Below are positions 1 through 64,000 of a DNA stretch of 64,000 bases, one piece after another (within the stretch, counting starts at the first letter, position 1; each line of letters starts with the position of its first letter). The stretch is taken from assembly GCF_001687305.1 (NCBI RefSeq), contig NZ_LZRK01000003.1, forward strand, positions 248,001-312,000. Reading direction: 5' to 3'. This stretch comes from Actinomyces vulturis. GTDB lineage: Bacteria; Actinomycetota; Actinomycetes; Actinomycetales; Actinomycetaceae. A program made the position numbers and the translations under genes. The notes beneath the pieces are model-generated. The model had not been told where the DNA came from. It saw nothing but the letters and a program-made list of their open reading frames with translations, and did not search any database.

Positions 1-1586
1 GCGCCACTGATGAACTGCCAGGACGACGTGGGGTACGTTCCATTCGGATTCTTCCACCACCACCCAGTCCTATCTTTCTGCCACGATCCCTTCGGATCGG
101 CACCAGGGCGATTGTCCATTTCAGCCTGTGCCAAACTACGAATGTGCCCCATTTTTGAATAGCCAACATTACCGGGACACGCAGTTAATCCGACGTCGCG
201 GTGAGCGAAAATTCGTGGCAATTGTAAAACTGTTCCTACCGCGTAACGATCTTTAGTAAGAATTTTTACAGATGCCAATTCTGACGATGAAGAGAAACCT
301 GCACCGCTAAGGAACCATGCTGCCATCTTACTAACGCTATCGAGCGTTGCAGCAGAAGGGGATACCGACGAGTAATCTCCGAGCATAGAAATCCCCATGG
401 AACCCGTATTGACACCACGCGCATGCCCGCCAATCACCATAGTTCCAGGCGGGGCTGACAGTGAACCATAGCGACCTTCAAAAACTCTACCGAATTTATC
501 GACCAGAAAGTTATAGCCAATATCACCCCATCCTAAAACCTGAGAATGATAGTGATAAACGCCGTACACCACTGATGCAGACTGATCGGCTGAATAGTTA
601 TTGGTTCCTGCAGTATGGTGAATCACAACGTGATGAGCACTCACGACTTCGGGTTCCCAATCCCGAGGAACTGTAGATGAAGCACCCCATTGAATACGTG
701 TCGTTACTGAAACCGGTGGAGTTAAAGGAGAAACTTCCGTCGTTGATACATGATGACTCGAATCATCACCGTCTGATGAATTAACTCGTAACTCTGGATC
801 AAATACTGGAACAGCACCGGCACGAGCCACCGCACCTTTTATCGAACCCGTACTCGATGCAGACATATCGTCTTCGCTGAAAATAGGTGTTGGCTCTGAT
901 TCAGCAACACGCAAATCATCAGGATTAAGAACTTTCTGTCCTTCTGCTTCCGAAGGAACAACAACTAAGCGTAAGTTCTTCGGCAAATTGCCTGCTGCCG
1001 ATGCTGGTCCCACGATCGCAGCCTGGATTGCGTCACCAGACCCTGTAACGAATTCTTCGGTCCCTGCGATATGGCGGTTATGGTCGGGGCCCGACGATAT
1101 GGCTTCACTTAAGAACCACGGCGTCCACCCTTGTTCTTCACGCGCACGAATGTAAAGGGAAACATCATCAGATAGAGATACCCCACCATCCCAGGTCAAT
1201 CCAGCAACAACAAAAGAGCCCACCTCAAGAGGATCAGTCAAAAGAAGCGCATGGTCAGCAATCTCATCATTCTGAACGCTCACACCAGTGGGGGAATGAT
1301 CTGGAGAATTACTATGGCCAATTGAGTGGTTATCCACAAGGTCAGATGCGATTAATCCATCAACAGTCCCGAGATCAAGACCATCGAAAGCGTTAGCTGG
1401 ATTACTCAGACCTGCTTCGCCCACGGATGTGAGTTCACCGTCACTAGTCGTCAATTCCAGGAATCCTACGGGGCGCGGTGAGGAAGAGACCGGCAATTCA
1501 TCCGCAAACGCGGTAACAGGAATTTGCATGCCCATCATTGCCGCAGGCAACCCAGCTGCTACAAAAAAATGGCGTCGAGAAATCAT
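1..1586 (-). CDS. Tat-exported N-acetylmuramoyl-L-alanine amidase with C-terminal wall-binding repeat (3' end outside window)
   Basis: Reading the minus strand from ATG at 1586 gives an open frame of 528 codons that leaves the window at base 1. The N-terminus MISRRHFFVAAG has a twin-arginine motif followed by a hydrophobic stretch and a likely cleavage after AFA, so the protein is probably Tat-exported. After about 260 residues of unrecognised sequence comes a PGRP/amidase_2 domain at about 290-480, with VIHHTAG and AHRDVGLTACPG supplying the expected two His and one Cys zinc ligands. These enzymes cut the bond between MurNAc and L-Ala in peptidoglycan. The last visible residues (GWWWKNPNGTYP...SWQFISG) start an aromatic repeat like that in the protein at 19236-20810. 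An AGAAGG ribosome site lies 5 bases before the start. Divergent from the licD pair, it may bind phosphorylcholine-decorated wall polymer (inference). Confidence 0.88.
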   Translation of the reverse strand, partial: MISRRHFFVAAGLPAAMMGMQIPVTAFADELPVSSSPRPVGFLELTTSDGELTSVGEAGLSNPANAFDGLDLGTVDGLIASDLVDNHSIGHSNSPDHSPTGVSVQNDEIADHALLLTDPLEVGSFVVAGLTWDGGVSLSDDVSLYIRAREEQGWTPWFLSEAISSGPDHNRHIAGTEEFVTGSGDAIQAAIVGPASAAGNLPKNLRLVVVPSEAEGQKVLNPDDLRVAESEPTPIFSEDDMSASSTGSIKGAVARAGAVPVFDPELRVNSSDGDDSSHHVSTTEVSPLTPPVSVTTRIQWGASSTVPRDWEPEVVSAHHVVIHHTAGTNNYSADQSASVVYGVYHYHSQVLGWGDIGYNFLVDKFGRVFEGRYGSLSAPPGTMVIGGHARGVNTGSMGISMLGDYSSVSPSAATLDSVSKMAAWFLSGAGFSSSSELASVKILTKDRYAVGTVLQLPRIFAHRDVGLTACPGNVGYSKMGHIRSLAQAEMDNRPGADPKGSWQKDRTGWWWKNPNGTYPTSSWQFISG

Positions 1587-1749
1587 GAAGACCTTCTGAT
1601 GTTGCGGAGAATACGAGAAAAGATAAAAAACAGGACTCGCCCTTACCGTACATCCTGCACAGCGACATGTATACAGATAAGAGATGAATGTCCTGGCGCT
1701 TATGAGATGATCAACTACTGTCGGCGCTCAGTATATGTTGGAGAAAAAT

Positions 1750-2676
1750 ATGACTTCGCAAAGTCTTGACGATGATGAACTCATCGAAAAGATTCACGTA
1801 CTATTAGGAGTCCTTCTACGCGAGTTTGATCGCGTGTGTAGAGAACTATCGATCGATTATTCCGTCTACGGTGGTACAGCAATCGGCGCTGTTCGCGATA
1901 AAGGTTTTATCCCTTGGGATGATGACGTCGACATCATGCTCACCCGCACCAATTATGAACGCTTTCTCCGTGAAGCCCCCGAGCACCTTGGTGAGGAGTT
2001 TGGCCTTGACAACACGCGAACTAACCCGGACTTTCCTTTTATGTTTACAAAAATGGTGCTCCGCAATACGTTGCTGATTCCAGAATTCGCCAAAAATTCG
2101 CGTTATCGCATGCCATTTTTCATTGATATTTTACCCGTCGATGAAGTACCTGATGATGCAAGAAAATTCTCCGCTATGAAAAGATCCTCATGGCTATGGG
2201 GACGTCTGTTGTTCCTTCAGGGGACCCCTCGCCCGTATCTCATCGGCATTTCTGGCATTCAACGCACGGCAATCTACACAGCCACCTCATTAGCCCATTA
2301 CGGAATGAAAGTTATTCGTCTTACGCCTCGTGTCCTACAACGTCAGTGGGATCGCGCCGCTCGCCGCTATGAAGGAAGCGGATTTACTCGCTACGCAGAC
2401 TTCACCATGCGTGACCCAGAGAATTGGGTTGTCAGCGACGATGAGTTTTTCCCTACACGAGACATCCCTTTCACAACCCCTACCGGAATAATAAACGTAA
2501 AAATTCACCATGAATACGATCGGTTACTTCGACGCGGATACGGCGATTACATGACACCGCCCCCCGTAGCTCAGCGCCGAAATCACGTACCGGCTATTGT
2601 CGATTTTGGCCCGTGGAATGACCTAGTCGAACAGACCGTCTCCCATCAATCTCAATCGGAAGATCACTCAGAGTGA
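1750..2676 (+). CDS. LicD family phosphotransferase (first of tandem pair)
   Basis: A 308-residue cytoplasmic protein of the LicD/fukutin-related nucleotidyltransferase-fold family. The family signature is intact at about residues 40-61: YGGTAIGAVRDKG followed by FIPWDDDVD, whose acidic run binds metal. LicD proteins transfer phosphorylcholine from CDP-choline to teichoic acid or glycan; relatives move other phospho-alditols. I chose ATG 1750 because GGAG at 1740-1743 lies 6 bases before it; an in-frame ATG at 1735 has no ribosome site. The next gene overlaps by four bases (GTGA), so translation is probably coupled. With LicC, LicA and LicB encoded at 12.2-15.0 kb, phosphorylcholine is the best substrate guess, but specificity is not visible in the sequence. 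Confidence 0.88.
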   Translation: MTSQSLDDDELIEKIHVLLGVLLREFDRVCRELSIDYSVYGGTAIGAVRDKGFIPWDDDVDIMLTRTNYERFLREAPEHLGEEFGLDNTRTNPDFPFMFTKMVLRNTLLIPEFAKNSRYRMPFFIDILPVDEVPDDARKFSAMKRSSWLWGRLLFLQGTPRPYLIGISGIQRTAIYTATSLAHYGMKVIRLTPRVLQRQWDRAARRYEGSGFTRYADFTMRDPENWVVSDDEFFPTRDIPFTTPTGIINVKIHHEYDRLLRRGYGDYMTPPPVAQRRNHVPAIVDFGPWNDLVEQTVSHQSQSEDHSE

Positions 2677-3563
2677 ATACCACAGCATGTGACCCACAAT
2701 TGCTCCGTAGTATCCAACTAGCTACCACTGATGTCCTAGTTGAGTTTGATCGTGTCTGCAAGATACTGGGGTGCCAGTACGTTATGTACGGAGGAACGGC
2801 AATTGGCGCCGTGCGCCACCATGGGTTTATCCCTTGGGATGACGATGCCGACGTATGTATGCCGCGTGAAGACTACGAACGTTTTCTCGCGCATGCTGCT
2901 GAATATCTCAATCCGCACATCATGATTGTTGACCCGGAAAGAATTCCCGACTACCCCACCACATTTGCAGTCATTGGAATTCGAGATTCTCAGTTTATTT
3001 CAACGACAGCAAAGGATCGTCCGTTTGTCATGCCGGTGGGAGTCGATATTTTCCCTCTAGATGCCGCCGCACCATCACAGAAGGATTTCAACCGACAGTG
3101 CCGTGAAACATGGCTATGGGGACGATTATTATTTGTGCTAGGAACCCCCCGTGCTGCCACAGGTCTTCCTCAACCCCTTGCACTGTTAGCCAACTCCGCC
3201 ATGTACAGTGCCCACTGGCTTATGCGGGGGATTCATCTGAAAAGCAAAATGATCTACTCACGTTGGAAGTCCATTGCACGGCGTTATGAACACGATCAGT
3301 CCAATGGCAATCAGCGTCTTCTCGCAGATTTCTCCACGCGAGATCCCAAACATTGGTCAGTGACCTATGATGAGTTATTTCCCGCAGGCGAGGCTGTTTT
3401 TGAAGGGTTTACGTTAAAAATACCGCACCTTTACGATCGTGTTCTCGCCCGTGGATATGGTGATTACATGTGCGAGCCCTCTCCGGAAGACCGAGTCAAC
3501 CATCAACCTTTCCACATTGATTTTGGGCCGTGGACGGGGCCAGGGTCATTGTCCACACATTAA
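2673..3563 (+). CDS. LicD family phosphotransferase (second of tandem pair)
   Basis: A 296-residue paralogue of the preceding gene, with the same signature at about residues 39-60 (YGGTAIGAVRHHG then FIPWDDDAD) and similar C-terminal motifs (YDRVLARGYGDYM, then IDFGPW). It starts at GTG 2673, overlapping the stop of the first licD. The pair probably arose by tandem duplication and then diverged, as with LicD1/LicD2 of pneumococcus, which decorate two positions of one repeat unit. It likely acts on the lipid-linked glycan at the inner membrane face before the flippase encoded next. Two acceptor positions or two different phospho-donors are both possible. Confidence 0.87.
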   Translation: MNTTACDPQLLRSIQLATTDVLVEFDRVCKILGCQYVMYGGTAIGAVRHHGFIPWDDDADVCMPREDYERFLAHAAEYLNPHIMIVDPERIPDYPTTFAVIGIRDSQFISTTAKDRPFVMPVGVDIFPLDAAAPSQKDFNRQCRETWLWGRLLFVLGTPRAATGLPQPLALLANSAMYSAHWLMRGIHLKSKMIYSRWKSIARRYEHDQSNGNQRLLADFSTRDPKHWSVTYDELFPAGEAVFEGFTLKIPHLYDRVLARGYGDYMCEPSPEDRVNHQPFHIDFGPWTGPGSLSTH

Positions 3564-3571
3564 GGATCACT

Positions 3572-4855
3572 GTGACCGCATCATCCGATTCCCTCAACGA
3601 TAAAAAACAAGTTGGACGGGATTATCTGTGGAACTCGCTGTCATCACTGATGAGTTCGTTTTCTCTCGTCATCATGTTGATGGTGGTAACACGCAGCGCT
3701 GGAATTGTGGCAGCAGGTATCTACTCACTCGCTATTGCGGTAGGCCAACAATTTCAGACTCTAGGTATGTACGAAGTGCGTACTTACCACGTCACAGATG
3801 TACAACGTAGGTATTCATTCGGAACTTATTTAGCCACGCGTATCGTGACAACAATTCTCATGGTCATGGGGATCATCATCCATGCCTTACGATCAAGTGG
3901 TAATGCCCCCACCATTCTTCTGATTATCGCGATTGCCTCGTTAAGAGTTTTCGATGCCGTAGAAGATGTTTTCTATAGTGAATTCCAACGTGTGGGACGC
4001 TTAGATATTGGTGGGCGAGCGAGTTTTCTTCGTATCACAGCGACCATGCTTATTTTCTGTGGTGGCCTCATTATCACTAAGAGTCTTCTGCACGCCACAC
4101 TTCTTACGTTAGTGTGTTCAACAATCGTCCTCATTATTGTCTTCATTCCGCCAGCACGCCGAATGTACTCTCTCAAGCCACAATGGGAATGGCGAGGTAT
4201 TGCTGCTCTGTTATGGGAGTGTTTACCGCTATTTCTCGCTTCTTTTCTTGCAATGTATCTGGCAAATGCTCCACGCTACGCAGTTGATTCCTACATGGAT
4301 AAAGCCGCTCAAGGCTATTTCGCTATCATTTACATGCCTGCCGTGGCAATTAACATGCTCTCACTGTTGGTTTTCCGTCCGTTACTCACACGTATGGCGG
4401 CTCGTTGGGTGATTGGTGATCGACATGGTTTTATGTCAGTCATACGAAAAGGGCTTTTTACTTCTCTTGCAGCATCAGTACTAGTGGCTATCGTGAGTTG
4501 GTTCCTTGGCGTATGGATCCTTAATCTGGTATTCCATGCCGATGTCTCCATGTTCCGACTCGAACTCATGGTCTTGGTTGCTGCAGGTGCGCTCAATGCC
4601 TTCAGCGTCATTTTGTACTACGCACTCACCACCATGCGCAGACAGACATACGTATTTTTCTGCTACGGTGCAGCAGCCACGGCAGTCTGGTTGTTAGCAC
4701 ATAATGTTGTTGCGCCGCATGGCCTCTTAGGAGCCGCCTACACCTACGGTGGCGGCATGACCGTCTTATGCCTTGGCTTCATCGCAGGTTTGATATATCG
4801 AGGGCCAGTTCCGAGAGTAGTTTCACGTGGCGAACGTAAAGGAGCCGACGAATGA
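3572..4855 (+). CDS. Polysaccharide flippase (Wzx/MATE-like, MOP superfamily)
   Basis: A polytopic protein of 427 residues with about 12 hydrophobic segments and little else. The pattern fits the oligosaccharide-flippase (Wzx) branch of the MOP exporter superfamily, which moves undecaprenyl/decaprenyl-linked repeat units across the membrane. GTG 3572 is preferred because AAGGA lies 5 bases upstream; the open frame continues upstream to 3530, inside licD2. It follows the licD pair by eight bases and overlaps the next glycosyltransferase by ATGA, so the four genes form one operon. A second flippase at 33910-35196 suggests that two different polymers are exported. Confidence 0.8.
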   Translation: MTASSDSLNDKKQVGRDYLWNSLSSLMSSFSLVIMLMVVTRSAGIVAAGIYSLAIAVGQQFQTLGMYEVRTYHVTDVQRRYSFGTYLATRIVTTILMVMGIIIHALRSSGNAPTILLIIAIASLRVFDAVEDVFYSEFQRVGRLDIGGRASFLRITATMLIFCGGLIITKSLLHATLLTLVCSTIVLIIVFIPPARRMYSLKPQWEWRGIAALLWECLPLFLASFLAMYLANAPRYAVDSYMDKAAQGYFAIIYMPAVAINMLSLLVFRPLLTRMAARWVIGDRHGFMSVIRKGLFTSLAASVLVAIVSWFLGVWILNLVFHADVSMFRLELMVLVAAGALNAFSVILYYALTTMRRQTYVFFCYGAAATAVWLLAHNVVAPHGLLGAAYTYGGGMTVLCLGFIAGLIYRGPVPRVVSRGERKGADE

Positions 4856-6015
4856 AAATAGCTGTCATCGTCAACAGTTATCCGCCACGTCTAGGCGGAC
4901 TTGAGTTCCACGTCGAAAATCTAGCCCAAGGATTGAAAAATCTCGGCCATGAAGTTTGGGTATATACCATCTCTGATCATCCTCACGAGCGATGCGACGA
5001 TGGTGTCAAAGTGACGACATGGCGTTCTTTTTTTCCGATCGCTGACGTCATCAGTTTCCCCCCTCTAGGAACACGCAAGCGCTTAACTCAATTATTAAAG
5101 CGCGATGGCATCGACGTTGTTTCAATACACACACGCTTTTTCCCGATGAGTTTTATTGGCTTACGGGCCGCGCATGCAGCATCGATTCCATGTATCCACA
5201 CTGAACATGGATCAGGGTTCGTTGCGGCGTCATCCATGATTGTTAAAATTGGCTCACGTACCGTTGACCTTACAATGGGACGCTACATATTGCGTCACGC
5301 GGACAAGGTCCTAGCAATTTCAGATAACGCGTCTCGTTTTGTTCATCGTTTGGCTCACGTTGATTCCACAGTTTTCTATAACGCAATTAATCTGATACCC
5401 CGCTCCAGTGGTCACAATTCCAATGGAACATTGTCGCTACACCGTAGTGATCATGCCTCTGCCTCTCTCTCCCAGCGATATCCAAATCGTCCGAATCACT
5501 TAGTATTCGTTGGCAGATTAGTTCCAGGAAAAGGCTGGGATACTTTCCTTGAATGCGTCCAAATCCTCCACCAAGCAGGCTACAAAGTGAGCGCAGACAT
5601 CCTTGGGGACGGAACAGATTACAACAGGGCTATTGAATATCGTCACGCATTGAACTTAGATGACGTCGTACAAATTCACGGCCGTGTCGATCAGTCCGAA
5701 GTTCGCGACCATCTTGCTGATTCAACCCTCGTTAACCCCACAATTCTTTCTGAGGGTTTTCAAACCACCCTCTTAGAATCCATCGCTGTGGGAGGACAAA
5801 TTGCAACATTCGACGTTCCTGGTGCCACGTTACTCAAAGAATCCGGTGCACCTGTCACTATTTGTCAGTCTCACAGTGCTTCCGACTTAGCACGTCTCAT
5901 TGCAAAAATGAGTGAACACCCTATGCCCTGTGCTAGCGAAGCCTTAGTTGCTCAATGGACATGGCCTGCTCGCGTCACAGAGTATGAAAACATCGCTCGT
6001 CAAGTTATTCAGTAA
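4852..6015 (+). CDS. GT4 family glycosyltransferase
   Basis: A 387-residue retaining glycosyltransferase of the GT-B fold. The N-terminal acceptor domain begins MKIAVIVNSYPPRLGGLEFHV, a form usual for GT4 enzymes, and the donor domain has FVGRLVPGKGWD at about residue 220 and an E-x7-E element in ILSEGFQTTLLE near residue 300. It would add one sugar to a lipid-linked repeat unit at the cytoplasmic membrane face; donor and linkage cannot be read from sequence. It is the last gene of the licD-licD-flippase operon and ends just before a strong hairpin terminator. Confidence 0.85.
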   Translation: MKIAVIVNSYPPRLGGLEFHVENLAQGLKNLGHEVWVYTISDHPHERCDDGVKVTTWRSFFPIADVISFPPLGTRKRLTQLLKRDGIDVVSIHTRFFPMSFIGLRAAHAASIPCIHTEHGSGFVAASSMIVKIGSRTVDLTMGRYILRHADKVLAISDNASRFVHRLAHVDSTVFYNAINLIPRSSGHNSNGTLSLHRSDHASASLSQRYPNRPNHLVFVGRLVPGKGWDTFLECVQILHQAGYKVSADILGDGTDYNRAIEYRHALNLDDVVQIHGRVDQSEVRDHLADSTLVNPTILSEGFQTTLLESIAVGGQIATFDVPGATLLKESGAPVTICQSHSASDLARLIAKMSEHPMPCASEALVAQWTWPARVTEYENIARQVIQ

Positions 6016-6019
6016 CACC

Positions 6020-6056
6020 TGTGGGTGGGGAAAAATTTTGTCTTTCCCCACCCACA
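6020..6056. terminator. Bidirectional hairpin between convergent genes
   Basis: Perfect 14-bp inverted repeat: TGTGGGTGGGGAAA at 6020-6033 pairs with TTTCCCCACCCACA at 6043-6056 around a 9-base loop. It lies between the convergent GT4 gene (ends 6015) and rmlCD (ends 6081). There is no downstream T-tract on either strand. Confidence 0.8.
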
Positions 6057-6080
6057 ATTCAATAAGTCGTTTACGACTCA

Positions 6081-7559
6081 TTAAGCAAGGCTAGCCACAT
6101 ACTCCACAAGTCGTTCTTCTGCCGTAGCGGGTATAAAACCCGTTGATTCAATCTTCGACAAATCAAGAAGACTCTTCAAAGGCCTCGGAGCAACGTCTTT
6201 ACCAGCAAAATACTCATCTGTAGTAATCGAGGTGACTGAGTCTGCGTTCTTGCCACGCAACTCAAAAACGCGTCGAGCGACGTCTGCCCAACTCATTTCA
6301 GGACCTTCATTTGAGAGGTTATAGGTACCGAACTCAGCCTCTTCACAGTTAATCAAGTGAATGATGCCTGCAGCAAGGTCAGTAGTAAAAGTCAGACGAC
6401 CAACTTGATCAGCGACTACTGAAGGTTCTACTCCCTTATCCGCTAATTGCGCCATGGTTTTAACAAAGTTCTTTCCGTCACCCACAACCCAGCTGGTCCG
6501 AACGATGTAGTGGAAGGGACAAGCGCTCACAGCCGTATCACCACCGACTTTTGACTGTCCATACACGCCGAGAGGGCTAGGAGCTTCATCTTCGCGATGC
6601 GGTGACTGTGTTCCGTCAAACGTATACTCGCTTGAAACATGGATGAGTAAAATGCCGAAAAGAGAGCAGATTCGCGAAAGGTTCGCTGGCCCCACCGCAT
6701 TAGCCATCCATGACTGCGGACGTCCCTCAGAGGTTTCAGCACCATCAACATTCGTCCATGCTGCAGCGTTAATCACCACGTCAATGGCAGACCAATCAAT
6801 TTCTGCCAAGGTATTCATGTCAGCAATGTTCACGTCAGGAAGATCAACCCCGATAGCTTCGAAACCAGCAGCAGGCAACTGGCGCATAAGTTCACGCCCC
6901 AACTGACCATTAGCACCGGTCACAAGAACTCGTGTAGGGCCTTCTTCATCGTGCGTCTGGTCAGAACAATGGCACTGTTCACCACAACATGAATCAGCAT
7001 CGTCAATTGACACGAATGGGATCACAGAACCCAAGCGAGGATGAGCACGATCCTTGTCAGACAAGATTGCCTGGTCTAAAGGAATAGGCCACGTGATAGC
7101 GACAGTCTCATCTGCCAAATTAAGGAACGTGTACTGAGCCTCCGGCGACCAATGATCATTAACTAAATAGGTATAAGCCGTTTGAGGTTCAAGCGTCTGG
7201 TAAGAATTACCCACACCTGCAGGCACAAAAACTGCGGTATCTGGGCCAATTTCGTGGGTGAAGACCGTTCCGAAGGTTTCTCCTTCACGCAAGTCTACCC
7301 ATGCGCCGAAAACACGTCCCGTCGCCACAGATACATACTTGTCCCACGGTTCAGCGTGAATTCCTCGGGTCACACCCACTTCATCGTTAAAAGAAATATT
7401 GTTTTGAACCGGACCAAAATCTGGAAGACCAAGTTCAAGCATTTTTTCTCGTTGCCAATTCTCTTTAAACCAGCCGCGGTTATCACCGTGGACAGTGAGA
7501 TCAATGACCAAGACCCCAGGAATCGGGGTTGATCGTACGGCAAGCGGATTGGCGGTCAT
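6081..7559 (-). CDS. rmlCD: Fused dTDP-4-dehydrorhamnose 3,5-epimerase / dTDP-4-dehydrorhamnose reductase (RmlC-RmlD)
   Basis: A 492-residue bifunctional enzyme for the last two steps to dTDP-L-rhamnose. Residues 1 to about 185 are the RmlC cupin: GVTRGIHAEPWDKYV carries the catalytic His and the conserved Lys, and FVPAGVGNSYQTLEP is the second strand signature. Residues from about 208 to the end are RmlD, with the nucleotide-binding GANGQLG and an SSEYTFDG ... YGQSK dehydrogenase active site. The two domains are joined by an odd linker with four Cys (191, 192, 196, 198) and two His (197, 203). RmlB is encoded separately at 15173; RmlA is not in the window. A GAGA ribosome site lies before ATG 7559. 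The gene ends a GT4-GT2-rmlCD operon. Confidence 0.93.
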   Translation of the reverse strand: MTANPLAVRSTPIPGVLVIDLTVHGDNRGWFKENWQREKMLELGLPDFGPVQNNISFNDEVGVTRGIHAEPWDKYVSVATGRVFGAWVDLREGETFGTVFTHEIGPDTAVFVPAGVGNSYQTLEPQTAYTYLVNDHWSPEAQYTFLNLADETVAITWPIPLDQAILSDKDRAHPRLGSVIPFVSIDDADSCCGEQCHCSDQTHDEEGPTRVLVTGANGQLGRELMRQLPAAGFEAIGVDLPDVNIADMNTLAEIDWSAIDVVINAAAWTNVDGAETSEGRPQSWMANAVGPANLSRICSLFGILLIHVSSEYTFDGTQSPHREDEAPSPLGVYGQSKVGGDTAVSACPFHYIVRTSWVVGDGKNFVKTMAQLADKGVEPSVVADQVGRLTFTTDLAAGIIHLINCEEAEFGTYNLSNEGPEMSWADVARRVFELRGKNADSVTSITTDEYFAGKDVAPRPLKSLLDLSKIESTGFIPATAEERLVEYVASLA

Positions 7560-7628
7560 GAAAATCTCGATTCAACGAATGATTGGCGATCAGGGCGTCT
7601 AAGTAGCCACGAGCGAGTATAACGAGAT

Positions 7629-8720
7629 TTATTTTCTCGTTCTCCACAACACCGCCCCGCCCACTTTCTGTGTTCCCCCATCACGATGACTTCTTCCCCA
7701 ATGGAAAAAAGACCGAAAAGAGAACTGTGCTGCGTCACCTAATCCCTGGAATACTGACCATCGATGAGGACCGTGAAATAGATGGGCTACCGTTCGTAGA
7801 TATGCATATGCAGTCTGCTGTGGTGATCGATAGAGAGAACTGACGATAAGACGATTTCGTACGTTGCAGCGAACGAATAACGGAGATTGCGTACCCATCG
7901 ACTGGGCATGACGATGATCGACTTCAGCACCTCGAATGTATTCAATTGTCCATTGAGCTCGTCGTAAACGATAGGACAATTCTGTGTCTTCGTAATACAT
8001 AAAAAAATCCTCACGGAACCCTTCCATTTCTTGCCAAGCCTCAGCACGGATAGCGCATGCCCCGCCACAGATTCCGAACACTTGTGGAGAATCATGTTCC
8101 AACTGTGCCGGTTGAAGCCATGATCGGTCATAACCATTTCCATGACTGTCGACGCAATTCCCCGTGGAATTAATCAGGAGAATTCCTTGAGAATCGTTAA
8201 CCCACACCTGTCCATTCTGGTCACGGAATCCCTCGGTCTCTGCTGTGGCCTGCTTATCAATTCGATACCGGCCTGCTAACAGCATTCGTGCTGTGACAGC
8301 GCCTAATCGACTAGCCCCTGACGAGAAAAATGGTGCCACTACCGCATCTCTGAAACCAGGACGAGCACAAGCGTCATTGTTCAAAAGGATCAACACATCT
8401 TCACTGAGATCGTTCGCCCCTGCATTCACTCCTGACCCAAAACCCCGGTTACTGTCAGCGACACGTAATTCAACATGCACGTTTTCACCACAATGAGCCT
8501 CGTGCTCGAGGAAGAAACGTAATTCTTCAACTGATTGGTCTCCTGATGCGTTATCAACAATCACAAGACGATCATGGCAACGTAATTGAGGAAGTATCGA
8601 GCGGACGCACTCCTTAGTAATTTCTGGCTGACGCCAGTTCACAATAACGACTCTGGCAGTTGCCACCGCCGCCGATGTACTTTCCACATTCTCATGATCA
8701 CTCAAACGTGGTTCATTCAT
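7629..8720 (-). CDS. GT2 family glycosyltransferase (rhamnosyltransferase-like)
   Basis: A 363-residue GT-A enzyme. ARVVIVNWRQPE starts the nucleotide-binding fold at about residue 21, IVDNASGD and DSNRGFGSGVNAG follow, and LLNNDA near residue 115 is the metal-binding acidic motif in the form usual for WbbL-like rhamnosyltransferases. GFREDFFMYYEDTEL is the typical C-terminal catalytic region. It overlaps the upstream GT4 stop by one base (TGATG) and sits directly upstream of rmlCD, so dTDP-rhamnose is a reasonable donor (inference). It probably works on a lipid-linked acceptor at the membrane. Confidence 0.86.
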   Translation of the reverse strand: MNEPRLSDHENVESTSAAVATARVVIVNWRQPEITKECVRSILPQLRCHDRLVIVDNASGDQSVEELRFFLEHEAHCGENVHVELRVADSNRGFGSGVNAGANDLSEDVLILLNNDACARPGFRDAVVAPFFSSGASRLGAVTARMLLAGRYRIDKQATAETEGFRDQNGQVWVNDSQGILLINSTGNCVDSHGNGYDRSWLQPAQLEHDSPQVFGICGGACAIRAEAWQEMEGFREDFFMYYEDTELSYRLRRAQWTIEYIRGAEVDHRHAQSMGTQSPLFVRCNVRNRLIVSSLYRSPQQTAYAYLRTVAHLFHGPHRWSVFQGLGDAAQFSFRSFFHWGRSHRDGGTQKVGGAVLWRTRK

Positions 8721-9865
8721 CAGGCTACCCCCACACTCGCGTATACCTGTTCATGCGCACGCGCACACTCCTGCCACGTGAACATCTGCGCGCGTTTCAA
8801 CCCTGCACTCGCTCGGTCAAGTTTTTCAGCGCGAGCTTGCCGAATGCCCTCTGCTAGCGAACGAGCATCATGCGGATCAATGAGAACACCCGCCTCACCG
8901 CATACTTCTTCCATCGACGTTCCTGCACTTGTAACCACGGGGGTACCGTATGCCATCGCTTCAAGAACTGGTAACCCAAAGCCTTCCCATAGTGAAGGAA
9001 AAACAAAGACTTCTGCCATCTGATAGGCAACAGCTAAACATTCATCCGATAAACGCCCAAGCACATGAAGGCGATCCGGAGGAATGAGACTGCTGAGTTC
9101 CCCTATAGCATCATCAGGTCCCCATCCAGCAGGACCAACAAGAACCAAATCAAGGTCAAATGAACGATCCTCACACAACTGTGTGAAGGCTTTCAATACC
9201 ATAGGAAGATTCTTCCGCGGTTCTCGCGTACCAGCCCACATAATGAATGGGCGCGTAAGGCCAAAAATATGCCGAAATTCTTCCTGCTGGCTCGAGGTCA
9301 CATGTTGCGTATCCACCCCATGGGGGATCACCGTAATGCGTTCACTCCCTATCCCCGCTTCGATGCAGTCATCAGCTGTCACACGAGAGGGAACGATAAC
9401 TCCCGACGCACTCGTAAATGTCCGTTCTAATGCACGCCGAAAAAATGCTGCACCACGCCGAGTAAAATGCTCTGGTGAACGGAGAAACGCTAAGTCATGA
9501 ATGGTGACAACCATAGGGCAACGAGTTGGAGGAATCGCCCACGTCGTGGCATGAACAACGTCTGAGTCTCTAAGAATCGATTCAACCGATGGCCACTGCC
9601 AACGGTTCCATGTCTCATAAAGAAGCGGACGCGGTAGTGGAAACTGTCGCAGAGGAATCGACGGTAAATCAATGTCATCGTCACAGCCACCACGATGTCG
9701 AGCAGTAAGACCGACTAACGGTACTGTGTCATTAACCAATGCACGAGCAAGATTCGAAATATATGTTCCTGATCCTCCTGGAACGGACTGCCACAGTTGT
9801 TCGACTACCATCGCAACTCGTAGATGAACTCGATTGGCGGCTGATGAAGGGACAACTGTACTCAT
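8720..9865 (-). CDS. GT4 family glycosyltransferase
   Basis: A 381-residue GT-B glycosyltransferase, first gene of the GT4-GT2-rmlCD operon. MVVEQLWQSVPGGSGTYIS is the acceptor-side glycine loop, WAGTREPRKNLP starts the donor domain, and PSLWEGFGLPVLEAMAYG carries the E-x7-E donor-binding motif. No ribosome site precedes the ATG at 9865; a -10 box (TAGGCT) lies exactly six bases upstream, so the mRNA is probably leaderless. It is divergent from another GT4 gene that starts 42 bases away. Donor sugar unknown; mannose or rhamnose enzymes look alike. Confidence 0.86.
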   Translation of the reverse strand: MSTVVPSSAANRVHLRVAMVVEQLWQSVPGGSGTYISNLARALVNDTVPLVGLTARHRGGCDDDIDLPSIPLRQFPLPRPLLYETWNRWQWPSVESILRDSDVVHATTWAIPPTRCPMVVTIHDLAFLRSPEHFTRRGAAFFRRALERTFTSASGVIVPSRVTADDCIEAGIGSERITVIPHGVDTQHVTSSQQEEFRHIFGLTRPFIMWAGTREPRKNLPMVLKAFTQLCEDRSFDLDLVLVGPAGWGPDDAIGELSSLIPPDRLHVLGRLSDECLAVAYQMAEVFVFPSLWEGFGLPVLEAMAYGTPVVTSAGTSMEEVCGEAGVLIDPHDARSLAEGIRQARAEKLDRASAGLKRAQMFTWQECARAHEQVYASVGVA

Positions 9866-9871
9866 GTCCTA

Positions 9872-9877
9872 AGCCTA
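9872..9877 (-). promoter_or_regulatory. -10 box for a leaderless mRNA (GT4 at 9865)
   Basis: On the minus strand TAGGCT, six bases (TAGGAC), then ATG at 9865. Transcription starting about 7 bases after the box would begin at the start codon. No clear -35 is visible. Confidence 0.55.
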
Positions 9878-9895
9878 CGTGGTCACAAGTACCGG

Positions 9896-9901
9896 TAGCC
9901 T
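9896..9901 (+). promoter_or_regulatory. -10 box for a leaderless mRNA (GT4 at 9908)
   Basis: TAGCCT, six bases (GATGGT), then ATG 9908. No purine-rich ribosome site is present. The two divergent boxes are only 18 bases apart, so polymerases at the two promoters would compete. Confidence 0.5.
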
Positions 9902-9907
9902 GATGGT

Positions 9908-11047
9908 ATGAAGATTCTTTTCGATGCCACTGCCATCCCCGCCAATCTTGGCGGTGTTGGTCGCTACGTCGACGATCTTGTCCCAGAACTTGCTCAGGCT
10001 GGTGTTCACCTCACGATGGCGGTTCAACAGCGCGATGTGGAGCATTTCAAACATAAAGTGCCCCAAGCCCGCCTCATCACAGTTCCCGGGTTCTTAAAAA
10101 GTCGTGCAGCTCGCATAGCCTGGGAACAGGTCGGATTGCCTGAATTAGTGAGTCGAATCAAACCAGACGTGTTGCACTGTCCTCACTACACATTCCCTGC
10201 AGCAATTCGTGGCCCCAAAGCACTCGGTGGTATCCCCTTGACCGTGACAGCACATGACGCCACGTTTTTCTCACATCCACAAGCACATTCGCCACTCAAG
10301 AAACACTTTTTTAGCCATGCTATTCGGCGTTGTGTCGCGTATGCTGATTCGATCATCGTTCCCTCACAGGCGACTCGTGATGAAATTCTCCGATACGTAG
10401 GGGGAAATGAATCCGACTTCACCATTGCATATCACGGTGTTGATCGTTCAGTTTTTCATCCTGTCTCAGACAATGACCGTTCGCGCGTACGCGCATCGCT
10501 TGGTCTAGCCGATCGACCTTACATTGGTTTTTTAGGGACACTTGAGCCCCGGAAAAATGTCCCCGCGCTTATTCACGCCTGGGTTCAAGCATTTCACGAT
10601 GATCCGCATGCTCCCGTACTTGTGCTAGCCGGCGGAAAAGGTTGGGATCACGATATTGAGCCTGCACTTACAACAGTCCCCTCTCATATGACCGTCATGC
10701 AACCGGGTTACCTACCTCTTGGCGATCTTCCTGGCTTCCTATCGGGATGTGAGGTCCTGGCGTATCCATCAATCGGTGAAGGATTTGGATTACCTGTCTT
10801 GGAGGCAATGGCATGTGGAGCAGCAGTGCTCACCACCCCCATTTTGTCTCTTCCTGAAGTGGGAGGTAACGCTGTGGCCTATAGCAATCCAGATGCCGCA
10901 AGTTTAAGTAAGGAACTACTTTCCCTCCACCACGACCCTGAACGACGTCAGAATCTCGCGCAAGCCGCCCAAGAACGAGCAAAGACGTTCACATGGCAAC
11001 GCTCTGCATTGGCACACGTTCAAGCCTACGAACACGCGCTACGATGA
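9908..11047 (+). CDS. GT4 family glycosyltransferase
   Basis: A 379-residue GT-B glycosyltransferase. MKILFDATAIPANLGGVGRYV is the N-terminal glycine-loop region, FLGTLEPRKNVP begins the donor domain at about residue 205, and YPSIGEGFGLPVLEAMACG holds the E-x7-E motif. It resembles the divergent GT4 at 8720-9865 in the same motifs, so the two may be old paralogues. It begins a plus-strand unit with the GT2 and DUF2304 genes that follow. Its substrate cannot be told; mannosyl- and rhamnosyltransferases share these features. Confidence 0.86.
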   Translation: MKILFDATAIPANLGGVGRYVDDLVPELAQAGVHLTMAVQQRDVEHFKHKVPQARLITVPGFLKSRAARIAWEQVGLPELVSRIKPDVLHCPHYTFPAAIRGPKALGGIPLTVTAHDATFFSHPQAHSPLKKHFFSHAIRRCVAYADSIIVPSQATRDEILRYVGGNESDFTIAYHGVDRSVFHPVSDNDRSRVRASLGLADRPYIGFLGTLEPRKNVPALIHAWVQAFHDDPHAPVLVLAGGKGWDHDIEPALTTVPSHMTVMQPGYLPLGDLPGFLSGCEVLAYPSIGEGFGLPVLEAMACGAAVLTTPILSLPEVGGNAVAYSNPDAASLSKELLSLHHDPERRQNLAQAAQERAKTFTWQRSALAHVQAYEHALR

Positions 11048-11084
11048 GAAGACACACCCTTTATCTCACGAAAAGGACGGCACA

Positions 11085-11807
11085 GTGACCCAGTCTCTTC
11101 TTGTCATCATTCCAGCATGGAATGAAGAGAAGTCTGTCGGCACAGTAGTAACGTCAGTGCGCCACTCACTGCCGTGGGCTGATGTCCTCGTTGTCTCCGA
11201 TGGATCGACAGATTCGACAGCATTAGTTGCCCAAGAAGCAGGAGCAATTGTCCTAGATCTTCCTCTCAATCTTGGGGTAGGAGGTGCAATGCGAGCGGGC
11301 TTTGTTTTTGCTCAACGCAACGGTTATGACACTGCCGTGCAGGTTGATGCTGATGGACAACATGACCCTCGTGATATTCCTTCCCTCATCACATGTATGA
11401 ATGAGGAGGGGGCCGATGTTGTCATCGGTGCACGTTTCGCTGGGGTCGGTTCATATGCTGTTCGTGGTCCCCGAAAATGGGCAATGGCCCTACTTCGCCA
11501 TGTGATGAGCAAACTCAGTAAAACTCATCTCACAGACGTCACGAGCGGTTTTAAACTCTACTCTCGTCGAGCCATCCTTTTGTTTTCTCAGCACTACCCT
11601 GCTGAGTATCTCGGAGATACCATCGAAGCAATGATCGTAGGGATTCGTTCTGGGCTAGTGGTGCGCCAAGTTGGAGTAGAAATGCATGCACGTACCGCCG
11701 GTCAGCCTTCGCATTCTCCTATCAAAGCAGCGATTTACTTACTACGAGCGTTCATGGCCATGTGTATTGCTCTTTCAAGTCCCCGTTTCACTATCGAGAA
11801 GGCCTAG
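11085..11807 (+). CDS. GT2 family polyprenyl-phosphate glycosyltransferase-like protein
   Basis: A 240-residue GT-A enzyme of the DPM1-like group. VIIPAWNEEKSVG, VSDGSTDST and VDADGQHDP (DxD-type metal site, near residue 87) are all present, and TDVTSGFKLYSRRA follows. Relatives use an NDP-sugar to glycosylate polyprenyl phosphate or a lipid-linked acceptor. GTG 11085 is preceded by AAGGA. The next gene, one base downstream, encodes a small DUF2304 membrane protein, a pairing that recurs at 38067-39175. The lack of C-terminal membrane helices in this enzyme suggests that the DUF2304 partner supplies the membrane part (inference). Confidence 0.85.
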   Translation: MTQSLLVIIPAWNEEKSVGTVVTSVRHSLPWADVLVVSDGSTDSTALVAQEAGAIVLDLPLNLGVGGAMRAGFVFAQRNGYDTAVQVDADGQHDPRDIPSLITCMNEEGADVVIGARFAGVGSYAVRGPRKWAMALLRHVMSKLSKTHLTDVTSGFKLYSRRAILLFSQHYPAEYLGDTIEAMIVGIRSGLVVRQVGVEMHARTAGQPSHSPIKAAIYLLRAFMAMCIALSSPRFTIEKA

Positions 11808-11808
11808 C

Positions 11809-12216
11809 ATGTACACACTCTTCTTAATTCTCGGGGTACTAATAATTGCCTGGGTAATTCTACGATTACTGAGATTCCATAAGATTAAAGAAAAATACGT
11901 ATGGTTGTGGCTATTCCTCGATCTTCTCGCTCTTATCTCTCTTCTTTTTCCTTCAATACTTCATAAGGCAGCCACCCTCGCGGGCTTTGAGGTCACGTCA
12001 AACTTTGCTTTAACTATCGTACTCAGTGTTGTTGTTGCCTTAGCTCTCCACCAAGCAGTCGTGGTTACGGGTCTTGAGGAAGATCGGCGTCGATTAGTGG
12101 AAGAGATTGCTCTGCTGCGACATGACGTCACCGAGTTACAATCTCATCTTCCGAATCAAAACAACGTTGTATTGCCTCACCTCACATCTGCTGAACATTC
12201 TCCGATCGAGAAATAA
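11809..12216 (+). CDS. DUF2304 family small membrane protein
   Basis: A 135-residue protein with three likely membrane helices (about 3-20, 35-52 and 65-85) and a charged, coiled C-terminal tail (EEDRRRLVEEIALLRHDV). This layout is that of DUF2304, usually encoded next to a GT2 gene; its function is not established. ATG 11809 is chosen because GAAGG lies 6 bases upstream and it starts one base after the GT2 stop. Its last 35 bases overlap the convergent licB-like gene, with no terminator hairpin between them. Confidence 0.75.
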   Translation: MYTLFLILGVLIIAWVILRLLRFHKIKEKYVWLWLFLDLLALISLLFPSILHKAATLAGFEVTSNFALTIVLSVVVALALHQAVVVTGLEEDRRRLVEEIALLRHDVTELQSHLPNQNNVVLPHLTSAEHSPIEK

Positions 12217-13120
12217 GATCTCTCCATCGCGGAGTTGCAGCAAGAACAGTACTCACAAGAATAATGACGCAACAAATACTTTGAAGCAGAGTCGGCACAG
12301 TTCCTTGTAAAAGCAAGGCAAAGATAATCGCCCATGCCGAGTAAGAAATATTCAGAGCCATTCCTCGTGACGCTCCGATAACATGGATTGCCTGGTAGTA
12401 AAAAAGATACGAAGCTGTTCCGGCTAATGCCGCTAACGCGATCACTGCTGTTCCCAGGTGCGGGACAGCCGAGATAGTGAAGGGAAGAACTCCTGCGAGT
12501 GGAGCAACAATGAGCAGATAGACAGTGGCTGATGTGGTTTGACGAATATGCAAAGCCGTCTCATTATCTACAGCATCATCACGCATCCCCCAAGCAAGAA
12601 TTGCTGCTTCTGAGCCCCAGCCGATCACACAGGCAAGGGCACCTATGACACCGATGATCGGCGAACCTTCAACTGCACTTTGAGTTGACCATCCCACAGC
12701 AATCACCGCTCCGAGAGCAACCATCAAGGCCATAAGTTGATGAGTGTACATCCGTTCTTTGAGAAATATATAGGCCAGTAGGGTTCCCACTGCGGGATAA
12801 AAAGTCGAGATAATCGCAGTCAGCCCAGGCCCGATATGATTAATCGCTGTCAGGTATCCGGTCATTCCTACTGGACCGCCAAGGATTGCTGCACCAACGA
12901 CTGCCTGACCACTACGCGTTTTAAGTGCCCTGACAGTGTCATGAAGTCGACCTCGCGCCACCATATAGACGAACAGAATTAATGCGCTAACTGTGTCATG
13001 TAGTAATGCACTGACTAGAGAGGTTTCTGAACTCGTCACAAATGGAACCATGACAACGGCGATCGCCAAAATAACCGTGTCTAGCCCCCACAACGCGCCG
13101 CTAAGTATTCCAAATCGCAT
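12182..13120 (-). CDS. licB: LicB-like choline permease (EamA/DMT family)
   Basis: A 312-residue membrane protein with about ten hydrophobic helices in two EamA halves, as in the drug/metabolite transporter superfamily. By itself the fold only says small-molecule transporter. The call of choline uptake rests on position: it begins 11 bases after the stop of the LicC-LicA fusion and shares its promoter, as licB goes with licA and licC in Haemophilus and pneumococcus. A typical EamA feature is the conserved segment YLTAINHIGPGLTAII in the first half. The gene's 3' end overlaps the DUF2304 gene by 35 bases. An unrelated metabolite exporter remains possible. Confidence 0.72.
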   Translation of the reverse strand: MRFGILSGALWGLDTVILAIAVVMVPFVTSSETSLVSALLHDTVSALILFVYMVARGRLHDTVRALKTRSGQAVVGAAILGGPVGMTGYLTAINHIGPGLTAIISTFYPAVGTLLAYIFLKERMYTHQLMALMVALGAVIAVGWSTQSAVEGSPIIGVIGALACVIGWGSEAAILAWGMRDDAVDNETALHIRQTTSATVYLLIVAPLAGVLPFTISAVPHLGTAVIALAALAGTASYLFYYQAIHVIGASRGMALNISYSAWAIIFALLLQGTVPTLLQSICCVIILVSTVLAATPRWRDLISRSENVQQM

Positions 13121-13131
13121 GCTGATTTCTC

Positions 13132-14991
13132 TCAGTTTCCTTGTAGCGAATCAGCCGATGTAACCCGATCAATTGACACATTACTTAGGCATTGCGGTCG
13201 AGAGTTCGTCTCATAAGCAGAGAGACAGTCATCCACGTATTCAACAGCATGGTTGTAATAAATAAATAGCCACTCACCTACATCATCACCTTCAGCCTGT
13301 TTAGCCAAGGACCACACATACCAGCACCAACCGGCAAAAACGACATATGCCATAAAGTGGCGTTCTTCTTCAACGGTAGGCCGGCGACCAAAGTATGCGT
13401 ACAACGCTTCCGCCGCCTGCTCAGGTGAAAGTTGAGCACACACGGTCATGGTTCCGAAGTCACTAGCAACATCGGACATTCCCGCATACTCCCAGTCAAT
13501 CAGGTCAAGGTGCCCCTCAGGGCCGACTAAAAAGTTCAGAGGGAAAAAGTCATTATGACTGGGCACTGCGGAAAAGTGATCAGAATCGGCCCATTCTTTA
13601 AGACGCATGACCTTGGCACGAAGTTCTTCATATCCAGGAAGATCAATTGGTCCATGTTGAAGCAAGAAAGATTCGTAACGTACTCCCTCAGTAATGAAGT
13701 CAAAAGACCGATCAAGGACTCGACCGCACTCATGAAGCGCACGTCCCATTTCCATAGCTCGACGTAGTTCATCACTATTCGCCGGATCCAAATTGCGCAC
13801 ATTCGGCAAAAAGTGGGAAATCTTCCAACCTTTATTAGGATCACAGAGGATATGAGTTTGATCGATTCCTAAATCTTTCGCCATATCCAACGCTGCTGCT
13901 TCAGCCTGACGGTCAACAATTTTCTCTGTACCTACGCCTGGATGACGGTACACATACTCATTGTCACCAACACTAAAGTGACAAGAAAGATTGGTAATTC
14001 CTTGCTTTAAGGGATAAAAATCGTGAATGTCACTCTTCGCGCAGTCTAGGGCTTTGGAAATGTTATCGAATACTTCGGAATCGACGTTTTCCATAAACAT
14101 AGGGTCGAAAGAACGAATTTCATCAACAGAATCAAATTCATTGATCAATCCATCAGGATAACGACGAATTACCATATCGAACTTTTTCACATTGTCGATA
14201 TAAATCGATTCCCACAAGAGAGGCGCAGTTTGCGGGAGATGGTAAACCTTTTCCAAAATCTCACGGAAAGTTGCCGAAAACTTTCGATCAAAATAGACGT
14301 GTCCCAGCATAAACCAACAGTCATGTCCGCCAACCGTGGCTCCAGTGATCCGATCTCCCGCCCCTGTGGTAATACACCATTCGTCGGTCGGACCCGCAGC
14401 ATATTGAGCTGAATAGTAAGCCTGATAGACGTGTGATTCAAAGGGATTTTCGGTGAAATAGTCGTCAGACGAACATACGTAAGTATTATCAAGTTTGTCT
14501 TTTACAAGCCACAGTGAGCCATTGTTATTTCGAGTGGCGTACTCGTTATTAACAACAATAGAGACACCGTATTTTTTAGCAAGATAGAAAAAATATTGTT
14601 TTTTATAACCGACAACCACAGTGATATCAGTGATCCCAGCATCATGCAGTTGTTGAATCTGGCGTTCAACGAGAACTTCGCCACGAACCTTCAAAGTTCC
14701 TTTTGGCCGTTCATAGGAGATCGGAGCAAAGCGCTGAGACAGCCCTGCAGCCAAGACGATAGCGTTACGAACTCGATAGGGTTCAAGCGCCTCTCGACCA
14801 GCAATTGTAATAGCGCGATTGTTAATGAATCCGTAGGCTTCGCACTCTCTGACAGCAGTGTTCACACGACCAAGAGACATTCCCGTTGATTCGGCCAGTT
14901 GACGTTGAGTCAATCGTCCATCACCCGGGGCATTAAGGAGTGCGAACAGGACATTGAACTGCTGGTGGGTCAAAGAGGGAGAAGTTACCAC
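13132..14991 (-). CDS. licCA: wHTH - CTP:phosphocholine cytidylyltransferase - choline kinase fusion (LicC-LicA)
   Basis: A 619-residue three-part protein. Residues 1-72 form a winged helix-turn-helix (TQRQLAESTGMSLGRVNTAV, then a wing with TIAGREAL). Residues 75 to about 310 are a LicC-type nucleotidyltransferase with the signature AAGLSQRFAPISYERPKG at 81-98. Residues from about 320 are a LicA choline kinase with SHNDFFPLNF (478-487) and IDWEYAG, the kinase catalytic and metal motifs. It would phosphorylate choline and activate it to CDP-choline for the LicD proteins. The start is GTG 14991 with GAGG upstream. The DNA-binding domain on an enzyme suggests self-regulation; two TTCGAA palindromes flank a -10-like box upstream. 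The order C then A is reversed relative to the usual licA-licB-licC gene order. Confidence 0.88.
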   Translation of the reverse strand: MVTSPSLTHQQFNVLFALLNAPGDGRLTQRQLAESTGMSLGRVNTAVRECEAYGFINNRAITIAGREALEPYRVRNAIVLAAGLSQRFAPISYERPKGTLKVRGEVLVERQIQQLHDAGITDITVVVGYKKQYFFYLAKKYGVSIVVNNEYATRNNNGSLWLVKDKLDNTYVCSSDDYFTENPFESHVYQAYYSAQYAAGPTDEWCITTGAGDRITGATVGGHDCWFMLGHVYFDRKFSATFREILEKVYHLPQTAPLLWESIYIDNVKKFDMVIRRYPDGLINEFDSVDEIRSFDPMFMENVDSEVFDNISKALDCAKSDIHDFYPLKQGITNLSCHFSVGDNEYVYRHPGVGTEKIVDRQAEAAALDMAKDLGIDQTHILCDPNKGWKISHFLPNVRNLDPANSDELRRAMEMGRALHECGRVLDRSFDFITEGVRYESFLLQHGPIDLPGYEELRAKVMRLKEWADSDHFSAVPSHNDFFPLNFLVGPEGHLDLIDWEYAGMSDVASDFGTMTVCAQLSPEQAAEALYAYFGRRPTVEEERHFMAYVVFAGWCWYVWSLAKQAEGDDVGEWLFIYYNHAVEYVDDCLSAYETNSRPQCLSNVSIDRVTSADSLQGN

Positions 14992-15002
14992 AAGAAGCCT
15001 CG

Positions 15003-15034
15003 TTCGAAATTTTGTTGGCGATATTATGTTCGAA
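15003..15034 (-). promoter_or_regulatory. Candidate licCA promoter with paired TTCGAA operator
   Basis: Two copies of the palindrome TTCGAA at 15003-15008 and 15029-15034, 26 bases apart. On the minus strand both extend to the direct repeat TTCGAAC. Between them lies TAATAT (15021-15026), a good -10 box for licCA. A bound repressor would block the promoter. No footprint or comparison supports it yet. Confidence 0.45.
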
Positions 15035-15160
15035 TACTAGCACTTAATTTCAATAAATGAACACAAATGATGGTGGATGCGCGTTTTACCATACGACGAA
15101 CGAGTCGTAGCACAGAGTGAATACCACCAAAGTGAGTACACTGAAGTCCCATCCTTTTGA

Positions 15161-16168
<1,008 letters not shown>

Positions 16169-16191
16169 TTACCATGTGAGCGATTAACACT

Positions 16192-16230
16192 AGTGAGGGG
16201 CCACGATAGAATCCATCGTGGCCCCTCACT
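16192..16230. terminator. Bidirectional hairpin between rmlB and metX
   Basis: Perfect 16-bp inverted repeat: AGTGAGGGGCCACGAT at 16192-16207 pairs with ATCGTGGCCCCTCACT at 16215-16230 around a 7-base loop. It separates convergent genes and has no T-tract on either side. Confidence 0.8.
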
Positions 16231-16239
16231 ATGCACGCC

Positions 16240-17457
16240 TTACGTGTGCTGTCGGAGGAATGGCCCCATGAAAGAGGCAACCTGATCAACTTCAATCAAA
16301 AATCCGTCATGGCCGTAGGGAGTGGTGATATGTCTTAGTTCTGCTTGCGGAATATTCTGCGCCATCGCTTGTGTGTGGTGAGGAAGAAAAAGCCTGTCTG
16401 AATCCACACTGATAACAAGAGTAGGGCAGGAGATTAATGCTAATGCACTCTCCACTCCCCCACGACCTTGCCCCACATCGTGCAAAAGCATGGAATGGGT
16501 GACGAGCAGGTAGGTGTTTGCGTCAAATCGCGCAACGAGTTTTGAGGCGTGATAGTCCAGGTACGACTCCACTTCAAATCGCCCACTGACGGTGGGATCT
16601 TCACCTGTTTGCTCCTGACGAGCAAACCGGCAGTCAAGTTCTTGTGCACTACGGTAAGTAGTGTGTGCCAGTGAACGCGCTAGTCCTAGTCCTCGCACGG
16701 GACCAACGGGGTGATCGTAGTAATTCCCCTCAAAGAAGTAGGGATCATTACTGATAGCTTGTTCTTGAATATGGCACCAGGCCATTTGATCGGCGGTGGT
16801 TGCGGGGCCTGAGGCTACCACGATAAGTGAGCGAACCATATCAGGGAACATAAGCGCCCATTCCAGAGCACGATGCCCGCCAAGAGATGCACCGATCACG
16901 CAGGCAAATTGCCTGATTCCCAACTGGCGAGCTACTGCTTCTTCTGCGCGCACAGCGTCACGAGTGGTGATCCAAGGAAATCGCCCGCCCCAGGGTTTTC
17001 CATCAGGTGCCTGGGTGCTAGGACCAGTGGACCCTTGACAACCGCCAAGCATATTCATAGCCACCACAAAATACATGGAGGGGTCAATCACTTTTCCAGG
17101 GCCGACGATATCTGCCCACCAGCCCGGTTCATCATCAACATCATGGGGAGCCACATGGGAGTCACCAGTTAGCGCGTGAAGGAATAAAACAGCGTTAGAA
17201 GCGTCGTCATTCAGTTCTCCCCATGTCTCGTATGCAATAACGGTATGGGGAATAACCGCTCCCGACTCGAGGGGAAATTCACCTAACGAACAAAATTGGC
17301 GATAGCCCGGATCGCTCCCTTGTTTCCATGCGCCAGTAGGGGTTCCACGAGTAAAAGGAGCAGTCTTAGTTATAACGTCACTAATAGTAGGTGGCAGTAT
17401 GGATGACTGCCCGGATTCGATGTCATACGACGACGCCGCGGGGAGACGATTACTCAT
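16240..17457 (-). CDS. metX: Homoserine O-acetyltransferase
   Basis: A 405-residue alpha/beta hydrolase of the MetX family, making O-acetylhomoserine from homoserine and acetyl-CoA for methionine synthesis. The nucleophile elbow is in VIGASLGGHRALEW, the acid lies in SVDSDRLFLP and the His in YGHDGFL near the C-terminus. FLHALTGDSH is the oxyanion-side motif and LGGCQGSTGPS is characteristic of the family. It follows metY by 84 bases on the same strand; the gap holds a GC-rich hairpin. The first 30 residues before the conserved core are poorly conserved, so the exact start is less certain. Confidence 0.94.
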   Translation of the reverse strand: MSNRLPAASSYDIESGQSSILPPTISDVITKTAPFTRGTPTGAWKQGSDPGYRQFCSLGEFPLESGAVIPHTVIAYETWGELNDDASNAVLFLHALTGDSHVAPHDVDDEPGWWADIVGPGKVIDPSMYFVVAMNMLGGCQGSTGPSTQAPDGKPWGGRFPWITTRDAVRAEEAVARQLGIRQFACVIGASLGGHRALEWALMFPDMVRSLIVVASGPATTADQMAWCHIQEQAISNDPYFFEGNYYDHPVGPVRGLGLARSLAHTTYRSAQELDCRFARQEQTGEDPTVSGRFEVESYLDYHASKLVARFDANTYLLVTHSMLLHDVGQGRGGVESALALISCPTLVISVDSDRLFLPHHTQAMAQNIPQAELRHITTPYGHDGFLIEVDQVASFMGPFLRQHT

Positions 17458-17489
17458 GGTCGCCTATCCTTTCACTCTTTTTCTCACCA

Positions 17490-17526
17490 CGGGTGGGGCG
17501 AAGCAACTACAACTTCACCCCACCCG
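17490..17526. terminator. Hairpin in the metY-metX gap
   Basis: CGGGTGGGGCGAAG at 17490-17503 pairs with CTTCACCCCACCCG at 17513-17526 with one mismatch. On the minus strand it follows metY and precedes metX. With no U-tract it could be a partial terminator or an mRNA-stability element that sets the metY:metX ratio. Confidence 0.5.
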
Positions 17527-17541
17527 TTGTTGCTGCCAGGA

Positions 17542-18879
17542 TTAGGAAACCTGAGACACTGCACTTGCTGCTTCAAGACCTCGCTGGATATCCGCGAGGA
17601 TGTCATCGATGTGCTCAATACCGATGCTGAGACGAACAGTTCCTGCGCTAATTCCTGCTTTAGCTAGTCCCTCATCATCGAGTTGTGAGTGGGTGGTGGT
17701 AGCAGGATGAACAGCCAGGGAACGCACATCACCAATATTGGCAAGATGAGAAAACAGTTCGAGCGCATCGATGAAAGCTGCGCCAGCTTCCCGCCCACCG
17801 GGGAGGTCGAAGGAGAAGACGCTTCCTGCTCCACGGGGATTGTACTTGCGGTGCAATTCGTAATACGGGCTGGAAGGCAAACCCGCATAGCGAACTGATG
17901 TCACGGCGTCGGAAGAATCAAGGAATTCTGCGACTTTCTGGGCGTTATCAACGTGGCGTTCTAAACGCAGTGACAGCGTTTCGATACCTTGTGCGATGAG
18001 GAATGCGTTAAATGGGCTGGCCGCAAAACCCAAGTCACGTTGAATTTGGACGCGTGCCTTAAGAATGAAAGCGAGGTTTGCCCCGAACTCACTTCCCACC
18101 CCCAAATCACGGGCATAGATCAGACCATTGTAGGAGGGGTCGGGAGTGTTGAAATCAGGAAAACGCTCGGGTTGCTTCGCATAGTCGAAGTTACCGGAAT
18201 CAACAATCACACCAGCCACGGCAGAACCATGACCGCCAAGGAACTTGGTTGCTGATTCAACCACGATGTCTGCCCCCCATTCGATGGGGCGAGTGAGGTA
18301 TGGGCTGGCCACGGTGTTATCAACTACAAGTGGAATACCAAGATCATGCGCCTGTTGAGCAATGGCTTCAATATCAAGGATGTCACCTGCGGGATTGGGG
18401 ATAGTTTCACCATAGAAAGCAATAGTGCGTTCATCAGCAAGAGCCGCCCACGCCTGAGGATCGGTGGGATCGTCAACGAAGCGCGTGGTGATACCGAACT
18501 TAGGAAGTGTCTGAGCAAAGAGGTTGGTAGTACCACCGTAGAGAGAAGGTGAGGCAACAATGTTGGACCCCTGTGACCCTAGCGTGAGGAAAGTCAGGGT
18601 TTCAGCCCCCAAGCCTGAGGCGGTGAGCAGCGCACCCACGCCACCTTCCAAAGCGGCGATACGGTTTTCAACAATCTCATTGGTGGGGTTTCCAAGACGA
18701 GTATAGATAGGACCGAGCGAAGAAAGAGAGAAACGGTCAGCAGCTTCCTGCGCTGAGGGGAAGACGAAACTGGTGGATTGATAGATCGGAATAGCACGTG
18801 CGCCAGTATCGCCATCGGGAATGTGACCGGCATGAACCTGGAGAGTTTCAAATTTACGTGCAGTGGAGTCATTGCTCAT
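17542..18879 (-). CDS. metY: O-acetylhomoserine sulfhydrylase
   Basis: A 445-residue PLP enzyme of the Cys/Met metabolism family, converting O-acetylhomoserine and sulfide (or methanethiol) to homocysteine or methionine. The family start is clear: FETLQVHAGHIPDGDTGARA. Position-specific motifs include SPSLYGGTTNLF, and SATKFLGGHGSAVAG with the PLP lysine. SVRYAGLPSSPYY and SLAVHPATTTHSQL support MetY over cystathionine enzymes. ATG 18879 starts at the conserved N-terminus; further in-frame starts lie up to 18909, and no ribosome site clearly decides. It pairs with metX downstream, giving a direct-sulfhydrylation route. Confidence 0.93.
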   Translation of the reverse strand: MSNDSTARKFETLQVHAGHIPDGDTGARAIPIYQSTSFVFPSAQEAADRFSLSSLGPIYTRLGNPTNEIVENRIAALEGGVGALLTASGLGAETLTFLTLGSQGSNIVASPSLYGGTTNLFAQTLPKFGITTRFVDDPTDPQAWAALADERTIAFYGETIPNPAGDILDIEAIAQQAHDLGIPLVVDNTVASPYLTRPIEWGADIVVESATKFLGGHGSAVAGVIVDSGNFDYAKQPERFPDFNTPDPSYNGLIYARDLGVGSEFGANLAFILKARVQIQRDLGFAASPFNAFLIAQGIETLSLRLERHVDNAQKVAEFLDSSDAVTSVRYAGLPSSPYYELHRKYNPRGAGSVFSFDLPGGREAGAAFIDALELFSHLANIGDVRSLAVHPATTTHSQLDDEGLAKAGISAGTVRLSIGIEHIDDILADIQRGLEAASAVSQVS

Positions 18880-19235
18880 GATCATGTCTTTCATTGCTGT
18901 GCGGATCATGGGCTGATTTCACTAGTCTGATCGATTCGCCGTCATCAATCCGCTGGGTTTACTCATGGATTCAAATGACGCACACGTGGGCCTGCTGACT
19001 GCGTATCGGGAAGTTAACCGATGGCCTCAACGCTAAAACGGACACCTTAGCGACCCTATGAGGGCAGGCTAAACAGTGAGCGGAGGCGGCGTGCGCGTCA
19101 GCGGCACATTCGACGGAACATGGTTGTAGTTCAGCATGCATTCCGGGGGAAAGCAAATATTTTACTGATGAACTAATTCACAATCACACTAATGTAGTAT
19201 CTCATTAATTCACATTAAGTCTTCTCGGAGCGAAA
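18880..19235 (-). other. Gene-free region upstream of metY
   Basis: About 356 bases without a convincing gene, between the repeat-protein stop and metY. It probably holds the metY promoter and leader. I looked for SAM-I, SAM-II and SAM-IV riboswitch cores and did not recognise any. Local features are two direct TAATTCACA copies (19174 and 19206) and small hairpins such as ATCGG/CCGAT near 19010. Confidence 0.5.
19174..19214. repeat. Two direct TAATTCACA copies
   Basis: TAATTCACA occurs at 19174-19182 and 19206-19214, 32 bases apart (about three helical turns), in an AT-rich stretch upstream of metY. It could be a paired regulator site. Confidence 0.3.
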
Positions 19236-20810
19236 CTATCCCTGCCCGAACCAATCCCTAAAGTAACGCCAGAAATTACGGTTGCCGTACGTCGAACAAC
19301 TATCTCCCACCCCGTAGAGATTCGCCAATGCCGCACTATTGGGCTGGTAGGGAGTGTAGTTATAGAGCGCCGCCGTTGCACGATTAGCAATCAGCACCGT
19401 AGAACTACCACATGCACGATTAGGGCTGTACCCAACCTCAACAGTTTGTCCAGCCCGAAAACGATACGACTGCGGCTTTTCCCCATAGGTCCGCAAACGC
19501 GATGCCGCGTAATACAACTGCGATTGCAAACCCGCATACTGCGAAGCACAATCAGCCGTATCAGGACACGCAAACCCAGTAGCACGAGAGTAAGCGCGTA
19601 TAGTCAGACGATCCCCTGTCCCCAACACAAGTCCCTGTTCTTTTTGAAGAAGAACCAACAACACCTGGGGGCTAATGCCACAGGCTTGCGAAACTTTCGC
19701 AATAATCGTCGCAACGTCTTCATTCTTTCCACCTACATACGGCGAACAATAATCGCCCGTAAGAGTCGACGTTGTTTGACGATAGTCCTTCAGGCAGGGA
19801 GAACCGTCAGATCCAGGCACACAGGAAGGATTCTTAGACTCGAGAAATTGGCGAATTTCAGATTCAGACATTGCCGCACCATCAAACATAGCAGCGTCAG
19901 AAATAATCACGCCGGGCTGAAACGTTTGGCTAACCGCATCAGTAACATACAAAGGAAAGTCATAGAGTTGACCATCGATTTCCCGCTGACCTGTCGCCAT
20001 CAAGCCCGTAACAAGATCTAGGTAATACCAACGAATTCCTTCACGCTTCCACCCACTAACACGGCGTCCTGAGTCCTCGTAAAGACGCCAACCATCTGGA
20101 TGCAGGAACCACCCCGTCACCATCACCCCAGATGAGGTGAAAAAATACGTGCCATCAGGCAAAGTCAATGTCCATTGCTTCATTGAACCATCAGTTTGCA
20201 AGTAGAACCACGATCCGCGATCCCAAAGCCAACCAGTGTGCATGAGGCCGGCATCAGTGAAGAAGTACCAGCGTCCCGAAATGGACTGCCAGCCTCGAAC
20301 TTCCCGGCCGTCCGCCGCGTAATAGCGCCATCCAGTTCGGTCATGAAACCAACCAGTCACCATTGACCCGGAATCATCAAAAGCGTAAGCAGAGTCATTG
20401 ACGATTCGACGGCCAACCACCATTGCCCCAGAAGAAGGGTCGAGGTAGTACCACTGACCTGCATCATAAAGCCATCCAGTTGCGAGAAAACCGTCAGCAC
20501 CAGCGTAATAGTAGAAAGCACCTACTTTGTTCCACGACGCTACTGGCCAGGATCCGTCAGGATTTCGCCACCACCATGAACTACCGCTTCGCACCCAATG
20601 ACCACCCTGCGACCACCCCCGGGATGATCCGTCTCCTCCGACTGATTCACCATCATCTGCGGTAACTTCTTGATGAAATACTGATGCGTGATAGGCGTAT
20701 GCCTGCGGTGTCAGTGGGCTGAGCCCACTACCAGCAGCAATCACAGCGAACATACCCACAAGTACAAGCAATCGGTGAAAAATCCGAGCCAAGAGGTGAG
20801 CAGACGTCAT
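19236..20810 (-). CDS. Secreted choline-binding-repeat protein with C-terminal lysozyme-like(?) domain
   Basis: A roughly 524-residue exported protein. The Sec signal runs from MTSAHLLARIF through a hydrophobic core to a likely cleavage after QAYA. About ten 20-residue aromatic repeats follow (WYYLDPSSGAMVVG, TGWLWDRGSWFYL and others), the pattern of CW_binding_1 choline-binding modules. The last 210 or so residues form a domain seen in actinobacterial surface proteins, starting ISDAAMFDGAAMSES, with several Cys and LLVLLQKEQGLV, where Glu could be catalytic as in goose-type lysozymes (inference). I preferred ATG 20810; a GTG at 20849 adds 13 residues but begins next to a GTGTCG/CGACAC hairpin (20834-20849). 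It likely binds phosphorylcholine made by the lic genes. Confidence 0.82.
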   Translation of the reverse strand: MTSAHLLARIFHRLLVLVGMFAVIAAGSGLSPLTPQAYAYHASVFHQEVTADDGESVGGDGSSRGWSQGGHWVRSGSSWWWRNPDGSWPVASWNKVGAFYYYAGADGFLATGWLYDAGQWYYLDPSSGAMVVGRRIVNDSAYAFDDSGSMVTGWFHDRTGWRYYAADGREVRGWQSISGRWYFFTDAGLMHTGWLWDRGSWFYLQTDGSMKQWTLTLPDGTYFFTSSGVMVTGWFLHPDGWRLYEDSGRRVSGWKREGIRWYYLDLVTGLMATGQREIDGQLYDFPLYVTDAVSQTFQPGVIISDAAMFDGAAMSESEIRQFLESKNPSCVPGSDGSPCLKDYRQTTSTLTGDYCSPYVGGKNEDVATIIAKVSQACGISPQVLLVLLQKEQGLVLGTGDRLTIRAYSRATGFACPDTADCASQYAGLQSQLYYAASRLRTYGEKPQSYRFRAGQTVEVGYSPNRACGSSTVLIANRATAALYNYTPYQPNSAALANLYGVGDSCSTYGNRNFWRYFRDWFGQG

Positions 20811-20942
20811 AACGAAGTCCAAACATATGATCCGTGTCGAATGCGACACACAGTCGGGCGTGATACGAGCGACAGTTTATGAGGAAGTGATGGTTGTGAC
20901 TAGTGGTGCAATAGTGAAATACCTTATGCGCTCTTTACCCGA

Positions 20943-22946
20943 TCACTGAGATTCATGTCCACAGGCAATAATCCGCCACAATGCTGCGTCACCTTGAGAA
21001 TCAATTCGCTCAAGAGCATGCTCAGGAATATGACGCAACTGATTTTCCCATAATGGTTCGCGCACTCCCCCATCACGCCCATCCGGAAGAGCACTGTCAC
21101 TATAGTAAAAGCCAATTCCTCGACGTTTAAGCACATCACACACCCGAGGATCATCGTTAATGTGATCAATGTTGTGCGCAAGCCATCCAAGTTCACCGTC
21201 AATTGGAGGACGGGAAGGATAAACCACGTGAATGCCAGCAATGCTCCACAAGTACGGGGCTCCGCTCGAAGGTTCACCAAGAACAACAGCATCAGATGGG
21301 AGGTCACGTGATGCGCGTTCTATGAGTACGCGCTCATCGTCTGACAGCATCGCACCATAGGTAATGGCATGGGGATCATGAATTGATGCCATGATTTCTT
21401 CCTTAAGCCCCCATCTCCATGCCGGGGCACACACCGCTGTAAGTATCACAATTGCACAGACAATCCCCTCCGGAGAGAACGACGTGCGTACACGAACGAT
21501 CGATAGGCGACGAAGAATGTGCCCGAGAATACGGGAGGGCCATTGGGATTGAGAAATCTTGTGAAGGGCAACAGCCACCAAAGGAAATCCTGCAATAGTC
21601 ACCAATGGCATAATGCGCGCACGTTGGGTGTACCACGGCCCTGCAAGAATTCTGCCAAACCATTGAGGGCCACCGGCAAGAAGAACCAAAAACACGGCGA
21701 TGGCAGCACTGACCAGCCAAGCACGCAGAACCTTGTCTTCAGAAATACGCCACCATCGAATCACGAGCACAGCACCGTAAATTCCTAATGCAACGACGCA
21801 TGCATTACCTGGGAACCACAAAGAATAATGCCCCAGTTGTGGGTGCCCCGTGAGAATGCCAAAAGCAGAGCCCAAGAGATTACCGGGTGAGCGTTGATAG
21901 CTAAAAACAGAATTCAGCGGTGCACGCATCACCCATGCCAACAACGAGGCTACCAGCACCACCGCCGCGCATCCGCCCCACAAAACTCGACGTCTAAATG
22001 AGGCTAACCATGGCCACATGATGGCAATCCCCACAGGCATCCCAATTACCAGAAGAGAAAAAATTCCACTCCCATGGGCGCTCACCACCCCCATAGTCGA
22101 CAAGATCACCAGAGCCACGCGCCCAGTCACGATACGGCGTGCATCACCATGACTATTCCCATCTATCTGATCGACACTCATCAACAAAGCAAGAACAGCC
22201 GGGACAAAAACAATACTCAGCGTAAAAGGCCATACACTCGAAGCAATTAAGACCACAGAGGTCGTGGAGCCAGTCATTGCGATTGTTCCAGCAACCACGA
22301 CTGGAGGAAGTGCGATTCGATGTGCCAGACTCACAATCATTGCACTCATGGTGATAGGAAAAATGAATCCGGCTACCACAATCACGAGCGCATTAGAGGC
22401 CAGTACTACGCTTCCAGGCATCAATGCCACTAACCCATGCCACAAGGTGGGGTAATACACTTGAGCACCGTCATACATGCTCGATAGGCCTCCCAAAGGA
22501 GAGGCATTACCCTGGACACGAACAAAGCGAGCGGCTGACAAATGGTAAACAGCGTCAGACGCTTGTGCAGGATTATCTGCTCCGTGAGTTCCTATCCACA
22601 AAGGGATTACCGTAGCCAAAATGGCGACTATTAACCCCGCCCCTGCTATCCATGAGCCACGGATAAACCCCACATTCCCTAATTCTTGGGAGGGGAATGT
22701 GCCACTCCCACGAAAAACACGAAACCCAGCGAATGCTGTGACTGCGGTAAGCACAAGGAGCACAGCAATGACATGGGCTCGATCCCAGGGACGAACAAAA
22801 AGTGTTGCACACCCCAACACTCCAGCGCTCAACACAGGGGCAACTGACCACGCAAACAGTCCTCGATAACGCCATGCATAAGCAATGAGCCAACCAGGCA
22901 GAAACAGAAGCGCGACAACTGTTCCCATACTGAACACAAAGTTCAC
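20943..22946 (-). CDS. Large polytopic membrane protein, DUF6541-like (paralogue of 24299-26335)
   Basis: A 667-residue protein with a dozen or more hydrophobic helices over the first 500 residues and a soluble C-terminal domain (about 530-667). The layout resembles DUF6541 proteins of actinobacterial glycan loci, possibly GT-C-type glycosyltransferases or polymerases; no catalytic motif can be assigned with confidence. The C-terminal part shares DPRVCDVLKRRGIGFYYSD with the related DPRVCAIIRRHNIRYFYAD of the paralogue. GGAG lies about 8 bases before the GTG start at 22946. It ends a five-gene operon running from 28706. A Wzy-like polymerase role is an open alternative. Confidence 0.72.
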   Translation of the reverse strand: MNFVFSMGTVVALLFLPGWLIAYAWRYRGLFAWSVAPVLSAGVLGCATLFVRPWDRAHVIAVLLVLTAVTAFAGFRVFRGSGTFPSQELGNVGFIRGSWIAGAGLIVAILATVIPLWIGTHGADNPAQASDAVYHLSAARFVRVQGNASPLGGLSSMYDGAQVYYPTLWHGLVALMPGSVVLASNALVIVVAGFIFPITMSAMIVSLAHRIALPPVVVAGTIAMTGSTTSVVLIASSVWPFTLSIVFVPAVLALLMSVDQIDGNSHGDARRIVTGRVALVILSTMGVVSAHGSGIFSLLVIGMPVGIAIMWPWLASFRRRVLWGGCAAVVLVASLLAWVMRAPLNSVFSYQRSPGNLLGSAFGILTGHPQLGHYSLWFPGNACVVALGIYGAVLVIRWWRISEDKVLRAWLVSAAIAVFLVLLAGGPQWFGRILAGPWYTQRARIMPLVTIAGFPLVAVALHKISQSQWPSRILGHILRRLSIVRVRTSFSPEGIVCAIVILTAVCAPAWRWGLKEEIMASIHDPHAITYGAMLSDDERVLIERASRDLPSDAVVLGEPSSGAPYLWSIAGIHVVYPSRPPIDGELGWLAHNIDHINDDPRVCDVLKRRGIGFYYSDSALPDGRDGGVREPLWENQLRHIPEHALERIDSQGDAALWRIIACGHESQ

Positions 22947-22951
22947 CTACG

Positions 22952-24265
22952 TTACTCCACGTCCAATGCGAGCGTGCCGCCACCAATAGTTAGACGTGGG
23001 ATTCCAACCCATCGTTGAGCATCAGTGATACGCCGCCCATCAATAAGAAGGCGCACACCAGGAAGATCTTGAGGGGTCAGGGTTGCATATTCAGCATGGT
23101 CCGCTTGAACGATAACCAGATCCACCTGGTCACCAAGGTGGTACGGTTCCCATCCATATGCTTGAAGTTCCTCATCACTAAACATGGGATCTTCAACCAT
23201 GACATGAGCGCCTTTCTCACGCAAGGCACCAACAGTCGGAAAGACCCCGGAGAATGCCGTTTCCTTAACCTTGCCGCGGTAAGAAGCACCAAGAACTGCC
23301 ACTCGTAGTCCATTAAGGTCTCCAAGAAGTTCTTCAGCGCGCCCCACCACATACGAAGGCATGGTGGCATTGAAAGAACGAGCAGTACGCACAACCGATG
23401 CGTCGGGGTCAGTAGACAAGTACAGACGCGGATAGACCGGAATACAGTGACCGCCAACAGCGATACCAGGACGATGAATGTGCGAATAAGGCTGGGAGTT
23501 ACATGCCGTAATCACACGGTCCACATCAAAACCGACCTTATCGGCATACACCGCGAACTGGTTAGCTAAACCGATATTGACGTCCCGATAGGTAGTTTCT
23601 GCCAGTTTCGCCATTTCAGCTGCTTCTGCAGTACCCATATCCCACACGCCATTCGGCATCGGTAGGTCATCGCGCTCGTCAAATTCGAGGACCTTCTCGT
23701 AAAACTCAATACCTACCCGAGTACCTTCATCACTGAGGCCGCCAACCAACTTGGGATACCGGCGAAGGTCGGCAAAGACCCGACCAGTAAGAACACGTTC
23801 GGGACTAAAAACGAGATGAAAATCTTTGCCTTCAGTAAGACCAGAAATCTCTTCAATCATGGGCTTCCAGCGCCCCCGCAACGTTCCTACCGGGAGAGTA
23901 GTTTCGTAAGAAATAAGAGTTCCTGGGGTTAAATGCTCTGCCAATGACTTCGTCGCAGAGTCCATCCAAGCGAAGTCCGGCTCCCACGTCTCATCGTTAA
24001 CGAAAAGCGGCACCACAATCACGATTGCATCTGCACCAGGAATTGCTTCGGAATACTCCGTAGTGGCACGCAGCGCACCCGATGGAATAAGTTCACCAAG
24101 TTTTTCAGCAAGATGAGCTTCACCGGGGAAAGGCTCTTCCCCCGCATTAACAGCGTCGACGGCGGTCTGAGAGACATCAACCCCGATCACTTCGTGGCCC
24201 ATGTCTGCGAACTGGACTGCAAGAGGCAGGCCAATTTTTCCTAATGCGACAACCGCAATACGCAT
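22952..24265 (-). CDS. UDP-N-acetylhexosamine 6-dehydrogenase (WbpA/WecC type)
   Basis: A 437-residue nucleotide-sugar dehydrogenase. MRIAVVALGKIGLPLAVQ is the NAD fold, VVPLFVNDETWEPD and FSPERVLTGRV are family motifs, and IAVGGHCIPVYPRLYL holds the catalytic Cys in the GGHCIP form usual for enzymes acting on UDP-GlcNAc or UDP-ManNAc rather than UDP-glucose. It oxidises C6 to the uronic acid with two NAD. With the WbpB-, WbpE-, WbpD- and WbpI-like genes at 31.7-38 kb it probably makes UDP-GlcNAcA on the way to UDP-ManNAc3NAcA. ATG 24265 has AAGGA six bases upstream; an in-frame ATG eight codons earlier at 24289 is less well placed. Confidence 0.86.
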   Translation of the reverse strand: MRIAVVALGKIGLPLAVQFADMGHEVIGVDVSQTAVDAVNAGEEPFPGEAHLAEKLGELIPSGALRATTEYSEAIPGADAIVIVVPLFVNDETWEPDFAWMDSATKSLAEHLTPGTLISYETTLPVGTLRGRWKPMIEEISGLTEGKDFHLVFSPERVLTGRVFADLRRYPKLVGGLSDEGTRVGIEFYEKVLEFDERDDLPMPNGVWDMGTAEAAEMAKLAETTYRDVNIGLANQFAVYADKVGFDVDRVITACNSQPYSHIHRPGIAVGGHCIPVYPRLYLSTDPDASVVRTARSFNATMPSYVVGRAEELLGDLNGLRVAVLGASYRGKVKETAFSGVFPTVGALREKGAHVMVEDPMFSDEELQAYGWEPYHLGDQVDLVIVQADHAEYATLTPQDLPGVRLLIDGRRITDAQRWVGIPRLTIGGGTLALDVE

Positions 24266-24298
24266 ATTGTGTCCTTCCGTGGTGGTCATGAAACCAGT

Positions 24299-26335
24299 TT
24301 ATTCACCGTTGTCTTGGTCATAACAGGAATCAATCCTGTAAAGCGCGGCGGTTCCTCCATGATCGATGAGCGTAAAGCCATGGTACGTGGGAACGTTATA
24401 CAAGCCCGGACGGAGTTCAGATAGATGAACGCCATTAAAGTTTCGGTCTTGATCTGCGTAAAAATACCTGATGTTGTGACGCCGAATAATAGCGCACACT
24501 CGAGGGTCTGAATGAAGGCGTCGGAAGTTATTACGCAGATACAGACCATCCTGATCTGAACTTGCCTGCCCAGGGAATGTCCACACCGATTCACGTCCGG
24601 TAATGAAAGGAATCATGCCAGCACCGGCAACCGGATCACCAATGACCAGGGCATCATCAGGCAACTCGTGACGTAAACGCTTAATCATGGCCAATTCGTC
24701 AGAATCCACCATAAAGCGCGTATCTCCCGGTTGAGGACTAAAACCACCACGAGCATCACTGATAAGCCCTGGAGTACTCGCAATCGTGGCAACAATGAGA
24801 AGGATTGCCGCCACAGTATTCGGTGACCATCGTTGCATGAACGGGCTGCGCTGCCATACATATGACAGCCCAATAGCCATCAACAAAATCAATGCAGGCA
24901 CAGCCATCGCTTTAATACGATGGGGGTTGTTGTAGAACAATCCCGTCAATGCGCTAAGAACAGGAATCGGAGCCGTGGCCGCCACTATGAGCGGCAGGAT
25001 AGATGCCCATCCAATAAGAACTCCACGATGTTTTTGCTGAGTCAACACTGCCCAAACACCAAGCGTAAGGAGCAGAAGAATAATGGCCGAAGAGATCCAC
25101 ATCATGTGCCCTCCCCCTGCGTAATACAAGAAGAAGGGCTGGAACAGTTTGTCCCACAAATGGTGCCAATTACGGTGTGGACGGCGCCCAAAGTGCGCTT
25201 GCTGCGGACCAGGCCCCAAAACAAACACAATGGTGGCAAAAACAAGAAACCCTGCGATGACAAGAATCCAGGTACCGCGGCGTCGTTGAAAAGAATCAGA
25301 ACTGCGCCGTTGTCGGATACCTGCCAAAACCAAACCGGACCAGGCGATCAGCACTAAGGGCCAGCCGATGACGACTAAAGCAGAAGGGTGAGTGAAAATC
25401 ACACCAAGGAGAGGAACGACTGGAGCCAGTGCCCATAACGTAGCTTGCGCGTAGTGATGATTACGTACATGCGCAATGAACTGCCGCCAACTATCGAGGA
25501 TAAACGCAACCACTGCGGGACATGCGGATAACATTAAACAATACGGCCACAAAGCCGTATCAAAAAGAAGACGCATTGGGAAAATAGCCGGAAGGGCGAT
25601 GAGTCCCAGAGCAAAGACGTCCGCATGCGCCACATCAGGCAAAACGGTGCGCGTGAGATACAGAATTCCGCAGATCCAAATCAACGGAACCACCAAAAGC
25701 ATCACATTGGTGACAGGAAGAGACTGAGTCCATCCCAATGCACCCAAGGACACCAGATCATGCCACACCATGGGATAAAAACTGCTTGTTCCATCCATCC
25801 CAAAAAGCCCGGCATTACCGTCGAGCATAGAAGCATTACCCGTGTGCTCGATCAGCCACACCTGGTTGTAGTGGTAGAGGGCGTCACCACTTTGACTAGG
25901 CGTTAAGGGATCCACCACCACAAGAATGGGCAGAATCATGATGAACCACACCATGATGACCCTGCTCAACCATGGTGCTGCTCTCCAACAGCGACGTAGA
26001 AACCTACGGGCACCGTCAAGAGAAAAATGATGATCCGTGAGGAAAGAAAAGTCCCAGCGATCCCCGTGCCGTCCTTCCACAACAACCCGAGCGACAATCG
26101 CTATGGCAATAACTGTCAATCCCAGTGGGACAACAGTCACCAGATGCCACCAAATCCCTCCATAGTGAAGGATTACACCACCGGCCCCCACAAAAGCGAA
26201 AGTCACAGCTGGCGCAAGAGCAAGTCGCCGTAGAGCTCCATGAAGCCCAGTGGCAGAAATGAGAAGAAGGCCAGGAAGAAAAGTAAGAAAAACAAAAAAG
26301 AAAAGGACCGGACTAAGCCAGAGCCAATGAATCAT
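24299..26335 (-). CDS. Large polytopic membrane protein, DUF6541-like (paralogue of 20943-22946)
   Basis: A 678-residue protein with about a dozen hydrophobic helices, beginning MIHWLWLSPVLFFFVFL, and a soluble C-terminal domain from about residue 545. It is a paralogue of the protein two genes downstream, with matching spacing and C-terminal motifs; both carry a loop with PSQSGDALYHYNQ or PAQASDAVYHLSA after an early helix, a D-x-x-Y-H element that may be part of the active site. It probably adds or polymerises sugars on the outer membrane face from polyprenyl donors (inference). It starts at ATG 26335 with GAGGA upstream, overlapping the preceding GT4 stop by ATGA. Confidence 0.72.
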   Translation of the reverse strand: MIHWLWLSPVLFFFVFLTFLPGLLLISATGLHGALRRLALAPAVTFAFVGAGGVILHYGGIWWHLVTVVPLGLTVIAIAIVARVVVEGRHGDRWDFSFLTDHHFSLDGARRFLRRCWRAAPWLSRVIMVWFIMILPILVVVDPLTPSQSGDALYHYNQVWLIEHTGNASMLDGNAGLFGMDGTSSFYPMVWHDLVSLGALGWTQSLPVTNVMLLVVPLIWICGILYLTRTVLPDVAHADVFALGLIALPAIFPMRLLFDTALWPYCLMLSACPAVVAFILDSWRQFIAHVRNHHYAQATLWALAPVVPLLGVIFTHPSALVVIGWPLVLIAWSGLVLAGIRQRRSSDSFQRRRGTWILVIAGFLVFATIVFVLGPGPQQAHFGRRPHRNWHHLWDKLFQPFFLYYAGGGHMMWISSAIILLLLTLGVWAVLTQQKHRGVLIGWASILPLIVAATAPIPVLSALTGLFYNNPHRIKAMAVPALILLMAIGLSYVWQRSPFMQRWSPNTVAAILLIVATIASTPGLISDARGGFSPQPGDTRFMVDSDELAMIKRLRHELPDDALVIGDPVAGAGMIPFITGRESVWTFPGQASSDQDGLYLRNNFRRLHSDPRVCAIIRRHNIRYFYADQDRNFNGVHLSELRPGLYNVPTYHGFTLIDHGGTAALYRIDSCYDQDNGE

Positions 26336-27543
26336 AAGCGAGTCCTCGCTGCGACTTCCTCAAGAACGTCACGGACTCGTTGCCCCGTGGCCTGCAATGA
26401 ACGGTGAGCCACCACCCATGAACGGTAATGCTCGGTTTGACTACCTTCTGATACGTCACTCAACATCTTCGACATCGCTTGAGCCACGTCGCGCACCTCG
26501 TAGGAGGAAACATAACCTAAGTCGTGAGTGGAAATATCGTCAACAGCAGGGCCAACTCCTGCATAGATAATCGGAGTACCGCAAGCCAGAGAAGCGAAAA
26601 TTTTCGTGGGATAAGCAAAGTCGTACCCTTGTCCCGGAATAATGGAGACGAGGCATGCTCGTGCAGTACGCTGCCACTGAGCAGCAGCCTCCACAGGAAC
26701 ACCTGACGCAACGGTGACTGGATTGTCACCAACCCACTCAAATTGTTGTGCTTGATGACGAATGGTTTCCCAGTCTGAACCTTGGCCTAGAAAAACAAGA
26801 CGGGCTTGCGGAAAATCCTCATGGATGCGATGGAAAGCATCGACGAATATCCCAGCACCTTGCCATTCTGAAGCAGTTCCTGCGTACAAGAGGAAAGGCG
26901 GCACCTCGGAAACTTTTTCTCCTGTAAGAGCAGCCCATTGCTCAGTACTCAATGGCTCTCGATCCGCACGGAACACATCTGTATCAATCCCATTCGGAAT
27001 AATGCGAATATCGCGAGCACCTAAAGCTTTAGCACGCTCCGCAACCCCATCATTAATAGCGATAACGGCTTGCGCTCCCCTCATTGCAAAAGACTCCATA
27101 GCACGTACGGCACGAACTACAGGGCGGGGAGCTGATGTTGATGCTGCGGCGTCACTCCATACGTCCGGCGCGTACCACACGTACGGGATACGGCGAATAG
27201 CACATGCCACTCTGCTTACCACGCCTGTGGTTGGAGGAGGTTCAATGAGTGCGGCATCTGTAGGGCCGAGGGCAAGGATGCGAAAAAAAGCGGGGATATC
27301 AAAACTCATGTACTGGATATAGCCACGCACATACCCGCTCTTGTCACGGAGAACAGGCCAGCGTTTGACGATCACGCCAGCGATATCCTTAGGAGTTTTC
27401 CCAGGCACCTGAGTAGTCAATACGGTGACGCGATGTCCCGCATCCCGAAGGGCTCGTTCAACGCCTGCTAAACGGAAAGAAGCCGCAGCGGCTTCGGGGA
27501 GGTGAATACGCGTCACCATCGCCAAGCGGTATGTGCGAGTCAT
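26332..27543 (-). CDS. GT4 family glycosyltransferase
   Basis: A 403-residue GT-B glycosyltransferase, close in layout to WbuB-like GT4 enzymes. The N-terminal half has TRIHLPEAAAASFRLAGVE; the donor half has AVIAINDGVAERAKALG, LYAGTASEWQGAGIFVDAF and FASLACGTPIIYAG in place of the more common E-x7-E motif. Both ends overlap neighbours by four bases (ATGA), so it is tightly coupled in the operon 28706 to 20943. It probably adds one residue to the lipid-linked unit built with the uronic acid of this region; the donor is not visible. Confidence 0.82.
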   Translation of the reverse strand: MTRTYRLAMVTRIHLPEAAAASFRLAGVERALRDAGHRVTVLTTQVPGKTPKDIAGVIVKRWPVLRDKSGYVRGYIQYMSFDIPAFFRILALGPTDAALIEPPPTTGVVSRVACAIRRIPYVWYAPDVWSDAAASTSAPRPVVRAVRAMESFAMRGAQAVIAINDGVAERAKALGARDIRIIPNGIDTDVFRADREPLSTEQWAALTGEKVSEVPPFLLYAGTASEWQGAGIFVDAFHRIHEDFPQARLVFLGQGSDWETIRHQAQQFEWVGDNPVTVASGVPVEAAAQWQRTARACLVSIIPGQGYDFAYPTKIFASLACGTPIIYAGVGPAVDDISTHDLGYVSSYEVRDVAQAMSKMLSDVSEGSQTEHYRSWVVAHRSLQATGQRVRDVLEEVAARTRL

Positions 27544-28706
27544 TCCGTTTCCCCCGTAAGTACATCAATCACTGTGCGTGCTCGTGCAGCCCATGTCTGA
27601 GACGACAGTACCTCACGCATGCGAGAACGGACGGCCTCAATCTGCTCAGGGTGAGCAGTGAGATGGTCAATAAGATTCATGAGAGCACTTTCCGTGTTCT
27701 CAATCGTCCATCCGATCCCTAAATCATCAACAATTCTCCCTGTTTGCGTTCCTTGCGTAGCGACGATAGGAAGTTGGTGAGCAAGGTACTCATAGAGTTT
27801 GTACGGGACAGCAAAATCCCAGTATTCGTGAGGCTGCGTGAGAAGAAGACCTACTGTGGCGTCACGATAAAGCGGTTCAAGATCTGCCCCGGAAACATGA
27901 ACAACACGCAGTTTTTCTGCACTGATCATGGGGGCATAGTGGGATTGCCATTCTTGCCATGTTTCTTCACGAACACACAATGTTAACTTCGCATCATCGT
28001 GGTGATTGATAGCATGGAACGCTTCATCAAGACGATAGTTATCACCAAGAACACCGATAAATAAGAAGGTGACGTGAGAGGTTGAGGGTGATGAGGTGAT
28101 GTCCACACCACTATCAGATCCTGGGGGAAGAGGAGACATGTACTGGTGCAAGATGAAGGGAATATAAGGAATCATCGGCTCACTGGGCACAAACAAGTGA
28201 ACCCCTGCATATCGGTAACCCAGAAGTTCCGAACGATAAGCGATTTGCAATCCCAGTTCGATCGGGCGAGGAATATGGGTACGGAAACGTGGAAAACGCC
28301 AGTAAATATCTCGGTAGAACACTCCAACGGGGATTCCCTGACGTGTACAAAAGCGGAAAAACGCCATATCCAATCGAGGATGAACAGGAACATGACGAGG
28401 CTCTGTCAATGCTGAAGGAATAGTGGCGTTTTCCCCATATACGCACACGGGATGATCCCCAGATACGATGCGTTTCATGACCCGGTGAATAGCACGACGT
28501 CGGGCAGGGGCATACCCCGTAACGTCAACAACGTCATACCCCAGTTCACGAAACGCTTTGCGCATAGCAACGGGACGCAACTTCGATGCAGCAGGTTTGC
28601 CCGGTTCCAAGGGATAGGGCGCATGAAAAACGACCCAGGGGCGGGTGTCTTCGGCCCTGGATTGTTGAGAAGTATTACTAGTTGGAGAAATCATGTCTCG
28701 CTTCAT
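27540..28706 (-). CDS. GT4-like glycosyltransferase
   Basis: A 388-residue protein of GT-B type. The N-terminal domain carries PWVVFHAPYPLEPGKP and LRPVAMRKAFRELGYDV; the C-terminal half has TFLFIGVLGDNYRL and VPYKLYEYLAHQLPIVATQ, a donor-site region of GT4 enzymes. It is the first gene of a minus-strand operon of five. The annotated ATG at 28706 may be preceded by no ribosome site, and another in-frame ATG follows four codons later at 28694. It is divergent from the asparagine-synthetase-like gene. Substrate unknown. Confidence 0.75.
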   Translation of the reverse strand: MKRDMISPTSNTSQQSRAEDTRPWVVFHAPYPLEPGKPAASKLRPVAMRKAFRELGYDVVDVTGYAPARRRAIHRVMKRIVSGDHPVCVYGENATIPSALTEPRHVPVHPRLDMAFFRFCTRQGIPVGVFYRDIYWRFPRFRTHIPRPIELGLQIAYRSELLGYRYAGVHLFVPSEPMIPYIPFILHQYMSPLPPGSDSGVDITSSPSTSHVTFLFIGVLGDNYRLDEAFHAINHHDDAKLTLCVREETWQEWQSHYAPMISAEKLRVVHVSGADLEPLYRDATVGLLLTQPHEYWDFAVPYKLYEYLAHQLPIVATQGTQTGRIVDDLGIGWTIENTESALMNLIDHLTAHPEQIEAVRSRMREVLSSQTWAARARTVIDVLTGETE

Positions 28707-28784
28707 TAGGAATCAGACACAGCAACAAATCGACAAGTGTCTCGATCGCTGTGCCACACTAGTCTATTAAGAGCAGAGATAGAC

Positions 28785-30515
28785 ATGCTCAGAACTCCGC
28801 GTTCTAGCACGCTTTTTTCATCACACACAGACAATGTTAGGAGTGAGCCGGTGCCTCTTGTCGTCACCACTCTTCTCACTTCACCTCAATGGCAGCCGGT
28901 ACACGCCTCAGAAACAGACTCACCGCCACATCATTCCAGGCGCCTGGGCTATATTCGCGCCGATCATCCACTCACTGTGGATGATCTATCATCCCCCGAT
29001 GTGATGGCACATCATCCCGAACGAGCCGGTGGCATCATCATCAGCGATGATGAGGTCCTCATCGTTCAAGATCGTCTGCGTTCTTGGCCTCTATTGTGGA
29101 CTATCCTTTCTCCTGATGGGGAAGACCCTGTATGTGTAATCTCTGATGACGCGAATGCTCTGAACAGGTTTTCTCAGCAACTTGGTTCATCCTCGACATG
29201 GAATATTCCTGCCCGTGATGAGTTTCTCGATACAGGTTTCGTTACTGGCACAGACACACTTGTGCGCACAATCTCCAGTGCACCACAAGGTGTGATGGTA
29301 CGCATTAACCGCCATACCCACGACGTCACTTTTCACCCTTATGCACTGAGTTATTTCCTCGATGAAAGCATCGAGTCGCCTGGTGAATTCTCTGAGTTTC
29401 TATCCCAGGCCTTCGATCGGTCAATGACCACATTAATGAACCGCGTTGGTTCTCGCAGGCTTCTGATCCCACTGTCCGGTGGTTTAGATTCCCGTCTGCT
29501 AGTCTCCTGGCTCAAAAAAAATGATGTCTCCTCTGCTCTTACGTTCACCTACGGTGTGAGTGGCTCTCGCGAGGCACAAGTTTCTCAGCAAGTTGCCCAA
29601 CAAGCCGGGTTGCCTTGGCATTTCATAGAATACGAACCCGAAGCGATGCTGCGCGCTTGGCATTCGGAACAAACTCACGAGTTTTTCCGATATTCCTCAG
29701 GGTTCAATGCGCTTCCCCATGTTCAAGATTGGTTTGCTCTACAGTCTCTTGATTCTCAAGGAATGCTTGATAATGACGTGGTGTTACCGGGCCATACCAT
29801 CGTCGGTAACATGCATGACCATGAGTTGCTTCATCGCCAAAACGTGACTCACGGCGACCTGGGCCGAGCCTTGATTGCACATCATAATATTCTTCAAGAG
29901 CACTCACACCAGGCCCTCAGTGATGACTACCGCATCGCTAAAGTTGCTCGCTACCTAAGGATGTACGGTCATCCTCATAACTATCGCTATGTGCAAAGTG
30001 TGATTGAGTCCTACAACGTTCATGAGCGACAGACGAAATACATCAATAATTCTGTACGGGCTTACGAGTTTATGGGTTTGGATTGGGCACTTCCCATGCT
30101 GGATGCCCCCATGTGGCATGGATGGGCTCACGGCAGTGAACAACTCACCGCCACACGTGATTTCTACCGGTCCTTCGTCAATTACCAATGGGCTCAGGCA
30201 CTCGGTAACCGTAGCGAATTGGCCTATTACGAAGTCACGCCACTTGCCAGTGAAACTCGAGAAAAAATCAAGAGGGTACTTGACCGTGCTCATGTATTAC
30301 CTCTAGCCGAACGATCATTCTCGTCATGGTCATCAATGCACTCAGCTATGTCTTTTGATCGTCTTGTCACTGATTGTTCCCGTGCAACGATGGCAGCGAA
30401 ACTCATGCAGGGACGAATGACACTAGGCTTTTGGACTCGTTCATTCCTTGGTGATACGTGGTCACGCGGCTCAACAATTTTTAAGTTTCTTCATGAGGAT
30501 ACTTACAACAACTGA
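28785..30515 (+). CDS. Asparagine-synthetase-like amidotransferase lacking the glutaminase Cys
   Basis: A 576-residue protein. The PP-loop ATP site PLSGGLDSRLLVSW (SGGLDS at 231-236) marks an asparagine synthetase B-type synthetase domain. The N-terminal 200 residues align only in outline with the glutaminase (class II) domain: the catalytic Cys that should be residue 2 is missing, and the protein begins MLRTPRSSTL. Relatives in O-antigen loci, such as WbpS of Pseudomonas, turn sugar uronic acids into uronamides. Given the ManNAc3NAcA pathway genes around it, amidation of that sugar is my best guess, with free ammonia or a partner glutaminase as nitrogen source. The ATG at 28785 is favoured over a GTG at 28737 that begins before a likely -10 (TAGTCT at 28760). 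Confidence 0.75.
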   Translation: MLRTPRSSTLFSSHTDNVRSEPVPLVVTTLLTSPQWQPVHASETDSPPHHSRRLGYIRADHPLTVDDLSSPDVMAHHPERAGGIIISDDEVLIVQDRLRSWPLLWTILSPDGEDPVCVISDDANALNRFSQQLGSSSTWNIPARDEFLDTGFVTGTDTLVRTISSAPQGVMVRINRHTHDVTFHPYALSYFLDESIESPGEFSEFLSQAFDRSMTTLMNRVGSRRLLIPLSGGLDSRLLVSWLKKNDVSSALTFTYGVSGSREAQVSQQVAQQAGLPWHFIEYEPEAMLRAWHSEQTHEFFRYSSGFNALPHVQDWFALQSLDSQGMLDNDVVLPGHTIVGNMHDHELLHRQNVTHGDLGRALIAHHNILQEHSHQALSDDYRIAKVARYLRMYGHPHNYRYVQSVIESYNVHERQTKYINNSVRAYEFMGLDWALPMLDAPMWHGWAHGSEQLTATRDFYRSFVNYQWAQALGNRSELAYYEVTPLASETREKIKRVLDRAHVLPLAERSFSSWSSMHSAMSFDRLVTDCSRATMAAKLMQGRMTLGFWTRSFLGDTWSRGSTIFKFLHEDTYNN

Positions 30516-31621
30516 CGATAAATATCGCAATACTGTTGTCCAACTGTTGAAGAACTAAACCGATCACCAATAGTGGCGGCGATTGCCTGAGCACTTTCTT
30601 TTCCCTGGCTACGCGCTAATGTCACACACTCCACTACACTGTGAGCCCATTGCTCAGCATTTGCGTCAATCGGCAGGATACGCCCATTGGTATCGGTGAC
30701 GTACTCGGTTTGCCCACCAGCATCGCTCACCACTACCGGACGCCCTGAAACAATGGCTTCAGCGGCAGAGACAAAGAAGTTATCCCCTCGCGTAGGGCCG
30801 ATGAATACATCAGCATCAGCAAGATAGTGCGGTACCTGATGATGGGGGATAATTCCTGTGATGGTCACGCGTTGTGCTAATTGAGATCGTGAAGCGCAAT
30901 AATCGTCGATCATCGCGCGTAGTGGCCCATCCCCCACAAATGTCATGGTGGCGTCCTGACCTAAAGCAAGTAATGCTTCCAAGGTTTCTAGGCACATCAT
31001 GGGATTTTTCCGCTCCACTAGTCCCCCCACACTCACCATGGCGATCTGTTCGGTTGATAATGGCGAAGGGGTGAGATCGGTGCGCGGTTCAACGATGCAC
31101 GGGACTACTACCGTCGGCGCAGCATGACGTAAACGTGAAAGAGGCTGAGCAAGGTATTCACATACTGCTGTAACCACATCAGGGCGTTGTTCAAGACGCT
31201 CAATCACATGGCGCCCCAGTGTTAACACCGGACCAAGGGTATCCGGGTTGGTCAGCCCACTCCAGTGTTCGGTATGCACCCAGTGTGTGTCCATCTCACC
31301 GCAGATATCCAAGACGGTGAGGGGGATGAGAGAACTCATCGCCATGGAATGCACAATCGTACTTCCTTCAAGGGCACGACGTAACGGTTCGTAGACAGCA
31401 AGAACAGACGCAGGACTTGATGGGGTAAAGGGGATACGCAGAACTTTCATGCCGTTGAGCATGACATGCCGTGTTCCGTCATCCTGATGAGGTGGAACCA
31501 GGTGAATGATTCGAACATCAGCACCTGCCTGATGGATCGCTGTGCAGTCATTGACAACAAATGACCCCGAGGAGGGGGCAACTGCGGTGGGAAGCCACGT
31601 GGTCACGACGGTGATGTTCAT
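30503..31621 (-). CDS. GT4 family glycosyltransferase
   Basis: A 372-residue GT-B glycosyltransferase. MNITVVTTWLPTAVAPSSG starts the acceptor domain, VSVGGLVERKNPMMCL opens the donor domain and FIGPTRGDNFFVSAAEA holds the donor-binding region. ATG 31621 lies at the conserved N-terminus; the frame stays open to 31657 with another GTG. TAGAGT eight bases before the ATG may be its promoter. Its 3' end overlaps the asparagine-synthetase-like gene by 13 bases tail to tail. It is a single-gene unit, divergent from the 2-epimerase gene. Confidence 0.82.
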   Translation of the reverse strand: MNITVVTTWLPTAVAPSSGSFVVNDCTAIHQAGADVRIIHLVPPHQDDGTRHVMLNGMKVLRIPFTPSSPASVLAVYEPLRRALEGSTIVHSMAMSSLIPLTVLDICGEMDTHWVHTEHWSGLTNPDTLGPVLTLGRHVIERLEQRPDVVTAVCEYLAQPLSRLRHAAPTVVVPCIVEPRTDLTPSPLSTEQIAMVSVGGLVERKNPMMCLETLEALLALGQDATMTFVGDGPLRAMIDDYCASRSQLAQRVTITGIIPHHQVPHYLADADVFIGPTRGDNFFVSAAEAIVSGRPVVVSDAGGQTEYVTDTNGRILPIDANAEQWAHSVVECVTLARSQGKESAQAIAATIGDRFSSSTVGQQYCDIYRQLL

Positions 31622-31663
31622 AGCACTGAACTCTACGTGAAGGTGCTTCGGTTTCACTCACGG

Positions 31664-31669
31664 TAGTCT
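31664..31669 (+). promoter_or_regulatory. -10 box for a leaderless mRNA (2-epimerase gene)
   Basis: TAGTCT, six bases (CAGATT), then ATG 31676. No ribosome binding site is present. Confidence 0.5.
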
Positions 31670-31675
31670 CAGATT

Positions 31676-32770
31676 ATGCGTGTTGTTTCCATTGTGGGTG
31701 CCCGTCCTCAGTTCGTTAAACTTGCACCAATTGATCATGCTTTTGCCCAGGCAGGCATTGATCATGTCATCATTCATACCGGACAGCATTACGATCCCTT
31801 GTTGTCTGATGTGTTTTTTGAAGATTTGGGGATTTCTGCCCCTGACGTACACCTGGGCATTGGATCAGGCAGTCATGGTGAGCAAACAGGGGCGATGCTT
31901 CAGGCTTTAGACCGGGAGTTACCTGCTCTCCATCCTGACTGGGTATTGGTTTACGGAGACACAAATTCCACTGCTGCAGGAGCGTTAAGTGCAGTGAAGT
32001 TGCATATTGCTGTTGCGCATCTTGAGGCCGGATTGCGTTCGTTTAATCGCGCCATGCCGGAGGAAATCAACCGTATTGTCACTGATCATGTCTCCGATTT
32101 GCTTCTGACTCCCACGGCGGTAGGTGCTGAGCATTTAGCTAATGAGGGGCTTGCTGATCGCACTGTAGTAGTCGGTGATGTGATGACCGATGTATTGATG
32201 CACACGCGAGACACGGTTGGTCACGATGATTCACCGTTATTAGAGGAACTAGCATTGGACGATCACAGTTTCTCTTTGGCCACAATCCACCGCGCGGAAA
32301 ATACTGATGATCCAGAACGTTTGCGCGCTATTCTTCACTCCCTGGGCGAGGTCCCTCATCCTGTAGTGATTTTGGCTCATCCACGCCTCGTTGCTAAATG
32401 TGCACAGTTCAATATTCCTCTAACTGACGGCGCATGGGGCAATTTACGTGTCCATCCCCCGTTGGCCTATCCCGATCTCATTAAAGCCTCGCTCCATGCC
32501 CGCTCAATCGTTACCGATTCAGGCGGCCTGCAAAAAGAAGCCTTTCTTTTGCGCGTTCCATGTACCACAGTTCGTCCGCAGACTGAGTGGGTAGAGACTG
32601 TCCAGTTAGGATGGAACGTATTGGTTGAACCAGGTCAGGCTCTTGTTAACGCAGTATCACGTCCCACTCCACTTGAGCCTGCCGACGAAGACGCTCATCC
32701 TTATGGTGATGGACATGCGGCTGAACGAGTAGCCCATACGTTACTGAAGACTGCGATAAAGCGTCCCTAA
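31676..32770 (+). CDS. Non-hydrolysing UDP-HexNAc 2-epimerase (WbpI type)
   Basis: A 364-residue GT-B-like epimerase. The N-terminal motif is IVGARPQFVKLAPI; the GARPQF form is usual for WbpI-type epimerases acting on UDP-GlcNAc3NAcA, whereas WecB has GTRPE. Other family motifs are YGDTNST, HLEAGLRSFNR followed by PEEINR, ATIHRAENTD and TDSGGLQKEAF. It would invert C2 to give the manno sugar, the last step to UDP-ManNAc3NAcA; a WecB-like role making UDP-ManNAc cannot be excluded. It is a lone plus-strand gene whose last 30 bases overlap the convergent GT4 gene. Confidence 0.87.
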   Translation: MRVVSIVGARPQFVKLAPIDHAFAQAGIDHVIIHTGQHYDPLLSDVFFEDLGISAPDVHLGIGSGSHGEQTGAMLQALDRELPALHPDWVLVYGDTNSTAAGALSAVKLHIAVAHLEAGLRSFNRAMPEEINRIVTDHVSDLLLTPTAVGAEHLANEGLADRTVVVGDVMTDVLMHTRDTVGHDDSPLLEELALDDHSFSLATIHRAENTDDPERLRAILHSLGEVPHPVVILAHPRLVAKCAQFNIPLTDGAWGNLRVHPPLAYPDLIKASLHARSIVTDSGGLQKEAFLLRVPCTTVRPQTEWVETVQLGWNVLVEPGQALVNAVSRPTPLEPADEDAHPYGDGHAAERVAHTLLKTAIKRP

Positions 32771-33910
32771 AAAATTGGTAAATCGCGCCTCAGAATATTT
32801 CTTTTCTGCGTGTTCTCTAATGGTCCGCTGCGGTTGGGCACTTCCTTGACTACGACGATCCCGAATCTGCTTGGTCATGGTGGCAAAGGCCTCAGCAAGT
32901 TGGTCAACATCATCAATGTCAACGAGCATGCCTGTGGCACCATCGATCGCCTCTCGCCCACCCCAGGTTCGTGTCGCGATGCTCGGAAGTCCACACATCT
33001 GTGCTTCAGCAAAAACTACGCCGGCGGATTCTGTCGCACTGGCAAGAACAAAAGCATCGCTACCATCCATGACAGTCATGGAATCGCAATGCGGCAGGCG
33101 CCCATAGAAGGTCACATTCTTGTCGATCTTGAGGCTGTGAGCTAAGACATGAAGTTCGCGCAATCGCTCTCGATCTCCACCAACAATCCTCAGTGATACG
33201 TGTGGATCCTTATGTGCAAGGCGAGCAAAAGCTTCCATTGTCATCTCAATGCGTTTATTGTCATCGAGGTGTGAGACATGGCAGAAAATCACCGTGGAAT
33301 CATGGGGATCTTTCACAGTTTCGGGATTGCATAATGCCACGAGGTCATCAGGCACAGGGTTAGGACATACTGCCCACATGTCAGTGTCGTAATACAACGC
33401 GAGCATCTCTGCGAACGGGGTAGAAACGGCGATGCGCCGATGGGCTCGACGAACAGCAGAGGCAATCGCACGGTAACGCCACCCCCACCGGTAACGCTCA
33501 AGTGATGAAGGACGATGCTCGGTGACCACCCATGGCCTATGTAATCGAGACGCAATTGCTTGGGCCACAATAGCCCCACTCCAAACGGAATGGGCGTGAA
33601 CGACGTCGGGAATTCCAGTTGAGTCCACGTAGCGCTTCTGAGCACGGCGGCTCAGTAACCGAAACATGAGAGCCTCCCCCGGAAGGAGACCACGAGGAAC
33701 AGTGGGGAGGCTACCGCGAATAACGGTCATACCATCTTCATGACAAATGGACAGTCCCGGGCGGTACTGCCAAGCCGACACCGGCTCCAGGGCAATCACG
33801 CCAACGGTCATCCCGCTGTCACGCAACATCAGTGCTTGTTCACGAAAAAAGGAACCGTTAAGTGGACGGTTGTCATCGGGATACCAGGAAGGAACCAAAA
33901 GAACATGCAT
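32741..33910 (-). CDS. GT4 family glycosyltransferase
   Basis: A 389-residue GT-B glycosyltransferase beginning MHVLLVPSWYPDDNRPLNGS, a start typical of one GT4 group. The donor domain has TVIFCHVSHLDDNKRIEM, and ASATESAGVVFAEAQMCG holds the E-x7-E motif. ATG 33910 has GGAGG seven bases upstream and overlaps the flippase stop by one base (TGATG); a GTG directly before it is poorly spaced. It ends the minus-strand operon wbpD-wbpE-wbpB-flippase-GT4, so it probably works on the same repeat unit. Confidence 0.84.
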   Translation of the reverse strand: MHVLLVPSWYPDDNRPLNGSFFREQALMLRDSGMTVGVIALEPVSAWQYRPGLSICHEDGMTVIRGSLPTVPRGLLPGEALMFRLLSRRAQKRYVDSTGIPDVVHAHSVWSGAIVAQAIASRLHRPWVVTEHRPSSLERYRWGWRYRAIASAVRRAHRRIAVSTPFAEMLALYYDTDMWAVCPNPVPDDLVALCNPETVKDPHDSTVIFCHVSHLDDNKRIEMTMEAFARLAHKDPHVSLRIVGGDRERLRELHVLAHSLKIDKNVTFYGRLPHCDSMTVMDGSDAFVLASATESAGVVFAEAQMCGLPSIATRTWGGREAIDGATGMLVDIDDVDQLAEAFATMTKQIRDRRSQGSAQPQRTIREHAEKKYSEARFTNFLGTLYRSLQ

Positions 33911-35196
33911 CACTGTGCCTCCTTTAGTTGAGTATCCCAGCGTCGGGCAGCGATATCAGCCATGATCGTCATAGCAATCAGCATGAGTGCCATGAGAACT
34001 CCGAGGACAAAGACAGTCGGAAGAAGCGCCAATGGAGACCAGGATAACCAACACAAAGGCACAACAGCGTAAACAATTGAAAAGACCAGCATCCAGTCCT
34101 GATTCTCAGTCACCACAAACAGATTCGACAGGGGAGAGGTAATCAACGTCATAAGCAACCACGGGGTGAGGGCTCGAGCGAAGGCACCAGAACTGGTCCA
34201 TTGATGACCGAATAACAGTGGAAATAACCATGGGGAAATAAAAGCCAGTAATACAAAAGGAAGCACGCCTACCACAATTGCCCGTTTAATCGTCAGCCTT
34301 ACGAGAGGGTGCATTTCCCCGCGTTCCAGGGTGGAAAGTTTATGAAAAAAAACCTGAGATACAGCACCATTAATCAAAGCAAGAGGAACTTCAAGAACAC
34401 GCCAGGCTAAGGAGAACTGGCCAAGTTCTGAGGTGGAATATGCCCCAATAAGTAGGTTAATGCCGTTGAGACGCACTGCGTCAACCAATGCATTTGATCC
34501 ATTAAGTAGAGGCATTCTTCGATAACGCCATGCCATATCTTTCAATGACGGAGCGTCAGCGGGCAGGGGTTGACGTAGTGGTTTGGCTTTTCTTCCCAGG
34601 TTCACGAAGGCCCACAACTGCCCCACCGTCTGTCCCAATATCAAACCCGAAACACCAAGAAGGCCAATAATCCCAAAAAATAGTTGGCCTAACGTTTGAC
34701 CAATTTGCTGCTCAACACGATTCAAAGAAATGGTCTTGTAATCACTTTGTCGGTTAAACCAAAATTGAAAGAGCGTAACTGAAGACAGGAGAAAAGTGGT
34801 CACGCCAATCATCGGCAACCAGGTGGCAATGGATTGACCCCAATGTTCACGAACCAACGGTTTCAATGGGAAAGCAATGATTGTGGCCACCACAGACGTC
34901 ACGCTTAGACATGTCATTCCCAGTCGAGCCACGCTCAATGCGGCTTTGTTGTCCTTTGGCAACATGATTGTCATGTCATAGCGGCATGCTGCAATAGAAA
35001 TGACAATCGCAACGATTGAGGTATAACGCGTCAGTTGACCGAAATCTTCGGTGGTATACAGACGCGAGAGCACCATCGTCATGAAGAACACAATGACCTG
35101 GGCCAAGGCTGTCCCTGTCACTAATGTCAGTACATGTGACAAAAATGGTGAGGTCTGAACCAACGACTGCGCACGCTGAGGTACTAGCCTTTTCAC
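33910..35196 (-). CDS. Polysaccharide flippase (Wzx type), second of two
   Basis: A 428-residue membrane protein with about twelve helices. The early segment VLSRLYTTEDFGQLTRYTS is typical of the polysaccharide-synthesis flippase family, where a loop after helix 1 carries a D-F/Y-G element. FWFNRQSDYKTISLNRV lies near the middle. It would flip the lipid-linked repeat unit carrying the uronic acid made by the genes upstream in the same operon. It differs clearly from the flippase at 3572-4855, so two export routes are likely. The start is GTG 35196, 37 bases after the wbpB-like stop; no strong ribosome site is seen. Confidence 0.82.
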   Translation of the reverse strand: MKRLVPQRAQSLVQTSPFLSHVLTLVTGTALAQVIVFFMTMVLSRLYTTEDFGQLTRYTSIVAIVISIAACRYDMTIMLPKDNKAALSVARLGMTCLSVTSVVATIIAFPLKPLVREHWGQSIATWLPMIGVTTFLLSSVTLFQFWFNRQSDYKTISLNRVEQQIGQTLGQLFFGIIGLLGVSGLILGQTVGQLWAFVNLGRKAKPLRQPLPADAPSLKDMAWRYRRMPLLNGSNALVDAVRLNGINLLIGAYSTSELGQFSLAWRVLEVPLALINGAVSQVFFHKLSTLERGEMHPLVRLTIKRAIVVGVLPFVLLAFISPWLFPLLFGHQWTSSGAFARALTPWLLMTLITSPLSNLFVVTENQDWMLVFSIVYAVVPLCWLSWSPLALLPTVFVLGVLMALMLIAMTIMADIAARRWDTQLKEAQ

Positions 35197-35233
35197 TCTA
35201 GTTAGTCCACGATCACGAAATAGTCAGAGATAG

Positions 35234-36202
35234 TTATCGGCTTGCGCTTTGCAAGATACTTTCAACAACTACAAGCGTGTTAACCCCTTCCTGCATGGTG
35301 ACATGCTCGGATGCCTTCCCTAAAACAGCATCACGGAAGTTTTCCTGCTCGACAGCGAGTGGCTCGCGTTTGGAGAAAGCGTAACGAATCACGTTACCTT
35401 CACTGACCCCACGGAATGCAGCCACCTGGTCCCATGTGGACGCAACGGTACCGTTCTCATAGAAGGTGAGGTCACCGGTAAGAGTGTCAGCCACAAAAGC
35501 ACCTTTTTCGCCGGTGACGATGGTGACGCGCTCCTTAAAGGGAGTCAACCAGTTGACCACGTGGGAGACGATGACACCGTTCTTCAATCGTCCGGTTGCC
35601 ACCACCATGTCTTCGTTTGCACGGCCGGAACGATGCGTCACCTGAGCGGAGATCGATTCGTAGGTTGATGAAGCGACCCAAGCGGTGAGATCAACATCGT
35701 GAGTGGCAAGATCCTTCACCACACCAACATCGCTGATACGAGCGGGGAAGGGGCCCTGGCGACGAGTGAGGACCTGATAAACCTCACCAAGTTCCCCTTC
35801 ACCGATACGGCGACGCATTTCGCGCAGAGCTGGGTTACACCGTTCCACATAGCCAACGGCGCCAACCAAGTTACGGGAAGCAAACGCTTCGGCGACTCGC
35901 TTGCCTGCTTCAGAATCGTGAGCAATGGGTTTTTCCACCATGGTGGGAACACCTGCCTCGGCGAGAGCGAGTGCAACATCCTCATGGTAGATGGTTGGAA
36001 CAGCGACCATTGCTGCATCGAGACCTTCAGCAATCAATGCCTGCACATCAGGCAGAACCGGGAGGTCACCAGCTACACCAAAACGATCGCCACCTGGATC
36101 TGCTACAGCAACGAGGTCCATACCCTCTGTTGCGCGAATAACACGAGCGTGGTGGCGCCCCATGGAACCAAGGCCAATGAGGCCAACACGAAGGTCAGAC
36201 AT
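35234..36202 (-). CDS. UDP-HexNAcA 3-dehydrogenase (WbpB/WlbA-like, Gfo/Idh/MocA family)
   Basis: A 322-residue oxidoreductase. LRVGLIGLGSMGRHHARV is the NAD fold, VEKPIAHDSEAG contains the EKP motif, and VGVVKDLATHDVDL is a signature close to that of WbpB and WlbA. Those enzymes oxidise C3 of UDP-GlcNAcA to a 3-keto sugar. It overlaps the aminotransferase stop and shares its operon, the order expected for a 3-keto intermediate handed to a transaminase. ATG 36202 has an AGG eight bases upstream; a GTG at 36211 is an alternative three codons longer. Other sugar oxidoreductases share the fold, but the neighbours make this reading likely. Confidence 0.85.
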   Translation of the reverse strand: MSDLRVGLIGLGSMGRHHARVIRATEGMDLVAVADPGGDRFGVAGDLPVLPDVQALIAEGLDAAMVAVPTIYHEDVALALAEAGVPTMVEKPIAHDSEAGKRVAEAFASRNLVGAVGYVERCNPALREMRRRIGEGELGEVYQVLTRRQGPFPARISDVGVVKDLATHDVDLTAWVASSTYESISAQVTHRSGRANEDMVVATGRLKNGVIVSHVVNWLTPFKERVTIVTGEKGAFVADTLTGDLTFYENGTVASTWDQVAAFRGVSEGNVIRYAFSKREPLAVEQENFRDAVLGKASEHVTMQEGVNTLVVVESILQSASR

Positions 36203-36203
36203 C

Positions 36204-37325
36204 TCAGGCACCTGCCTTCACACAGGCTGCGACAGCCTCGATCACTCGATCAAGGTCTTCAGCGGACAGTGAGGGGTGGACCGGCAGAGAAATGCACTCC
36301 TGTGCGGCTTTCTCGGTCACAGGAAGTTCAAGACCAGGTGCGTAGGGTGCAAGAGACTCGAGGCGATGGTTGGGAATCGGGTAGTACACGCCTGAGCCAA
36401 CCTTCCATTCTTCTCGCAGAGCGGTGACTACGGCATCACGCTCAGCCCCGGAGGCACCCTCAAGACGGATGGTGTACTGGTGGTACACGTGGGTGTAGCC
36501 CTCAGGAACCATAGGTGTCACAACACCGGCAATTGATCCGAGGCCTTCGTTAAGAACAGCAGCGTTGGACTGGCGCTGTTCAATCCAGCCAGCCAGTTTT
36601 CCAAGCTGTACGCGACCAACAGAGGCAGCAACGTCAGTCATGCGGTTGTTTAGACCGACGAGTTCGTTGGCGTACTGCTTTTCCATGCCCTGGTTGCGAA
36701 TCAAGCGGCAACGACGAGCAAGTGCAGCATCATCAGTTGAGATCATGCCGCCTTCAAGGCTTGTCATGTTCTTGGTGGGGTAAAAGGAGAAAGAACCCCA
36801 ACGACCGAAACTACCAACAGGCTTTCCGCCAATCGCAGCACCGTGTGCCTGAGCGCAGTCTTCGTAAACCTCAAGATCATGCTTCTTTGCGATCTCAAGA
36901 ATTGCCGGCATATTGGCAGGCAAACCGTAGAGGTGAACAACTTCAATCGCCTTGGTATTAGGCGTAATGGCAGCCTCAACGCTGGCAGGATCAAGGTTAA
37001 AGGTATTGATGTCGATATCGGCGAACACAGGACGTGCACCAGAAATCGCTACGGAGTTACCTGTTGCAGCGAAGGTGAAGGAGGGAACGATGACCTCTGC
37101 ACCTTCAGGGAGTTCACTAGCAAGGGTGGCAACATGCTGAGCGGATGTTCCGGAGTTCACTGCGATGCAGTGGTCCACGCCTGCGACTTGCTCGGCAAAT
37201 TCTTCTTCGAATGCCTTGACCTGGGGGCCCTGAACTACCATGCCAGATGCCAGAACAGCGTCAACAGCATCACGTTCTTCCTGTCCGATAATCGGCTTGG
37301 CGGCGGGAATGAATGTACGTTCCAT
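36204..37325 (-). CDS. UDP-3-keto-HexNAcA aminotransferase (WbpE-like, DegT/DnrJ/EryC1/StrS family)
   Basis: A 373-residue PLP sugar aminotransferase. The N-terminus IPAAKPIIGQEERDAV is usual for the family, VNSGTSAQHVA binds the cofactor phosphate, YEDCAQAHGA holds the PLP-contacting Asp, and FSFYPTKNMTSLEGG contains the Schiff-base Lys. It would place an amino group at C3 of the 3-keto uronic acid made by the WbpB-like enzyme. ATG 37325 overlaps the acetyltransferase stop by one base (TAATG), so start and coupling are clear. It overlaps the wbpB-like gene downstream as well. Confidence 0.9.
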   Translation of the reverse strand: MERTFIPAAKPIIGQEERDAVDAVLASGMVVQGPQVKAFEEEFAEQVAGVDHCIAVNSGTSAQHVATLASELPEGAEVIVPSFTFAATGNSVAISGARPVFADIDINTFNLDPASVEAAITPNTKAIEVVHLYGLPANMPAILEIAKKHDLEVYEDCAQAHGAAIGGKPVGSFGRWGSFSFYPTKNMTSLEGGMISTDDAALARRCRLIRNQGMEKQYANELVGLNNRMTDVAASVGRVQLGKLAGWIEQRQSNAAVLNEGLGSIAGVVTPMVPEGYTHVYHQYTIRLEGASGAERDAVVTALREEWKVGSGVYYPIPNHRLESLAPYAPGLELPVTEKAAQECISLPVHPSLSAEDLDRVIEAVAACVKAGA

Positions 37326-37981
37326 TAGGAGTGAACCTCTCGTAGTTCGGGGCACTGAGACGATGCTGATTCGATATAGAGAGAACCAGTCGCAGGACAC
37401 TGCCACACAGACTCTCCTGAGGATAAGTCACCGGGAAGTCCATCACCACTGAAAGACCGAAGATCGACTAACTGTAACGGCTTCCCAGCACGACCGACCC
37501 AGCCAATACGCCGCGCGGGAACACCCGCGACAAGAGCGAAAGGCTGAACATCTTTCGTCACAACAGATCCCGCCGCGACGGTTGCCCAAGCACCGATCGT
37601 TACGGGAGCGATACAAACACTACGAGCACCAATGGCCGCACCGGTATGGACACTCACGCCCACAGGTTCCCAATCATCAGCTGACTTGAGTGTTCCATCG
37701 GGGTTGATAGCACGCGGGAAATGATCGTTAGTTAGTACCACTGCCGGCCCGATAAACACACCGTCACCAATCACTGCGGGCTCATAAACCAAAGCATAGT
37801 TTTGTATTTTACTGTTCTTACCGACACTCACGCCTTCACCAATGTAGGCACCTCGGCCAACGATGCAGTTTTCTCCGAGAACAACATGCTCCCGGACTTG
37901 GGCAAGATGCCATATCGACGTACCGTCACCAATTTCTGCATCGACCGAAACATCGGCTGATTCTGTTATGCGAATGCTCAC
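37325..37981 (-). CDS. UDP-3-amino-HexNAcA N-acetyltransferase (WbpD-like)
   Basis: A 218-residue hexapeptide-repeat acetyltransferase. Left-handed beta-helix turns run from about residue 10 to 150 (for example IGDGTSIWHLAQV, IVGRGAYIGEGVSVG, IGAWATVAAGSVV). LTNDHFPRA matches the acetyl-CoA site region of WbpD and WlbB. It would acetylate the 3-amino group to give UDP-GlcNAc3NAcA. After the helix there is a 60-residue tail with VWQCPATGSLY, a possible half of a metal site. It leads the operon; GTG 37981 lacks a ribosome site and has a -10 box six bases upstream. Confidence 0.88.
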   Translation of the reverse strand: MSIRITESADVSVDAEIGDGTSIWHLAQVREHVVLGENCIVGRGAYIGEGVSVGKNSKIQNYALVYEPAVIGDGVFIGPAVVLTNDHFPRAINPDGTLKSADDWEPVGVSVHTGAAIGARSVCIAPVTIGAWATVAAGSVVTKDVQPFALVAGVPARRIGWVGRAGKPLQLVDLRSFSGDGLPGDLSSGESVWQCPATGSLYIESASSQCPELREVHS

Positions 37982-37987
37982 CGTCCT

Positions 37988-37993
37988 ATCGTA
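37988..37993 (-). promoter_or_regulatory. -10 box for a leaderless mRNA (wbpD-wbpE-wbpB operon)
   Basis: On the minus strand TACGAT, six bases (AGGACG), then GTG at 37981. Confidence 0.55.
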
Positions 37994-38066
37994 GTTGGCA
38001 TGAGATGAATTACGTGGATCTCATGCTCAGCAACGCCGCATTCAGCAACATGGCACAATACGACGA

Positions 38067-38801
38067 GTGAATCATGTTCATGAATCAACCTCTCCCTCTG
38101 AGACCTCGCTATCACCCCATGAGGTCCAGTCATTATGCGATTCCACATGGCTCGTGATCCCTTTATTCAATGAAGCTGCCGTTGTCGGTGACGTCATTCG
38201 ACAAGCCCGGACAGTTTTCCCCCATGTCGTCGCAGTTGACGATGGATCACGGGATCAATCAGTTCACGAAGCCCAGAAAGCTGGGGCACTTGTTGTTCGC
38301 CATCCTCTCAACCTTGGCCAAGGTGCTGCCCTACAAACAGGGATTACTTATGTTCTGACCCGGACAGACGCCCGTTACATTGTCACCTTTGATGCAGACG
38401 GCCAGCACAGTCCCCAAGACGCTTTAGCTATGGTTAAGAAAGCAGACAGGGACAATATCGCTATTGTTCTAGGCTCCCGTTTTCTTGAGGGCCCTGCACA
38501 AGTCGGATGGCTCAAACGATTAGTTTTACGAACCGCTGCGAAAGTCGCTTCTCACTCAACTGGTATGAAACTTAGCGATGCTCACAACGGTTTACGCGTG
38601 TTGCGCCGTGATGCCGCTGCAATGATTGATATTCATCAAAATCGTATGGCCCATGCCAGCGAGATCGTTCGGCAACTGGGGAATTCCCAACTACCTTGGT
38701 GTGAATACCCTGTCCACATCAAGTACACCCAGTATTCAAAAGCCAAGGGGCAATCTCTATGGAACTCCGTCAACATCCTTGTTGATCTTGTGTTCAGTTA
38801 A
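38067..38801 (+). CDS. GT2 family polyprenyl-phosphate glycosyltransferase-like protein
   Basis: A 244-residue GT-A protein with LVIPLFNEAAVVGDVI, AVDDGSRDQSV, and TFDADGQHSPQDA as the DxD-type metal site. LSDAHNGLRVLRRDA corresponds to the TSGFKLYSR region of the GT2 at 11085. It is followed at 38816 by a DUF2304 gene, the same arrangement as at 11085-12216. It would glycosylate a lipid carrier or a lipid-linked unit. GTG 38067 has no ribosome site; CACAAT seven bases upstream is a weak leaderless-type box. Confidence 0.82.
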   Translation: MNHVHESTSPSETSLSPHEVQSLCDSTWLVIPLFNEAAVVGDVIRQARTVFPHVVAVDDGSRDQSVHEAQKAGALVVRHPLNLGQGAALQTGITYVLTRTDARYIVTFDADGQHSPQDALAMVKKADRDNIAIVLGSRFLEGPAQVGWLKRLVLRTAAKVASHSTGMKLSDAHNGLRVLRRDAAAMIDIHQNRMAHASEIVRQLGNSQLPWCEYPVHIKYTQYSKAKGQSLWNSVNILVDLVFS

Positions 38802-38815
38802 GGCAGCGTTTTCCC

Positions 38816-39175
38816 ATGACTTCAAAACTAATCATCCAGATTCTCCTTTTCACCGCTTTAGCCGCAGTCGGATGGATGATGTTGAAGAGCCCCGGTGGAG
38901 CCCGCCATCAGGCGGGACGCCGGCTAATCACGTTGTTGTTTGTCCTCTTCGGAACTGTTTCTATTGCTGCGCCCCATCTTTTAACACGTCTAGCACATCT
39001 TGTCGGTGTTGGGCGCGGCACTGACTTACTCCTATACGGTTTAGTGGTTGCGTTTTTTATGTCTCTACTCTCGTCTTTTCGTCGCGATGCAGCTCAAGAA
39101 CGGCGCTTAACAAAACTTGCACGTCGCATTGCTCTTGATACTGCGCCTTCTCCAGACGGCAACGATGAGAACTAA
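38816..39175 (+). CDS. DUF2304 family small membrane protein
   Basis: A 119-residue protein with three likely helices (about 4-22, 35-52, 68-85) and a basic C-terminal tail (RRDAAQERRLTKLARRIAL), the DUF2304 layout. It follows the GT2 gene by 14 bases and presumably forms a complex with it at the membrane; the family has no proven function. It diverges clearly from the DUF2304 protein at 11809. Its stop overlaps the end of the convergent GT2 gene by four bases. Confidence 0.74.
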   Translation: MTSKLIIQILLFTALAAVGWMMLKSPGGARHQAGRRLITLLFVLFGTVSIAAPHLLTRLAHLVGVGRGTDLLLYGLVVAFFMSLLSSFRRDAAQERRLTKLARRIALDTAPSPDGNDEN

Positions 39176-40173
39176 AGTGATTTCTTAGCAAGCGAGACCA
39201 TCAGGTTTTCACGGACCCGCAAGCCCACATTAATCATGAACCTGAGTGGAGCATGCAACAACGATGAATGTGTATCAGCAAAATAACGTCGTGCTGAATC
39301 ATGATGAGCACGAATCATCGTTTCCGGCTGTTTTTTCCATGATGCGCCCTGCTCATGCCACACCACAGCATCAGGAACGTACACATTGAGGTATCCATGT
39401 TCGCCAATCCTTCGCCCTAAATCGACGTCCTCAAAAAACATAAAATATCGGTCATCAAATCCGTCGAGTTCTTCCCACACTTCCCGACGCATGGCAACGC
39501 ACGCCCCCGAAAGCCACCCCACAGCACGGAGTAAGACAGAAGGCGAATGTCCCCATACGGCGTCGTTAGAAAACCCCTTATTCTCACTGCTATGACCGGT
39601 ACTTACAGCCGAAGAAAACTGTGGAATAACTGAAGAATTTTTATATCTACGTGTCCAAGGATTTGAAGGCCAAATATGACCGAAAAGGGCATGCCCTACG
39701 CCTAAACGTAATGATGGCAAAGCGCGAGCCGACGGATACACCGTTCCGTCAGTATTCAACAAACAAGGACCAACGCAACCAATCGGTTGAACTAACGAAT
39801 GACCGTCACCACCAACAACTGTTGACGAAGACATCAATGCATCAATCAAGCGGTCTATGCTCCCAGCCTCAAACACCAGATCTGGATTAGCGACCACAAC
39901 GATGTCCTCATTACTGTCAGCCAACGCAGCATTGATTCCAGCGCCATATCCGTGATTCATACCGTCACGCAAGACAGTCACTCCATGCTCACTACAGACA
40001 CGGTCCACCAAGTCATGCTCCGTACCATTGTCAGCAACAACAATCCGACTCTGTACGGACGTAGCAGCAGATAATGAAACAATGAAACGCTCGAATTCAG
40101 GGCCAGGATTGTAAGCAACAGAAGCGATCCGTACCGTAGGCTGAGTATTCACCTGATGAGAATATCGCTTCAT
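39172..40173 (-). CDS. GT2 glycosyltransferase, WbbL-type rhamnosyltransferase-like
   Basis: A 333-residue GT-A enzyme. VRIASVAYNPGPEFERFI and VVADNGTEH open the fold, GMNHGYGAGINAALA is the WbbL-like loop, VVVANPDLVF takes the DxD place, and FDDRYFMFFEDVDLGRR is the C-terminal catalytic region. Mycobacterial WbbL adds rhamnose to decaprenyl-PP-GlcNAc to start the wall linker; a similar role with dTDP-rhamnose fits this locus. It is a single-gene unit divergent from the LCP genes, and the start may be ATG 40173 with GCAGG upstream. Confidence 0.83.
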   Translation of the reverse strand: MKRYSHQVNTQPTVRIASVAYNPGPEFERFIVSLSAATSVQSRIVVADNGTEHDLVDRVCSEHGVTVLRDGMNHGYGAGINAALADSNEDIVVVANPDLVFEAGSIDRLIDALMSSSTVVGGDGHSLVQPIGCVGPCLLNTDGTVYPSARALPSLRLGVGHALFGHIWPSNPWTRRYKNSSVIPQFSSAVSTGHSSENKGFSNDAVWGHSPSVLLRAVGWLSGACVAMRREVWEELDGFDDRYFMFFEDVDLGRRIGEHGYLNVYVPDAVVWHEQGASWKKQPETMIRAHHDSARRYFADTHSSLLHAPLRFMINVGLRVRENLMVSLAKKSL

Positions 40174-40255
40174 TCCACGAACCTGCTCACAGTTAACGTG
40201 GCAACATCCACACCCTCTTCACACATTCCTCACCTTCTCGGCACAAGTTGATGAC

Positions 40256-41602
40256 ATGCGCCTGCATAAACTTGCTTCCGTGAGTTCACGTAAAAGCCCC
40301 GCACACGCAGCAACCCCACGCCGACTGCGTCCACATGCACATGCCCAACATGCAGCACGTGAATTACGCTTCGCATGGCCTCGACGTTTCGCCTACGCAT
40401 TTCTTGCTTTAGTAACGTTCTTCGCTTCGGGTATTGCGTTTGCTTACCACGATATGCAATCTCAAGTGACGCGAGTAAACGTGGACTCTCTTCTTGGGGA
40501 GGATCGCCCCATTCGTGGAGATGGCACTCCCCTTCCCGACGATGATTTTGAAGGACACCCCGTCAACATCGTCGTCATGGGAACTGACTCACGCGCTGGC
40601 GCAAACAATATCGATGGTTCAGCAGGAACAGAGGAAGTCTCTGTGGCCCGTTCTGACACCACAATGATTGTTCATCTGTCGGCCGATCGTACTCACATGG
40701 AAGTTGTCTCGATTCCACGTGACACAATGGTCAGCATCCCTTCGTGTGTCACTCCTGACGGCACAGAATCCTTCCCCCAATACGGCCAATTTAACTCGGC
40801 TTTCTCAATTGGTGCTGGAGAAGATGCTTCGACACAGGCACAAGCCCGTGGTGCTGCTTGTACCATCAAAACCATTGAGAAAATGACAGACATCTACATT
40901 GACGGATTTGTCATTGTGGACTTCCACGGCCTAGAACAGATGGTGGATTCTTTAGGTGGTGTCAATGTATGGGTTGATGAGCCCATCAATGATGACGAAT
41001 GGACTGGTTTCGTTCTTCCTCAGGGATGTCAGCATCTCAACGGCCACGATGCCTTGTTCTACGCACGAGTTCGTCATGGTGTAGGTGACGGCTCAGATCT
41101 GCAACGAATTAACCGTCAGCAAAATCTCATGGCCGCCATGATGCGCACAGCCATGAACACCAACATCCTCACCAATCCGGATAATCTCTATTCGTTTGCT
41201 CGGTCCGCTCTGAGCACTCTCACCACGTCAGATAACCTTGGCTCGCTTCCTACGCTGGCGGGACTAGCCATGAGCGCGAAAGACATTGGCCTAAACAACA
41301 TTCTCTTTATCACCATGCCAAATGTTCCCGACCCAGACGATGAAAACCGTGTTGTCCCTGATGACTACATGGCAGAGCGCCTATGGAATGCGCTTCGAGA
41401 AGACAAAACTCCCCCTGAGAGTACTGTGTCTCGAAATGGTGAATCCTCATCGTCGTCTGATGAATCAGATGATCCGTCCGGAACCGATTCATCAACAAAT
41501 GAGACTGAAACAGCAGAAAATAAATCACCTGAAGAGTCAGTTCCTACTGCTCCCCTCCCTGACTCTTCACCATCTTTAGATCCTGCACAGCAGTGCGTAT
41601 GA
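40256..41602 (+). CDS. LytR-CpsA-Psr (LCP) family glycopolymer ligase
   Basis: A 448-residue membrane-anchored protein. A basic cytoplasmic arm is followed by one helix at about 45-65, then the extracytoplasmic LCP domain: VVMGTDSRAGA, ARSDTTMIVHL and VSIPRDTMVSIP hold the conserved Asp and Arg residues, and DGFVIVDFHGLEQMVDSLG and NRQQNLMAAM are later family motifs. The last 60 residues are rich in Ser, Glu and Asp. LCP enzymes move polyprenyl-pyrophosphate-linked glycans onto peptidoglycan. It is followed 13 bases later by a second LCP gene, which fits attachment of two polymers. Confidence 0.92.
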   Translation: MRLHKLASVSSRKSPAHAATPRRLRPHAHAQHAARELRFAWPRRFAYAFLALVTFFASGIAFAYHDMQSQVTRVNVDSLLGEDRPIRGDGTPLPDDDFEGHPVNIVVMGTDSRAGANNIDGSAGTEEVSVARSDTTMIVHLSADRTHMEVVSIPRDTMVSIPSCVTPDGTESFPQYGQFNSAFSIGAGEDASTQAQARGAACTIKTIEKMTDIYIDGFVIVDFHGLEQMVDSLGGVNVWVDEPINDDEWTGFVLPQGCQHLNGHDALFYARVRHGVGDGSDLQRINRQQNLMAAMMRTAMNTNILTNPDNLYSFARSALSTLTTSDNLGSLPTLAGLAMSAKDIGLNNILFITMPNVPDPDDENRVVPDDYMAERLWNALREDKTPPESTVSRNGESSSSSDESDDPSGTDSSTNETETAENKSPEESVPTAPLPDSSPSLDPAQQCV

Positions 41603-41615
41603 GTGCGATTCCGTC

Positions 41616-43292
41616 ATGACCGATCTTCCTCCCTCATTTGCACCTAAAAAGCGTCGCCCTTCTGGTGCTCCCCGCTCTGATTCAGTTCACGACGCCACGT
41701 CGTCACCTAAGCCTCCATCATCACCTCACGGCCGCATACCATCAATTCGACAATCTTCGGTCGATGGTTCTACCGGACACCGTGATTTACCGGCTTCATA
41801 TGCGCCAGAGAGTAAACAGCCCGTACGACGCCGTGTTCTTCCACGTTCCACTTCGCATAACAAGGCGGGTGTAAACCGCCCCTCGTCTCAGCACGATTCC
41901 CAGCCTTTAACGCAGGGCCCCCGGAGGATATCTCGCGGCGAGTCAGTCTCACGTGTCAGATCACAAAATCAAACTCGCCGTTCCGTAAGCGAAGGCCGCT
42001 CATCACAAGAAGCATCCTCGGCACGCCCTGACGCTGGTATCGGTCAACGCGCTTATCCCACCACTCCCCCAATTCGACCAACTCGCGTCATGCCTGTGTC
42101 CGATGAGGCTATTCGAGGACAGCGATCTACCTCATCAGCCTCATCAATTCGCTCACGGCGTGGAGTTTCTTCGCGTCACCAGTCACGGCGCCCTTCTGTT
42201 CAGGCACCGGGATACGCACCGCAAGCACCTTCACATCCTCAGCAGTTCTCTGACGCCGCCATTCCCCCATCGACACCGCCCCAACAGCCAATTTACCTTC
42301 CGGCCCCTGAACCCAAGCGTCCACTTTTTGGCTACAGCCGGCGCCATTTCCATCCTGTACGGTGGTTTTTTGTTCTTCTGTTAGTCATTACTCTCATTAT
42401 CGGAGGACGTGTTTACCAGTTATGGGGAAGTGTTGATTCTCAAATTGGCCGCGTAGACGCGACCCATGCTGGCCAATCAACTGGTGAAACCTGGCTAATC
42501 GCGGGATCAGATTCTCGCCAAGGTACCGATATGGATGAAGATGAAGTTGAGGGCGAACGCACTGACTCCATCATGGTTCTTCATAAGGCACCAAACGGCC
42601 AGGCTTCTCTGATTTCTCTGCCCCGCGACACTTTCGTTGACATCCCCGATTATGGTGAAGAGAAAATTAATGCAGCTTTTTCATATGGAGGCGCACCACT
42701 TTTGGTCGCCACTGTCGAATCATTGACAGGTCTTCACATCGATCATTATGTTCAAGTCGGTATGGGTGGAGTTGAGCAGATGGTTGACGCCGTTGGTGGC
42801 GTGAGCGTCTGTTTGGACTACGACGTTAACGACAAAGACTCTGGTCTTGTTTGGGATACCACTCAAGGAGAATGCCAACACGTCGACGGCAAAAAGGCAC
42901 TGGCTTATTCACGTATGCGTAAGTCTGACCCCACCGGCGATATTGGCCGTGGCCTACGCCAACGTGCAGTAGTCAGCGCTGTAGTGAAAAAAGCACTTAG
43001 TGCAGGTACTGTCTTGTCACTGAATGCTCAGGATCGTCTTGTCACGGCTGGTTCCCAAGCCCTCACTATTGATTCAGACGACGGTGTCAGTGACCTGATA
43101 AGCATGGTTCTTGCCTTCCGATCAGCATCGAATGCCAATCTCACTGGTGCTCCACCGATTGAGTCATTGGACTACGAGCCTGGCTGGATTGGTGCCACAG
43201 TGCTTCTTCGGGATACCACGGCTCCAGATTTCTTTGCCAAGGTCCGTGATGGTTCATTAACTCCCGACGATTTCAACGTCATCGACGAGTAG
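41616..43292 (+). CDS. LytR-CpsA-Psr (LCP) family glycopolymer ligase with long disordered arm
   Basis: A 558-residue LCP protein. The first 240 residues are rich in Ser, Pro, Arg and Gln and likely disordered in the cytoplasm, with a repeated LP-(P/A)-S-(F/Y)-AP element (LPPSFAPKK, LPASYAPES). One helix lies at about 248-268, followed by LCP motifs: LIAGSDSRQGTD, ERTDSIMVLHK, SLPRDTFVDIPDYG, and GLRQRAVVSAV. It would attach a wall polymer to peptidoglycan. It shares the operon with the previous LCP gene and ends before a 21-bp hairpin. The long arm may be a target for phosphorylation (inference). Confidence 0.92.
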   Translation: MTDLPPSFAPKKRRPSGAPRSDSVHDATSSPKPPSSPHGRIPSIRQSSVDGSTGHRDLPASYAPESKQPVRRRVLPRSTSHNKAGVNRPSSQHDSQPLTQGPRRISRGESVSRVRSQNQTRRSVSEGRSSQEASSARPDAGIGQRAYPTTPPIRPTRVMPVSDEAIRGQRSTSSASSIRSRRGVSSRHQSRRPSVQAPGYAPQAPSHPQQFSDAAIPPSTPPQQPIYLPAPEPKRPLFGYSRRHFHPVRWFFVLLLVITLIIGGRVYQLWGSVDSQIGRVDATHAGQSTGETWLIAGSDSRQGTDMDEDEVEGERTDSIMVLHKAPNGQASLISLPRDTFVDIPDYGEEKINAAFSYGGAPLLVATVESLTGLHIDHYVQVGMGGVEQMVDAVGGVSVCLDYDVNDKDSGLVWDTTQGECQHVDGKKALAYSRMRKSDPTGDIGRGLRQRAVVSAVVKKALSAGTVLSLNAQDRLVTAGSQALTIDSDDGVSDLISMVLAFRSASNANLTGAPPIESLDYEPGWIGATVLLRDTTAPDFFAKVRDGSLTPDDFNVIDE

Positions 43293-43319
43293 AACTAGCG
43301 CTTCCTCACACGCGGCAAA

Positions 43320-43370
43320 ATAAATGGTGTGGCCCGCTTCCCTCATCAAGAAGCGGGCCACACCATTTAT
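43320..43370. terminator. Long bidirectional hairpin between LCP and galE
   Basis: Perfect 21-bp inverted repeat, from 43320-43340 (ends CCCGCTTC) pairing with 43350-43370 (starts GAAGCGGG), loop of nine bases. It separates convergent genes and has no T-tract. Confidence 0.85.
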
Positions 43371-43414
43371 CAACTTAACACCGGCCTTCGCCAGACATAT
43401 CGTGGTCTCAAAAC

Positions 43415-44401
43415 TCAGAAGTGCTTACGGGCAGGATCGGCTTGCCAAGCACTGAATGCTGATTCAACGATGTCATCAAGGTCGTATTCAGCCTTCCACT
43501 TCAGGATGCGGCCAATACGTTCGGGGTTACCAATCAACTGCGGCGGGTCACCTGCACGGCGAGGCATAATCTCAGGTTCGAGGTTGGAACCAGTGGCTTT
43601 GATGACCTTAGAAACCACGTCCTTAACGGATGCGCCCACACCGGTGCCAACGTTAAAGACATTGGCTTCCATTTCTTCGCCGCTGGCCAAGTAGTCCAAG
43701 GCTGAGATGTGAGCGGCAGCAAGGTCCTTAACGTGGATGTAGTCACGGATACAGGTGCCATCAGGGGTCGGGTAGTCATCACCGAAGATCTTAGGAGCTT
43801 CACCATCAGCAAGGCGCTCCATGACCATCGGGATAAGATTTAGGGTGGCCATATCGCCGAGGTCGTCCCATCCAGCTCCTGCAACATTGAAGTAACGCAG
43901 GCCTGCCCAGCGAAGTCCCCAGGCTCGTTCGGAGTCTGCCATCATCCATTCGCCGATGAGTTTAGTTTCGCCATAGGGGTTAATGGGCTTCTTCTCGATA
44001 TCTTCGTCAACAACCTCGACGGGTGGCATGCCGTAAACAGCTGCAGAGGAAGAGAAGATCATTTGATCGACACGGGCGCGTTCCATGGCCATCAGCATGT
44101 TGGCTAGGCCGCCAACGTTCTGTTGGTAGTACCAACCGGGGCGTGCCACAGATTCGCCAACCTGCTTGCGTGCTGCAAAATGAATAACGGCACTGACGCC
44201 GCGTGCTTCCATCAGGTCTGCCAGAGCGTCAACTGCTCCGCAGCCGGCAACATCAAGTTGCACGAGTTCTGCACCGTCAACACGATCTGGTGTTCCGTAG
44301 GACAAATCATCAACAACGATGACCTCATCGCCGCGCTCTAGCAGCAAGCGCACAACGTGGGCCCCAATGTATCCGGCTCCGCCGGCCACAAGAATGCTCA
44401 T
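43415..44401 (-). CDS. galE: UDP-glucose 4-epimerase
   Basis: A 328-residue extended short-chain dehydrogenase. MSILVAGGAGYIGAHVV is the NAD site, VIHFAARKQVGESV, SSSAAVYGMPP and PYGETKLIGE give the active site with YxxxK, and RYFNVAGA follows. It interconverts UDP-glucose and UDP-galactose, perhaps also the GlcNAc/GalNAc pair, for surface glycans. It is a single-gene unit next to the end of the glycan locus. No ribosome site precedes ATG 44401; a -10 box TAGGCT lies six bases upstream. Confidence 0.95.
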   Translation of the reverse strand: MSILVAGGAGYIGAHVVRLLLERGDEVIVVDDLSYGTPDRVDGAELVQLDVAGCGAVDALADLMEARGVSAVIHFAARKQVGESVARPGWYYQQNVGGLANMLMAMERARVDQMIFSSSAAVYGMPPVEVVDEDIEKKPINPYGETKLIGEWMMADSERAWGLRWAGLRYFNVAGAGWDDLGDMATLNLIPMVMERLADGEAPKIFGDDYPTPDGTCIRDYIHVKDLAAAHISALDYLASGEEMEANVFNVGTGVGASVKDVVSKVIKATGSNLEPEIMPRRAGDPPQLIGNPERIGRILKWKAEYDLDDIVESAFSAWQADPARKHF

Positions 44402-44407
44402 AGAAGT

Positions 44408-44413
44408 AGCCTA
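44408..44413 (-). promoter_or_regulatory. -10 box for a leaderless mRNA (galE)
   Basis: On the minus strand TAGGCT, six bases (ACTTCT), then ATG at 44401. Same hexamer and spacing as at 9872. Confidence 0.55.
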
Positions 44414-44495
44414 CGTCAGGTCACCCATGTTGCGCAGGCGAACACACATAAAATCTCACATGACCGCACATGCTCGCACATTTTAAGACAGTACG

Positions 44496-45005
44496 TTAGT
44501 TCATCCGTTTACGCAGTTTGGCACCCTTCGCATGGGCAATTTCCGCCAACTCAGTTTGGAAATGACGCATCTGTTCACGCCACTGTTCTGCCTGCGCTCC
44601 CTCACCCGACGCCAAGATTCGGGCAGCCAAGAGTCCAGCATTCTTCGCGCCCCCAATGGAGACCGTAGCCACCGGTACACCAGCGGGCATCTGGACGATA
44701 GAGAGTAATGAATCCATGCCATCAAGGTATTTGAGGGGAACAGGAACACCGATAACCGGCAGTTCAGTCACTGCGGCGAGCATGCCGGGTAGGTGGGCAG
44801 CACCTCCGGCACCAGCAATAATCACGCGCAATCCGCGAGCGCTAGCCTGCTTGCCGTACTCAAGCATTTCGGTAGGCATACGGTGAGCACTGACTACATC
44901 GGCCTCATAGGGGATCCCAAAGTCGTCGAGTACTTGGGCAGCGGCTTCCATGGTGGGCCAGTCGGAGTCTGAACCCATAACAATGCCGACCAGTGGAGTG
45001 CTCAT
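44496..45005 (-). CDS. purE: N5-carboxyaminoimidazole ribonucleotide mutase
   Basis: A 169-residue class I Pur[18 protein letters not shown] is the N-terminal phosphate-binding motif, SAHRMPTEM carries the catalytic His, and [11 protein letters not shown] is the conserved loop. It converts N5-CAIR to CAIR in purine synthesis. ATG 45005 is chosen because AAAGG lies seven bases upstream; upstream in-frame codons to 45062 fall in purK. It follows purK by 28 bases in a two-gene operon. Confidence 0.96.
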
Positions 45006-45033
45006 AATGATGCCTTTCAGTGATATGAATGGG

Positions 45034-46407
45034 TTACTGACTAATGCCACTGAGGGCATCAACTACTCGTTGGGCACTGGTAAGCGCCTCATCAAGCGTG
45101 GGGTGTGCATCGTCAACCAGAGTGTTGACATGTCCAAGTTTGCGACCGGTACGCACGTCTTTGCCGTACAAATGGATGAATGCCTGAGGGTCACTATCAA
45201 GTGCCTGGCGGTATGCCTCCGCTCCCCCATCACTCCCAGCACATGGGGCCAGAAGAGCCCCTTCGGAGGGGGCGACTACTCCGGGAACGTCCGAGGCGGC
45301 GTCGTCAGACGAAGCGATAATTTGACTGCCCGGGGCAAGACCAGCATGTGCAGGCCCCACATAATTAACCATCACAGCAGCTGGAACACTCATGGCGGTG
45401 GAGCCAAGTGGAAGGTCAAGCACGGCACGCAGGTGCTGGGCGAACTGGCTCGTTGCGCTACCTTCTTGGGTCCAATGGCCAGAATTGTGGGGACGCATTG
45501 CTAGTTCGTTAATCAGCAAACGCGTCACCAGAGTACGAGGAGCACTGCCGTCCTCTGATCCTGAGAGGACATACTCACGTTCCTGTCCCCGAGGGAGAAC
45601 AAACATTTCGACGGCGAGCACGCCAGTCACGTCACATGTGGTTGCGATGTGCTGAGCGATTGTTTCTGCCTGACGGAGAGTATCCTCATCAAGGTCCGGT
45701 GCGGGCGCAATGACGGTATGACACATGCCGTGAACCTGACGGGTTTCTACGGCAGGCCACTGGGCCATCGCACCACTAGGCCGACGGGCGATAAGTACAG
45801 CAATTTCGCTTGAGAAATTAATGGCCTCTTCACACAAAATTGGGATATCTCCCGCAAGCCATTCATCAACGACTGTTAGTTTCCCAGTGTTTTCCTTAGT
45901 GCGAGAGTCAGAGGAGGTGTGCGTATCAGAGCGGTCAAGAAGGAGAACTCCACGACCGTCGTATCCGCCGCGTGCAGTTTTCAGAATGACTGGCCAGCCA
46001 TGGTGTTCAGCGAATTTGTCAATGTCATCACGAGTGCGAACTACAGACCATTGCGGCTGAGGTAATCCAGCCGCACCCATGGCTTGACGCATTTCATACT
46101 TATCGCGAGCCAGAAGAAGAGTCTCAGGACGAGGGTGAATTTTCACGCCACGTGAAGCTAAATCGTGAAGGATCTCGTCGTTTTGATGTTCATGTTCGAA
46201 GGTTAGGACATCGGCACCGTCAACCAAGGCGGCCATTGCCTCAGGATCATGGGGAGAGCCAACAATGGAATCAGGAAGAACTTGCGCAGTTGAACCATCT
46301 GAGGCTTCTACTAGAGCACGCACATGAATTCCAAGCGCGCTGGCTTCTTCTTGCATCATGCGGGCTAGTTGTCCGCCGCCTACGACTGCCACAATCGGTG
46401 CATTCAC
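45034..46407 (-). CDS. purK: N5-carboxyaminoimidazole ribonucleotide synthase
   Basis: A 457-residue ATP-grasp enzyme that carboxylates AIR with bicarbonate and [21 protein letters not shown] is the N-terminal motif, [10 protein letters not shown] the second, [12 protein letters not shown] the ATP loop, and [18 protein letters not shown] the signature of the family. It is longer than many PurK because of extra residues around 170-190 and near the C-terminus. GTG 46407 begins at the conserved core and has a -10 box seven bases upstream; the longer frame to 46461 runs into the divergent gene's promoter. It is the first gene of purK-purE. Confidence 0.93.
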
Positions 46408-46414
46408 AAAGGTA

Positions 46415-46420
46415 AGCCTA
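46415..46420 (-). promoter_or_regulatory. -10 box for a leaderless mRNA (purK)
   Basis: On the minus strand TAGGCT, seven bases (TACCTTT), then GTG at 46407. Supports the shorter purK start. Confidence 0.5.
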
Positions 46421-46470
46421 CCGCAGCATGATGACAGCGGCCTGCGCCTTGCCTCGACCACCAGTGCCCG

Positions 46471-46476
46471 TACGAT
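46471..46476 (+). promoter_or_regulatory. -10 box for a leaderless mRNA (PIG-V-like gene)
   Basis: TACGAT, seven bases (ATGGAGT), then ATG 46484. A GGAG one base before the ATG is too close to be a ribosome site. Confidence 0.45.
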
Positions 46477-46483
46477 ATGGAGT

Positions 46484-47785
46484 ATGGGTCAGAGAGCCTC
46501 TCACCACCATTCCACCGCGAGTACCACCCTGGCACCACCTGCGGTCAGTCGCTATGGCCTGATCTTATGGGGCCTACTCACTGCTCTAACATTTCTCGTG
46601 ATGATGCTAAGTGCGCATAACACTCCTGCTACTCCTTGGGCTGGTGTCTATCCGTCCCATGGCGAGCACATGATGTTCTGGGACTCGGGGTGGTACGAGC
46701 GCATCGCTGTAGATGGTTACCCTGCTCTTCTTCCTCGAACAGAAACGGGAGCAGTTGCTCCAAATCCTTGGGCTTTTCTTCCCCTCTTTCCTTTACTCGT
46801 TCGTGTGCTCATGGTGGCGGGCTTGCCTTTCAGTTGGGCAGGATTCACTATCGCACTTCTTGGTTCATGCGGTACATGGATTGTTCTCCAACAAATCATG
46901 CAACGAGCAGGCTTTTCACGTACTACATCGCTATGGGCTTTAAGTTGTGGGTGGCTATTACCGTGGGGAGTGATTCTCCAGGTTCCCTACGCAGAATCCT
47001 TGGGACTTTTCTTTTTGGGATTGGCATTAGTGGCACTTCAGCGGAAGCAGTGGCTTGTGGCCATTATTCCCATCGTAATGACAGGACTAACACGTCCACT
47101 TGCTGTGCCATTAGCACTGACTGTCACCCTTGTTGCTGGTATGTCCTGGCGTAGCGACCACCACAATCGACAGTCAATCGTGACTATGCTGGCTTCGTGG
47201 TGTGGCGCAGGTTTATGGCCGGTGATTGCTGCTCTACGTACTGGTCAGTTCGATGCGTACACTGCAACGGAGACAGCATGGCGTGGTGGCCATCTCGTTC
47301 CGTTCGCTGCATGGGTTACTCGTGCTGGAGAGTTTGTGGGGGCGTGGCTAGCACCATTCCTTATCGTCAGTGTGACTATCGGGATTCTCGGACTTATTAC
47401 TGCCCTCATCCCTACGTCATCTCGGAACACCCTCGTCACTACACTCACCTCTTGGTCATCTCGTAACGACTTCACCGCCTTGTCTCGGAACAAATTCACC
47501 GCTTCATCTCACGCCAATTTCGTCACGACTCTTACCGATCATCCTGAAGTCACAGTGATCTGGGTGTGGTGTGCTAGTTATGCGGTGTACTTGTTAGTAG
47601 TTTTCGATCCCACCACCTCACTCATCCGTTTACTCCTCCCTCTTGCCCCCATGCTCTGGCCATTGATGGCCACGCTGCGCACTCCAGGACGCGTCGTTGT
47701 TCTTTCATTCAGTTTCGCCGCACAATTGTGGTGGTTGGCATGGATATGGAACTTTGGAAGTGTGAGTATCCAGTGGATTCCGTAG
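46484..47785 (+). CDS. PIG-V-like membrane mannosyltransferase (GT-C fold)
   Basis: A 433-residue membrane protein with about ten helices. The first outer loop has FWDSGWYERIAVDGYPA, followed by FLPLFPLLVRVL; this D-x-x-W-Y ... GYP ... FPL arrangement is that of GT-C enzymes related to PIG-V, with the Asp as probable base. Actinobacterial relatives are thought to use polyprenyl-phosphate-mannose on the outer face. A polar insert at about 312-355 contains degenerate SRN-x-(L/F) units not expected in the family. ATG 46484 is the likely start. The gene is divergent from purK. Confidence 0.72.
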   Translation: MGQRASHHHSTASTTLAPPAVSRYGLILWGLLTALTFLVMMLSAHNTPATPWAGVYPSHGEHMMFWDSGWYERIAVDGYPALLPRTETGAVAPNPWAFLPLFPLLVRVLMVAGLPFSWAGFTIALLGSCGTWIVLQQIMQRAGFSRTTSLWALSCGWLLPWGVILQVPYAESLGLFFLGLALVALQRKQWLVAIIPIVMTGLTRPLAVPLALTVTLVAGMSWRSDHHNRQSIVTMLASWCGAGLWPVIAALRTGQFDAYTATETAWRGGHLVPFAAWVTRAGEFVGAWLAPFLIVSVTIGILGLITALIPTSSRNTLVTTLTSWSSRNDFTALSRNKFTASSHANFVTTLTDHPEVTVIWVWCASYAVYLLVVFDPTTSLIRLLLPLAPMLWPLMATLRTPGRVVVLSFSFAAQLWWLAWIWNFGSVSIQWIP

Positions 47786-47905
47786 GGAGCATAGACGAGC
47801 CGATTTGTCATGATGCACGATTTGCAACAACTACACTGACAGAGGCCGTAGTCCCACCCTTTACTGGCAATTCCTGCCGGTGCTTCTCTCCCGAGGAGGT
47901 TTCTC

Positions 47906-48445
47906 ATGCCTGACGCTTCCTCTTCATCGTCCCCCAAGACGCTGAGAGAACGCATTCAGGCCTGGGTAAAGGAGTTCGTTCAGTTCGGACTCGTTGGCGC
48001 AACCGCCTTCGTCATCGATATGGGCTTGTTTAACCTGTTTCAGCACGGCCCGCTAGGATTTCTCTCTGGTCACCCCAATACTGCAAACGTTTGTTCAGCA
48101 ACCATTGCTACCTTCTATTCGTGGGTAGCAAACCGCCTGTGGACTTACCGTGGCCGAACACAAGACAATGCTGCACGCGAAGCAATCTTGTTCGCCTTCG
48201 CCAACATCGGTGGTGTGGGTATTACGCAGTTCTGTTTGCTTTTCACTCACCATATTCTGCACATGCATGGCCCGCTAGCTGACAACGTTGCTGCCTACGT
48301 CGTGGGCTTTGGTTTAGGAACTGCCTTCCGTTTCATCTTCTATCACTACATCGTCTTCACCGGGCACAAGCAAACACCTGCCCTGGAAGGGGCTGAACTC
48401 GCTTCAGCGCTCGGCGGCCCGCCTGAAATCGAAATTGACGACTGA
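47906..48445 (+). CDS. GtrA family membrane protein
   Basis: A 179-residue protein with four likely helices in the GtrA pattern. EFVQFGLVGATAFVIDMGL opens helix 1, FYSWVANRLWTYRG is the conserved motif after helix 2, and FRFIFYHYIVF lies at the end of helix 4. GtrA proteins are thought to move or present polyprenyl-linked sugars. GAGGAGG lies six bases before ATG 47906. It is probably transcribed with or just after the PIG-V-like gene 120 bases upstream. A short hairpin GCTGAA/TTCAGC (48486-48503) follows and could end the transcript. Confidence 0.86.
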   Translation: MPDASSSSSPKTLRERIQAWVKEFVQFGLVGATAFVIDMGLFNLFQHGPLGFLSGHPNTANVCSATIATFYSWVANRLWTYRGRTQDNAAREAILFAFANIGGVGITQFCLLFTHHILHMHGPLADNVAAYVVGFGLGTAFRFIFYHYIVFTGHKQTPALEGAELASALGGPPEIEIDD

Positions 48446-48647
48446 CTCATCAAATTTCGCTATACAGCGAGTCCATACGTTCTACGCTGAACACTATTTC
48501 AGCACAGCGTTCACCTTCCACGCTGCCCCCCCTCTTCCAGTGCAGGGTTCACGAGGGTGATGACCAGGCACGCAATCGTGGCGACGCACCCGCCATGCCA
48601 CACCCCATGACCCAGCAGGATCACCCCATTGGATATCAGTAGAAGAG

Positions 48648-49382
48648 TTACTTCACTTCACGACTGCCGGCTGTTCGGTTTGCTTCACGCTTTGAGGAAA
48701 AACGGTTAGAAAGCCAAGAGATCATCATTGGCAGCACGGACACAAAGACGATAGCCAAAATAATGACATCAATATTCTCCTGGATGAATTTTACCGATCC
48801 AAGGAAGTAGCCCAACCAGGTAATGCCGAAAGCCCAAAATGTAGCGCCGAGAACATTAAACATGAAGAAATGGCGATAGTGCATTTTACCTACGCCAGCC
48901 ATCACAGGAGTAAAAGTACGCACGATGGGTACGAACTGCGCCAAAGTGACTGCTTTTCCACCATGTTTAGCAAAAAATTCGCTGGTTCGATCCACATACT
49001 CTTTCTTGAAAAAACGTGAATCTGGACGGTCAAAAACAGCCGGACCGGCTTTATAACCGATGAAGTACCCACACTGGTTACCAAGAATGGCAGCCAGGTA
49101 CACCAGTGGTGCAGCGAGCCAGATAGATACACCGACAGTTCCTGTCCCCACGAACATACCGAGGGTGAAAAGGAGAGAGTCACCGGGAAGGAAGAACCCT
49201 ACCAAGAGTCCTGTCTCAGCAAAGATAACCAGCATGACCCCCAAGATGGCCCAAGGACCAATCCATGCAACAAAAGAGTTAATGAGATAGGCAGGGTCTA
49301 GCCATTGGGGGCCAAGTGTGGCCTGATGGCTGTGGATCATCAAGGAGTTGATATGGGGAATCAGGGTGGCAATATCAGTCAC
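48648..49382 (-). CDS. DedA family membrane protein
   Basis: A 244-residue DedA/SNARE-associated (VTT) protein. WIGPWAILGVMLVIFAETG and GFFLPGDSLLFTLGMFVG are the N-terminal motifs, GYFIGYKAGP follows, and FFAKHGGKAVTLAQFVPIVRTFTPVMAG is covered by the classic family region with the conserved Arg. DedA proteins help recycle undecaprenyl-phosphate or other lipids and keep membrane potential. GTG 49382 has a -10 box TAGGAT exactly six bases upstream and no ribosome site. Single-gene unit. Confidence 0.93.
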   Translation of the reverse strand: MTDIATLIPHINSLMIHSHQATLGPQWLDPAYLINSFVAWIGPWAILGVMLVIFAETGLLVGFFLPGDSLLFTLGMFVGTGTVGVSIWLAAPLVYLAAILGNQCGYFIGYKAGPAVFDRPDSRFFKKEYVDRTSEFFAKHGGKAVTLAQFVPIVRTFTPVMAGVGKMHYRHFFMFNVLGATFWAFGITWLGYFLGSVKFIQENIDVIILAIVFVSVLPMMISWLSNRFSSKREANRTAGSREVK

Positions 49383-49388
49383 CGAATT

Positions 49389-49394
49389 ATCCTA
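49389..49394 (-). promoter_or_regulatory. -10 box for a leaderless mRNA (DedA)
   Basis: On the minus strand TAGGAT, six bases (AATTCG), then GTG at 49382. Confidence 0.55.
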
Positions 49395-49436
49395 TCTGCT
49401 CATCAGCATGGGCAGAATAATAGGAATTGTTATCCC

Positions 49437-50456
49437 TCACTCACTCTTAGCAGTCAGTGCCCAAGGAACGATCGTCCCCAGCCCCTTGGTCACTACTTCG
49501 TGACACCGCTCCACATCATAGCGTTCACTAAGATCGCTGCGTTCAATGGCCCGCGCCGTCGATTCATCCATCCGAATACCACCAGGAGGTGCAGTATCAA
49601 CGAGACGTGAAGCGAGGTTCACGGTGGGCCCGAACACGTCCCCACTCCGCGAAACCACACGACCATAGACGAGCGAGGCACGAACGAGAATCATTTCGGG
49701 GCCACGCTGGAGTTCGTCGACGAGAGCAGTCACAACATCGGCTGCGGTGGTGAGATCATCAGCAATGTACATCACGGCGTCACCAATGGTTTTGACGACT
49801 CGAGCACCACGTGAGGTCACCACATTACGTGCGGTGTTTTCGAAGTCTTGAAGTAGATTGGTGAGGTCTTTTTTCCCCATGCGCTGAGCTTTTTGGGTGA
49901 AGGAGACGATGTCAACGAACCCCAATGCTCGGGTGAGCGGGTAGTAATCGGGACCAGCCTCTTCGGGACCACGCTGAGCAACTTCAGAATCCGTACGCCC
50001 GAGTAGAGCTGCCATGTGACGCTTCCAAGCATAAGTGAGTTGCTCGGTAAGTGCGGGAACCATCTCGCTCATATGGTCAAGCACCACAAGGCGTGCTGAA
50101 GTGTCATCCAAACTCAGGCGGCGTGAAACGTCACTGACAAGGGCTTCGAGCTGCCAAAGAACAAGACGATCCATGGTGAAGGACAGGGCGCGCAGTAATT
50201 CACTGGAGGTGTCTTCATCAACAGCATGTGACGTCACCAGGTTGCTGACATTTTTCAACGCGTGAACATCCGCATCGGTGAACGCGGGACGGTCCGGGGG
50301 AATGTCAGCAAAACCCATGGAACGCCAGAATTGCTGGGCTTGGGTGACACTGACACCTGCTTTATTGGCAAGGTCGATGAGAGTAAGGGTCCGCTCGCCG
50401 CCCAGTAGGGCGTACTGGTGCCCGGTCAGGGTCGATTCGGGGTTGGTTAAGTCCAC
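49437..50456 (-). CDS. Class III adenylate cyclase, Rv1264/Rv2212-like
   Basis: A 339-residue soluble cyclase. Residues 1 to about 165 are a helical regulatory domain that begins like a MerR-type helix-turn-helix (TLIDLANKAGVSVTQAQQFW), the layout of the mycobacterial Rv1264 and Rv2212 autoinhibited cyclases. The catalytic domain follows: FVDIVSFTQ and IGDAVMY hold the two metal Asp residues, VVKTIGD has the Lys that selects adenine, and FGPTVNLASRLVD supplies the transition-state Asn and Arg. So it should make cAMP. GTG 50456 is favoured by a -10 box six bases upstream; longer starts run back into birA. It sits just after birA on the same strand. Confidence 0.9.
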   Translation of the reverse strand: MDLTNPESTLTGHQYALLGGERTLTLIDLANKAGVSVTQAQQFWRSMGFADIPPDRPAFTDADVHALKNVSNLVTSHAVDEDTSSELLRALSFTMDRLVLWQLEALVSDVSRRLSLDDTSARLVVLDHMSEMVPALTEQLTYAWKRHMAALLGRTDSEVAQRGPEEAGPDYYPLTRALGFVDIVSFTQKAQRMGKKDLTNLLQDFENTARNVVTSRGARVVKTIGDAVMYIADDLTTAADVVTALVDELQRGPEMILVRASLVYGRVVSRSGDVFGPTVNLASRLVDTAPPGGIRMDESTARAIERSDLSERYDVERCHEVVTKGLGTIVPWALTAKSE

Positions 50457-50462
50457 CGCGTA

Positions 50463-50468
50463 AGAGTA
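50463..50468 (-). promoter_or_regulatory. -10 box for a leaderless mRNA (adenylate cyclase)
   Basis: On the minus strand TACTCT, six bases (TACGCG), then GTG at 50456. It gives the cyclase its own promoter in the 19-base gap after birA. Confidence 0.5.
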
Positions 50469-50475
50469 GCGCATA

Positions 50476-51522
50476 TCACAACAGTGGTGCAGGTTCCGCT
50501 TCCCCTGCACGCCGAACATAAGCCACATCCCCCGCACCAACCTCAACACGTCCTTGTCGCGTTTGAAGAACGAGGGCTGGCGAAATGCCCACTGCTCGCC
50601 CCGTTAGTGTCCCCGAGGGGGTATTGACACTAACATCACGACCAAGCGTCCGTGAAGTACGCTCAATCTCCTGACGGATTGCACTCATTGGCTCGTCGTA
50701 CTCCCAGTAACACTGCTCAAGGTGAGTAACACGCTTGGCGAAGTGGCAACACAAGCGCGCACACACATCCTCGGCTGTAACTTGCACTCCATGAAGTGCA
50801 AGAGAGGTAGCCCAAGGGACGGGAAGTTCCTGAGGTGTTTGCGTCACGTTAATGCCAATACCAACCACGACACATGCCCCCATTCGCTTTTTCCACCCCT
50901 CTTCGTGTCCATGATCTGTCATTGATTGGTGTGGGTTTGGGAAGTAGACATCAGTGAGTATTCCGGCAATTTTGCGGTCTAGCCCCCAGCCAGGAATCCG
51001 TTTATCCGCATCCTTATCGTCAGTTAAGGAGGAAACAACGAGAACATCATTAGGCCATTTCGTCATGACGAGATTGTTGACGTCACTTTCCATACCGCTA
51101 GCCAGACCACCGGAAGCATCCACGTGGTCACCAGCATCCTTATCACGATAAGAAGTCCCACTCCCCTGATGCGAGAAAGGCCGGTTTTGTAAAAACTCAG
51201 CAACCGTGTCACGTACAGCTAGGCCAGAAACAATCGGAATCCACGGCAAATAGTGTGATGGCAAGGCGGGGCGAAGGACGGTAGACAGAAGTACTGAGGA
51301 GTCCGGCGTCGTGGTCCAGGTATGAGTGCCTCGTCCGCGTCCTGCGGTCTGGTGACGAGCGCGCAATCCACTGAGATGAGGCCACTGTTCAACGGCCCCA
51401 AGATTAAGCGTTCCGTCCGTGTGCGTAAGTAACCTATGAAGATCAGTCTGTGTCGAGCCCGTTTCATCAACAATAGTGACTCGAATGGGAGTGGTTGGCT
51501 GAGTGGGGGCGCTGGTGGTCAC
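50476..51522 (-). CDS. birA: Biotin--[acetyl-CoA-carboxylase] ligase
   Basis: A 348-residue biotin protein ligase without an N-terminal DNA-binding domain, so a ligase only. VDETGSTQTDLHRLL and ARHQTAGRGRGTHTW (the biotinyl-AMP loop) are at the N-terminus, LVMTKWPNDVLV holds the catalytic Lys, IAGILTDVYF and VVGIGINVTQTP follow. About 35 extra residues sit between the RGRG loop and the KWPND motif. It would attach biotin to the Lys of the large carboxylase encoded on the other side of maf. GTG 51522 has a -10 box six bases upstream; its promoter is divergent from maf. Confidence 0.93.
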   Translation of the reverse strand: MTTSAPTQPTTPIRVTIVDETGSTQTDLHRLLTHTDGTLNLGAVEQWPHLSGLRARHQTAGRGRGTHTWTTTPDSSVLLSTVLRPALPSHYLPWIPIVSGLAVRDTVAEFLQNRPFSHQGSGTSYRDKDAGDHVDASGGLASGMESDVNNLVMTKWPNDVLVVSSLTDDKDADKRIPGWGLDRKIAGILTDVYFPNPHQSMTDHGHEEGWKKRMGACVVVGIGINVTQTPQELPVPWATSLALHGVQVTAEDVCARLCCHFAKRVTHLEQCYWEYDEPMSAIRQEIERTSRTLGRDVSVNTPSGTLTGRAVGISPALVLQTRQGRVEVGAGDVAYVRRAGEAEPAPLL

Positions 51523-51528
51523 GTGTGA

Positions 51529-51534
51529 ACTCTA
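51529..51534 (-). promoter_or_regulatory. -10 box for a leaderless mRNA (birA)
   Basis: On the minus strand TAGAGT, six bases (TCACAC), then GTG at 51522. Confidence 0.55.
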
Positions 51535-51548
51535 TCGGGGAAGTTCAG

Positions 51549-51554
51549 TACTCT
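51549..51554 (+). promoter_or_regulatory. -10 box for a leaderless mRNA (maf-carboxylase operon)
   Basis: TACTCT, six bases (GGTCTT), then GTG 51561. Only 14 bases separate it from the divergent birA box. Confidence 0.55.
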
Positions 51555-51560
51555 GGTCTT

Positions 51561-52244
51561 GTGTTAGTTCTTGCCTCTCAGTCCTCCGGTCGTTTAGCCA
51601 CCTTGCGTGCTGCAGGTATCGATCCGGTGGTACGCGTGTCTGGCCTTGATGAACCTGCGGCCTTACGCTCTTTGGCTGATGAGTTAGGCCACCGCACAAC
51701 GCCTGCTGAGCAGGTGGCGCATCTAGCTCAGAGCAAAGTTGTTGACGTTACACAGCAGTGGATTGCTGATGGCGGGCAGGCCTCATGCGAGTTTCAGCCT
51801 GCAACGATGCTTCCAGATGGTCAAACAGTGCTTGTGGGCTGTGATTCCATGCTGGAGTTTGAAGGCCAGGTGTGGGGGAAGCCCACGAATGCTGAGGATG
51901 CAGTGCGCCGGTGGCGTCTCATGAGTGGTGCCCAGGGTACTCTTCATACGGGCCATAGTGTGGTTGTTCTTGATGAAAACAACCGAATGGTGGGCCAGCC
52001 TCATACGGAACTCTCTCAAGCGATCATTCATTTCGCCAAAGTGAGCGAACAAGAGATTACTGACTATGTAGCCAGCGGTGAGCCCCTGTGGTGTGCTGGA
52101 GCGTTCACCATCGATAACCTTGGTGGAGCTTTTGTTTCTCGCATCGAAGGCGATCACCACGGCGTTGTGGGAATCTCTTTGCCTTTACTTCGAACGATGC
52201 TCGCTCAGCATGGCATTGTGTGGACCTCGTTGTGGGCGCGCTAG
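51561..52244 (+). CDS. maf: Maf family nucleoside triphosphate pyrophosphatase
   Basis: A 227-residue Maf/YhdE protein that hydrolyses non-standard or excess dTTP/UTP-type nucleotides. The N-terminus LVLASQSSGRLATLRAAG is the family signature, VGCDSMLEFEGQVWGKP holds the catalytic Asp region, and GAFTIDNLGGAFV the C-terminal motif. GTG 51561 starts exactly at the conserved N-terminus. Its stop TAG overlaps the GTG of the carboxylase by one base, a common actinobacterial pairing of maf with acyl-CoA carboxylase genes. Confidence 0.93.
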   Translation: MLVLASQSSGRLATLRAAGIDPVVRVSGLDEPAALRSLADELGHRTTPAEQVAHLAQSKVVDVTQQWIADGGQASCEFQPATMLPDGQTVLVGCDSMLEFEGQVWGKPTNAEDAVRRWRLMSGAQGTLHTGHSVVVLDENNRMVGQPHTELSQAIIHFAKVSEQEITDYVASGEPLWCAGAFTIDNLGGAFVSRIEGDHHGVVGISLPLLRTMLAQHGIVWTSLWAR

Positions 52245-55200
52245 TGACATTTCCTATATTTCTCGACGCCGTGACGTCGCTTCCCGCCTTCCCCAAGACT
52301 ACCCAGACGGTATTCATCGCTGCTCGCGGGTCGGTGGCTGCTCGTGTGGCTCGAACTGTTCATGCGTTGGGGTGGCGCGCTGTTGGCGTATTCGTCCCCA
52401 TGGATCGCGATTCGACGTGGGTACAGTGCCTCGATGATGCACTAGAAATCAGCAGTTATACCGATATTGCATCTCTCGTTAACTGTGCTCAGCGACTGGG
52501 ATCGGACATGGTCCACCCTGGAGTTGGCTTTGTTGCTGAGGATCCCTATTTTGCCTTATTGGTCAACGAAGCAGGGATGACGTGGCTAGGGCCGTCAGCA
52601 TCAGCTTTGTCCTTATGTTCGGATAAGGCTTCGTTAGCGTCACTTGCTCAGGAGTGCGGCCTTCCTGTTCCTGCATGGAAGGGCCCTTTCTCATCTTTAA
52701 GTGATGCCGTCAGCGCAGCTCAATCTATCGGCTTTCCGTGCGCGCTCAAGCGTGTCCGTGGCGGCGGCGGCCGGGGCGTCTCAATGGTGAATTCACCTGA
52801 TGATATGGCCTTGGCATGGCAGGCGATGGGTCTCAATGAGGAACCTTCCGACGGGGCGTTGGTTCAGCAGGCACTTCCTGATTGCAGGCATATAGAAGTG
52901 CAGATTTGCGTTGATGGGACGGGTAGCGTTCTCAGCGCCGGAACACGTGAATGCAGTGTCCAGCGTCGTTGGCAGAAAATCATGGAGTGCGCACCAGCAC
53001 CTTGTCTCAGTAGCGCGTTTGTTACTCGCTTGGAGCAGGCTGCTGCTCAGTTAGTCACGGCAGCAGGTTTGTGCGGTGTGGCCACAGTGGAATTCCTTGT
53101 TCCTGTGGTGTCTGAAGAATCATCCGCTCACCCTTGTAAAACGAATCTATTCGATAACACGGCCAATATCTCCGGTACTGGCGATGGTGTCCGATTCGCA
53201 AGCATCACACCGTCAGAAACTCTTGAAAACGCTTATTCGCTTCGGGAACAGGTGCCTCAGCACACAACGCCCCATAGCGACTTCATGGTTCTAGAGGTCA
53301 ATGCGCGACTCCAAGTGGAACATGGGGTAACTGAGGAAGTCACGGGTATTGATCTTGTTGCACTCCAGTGCGCCATATCCCAAGGGCATACTCTCTGTGA
53401 ACTCTTTCCGCACATCGACAGAGATATCGACTCTGACGCTTCGCTTTACCATTTGGAGAACCACGGCGTCGCTGTGGAGGGACGTATCTATAGCGAAGAC
53501 CCTCTCACGTTAGTGCCCTCATCGGGTGTTATTGGTCATCGTCATTGGCCTGAATCTATTGACGAACTACTGGCAGTCAACACGAACTTCAACCAGTCGG
53601 TCGACAAGTATCGTGAGCTGACAGGTGTCAAGAGCAATTCTCATGAGTCAGCTCGTCGTCCCCAGAGTTCTGATCGTCTCCGCATTGATTCAGCTTGTCG
53701 TCCCCAAAGTTCTGATCGTCTCCGCATTGATTCAGCTCTCTCGCCTGGCGATCGTATTCGCTCTGATTTTTCTGACCCGCTGGCTTTATTCATCTGCTGG
53801 GCACCTAACCGCGAGCGCGCATGGGATTTGTTAGCGGCCATCTGCGATCGCACAGTTGTTTGTGGAGTGGACTCTTTAGCACCACTTGTTTCCTGGCTTG
53901 CAGAGCATCGTGATGTTCGTTCTGGCCGAGTCACTCCTTCGTGGCTCATGCACTCTGGTCTACGCGCATTCCATGACGCTGAGGGAATAACGCCCCGTTT
54001 CGACGTTGAACCTGAGGCTAATCTCAAACACACGTTGGCTTCTACCACCCCCGCCCCTTTATCTCCTCCCACTCCGCTGGCTCCCGTCAAGGTTCAGGCA
54101 CCTATTGATGGCATCGTTGTCGCTCGTTCAATCCAGGGTGAGTTAGTCAGGAAAGGTGACATTCTCGGCGTGATCGAAGCGATGAAGATGCGTCTAACTC
54201 TTGCCGCACCATGTGATGGCTGGTGCACGCATCCTTTCCCCGAAGTGGGTTCAACTGTCAAAACAGGTGACGTCATGGCTTCTATTTCTCCGGTATCACC
54301 AGATACTCTGCCTGGTAAGGACACTAATCACTCTAAGCATGTTGCCCCTAGGCCCCAAGGTGCCACCGCTTCCTATGCTTCGTCCTCTCCACGCCCCCAA
54401 CACACCAGTGCACGGAAAAAAGCCCACGATCTTGTCGATGAGGGCACGTTAAGTGGTGTTGTAGATGATGACAGTGTCCTAACCGCCTATGCTCGGATTA
54501 ATGGCATTCCAGTGGCATTGTGGATTCAAGATCCCACTTTCCAAGGTGGAACCATCGGTTTACGCGGATCTCGACGCGTTGCTCGCTTGATTGCTCATGC
54601 TGCTGATAAGAATTGGCCGGTGGTGTCCGTTCTGGATGGTGGCGGTGCCCGGATTGATGAAGGGACCGATGCGCTCAGCGGTGTCGGCCTAATTTTGTCT
54701 GCTATCGCGCATGCTTCATCTATTCTTCACATTGCGGTGGTGACTGGTGCCGCAGCCGGTGGGGCAGCCTACGCTCCTGCTCTAGCTGATGTAGTGGTCA
54801 TGGTGGAAGATAACTCGTCAATGTTTCTCACTGGTCCCGCGGTGTTATCTCGTGCTACGGGTGAGAAGGTCAGCGCGCAGGAACTTGGCGGCGTCCCCGT
54901 TCATGCTCAGTCTGCTGGAACTTGTCATCTTCGTGCACATAGCGATACTCATGCTTGGTCGTTGGTTCGTGACCTGGTCAACTTCGCTCCTTTGGGAGGC
55001 AATCGTTTCCGTTTCATTCCATCGAGTGCTTCAGCCGATGTGATGGTGACCGATTCAGCGATTTGCTGCGTCGTGCCTGACGATCGTTCCGTGCCCTACG
55101 ACGTTCACAGCGTCATTTCTTCCCTCTGTGATCGTGGTGATTTCACACAGTTGCGTCCTGAGTTCGTTCCCGCAATGGTGACTGGATTTGGCCATATTGG

Positions 55201-56308
55201 TGGGGTTGCTGTCGGTATTGTGGCTCCTAATCCGGGCGTAGGAGCAGGTGCAATTGTTCCTGAAGCCAGCGACAAAGCTGCTGACCATGTTCGTCTGTGC
55301 TCTGATCTTGGCCTTCCACTCCTCACAATTGTTGATACACCAGGCTTCATGCCAGGGGTTACTGCTGAATCTGGTGGCGCGATTCGTCATGGGGCCCGAT
55401 TAGTTGAGGCCTATGCGCTCTCTTCTTCGCGTCTCATCACATTACTGACCGGTAAAGCTTATGGTGGTGCTTTCGTTGCTTTGGGCTCTGCGGCGCTGAG
55501 TAATTCCCACGTTCTGGCTTGGCCCTCAAGCCGCGTCGGCGTGATGGATGCCGCGAGCGCCGTGCGGGTGACTCAGCGCAAGTATTTATCTCACCTTGCT
55601 CATACTGAAGGGGACGACGCCACCCAACGCGCTGAGGCTCAGGCTATTGCTGAGTATGCATCCCGTGAGAGTCCGGATGTGAGCGTCAAGTTGGGGTGGA
55701 TTGATGAGGTCATCGATCCTTCTCAGACGCGTTCGCGGTTACGTTCGTTGCTTCGTCAAGGGTGGAAGGGCGCAGTCGTGGGTCGTGGGCGTCACCCTGG
55801 AGATGGGTGGTTGGGTTGCTCATGCGGAGCTACCCACTGGGGCTTGAACGGCGCTGCAGGGATTCTTGTATGGCGGCGAGTCAGTAGTGGCGTTGAGGTG
55901 TTGCTCCAGTTGCGCGCTCAATGGACTCATCATGGGGGCACATGGGGTATTCCGGGGGGCGCCATATGTGACGGAGAGTCCGCCCTTGAGGGTGCGTTAC
56001 GCGAGTGCTCTGAAGAAACTGGCATTAATAGGGCAGACCTTGTTGTAGGTCCCTGCCATCGTCAGGATCATGGTGATTGGTCGTATTCGACTTTTGTTGC
56101 CGAACATGTTGGGGATTCTGACGCCGCACTGTCACTTCCAGGAGATGGTGAGTCGTCAGCGTTGGCCTGGGTTCGTCTCTGTCCAGATTCAGAAGGTTGT
56201 TACTGGCAGGAGCCATCAGAACCGTTGATTCCTGCGATGTCTGCCGTGTGGGATGAGTTGGCTGCTCTTCTACCACAACCAAACGATCAGGCATTTTCTG
56301 CTTCCTGA
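52244..56308 (+). CDS. Single-chain acyl-CoA carboxylase (BC-BCCP-CT) fused to a C-terminal Nudix hydrolase
   Basis: A 1354-residue multi-domain protein. Residues 20 to about 590 are biotin carboxylase: HPGVGFVAEDP, the glycine loop VRGGGGRGVSMV, QRRWQK (Lys245), Glu283, and LEVNARLQVEHG with Glu351. A 56-residue insert separates Glu283 and Glu351, and a 14-residue tandem repeat lies near 470-497. Biotinyl carrier domain: VIEAMKMRL, target Lys648. Carboxyltransferase domain about 726-1184: TGAAAGGAAYAP, VDTPGFMPG, TGKAYGGAF. The tail from 1190 is a Nudix hydrolase with a CSCGATHWG lead and a full Nudix box (G1239, E1245, R1253-E1254, E1257-E1258, G1260). It should carboxylate an acyl-CoA; which one is unclear. 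The Nudix role is unknown. Confidence 0.93.
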   Translation: MTFPIFLDAVTSLPAFPKTTQTVFIAARGSVAARVARTVHALGWRAVGVFVPMDRDSTWVQCLDDALEISSYTDIASLVNCAQRLGSDMVHPGVGFVAEDPYFALLVNEAGMTWLGPSASALSLCSDKASLASLAQECGLPVPAWKGPFSSLSDAVSAAQSIGFPCALKRVRGGGGRGVSMVNSPDDMALAWQAMGLNEEPSDGALVQQALPDCRHIEVQICVDGTGSVLSAGTRECSVQRRWQKIMECAPAPCLSSAFVTRLEQAAAQLVTAAGLCGVATVEFLVPVVSEESSAHPCKTNLFDNTANISGTGDGVRFASITPSETLENAYSLREQVPQHTTPHSDFMVLEVNARLQVEHGVTEEVTGIDLVALQCAISQGHTLCELFPHIDRDIDSDASLYHLENHGVAVEGRIYSEDPLTLVPSSGVIGHRHWPESIDELLAVNTNFNQSVDKYRELTGVKSNSHESARRPQSSDRLRIDSACRPQSSDRLRIDSALSPGDRIRSDFSDPLALFICWAPNRERAWDLLAAICDRTVVCGVDSLAPLVSWLAEHRDVRSGRVTPSWLMHSGLRAFHDAEGITPRFDVEPEANLKHTLASTTPAPLSPPTPLAPVKVQAPIDGIVVARSIQGELVRKGDILGVIEAMKMRLTLAAPCDGWCTHPFPEVGSTVKTGDVMASISPVSPDTLPGKDTNHSKHVAPRPQGATASYASSSPRPQHTSARKKAHDLVDEGTLSGVVDDDSVLTAYARINGIPVALWIQDPTFQGGTIGLRGSRRVARLIAHAADKNWPVVSVLDGGGARIDEGTDALSGVGLILSAIAHASSILHIAVVTGAAAGGAAYAPALADVVVMVEDNSSMFLTGPAVLSRATGEKVSAQELGGVPVHAQSAGTCHLRAHSDTHAWSLVRDLVNFAPLGGNRFRFIPSSASADVMVTDSAICCVVPDDRSVPYDVHSVISSLCDRGDFTQLRPEFVPAMVTGFGHIGGVAVGIVAPNPGVGAGAIVPEASDKAADHVRLCSDLGLPLLTIVDTPGFMPGVTAESGGAIRHGARLVEAYALSSSRLITLLTGKAYGGAFVALGSAALSNSHVLAWPSSRVGVMDAASAVRVTQRKYLSHLAHTEGDDATQRAEAQAIAEYASRESPDVSVKLGWIDEVIDPSQTRSRLRSLLRQGWKGAVVGRGRHPGDGWLGCSCGATHWGLNGAAGILVWRRVSSGVEVLLQLRAQWTHHGGTWGIPGGAICDGESALEGALRECSEETGINRADLVVGPCHRQDHGDWSYSTFVAEHVGDSDAALSLPGDGESSALAWVRLCPDSEGCYWQEPSEPLIPAMSAVWDELAALLPQPNDQAFSAS
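53651..53734 (+). repeat. 42-bp in-frame tandem duplication
   Basis: Two adjacent 42-base copies (53651-53692 and 53693-53734) with two differences, each coding for 14 residues (A-R/C-RPQSSDRLRIDS). It lies in a linker of the carboxylase, just before the end of the biotin-carboxylase region. Confidence 0.85.
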
Positions 56309-56428
56309 GTGTAGGAAAGCTCCATACCTGGTTGCCCCCTCGTTCACTCGGTACTAACGAATTGAGTGAAAGAAGCAAGAAAAGTGATGCGCTTCTCATC
56401 GACTAATACGTCGGTAAACACTAGGAAT

Positions 56429-56495
56429 TAACCTTTTGCACGCAAGGGCATCATCACGTAATTCCCGTGATGATGCCCTTGCGTGCAAAAGGTTA
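56429..56495. terminator. 30-bp perfect hairpin between carboxylase and ferredoxin genes
   Basis: The arm 56429-56458 pairs perfectly with 56466-56495 around a 7-base loop. It begins TAACCTTTTGCACGC on one side and ends GCGTGCAAAAGGTTA on the other. It lies between convergent genes and has no added T-tract, but T4/A4 lie inside the arms. Confidence 0.85.
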
Positions 56496-56498
56496 TCG

Positions 56499-56828
56499 TC
56501 AGTCTTGGTTCTGTGGGGGCAGTGCCGCAATCATGGGGTCGTCATAGTTGAGAGCCCCTACGCGCTGTGCTCCACCGGGTGATCCCAAGCCCTTGAGTTC
56601 GAAGAAGTCGATATTGGCTCGGGTGTAGTCAGCCCATTCATCGGGAACGTCATCTTCGTAAAAGATGGCTTCAGTGGGGCAAACTGGCTCGCATGCTCCA
56701 CAATCGACGCATTCGTCGGCGTTGATGTAGAGGCTACGTTCACCTTCGTAGATGCAATCAACAGGGCATTCGTCGACGCATGCCTTGTCTTTGATATCGA
56801 CGCACGGCTGGGCGATCACGTAGGTCAA
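56499..56828 (-). CDS. fdxA: Seven-iron ferredoxin, actinobacterial FdxA/FdxC type
   Basis: A 109-residue electron carrier. Cysteines 9, 17, 21 and 25 (DKACVDECPVDCIYEG) and 40, 43, 46 and 50 (CVDCGACEPVCPTEA) provide ligands for a [3Fe-4S] and a [4Fe-4S] cluster, and the C-terminal tail of about 55 residues is that of FdxA proteins in actinobacteria. It would shuttle electrons in the cytoplasm to unknown partners. GAGGAGG lies eight bases before ATG 56828. Single-gene unit. Confidence 0.95.
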   Translation of the reverse strand: MTYVIAQPCVDIKDKACVDECPVDCIYEGERSLYINADECVDCGACEPVCPTEAIFYEDDVPDEWADYTRANIDFFELKGLGSPGGAQRVGALNYDDPMIAALPPQNQD

Positions 56829-57030
56829 CGTTTTCCTCCTCTAGAGTGCAGAGAGAAATTGAGTGCTCTCTGGTTTCTCACGGTAAGCCCCGGTTGGTTG
56901 CGTAGGGCTATTGTTCTGTCTCTAGTATTGCTCACCTTGCCCAGCTCACTGACCATTGACGCCGAAGGTCCACATGACTTTCACATTCACTGCATGATCA
57001 TCAAGGATGACGATACGTGACTGTGGAACT

Positions 57031-60000
57031 TTACTGGCACACCACAACATTATTGGGGTTGTAGTGCACGGTAAGTGACTCATCAGGAAGTGCGGTGCCA
57101 TCATGGCTACGCTTTCGCATGATGGTGACGGTGAAGCCTGGTTCACCATCGGGTTGCGGATAGCATTCGTCACCAGAACGAACGATGGTGTCGTAATCAA
57201 TGATGTTGCTTCGCTCGCTGGTGGTGATGGATACGTCGTAGTACGGGGTTGACCACAAGCGAACATTGACACGGTTGTTTTCCACCCACGCTTGAATCAA
57301 CACAGGGTAAGGGGTGGAGTTTCTAAACTTTACGTCTTTTTCTCCAGTCCAAATGGTTGCTTCACGGCCTTCGGGATAGCGCGAGATGTACTGAGAATGC
57401 GGGGTATGTTCGATATCGTCCATGCCTGCTTCGTAGGCTGCGTTGAACACTGTGGTGCCTACTTGACTCAAGCCTCCACCCATCGCGTCAATGTGTTCTT
57501 CAGCCACAATGACCCCGGCAGCAGCAAATCCGTGCTCCTCATCTACGGTGCCTAGCGCTTCGTTGACGGAGAAAATATCGCCAGGTTGGACGATTTTGCC
57601 GTTGATTTGTTCACAGCCTTGAACCAGGTTTTTATCACGGTTGGGATCTGACGTGAAAGGAGTGGAATACTCCCCCACGATGTTGACGATTCCCATGCTC
57701 CGAAGGTCATCTTCAGAGACTACGGGGGCTTGGAAGGTCAAGGGGATCGTCACCTGTCGTGAACCGGGGACTACTGACTCATAACTGCGATTGGCCTTAG
57801 TGTCATCGAGGGTAATGCCTGCGCCAACTAGTTGGGCGGCAGAGTCTGTTCCCCCTGTGCTTCCCGCGATCACAATGTTTTGAGCGAGGGAAGCCAGGTC
57901 GATCATCCTCCCTGGTTTTCCTGATGTAATACGGGGGGCTTGGTTTTCTCCGCCGTCAACAGCCCATTGGGCATTGCTTCCTGGCATATTCAAGGAGTCG
58001 CCGTAGGTGGCGCTAACAAGATCTCCGAGTTGGGTGGTATCGAGGGAAAGAACGAGAGTGTTGTTCTGCTCATGAACACTAGCCATCGACACAAGTTGAT
58101 CAGGCGTCAGCATAAGTGGTGGCAAGGCTGCAGGCGCCTGACCAGCATCTCCTGCTGATATGTCCGGAGGTAGAAGCGTAATGGGGGCAGACAAAACCGG
58201 CTCCACTACATCATGGACGAAGACTTGTGCAGCCGTGTCAGTAATCGGCGGATCAACTGTTCCTTCGGGCAGGGCCATGACGATGCCATGATCACCACTG
58301 CGGACGCTCACGTCATCGTCACCGAATGGTTGAGGTTCGCTTGTGGCATTAAGTGGCCATGTTGTGGCAAGAATGCCCAATGTACGGGGGATGTTTACAC
58401 CCACACCGCTACTTCCTGGAGTGATGATGGCTTGTCCGTGGTCTAAGGTCACCGAAGCGTTAGTCACGCCCATGGACAGTACTGGAAGATCGGCGTCTAG
58501 AGCAGCATGTAGACCCGTGATATCGACGCTTGTACGCACAGGCTGGTGAGCGGTGGTGAAAGCGCGACGGGCCAACGTCACCGGGTTGAGGGTGAAGTCA
58601 ATGAGCGGCGACAAGGTAGATTCCGTATCGAGGGTGAGGTTGAGCGTGGCGGGATGCAGAATGGCACTGCCGCCTTGTGCTGTCACGGTCAATGGTTGAC
58701 TCAGCCGTGGAGTGAGCTCAGTTTCTATGCGTTGGCGTGCCTCAGCCTTGGATAATTTCCCTATGTCCACACCGGAAATCACCGTGTTGGCGGGGGCATG
58801 TCCACTGAGGGCAACAGCAGCACCGGAGTAGGCCAGAAGGAAAAGAAAAACAACTCCCACACCAACGTGTACGGTTCGTCCTAGCGTGTGCCAGCGGTGT
58901 CCTAAGGCTTGAGCCAATGCCAGAATTTTGAAACCTGCAATGGAACAAACACGACGGAAAGATCGCACAACTTGCTGGAACGGTTGGGCTGAAGGTGACG
59001 CATGATGCGTCTCTTTGACTGGCCTGGTAGGAAGTTCTGACTCACGCCATACGCGGCGGGGAGCCTGCACGTTGTCAGAGGGTTTCGAGCAGTGGCGGGT
59101 GGGGTGAGCGTCTGCGTGCCCCTGTAAAGGGCGAGGCGAAGGCGTTCTTGTATGTTGCGATATTGGCTCTATTGACGTTAATGATTCATCGTCATGTTCA
59201 GAGCAAGAGCAGTCGGGCTGGGAGGATTGGCCCGCGTTGGACGGCTCAGCATGTACGCCAGGCTCGTGGCCATTGTGGTCACTGCCTGAGTCTTCTCGCA
59301 AGGAAGAAGCCCAAGATGATTCTTGACAATCCGGTAACGACTGCTGTTGCAGGTCAGTGGCGCTTGATTCCTCAGTTCGCTGCTTTACAGACCTAGAAAC
59401 ACGGTAGGCATGTGGGTCTCTGGTTTCACCAGAGTCGATGACGTGAACAGGTGATGTGTTTGAGCATTGACTGTGCCTATCGTCCCGATCAGCAGGCAAA
59501 AAGTCTTGAGATACACCGTGATTCTGGGCTGGTTTTGGATTATTCGCAGATTCAAGATCATTTGGTTGAACTATTTGCGTGTCCGCATCATCGATAGTGC
59601 CATTGAGGCAGAGATTCTGGGGTTCCACCGCAATGTCCTCATGGCCATGGTGGTCCGAAGATTTGTGGCCTGCAGTGTTCAGTGATTGTCTCGTCTGCTC
59701 TGGTCTGAGGATGGACATGTCACTATGAGGCGTGAGGTGTGGGTCTTTATGGATATTGCTGCTCCCTTGACGACGAAGGTCTTTTCGGGAGAGGGGGCGA
59801 GATGAGGCAAGGCAGGGTTCAGAGGGAGTTTTTGGGTATAGAGATTCAGAGGGAGTAGATGGGGCAGGCGCTGAGTGCGGTGTGGGTCGGGATATTACTC
59901 GACTGGTGGCTTCTCTCTCGTGCAGAGGCGTGGTTTCTGTTGAGGATGTTTCTTGGGATATTTGACGCCGTTGCTTGTCTTCCGCGTCATTGTCTACTGG

Positions 60001-60351
60001 GTCCTGAGAATCCTGAAAAGCGCAAAATTCAGTTGCAGATAGAGCGTTTTCAGTGAGTCGTTCTTGTTGACGGCGTTGCCTGCGGCTGAGCACGGGAGTG
60101 TGGATGATGGCGCTGAGTTCTTGGGAAACATCATTCGAAGCCTCCAGGACATCATTGCCCTGGGAAGCTTTTGTACGAATCGGCGCTGAGGGAGGGCGAG
60201 GTGTTCGTCGCTGCGGTTGAAAAGAGGGCTCAGGCTGACGAGGAGAATTACTGTCGTTCGGAGGGGAGTCAATCGAAGCAGGCCGACGCACTCGCTTGGG
60301 TCTCCTGACGGAAGCAGGGCGACGCTCGTAGGGTGATAGTCCAGAGTTCAC
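57031..60351 (-). CDS. VanW family cell-surface protein with long disordered cytoplasmic arm
   Basis: An 1106-residue protein. The first 470 or so residues are polar, rich in Ser, Pro, Gln, His and Arg, and probably disordered in the cytoplasm. One helix lies at about 495-518 (VFLFLLAYSGAAVALSG). Two PG_binding_4-like domains follow at about 530-850, and the VanW domain at about 870-1080, with NLVQGCEQINGKIVQPGD, AAGVIVAEEHIDAMGGGLS and QVGTTVFNAA. VanW proteins are surface proteins often near wall genes; activity unproven. GTG 60351 has AGGAGG eight bases upstream. The long arm suggests a link to cytoplasmic wall machinery (inference). Confidence 0.9.
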   Translation of the reverse strand: MNSGLSPYERRPASVRRPKRVRRPASIDSPPNDSNSPRQPEPSFQPQRRTPRPPSAPIRTKASQGNDVLEASNDVSQELSAIIHTPVLSRRQRRQQERLTENALSATEFCAFQDSQDPVDNDAEDKQRRQISQETSSTETTPLHEREATSRVISRPTPHSAPAPSTPSESLYPKTPSEPCLASSRPLSRKDLRRQGSSNIHKDPHLTPHSDMSILRPEQTRQSLNTAGHKSSDHHGHEDIAVEPQNLCLNGTIDDADTQIVQPNDLESANNPKPAQNHGVSQDFLPADRDDRHSQCSNTSPVHVIDSGETRDPHAYRVSRSVKQRTEESSATDLQQQSLPDCQESSWASSLREDSGSDHNGHEPGVHAEPSNAGQSSQPDCSCSEHDDESLTSIEPISQHTRTPSPRPLQGHADAHPTRHCSKPSDNVQAPRRVWRESELPTRPVKETHHASPSAQPFQQVVRSFRRVCSIAGFKILALAQALGHRWHTLGRTVHVGVGVVFLFLLAYSGAAVALSGHAPANTVISGVDIGKLSKAEARQRIETELTPRLSQPLTVTAQGGSAILHPATLNLTLDTESTLSPLIDFTLNPVTLARRAFTTAHQPVRTSVDITGLHAALDADLPVLSMGVTNASVTLDHGQAIITPGSSGVGVNIPRTLGILATTWPLNATSEPQPFGDDDVSVRSGDHGIVMALPEGTVDPPITDTAAQVFVHDVVEPVLSAPITLLPPDISAGDAGQAPAALPPLMLTPDQLVSMASVHEQNNTLVLSLDTTQLGDLVSATYGDSLNMPGSNAQWAVDGGENQAPRITSGKPGRMIDLASLAQNIVIAGSTGGTDSAAQLVGAGITLDDTKANRSYESVVPGSRQVTIPLTFQAPVVSEDDLRSMGIVNIVGEYSTPFTSDPNRDKNLVQGCEQINGKIVQPGDIFSVNEALGTVDEEHGFAAAGVIVAEEHIDAMGGGLSQVGTTVFNAAYEAGMDDIEHTPHSQYISRYPEGREATIWTGEKDVKFRNSTPYPVLIQAWVENNRVNVRLWSTPYYDVSITTSERSNIIDYDTIVRSGDECYPQPDGEPGFTVTIMRKRSHDGTALPDESLTVHYNPNNVVVCQ

Positions 60352-60498
60352 GCCACAGTCCTCCTTCCTGACTATTTCCTGAATATGAGTATGTCATGGT
60401 TTTTCTAGCGATTAGTCAATGATAGAGACCCCTCATAACGCGCATCAATTAACCAATGAATTCTTCCGAAAACTCACTGCATCTGTATAAATCATGCA

Positions 60499-60533
60499 GT
60501 GAGGGTCAATCAGCATTGCTGATTGACCCTCAC
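60499..60533. terminator. Hairpin downstream of typA
   Basis: GTGAGGGTCAATCAGC at 60499-60514 pairs perfectly with GCTGATTGACCCTCAC at 60518-60533; loop ATT. It lies 26 bases past the typA stop, with no U-tract. Confidence 0.75.
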
Positions 60534-60558
60534 AACACTTTAGAGTTAGTCAATAAAC

Positions 60559-62481
60559 TCAGCCATCGGCACGTCGGCGACGAGAGTTCTCGCGGAAGCG
60601 TTCTTGGCTATTGAGAATCACCTTGCGGATACGAACGGCATCGGGGGTTACCTCAACGCACTCGTCATCGGCAGCGAACTCAAGTGCTTCTTCAAGCGTG
60701 AGGTGACGAGGAGGGGTAAGGCCTTCGAAACTGTCAGCAGTGGCTGAGCGCATGTTCGTCTGCTGCTTTTCGCGGACCACGTTGACATCCATGTCTTCAT
60801 TGCGGGGATTTTCACCCACGACCTGTCCTTCGTATGTTTCCCACGTGGGTTCTACGAAGAAAGTGCCGCGATCTTGAAGACGAATCAGAGCGTATGCCGT
60901 CACAGCACCTGCACGGTCAGAGACCAGTGAGCCGGTAGTACGAGAAACAATGGGACCGGCCCACGGCTCGTAGCCTTCCGCGATGGACGAAGCAATACCA
61001 GTACCACGAGTTTCGGTCAGGAACTGAGTACGGAAACCGATCAGGCCACGAGCGGGAACGAGGAATTCCATACGAACCCAGCCAGTGCCATGGTTGGTCA
61101 TCGTTTCCATGCGGCCCTTACGCGCAGCCATCAACTGGGTGACAGCACCGAGGTGTTCTTCGGGAACGTCGATAGTCATGCGCTCAACAGGTTCATAACG
61201 CTTACCGTCAACGGTCTTAGTAACAACCTGGGGCTTGCCCACGGTGAGTTCAAAACCTTCACGTCGCATCTGCTCCACAAGGATAGCCAGAGCCAATTCA
61301 CCGCGCCCCTGGACTTCCCAAGCGTCTGGGCGAGTAGTAGGCAAAACGCGGAGAGAGACGTTACCGATGAGTTCACGGTCAAGACGATCTTTCACCTGAC
61401 GAGCAGTCACCTTAGCGCCTTTAGTCCGACCAGCCATCGGAGAGGTGTTGATACCAATAGTCATCGAGATAGCCGGGTCATCAACGGTAATCAAAGGCAG
61501 AGGGCGAGGATCGTCAGGGTCAACGAGTGATTCACCGATAGTGATGTCTTCAATACCAGCGACGGCAACAATGTCACCAGCATGTGCTTCATTCGCAGGA
61601 ATGCGGTCAAGGCCTTCGGTGACGAGCAGTTCGGTAATTTTAGCGTTGGCGATGGTGCCATCGTGACGTGCCCAGGCGACGTTCTGTCCCTTGCGCAAGG
61701 TTCCGTTGTGGATGCGCAAAAGAGCGAGACGACCTAAGAAGGGAGAAGCGTCAAGGTTAGTGACATGTGCTTGGAGAGGAGCATCGTCCTCATAAGAAGG
61801 GCCGGGAATACGCTCGATAATCGTGCGGAAAAGGGGCTCAAGATCATCGTTAGCAGGCAACTGGCCGTCGATGGGCTGAACAGTATCAGCGCGGCGAGCC
61901 TTGGCCGAAGCATAGATGACGGGAACATCAAGAACGGCATCCAGATCAAGATCCGGAACTTCATCGGATAGGTCACTAGCTAGGCTCAGGAGAAGATCAG
62001 TAGATTCGGCAACGACTTCATCAAGACGCGAGTCAGGGCGGTCAACCTTGTTGACTACGAGAATCACGGGCAGGGAGGCGGCTAGGGCCTTACGCAAAAC
62101 GAAGCGCGTCTGAGGCAGGGGTCCTTCAGAGGCATCAACGAGGAGGACCACACCATCAACCATGGACAGACCACGTTCAACTTCGCCACCGAAGTCAGCG
62201 TGACCGGGGGTGTCGATCACGTTGATGACGATGCCATCATCAAGTCCAAGTTCCTGTGCTGCCGGGCCGCGGTAGTGGACTGCGGTATTTTTGGCGAGGA
62301 TGGTGATGCCTTTTTCACGTTCGAGCTCACCGGAGTCCATAACCCGATCGCCAGTTGATTCTTCAGTTGCTCGGGCGCCGAAGGCACCGGCTTCCCAGAG
62401 CATTCCGTCGACGAGGGTTGTTTTTCCATGGTCAACGTGGGCAACAATTGCCACATTGCGCAGATCTTGGCGCACGGTCAT
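60559..62481 (-). CDS. typA: Ribosome-associated GTPase TypA/BipA
   Basis: A 640-residue translational GTPase. [17 protein letters not shown] is G1, [11 protein letters not shown] the switch I region, [17 protein letters not shown] is G3, and [15 protein letters not shown] is G4. EF-G-like domains II, III and V follow, and the BipA-specific C-terminal domain includes ARKGRMETM and TRGTGIAS. It binds the ribosome and aids assembly and stress adaptation. GGAAGAAG lies upstream of ATG 62481. Its leader contains two palindromes. Confidence 0.97.
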
Positions 62482-62501
62482 TAAAGGCTTCTTCTTCCAT
62501 C

Positions 62502-62565
62502 AGGCGGTGACCGCCTCTACCGAGCGCAGGGCAGTCCATCAATCTCGCTACATGCCTAAGGCATG
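62502..62565 (-). promoter_or_regulatory. typA leader with two palindromes and candidate -10
   Basis: AGGCGG-TGA-CCGCCT at 62502-62516 and CATGCC-TAA-GGCATG at 62551-62565 are perfect inverted repeats in the region before typA. On the minus strand TAGCCT-TATAAC just upstream of the second palindrome could be the -10. One or both palindromes may be operators or leader hairpins. The rest of 62482-62709 shows no gene. Confidence 0.35.
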
Positions 62566-62709
62566 GCGTTATAAGGCTAATGGGTAGGGGGGACCGTGTG
62601 CTACAGGCAAGGCCCTAGCAGGACTGTGCCATGTGACACCTCGCCGTTACACTCCCTCGGAAGACTGAAATATCGGCATATATCGATATGCGTCCCGAGC
62701 GGGGAAAAA

Positions 62710-63378
62710 CTAGGGCTTCATCACAAATCCTGCGACAAGCGCTACAACGCACATCCCGATAACAATCCATGAAGACGTCATCACATGCCGCGCTACACCG
62801 GTTACGGGCTTGTGAGTTCGTGGGGGTACTGATTGATGGCGTTTCGCAGCAAGACGCACTTGACGCTGATACGCACGTTCTTCTGCTTGCGCATGGTGAC
62901 GCCAGGCTTCTTGGTATAACTCCACTAAATGCGCTGCATCATCAGAATCTAGACGTGTTTTATACACATGGGCCGAAGGGGTGAGGTATTCCTCGCGAGT
63001 GGCAGGAACGGTCCTCTCACGACGCACAGCCGTCCATAGACCTCCACGCCCGGCTGCGGAGACAGGAATCGTACTTTGTTCAGTCAAAAGAAGAAGACCC
63101 CATCGGGTTCGTGTATCAGTAAGTTCTTCCCATCCAATAGTCCATGAATTCAGAGCATTGCGCACGTAAATTCCGTCGTTATCTAATCGCATCATCGGCA
63201 CCCACCACAGTAGCCATACACATGCGCTAAAGGTCCCTGTGATCGCTGCTGCCACGAGGCCATTACCCCATCCATCACTCAACCAGACCACAATGGTGAT
63301 GTACAGAGCGATCAGCGCGATGAGAACGGTGGAGATTCTTGCTGGAAGGGATCGAATGATAACGGTGGGCATATCCAT
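62710..63378 (-). CDS. PH-domain membrane protein
   Basis: A 222-residue protein. Two helices at about 15-55 (VLIALIALYITIVVWL and a second ending LLWWVPMM) are followed by a bacterial PH-like segment, LDNDGIYVRNALNSWTIGWEELT, typical of bPH6-type proteins. A basic, helical region and a last helix near 200-220 (IVIGMCVVALVAGFVM) complete it. Function is not known for the family. The start could be ATG 63378 or the ATG two codons later (63372), which has CAGACT six bases upstream, again a leaderless-like arrangement. Confidence 0.75.
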   Translation of the reverse strand: MDMPTVIIRSLPARISTVLIALIALYITIVVWLSDGWGNGLVAAAITGTFSACVWLLWWVPMMRLDNDGIYVRNALNSWTIGWEELTDTRTRWGLLLLTEQSTIPVSAAGRGGLWTAVRRERTVPATREEYLTPSAHVYKTRLDSDDAAHLVELYQEAWRHHAQAEERAYQRQVRLAAKRHQSVPPRTHKPVTGVARHVMTSSWIVIGMCVVALVAGFVMKP

Positions 63379-63396
63379 AGTCTGTCACAGACACAT

Positions 63397-63440
63397 GTGA
63401 GCCGACGCCGATCAGTTGAGATCGACGTCGGCTCACTTTT
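63397..63440. terminator. Hairpin downstream of the solute-binding protein gene
   Basis: GTGAGCCGACGCCGATC at 63397-63413 pairs with GATCGACGTCGGCTCAC at 63420-63436 with one mismatch. TTTT follows only in the plus direction, although the gene it follows (ends 63479) is on the minus strand. Confidence 0.7.
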
Positions 63441-63478
63441 GCGATGTTCTCACCTAGGAAGGTGATCCCTCACAGCAA

Positions 63479-64000
63479 TCAGGCCTTGACGTAACCAATA
63501 TCTTCGGAGCGGACGGTCTGAAGACCATAGGATCCGTAGTTAGCCAGGTTGGAGGGAACGGCGGTGTAAGAGGCGCGGTTGTAAATCGGAATCACAGCAG
63601 CAAGATCCCACACGGCGCGGTCACACTCGTTGGCAAGTTCGATCCGCTTCTGGGGATCCATTTCACCAGCGATCTTGGGCATGAGATCCTGAATCTCCTG
63701 ACTCCAAACGTGGGCGTAGTTGCCACCCTGGCCCTTACCGTACACCTGGCCCACGTTTGCTACGGGGTATGGAGTACCAGTCCAGGTGAAGGTAACAATC
63801 TCGAAATTACCCTCAGTAATGCGGGGGAAGAAGTCTGCAGGTGCGACGTCATCCATGACAACCTCGCAACCAACCTTGGCGAAGTTTTCCTGAAGAATCT
63901 TACCTTCGTTGGCTGAGGTGGAAGTGTTGGGAAGGCGCAGGTACTTGATGGAGAGTTTCTCACCATCCTTCTCACGCACTGTGCCTCCTTCAGGAAGAAC
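63479..64000 (-). CDS. ABC transporter substrate-binding protein, family 5 (5' part outside window)
   Basis: The last 173 residues of an open frame that continues past the right edge, beginning VLPEGGTVREKDGE. KILQENFAKVGCEVVMDDV, DFFPRITEGNFEIVTFTW and the late QKRIELANECDRAVWDLAAVIPIYN match the C-terminal lobe of extracellular peptide/oligopeptide-binding proteins (SBP_bac_5). It would capture a peptide or similar ligand outside the cell and hand it to an ABC permease. The substrate cannot be told, and the signal and lipobox are not in the window. Confidence 0.9.
   Translation of the reverse strand, partial: VLPEGGTVREKDGEKLSIKYLRLPNTSTSANEGKILQENFAKVGCEVVMDDVAPADFFPRITEGNFEIVTFTWTGTPYPVANVGQVYGKGQGGNYAHVWSQEIQDLMPKIAGEMDPQKRIELANECDRAVWDLAAVIPIYNRASYTAVPSNLANYGSYGLQTVRSEDIGYVKA

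Follow-up and report, generated by a model that had tools for sequence, protein, structure and literature searches.

The window analysed here, a 64,000-nucleotide stretch of the Actinomyces vulturis genome (source assembly of 2.20 Mb in 10 contigs), encodes a single chain of 1354 residues in which biotin carboxylase (BC), biotin carrier (BCCP) and carboxyltransferase (CT) domains are followed by a complete Nudix domain. Carboxylase and Nudix lie in one open frame of 1300–1535 codons in 11 of 49 Actinomyces genomes, confirming that the fused chain is real and common to several Actinomyces species, and not a sequencing slip. Its composition suggests a bifunctional protein, and the reading that we favour, with more confidence than doubt, is that a BC-BCCP-CT short-chain acyl-CoA carboxylase and a RenU-type Nudix hydrolase are made together and tethered, with mostly independent activities. 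Single-chain carboxylases are known; the Nudix-tailed carboxylase chain appears to be new and, in the samples covered here, limited to one genus.

Architecture of the fused chain

Translation of window positions 52244–56308 yields a single uninterrupted frame that opens with GTG (the program-made list of open reading frames places the start at 52220 instead, giving 1362 aa). All six Pfam domains of the chain score over the curated cut-offs (Table 1), which bears out the claim of an earlier, sequence-only reading that BC, biotin-carrier and CT domains share one 1354-residue chain with an intact Nudix hydrolase. The same domain order, sought in other genomes, recurs in all 11 fused chains, each of which matches the six Pfam families (E ≤ 0.001). 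The chain thus contains, in sequence, the parts of a biotin-dependent acyl-CoA carboxylase, namely, a BC with ATP-grasp motifs, an MKM carrier (EAMKM in the window copy) and a CT of the PccB/AccD type. All 11 chains retain the AMKM, GGGGRG and LEVNARLQxEH motifs and the Nudix box, AMKM occurring once per chain. In the tail of the window copy, the Nudix box fits the pattern GX5EX7REUXEEXGU except for C at the first U position, and the sequence THWGLNGAAG is present, so that the HWG..GAAG lead is indeed kept, as the sequence-only reading had noted.

The window chain is the most diverged copy, with 44–47% identity to the other 10 chains, and carries two BC inserts of its own, the second of which adjoins a tandem repeat.

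Table 1 Features of the fused gene and of its surroundings in the window
Feature	Position	Strand	Basis and remarks
Adenylate/guanylate cyclase-like gene, locus anchor	49437..50549	-	Pfam PF00211; 49/49 genus genomes
birA-like biotin protein ligase, divergent	50476..51522	-	Pfam PF03099, PF02237
maf, directly upstream of the fused gene	51495..52244	+	Pfam PF02545
Fused BC-BCCP-CT acyl-CoA carboxylase with C-terminal Nudix hydrolase, 1354 aa	52244..56308	+	Translation, Pfam
Biotin_carb_N PF00289, residues 20-122	52301..52609	+	Pfam
BC ATP-grasp region CPSase_L_D2 PF02786, residues 127-289; GGGGRG glycine loop at 173	52622..53110	+	Pfam; motif in 11/11
BC insert, residues 293-347 (55 aa), just before LEVNARLQVEH	53120..53284	+	Absent from the other 10 chains
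BC motif LEVNARLQVEH, residues 350-360	53291..53323	+	LEVNARLQxEH in 11/11
Second BC insert, residues 433-469 (37 aa)	53540..53650	+	Absent from the other 10 chains
In-frame tandem repeat of 42 bp, 2.3 copies	53644..53738	+	Looked for in the window copy only
Biotin_carb_C PF02785, residues 485-568	53696..53947	+	Pfam
Biotin_lipoyl PF00364, residues 631-681; biotinylation motif AMKM at 646-649	54134..54286	+	Pfam; AMKM in 11/11
Carboxyl_trans PF01039, residues 740-1176	54461..55771	+	Pfam, E 1.5e-111; PccB-type PDB matches
Nudix domain with lead GDGWLGCSCGATHWGLNGAAG, residues 1185-1348	55796..56287	+	Pfam PF00293 at 1204-1311, E 2.2e-12; RenU 6uuf, E 3.8e-16; alignment
Nudix box GAICDGESALEGALRECSEETGI	55958..56026	+	Relaxed pattern in 11/11, the final G replaced by S in one copy
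VanW-domain protein, 1106 residues, long low-complexity N-terminal part; downstream of the fused gene	57031-60351	-	Pfam

Distribution in Actinomyces and selective constraint

The BCCP-CT part (query residues 553–1179, E ≤ 1e-100) is confined to the same 11 of 49 genomes and is never found without the tail. A Nudix of the tail type is present in 16 of the 49 (E ≤ 1e-12), including five in which it stands alone straight after maf (G017, G044, G047, G055 and G062). The other 33 genomes show neither a carboxylase chain nor a Nudix in the 1.8–4.8 kb after maf; birA is present in all 33 of them and maf in 32. In a separate check of six loci (L092–L097) out of at least 80, one, that of Actinomyces urogenitalis DSM 15434 (L095), carried the same fusion. 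It should be noted that all genome samples are draws and not complete sets of species.

Selection was gauged from four pairs of closely related chains (8 of the 11); the window copy lacks a partner this close. The dN/dS ratios were 0.17–0.38 for the BC core, 0.11–0.35 for CT and 0.18–0.40 for Nudix, compared with 0.64 and 0.76 for the CT-Nudix linker in two pairs (the linker is too short in the other two). For the C-terminal part of BC the range was 0.15–0.57 and for the 70–71 codons of BCCP 0.22–0.99, the top value in each case coming from the pair G020/G024 (70 codons for BCCP). Ratios that are low in the carboxylase core, CT and Nudix and higher in the linker indicate that both ends of the chain are under selection and that the join is freer to vary.

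Kinship of the carboxylase domains

The CT domains of the 11 fused chains form one clade (support 100/100), apart from those of ordinary Actinomyces enzymes and of the rest of the order, in a tree of 11 fused, 11 ordinary Actinomyces and 13 other order sequences (two of them identical). The BC domains likewise form a single clade (100/100) beside 11 ordinary Actinomyces and 10 other order sequences. Both trees were flagged for possible long-branch attraction and unusual residue composition, which makes the position of the clade uncertain. Branches within the fused CT and BC clades are longer than those of the ordinary acyl-CoA carboxylase, that is, the fused chain evolves faster. The close groupings within the CT clade (G052 with G043; G007 with G060 and G018; G020 with G024; G012 with G039 and G008) recur in the tree of the cyclase, BirA and Maf sequences of the locus, which fits vertical descent.

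The best PDB matches of the CT are chains of the PccB/AccD5 type (E down to 3e-94). In the family sample, CT matches were obtained in 75 of 151 genomes (E ≤ 1e-84), with about 50% identity within the genus only and 36–41% in the rest. Across 296 genomes of the phylum, a single other CT passed E 1e-92, at 40% identity and in a frame of 521 codons, and across 396 phylum genomes the Nudix model matched 27 other proteins (E ≤ 1e-25), in frames of 158–600 codons. Longer Nudix frames, of up to 959 codons, occur in the family and order samples, and in the loci examined BC lies in a separate frame. No frame joining a carboxylase to a Nudix was seen outside Actinomyces in the family, order and phylum samples examined.

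Genomic context and origin of the Nudix tail

In all 11 genomes the fused gene comes after maf, with a divergent birA alongside; in the window, the maf stop codon and the GTG start of the fused gene overlap by one base. The Nudix is also present in wider samples that include members of the genus (family, 65 of 151 genomes; order, 187 of 297), and three sets of these loci (26, 25 and 51, overlapping in a few genomes) were inspected for neighbours. Among the 26 family loci with short flanks, accA lies just upstream on the same strand in 11 and a convergent BC gene is present in four; Maf and Nudix share one frame in five (L079, L085, L086, L087 and L091), Maf is adjacent in two, and four have no recognised neighbour. 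The 25 best-scoring order loci comprise 19 in which Maf and Nudix form one frame (L193, L195, L196, L198–L204, L206, L208–L214 and L216) and six with adjacent accA. With longer flanks (51 loci), maf-accA-nudix are arranged on one strand in 16, representing four families (f1, f8, f12 and f13) and including two with a wider gap (L221 and L231); single loci show a convergent BC gene, Maf only, Maf-Nudix in one frame (L064) or a BC gene 4.8 kb downstream of Nudix. In 31 of these 51 order loci, the Nudix has neither an acc nor a maf neighbour.

The maf-accA-nudix loci of relatives indicate that the fused chain occupies the place of accA and that its tail corresponds to the nudix gene of that locus. 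Together with the genomes in which Nudix alone follows maf, they support the proposal of the sequence-only reading that the tail derives from an adjacent gene. We suggest that the fusion arose in an ancient actinobacterial locus of the type birA / accD-maf-accA-nudix, through loss of the boundary that separated nudix from the carboxylase gene upstream of it. Both the Maf-Nudix and the carboxylase-Nudix fusions join Nudix to its upstream neighbour. In the Nudix tree the 11 fused tails lack a supported grouping, and a single clade is not rejected (AU p 0.51). The cyclase/BirA/Maf tree implies six changes, of unspecified direction, among three states (fused, Nudix alone, none) and places the window genome first to branch within the genus, on a long branch and at an open fork.

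Nine of the 51 loci, from families f1 and f13, have a VanW gene within 2.5–8 kb of the Nudix; in eight of the nine it lies downstream and on the opposite strand.

Predicted carboxylase activity

By its domains, the BC would carboxylate the biotin carried on the AMKM motif at the expense of ATP and bicarbonate, and the CT would transfer the carboxyl group to acetyl- or propionyl-CoA, yielding malonyl- or methylmalonyl-CoA. Acyl specificity in Streptomyces PccB is set by residue 422, the D422I variant being reported to take acetyl-, propionyl- and butyryl-CoA (PMC7835884). At the corresponding site all 11 fused chains have valine and all 11 ordinary Actinomyces enzymes isoleucine; valine shares its hydrophobic character with the isoleucine found in acetyl-CoA enzymes. 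Methylmalonyl-CoA mutase was detected in none of the 49 genus genomes (the control search was positive in 8 of 14 known genomes), which makes malonyl-CoA the likelier product; propionyl-CoA catabolism through this mutase was accordingly rejected as a role. The likeliest role of the carboxylase, judged from these residues and gene contents, is carboxylation of short acyl-CoAs, chiefly to malonyl-CoA.

In the BC motif QRRxQK, the variable position is S, A or W in the 11 fused chains and H in 10 of 10 locus enzymes of the order. Loss of a catalytic histidine was considered and dropped, because the ordinary Actinomyces enzyme departs there too: 10 of its 11 biotin carboxylases (L172–L182) read QRRNQK.

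Relation to known carboxylases and Nudix proteins

Several known systems share parts of this architecture. The carboxylase LCC (PDB 4rcn) is likewise a single chain, matching over BC and CT, but has 1093 residues and no Nudix match. The fused chain has the BC-BCCP-CT order of the single-chain LCC; kinship, however, argues against membership of that group, since its CT matches 4rcn far more weakly (E 3.7e-37) than PccB/AccD5-type CTs. Saccharopolyspora SACE_4237 is another multidomain single-chain bacterial acyl-CoA carboxylase, acting on acetyl- and propionyl-CoA; unlike the fused chain, it is described as a homodimer of about 200 kDa with a eukaryote-like central region, and the word Nudix is absent from the text of that paper (PMC6491548). 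Closest in position and CT type is the accA/accD carboxylase encoded at the maf locus in the order (AccD5/PccB type), which nevertheless consists of separate subunits with no Nudix on the chain, the fused BC and CT falling in clades of their own.

Among Nudix proteins, mycobacterial RenU (formerly MutT3; Rv0413/MSMEG_0790; PDB 6uuf) has the GDGW..WG..GAAG lead in common with the tail but is free-standing and encoded beside pknG, whereas the fused gene lies between maf and the VanW gene. The Maf-Nudix single-frame genes of related families contain the same Nudix subfamily, with Maf and not a carboxylase as the upstream partner. No paper on a Nudix-tailed carboxylase was found among open PMC papers, covered in part by titles and abstracts, and the words carboxylase, fused and RenU are all absent from a survey of the Nudix clan (PMC5389931).

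Predicted activity of the tail and significance of the fusion

The Nudix box and a Pfam NUDIX match in 11 of 11 chains assign the tail to the Nudix hydrolase superfamily. Its closest solved sequence is that of RenU (63 bits over 156 residues), a modest match, although the next best of the 15 PDB sequences reaches only E 3.1e-05. RenU is reported to prefer ADP-ribose, FAD and NADH, not NAD+, and to show far lower activity towards CoA and nucleoside triphosphates (PMC4401782). The sequence-only reading had envisaged both ADP-ribose-like compounds and CoA or acyl-CoA as substrates of the tail. The former are retained, by homology to RenU only; editing of CoA is not supported, given the poor activity of RenU on it. 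The tail was also rejected as a CoA pyrophosphatase on its score of 15.8 bits with NCBIfam NF007980 (cut-off 134), a result of little weight, as none of the 22 NCBIfam models listed for the tail reached its cut-off. The tail may thus independently cleave ADP-ribose, NADH or FAD-like NDP-X compounds, and the free Nudix of the five carboxylase-less genomes suggests a function independent of the carboxylase.

Genes that stay fused across species often encode functional partners. In the present case, the partners are the enzyme of the first committed step of fatty-acid synthesis and a nucleotide-cleaving enzyme with a mycobacterial relative that acts on redox cofactors. The tail could accordingly be a built-in regulator or editor that removes ADP-ribose, NADH, FAD or a CoA-type modulator and ties malonyl-CoA output to the redox state or substrate pool. 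The strict co-occurrence of BCCP-CT with the tail, the adjacency of the same Nudix to accA in several families and the reported action of RenU on NADH and FAD are in keeping with such a role; the five genomes with Nudix but no carboxylase, the Nudix joined to Maf in 19 of the 25 best order loci and 5 of the 26 family loci, and the CoA model scoring far under its cut-off speak against it. Regulation of the carboxylase by its tail therefore appears unlikely, a real but minor possibility. A bolder version, to which we would assign a rather low probability, is a redox-gated carboxylase whose tail would destroy NADH, FAD or ADP-ribose in its vicinity so that malonyl-CoA production follows the oxidative state, the accA-maf-nudix cluster, with its fusions to either neighbour, reflecting an unrecognised link between lipid precursors and nucleotide house-cleaning in actinobacteria. 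With the fused chain, the idea that the supply of lipid precursors is linked to the clearing of cofactors becomes directly testable on a concrete protein.

Conversely, the carboxylase might be a passenger, the chain being kept for its Nudix, and perhaps also for its structure, and carboxylation being weak or lost. An ordinary accA/accD pair encoded elsewhere in the window genome (L172), the fast evolution of the chain with the private inserts of the window copy, and the 33 of 49 genomes that lack both carboxylase chain and Nudix are compatible with this scenario. Nevertheless, the active-site motifs and the biotin site are intact in 11 of 11 chains and the dN/dS of the BC core and CT is well under 1 in all four pairs, and we consider loss of function improbable. 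Still more doubtful is that the fusion is partly formal, an internal start giving rise to a free Nudix protein as well. In each of the 11 genes, the 60 codons before GDGW include one or more in-frame GTG or TTG codons, and in the window a GTG seven codons upstream is preceded by a sequence matching 4 of 6 Shine-Dalgarno bases; however, ATG is absent from those 60 codons in all 11, and neither position nor match is conserved, the best match, of 5 of 6 bases in a single genome, lying far from the codon. A conserved internal start was therefore rejected. The chance that a sequencing or assembly error joined two genes is negligible, since the frame near residue 1190, which the sequence-only reading had held in doubt, is single in 11 of 49 genus genomes and a frameshift artefact is thereby excluded. 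On balance, a bifunctional chain with largely independent activities is the reading that we retain.

The Nudix lead (55799-55861) carries a C-x-C-x3-H motif, CSCGATH in the window, which is invariant in the 11 fused tails and absent from RenU; it could be a metal site.
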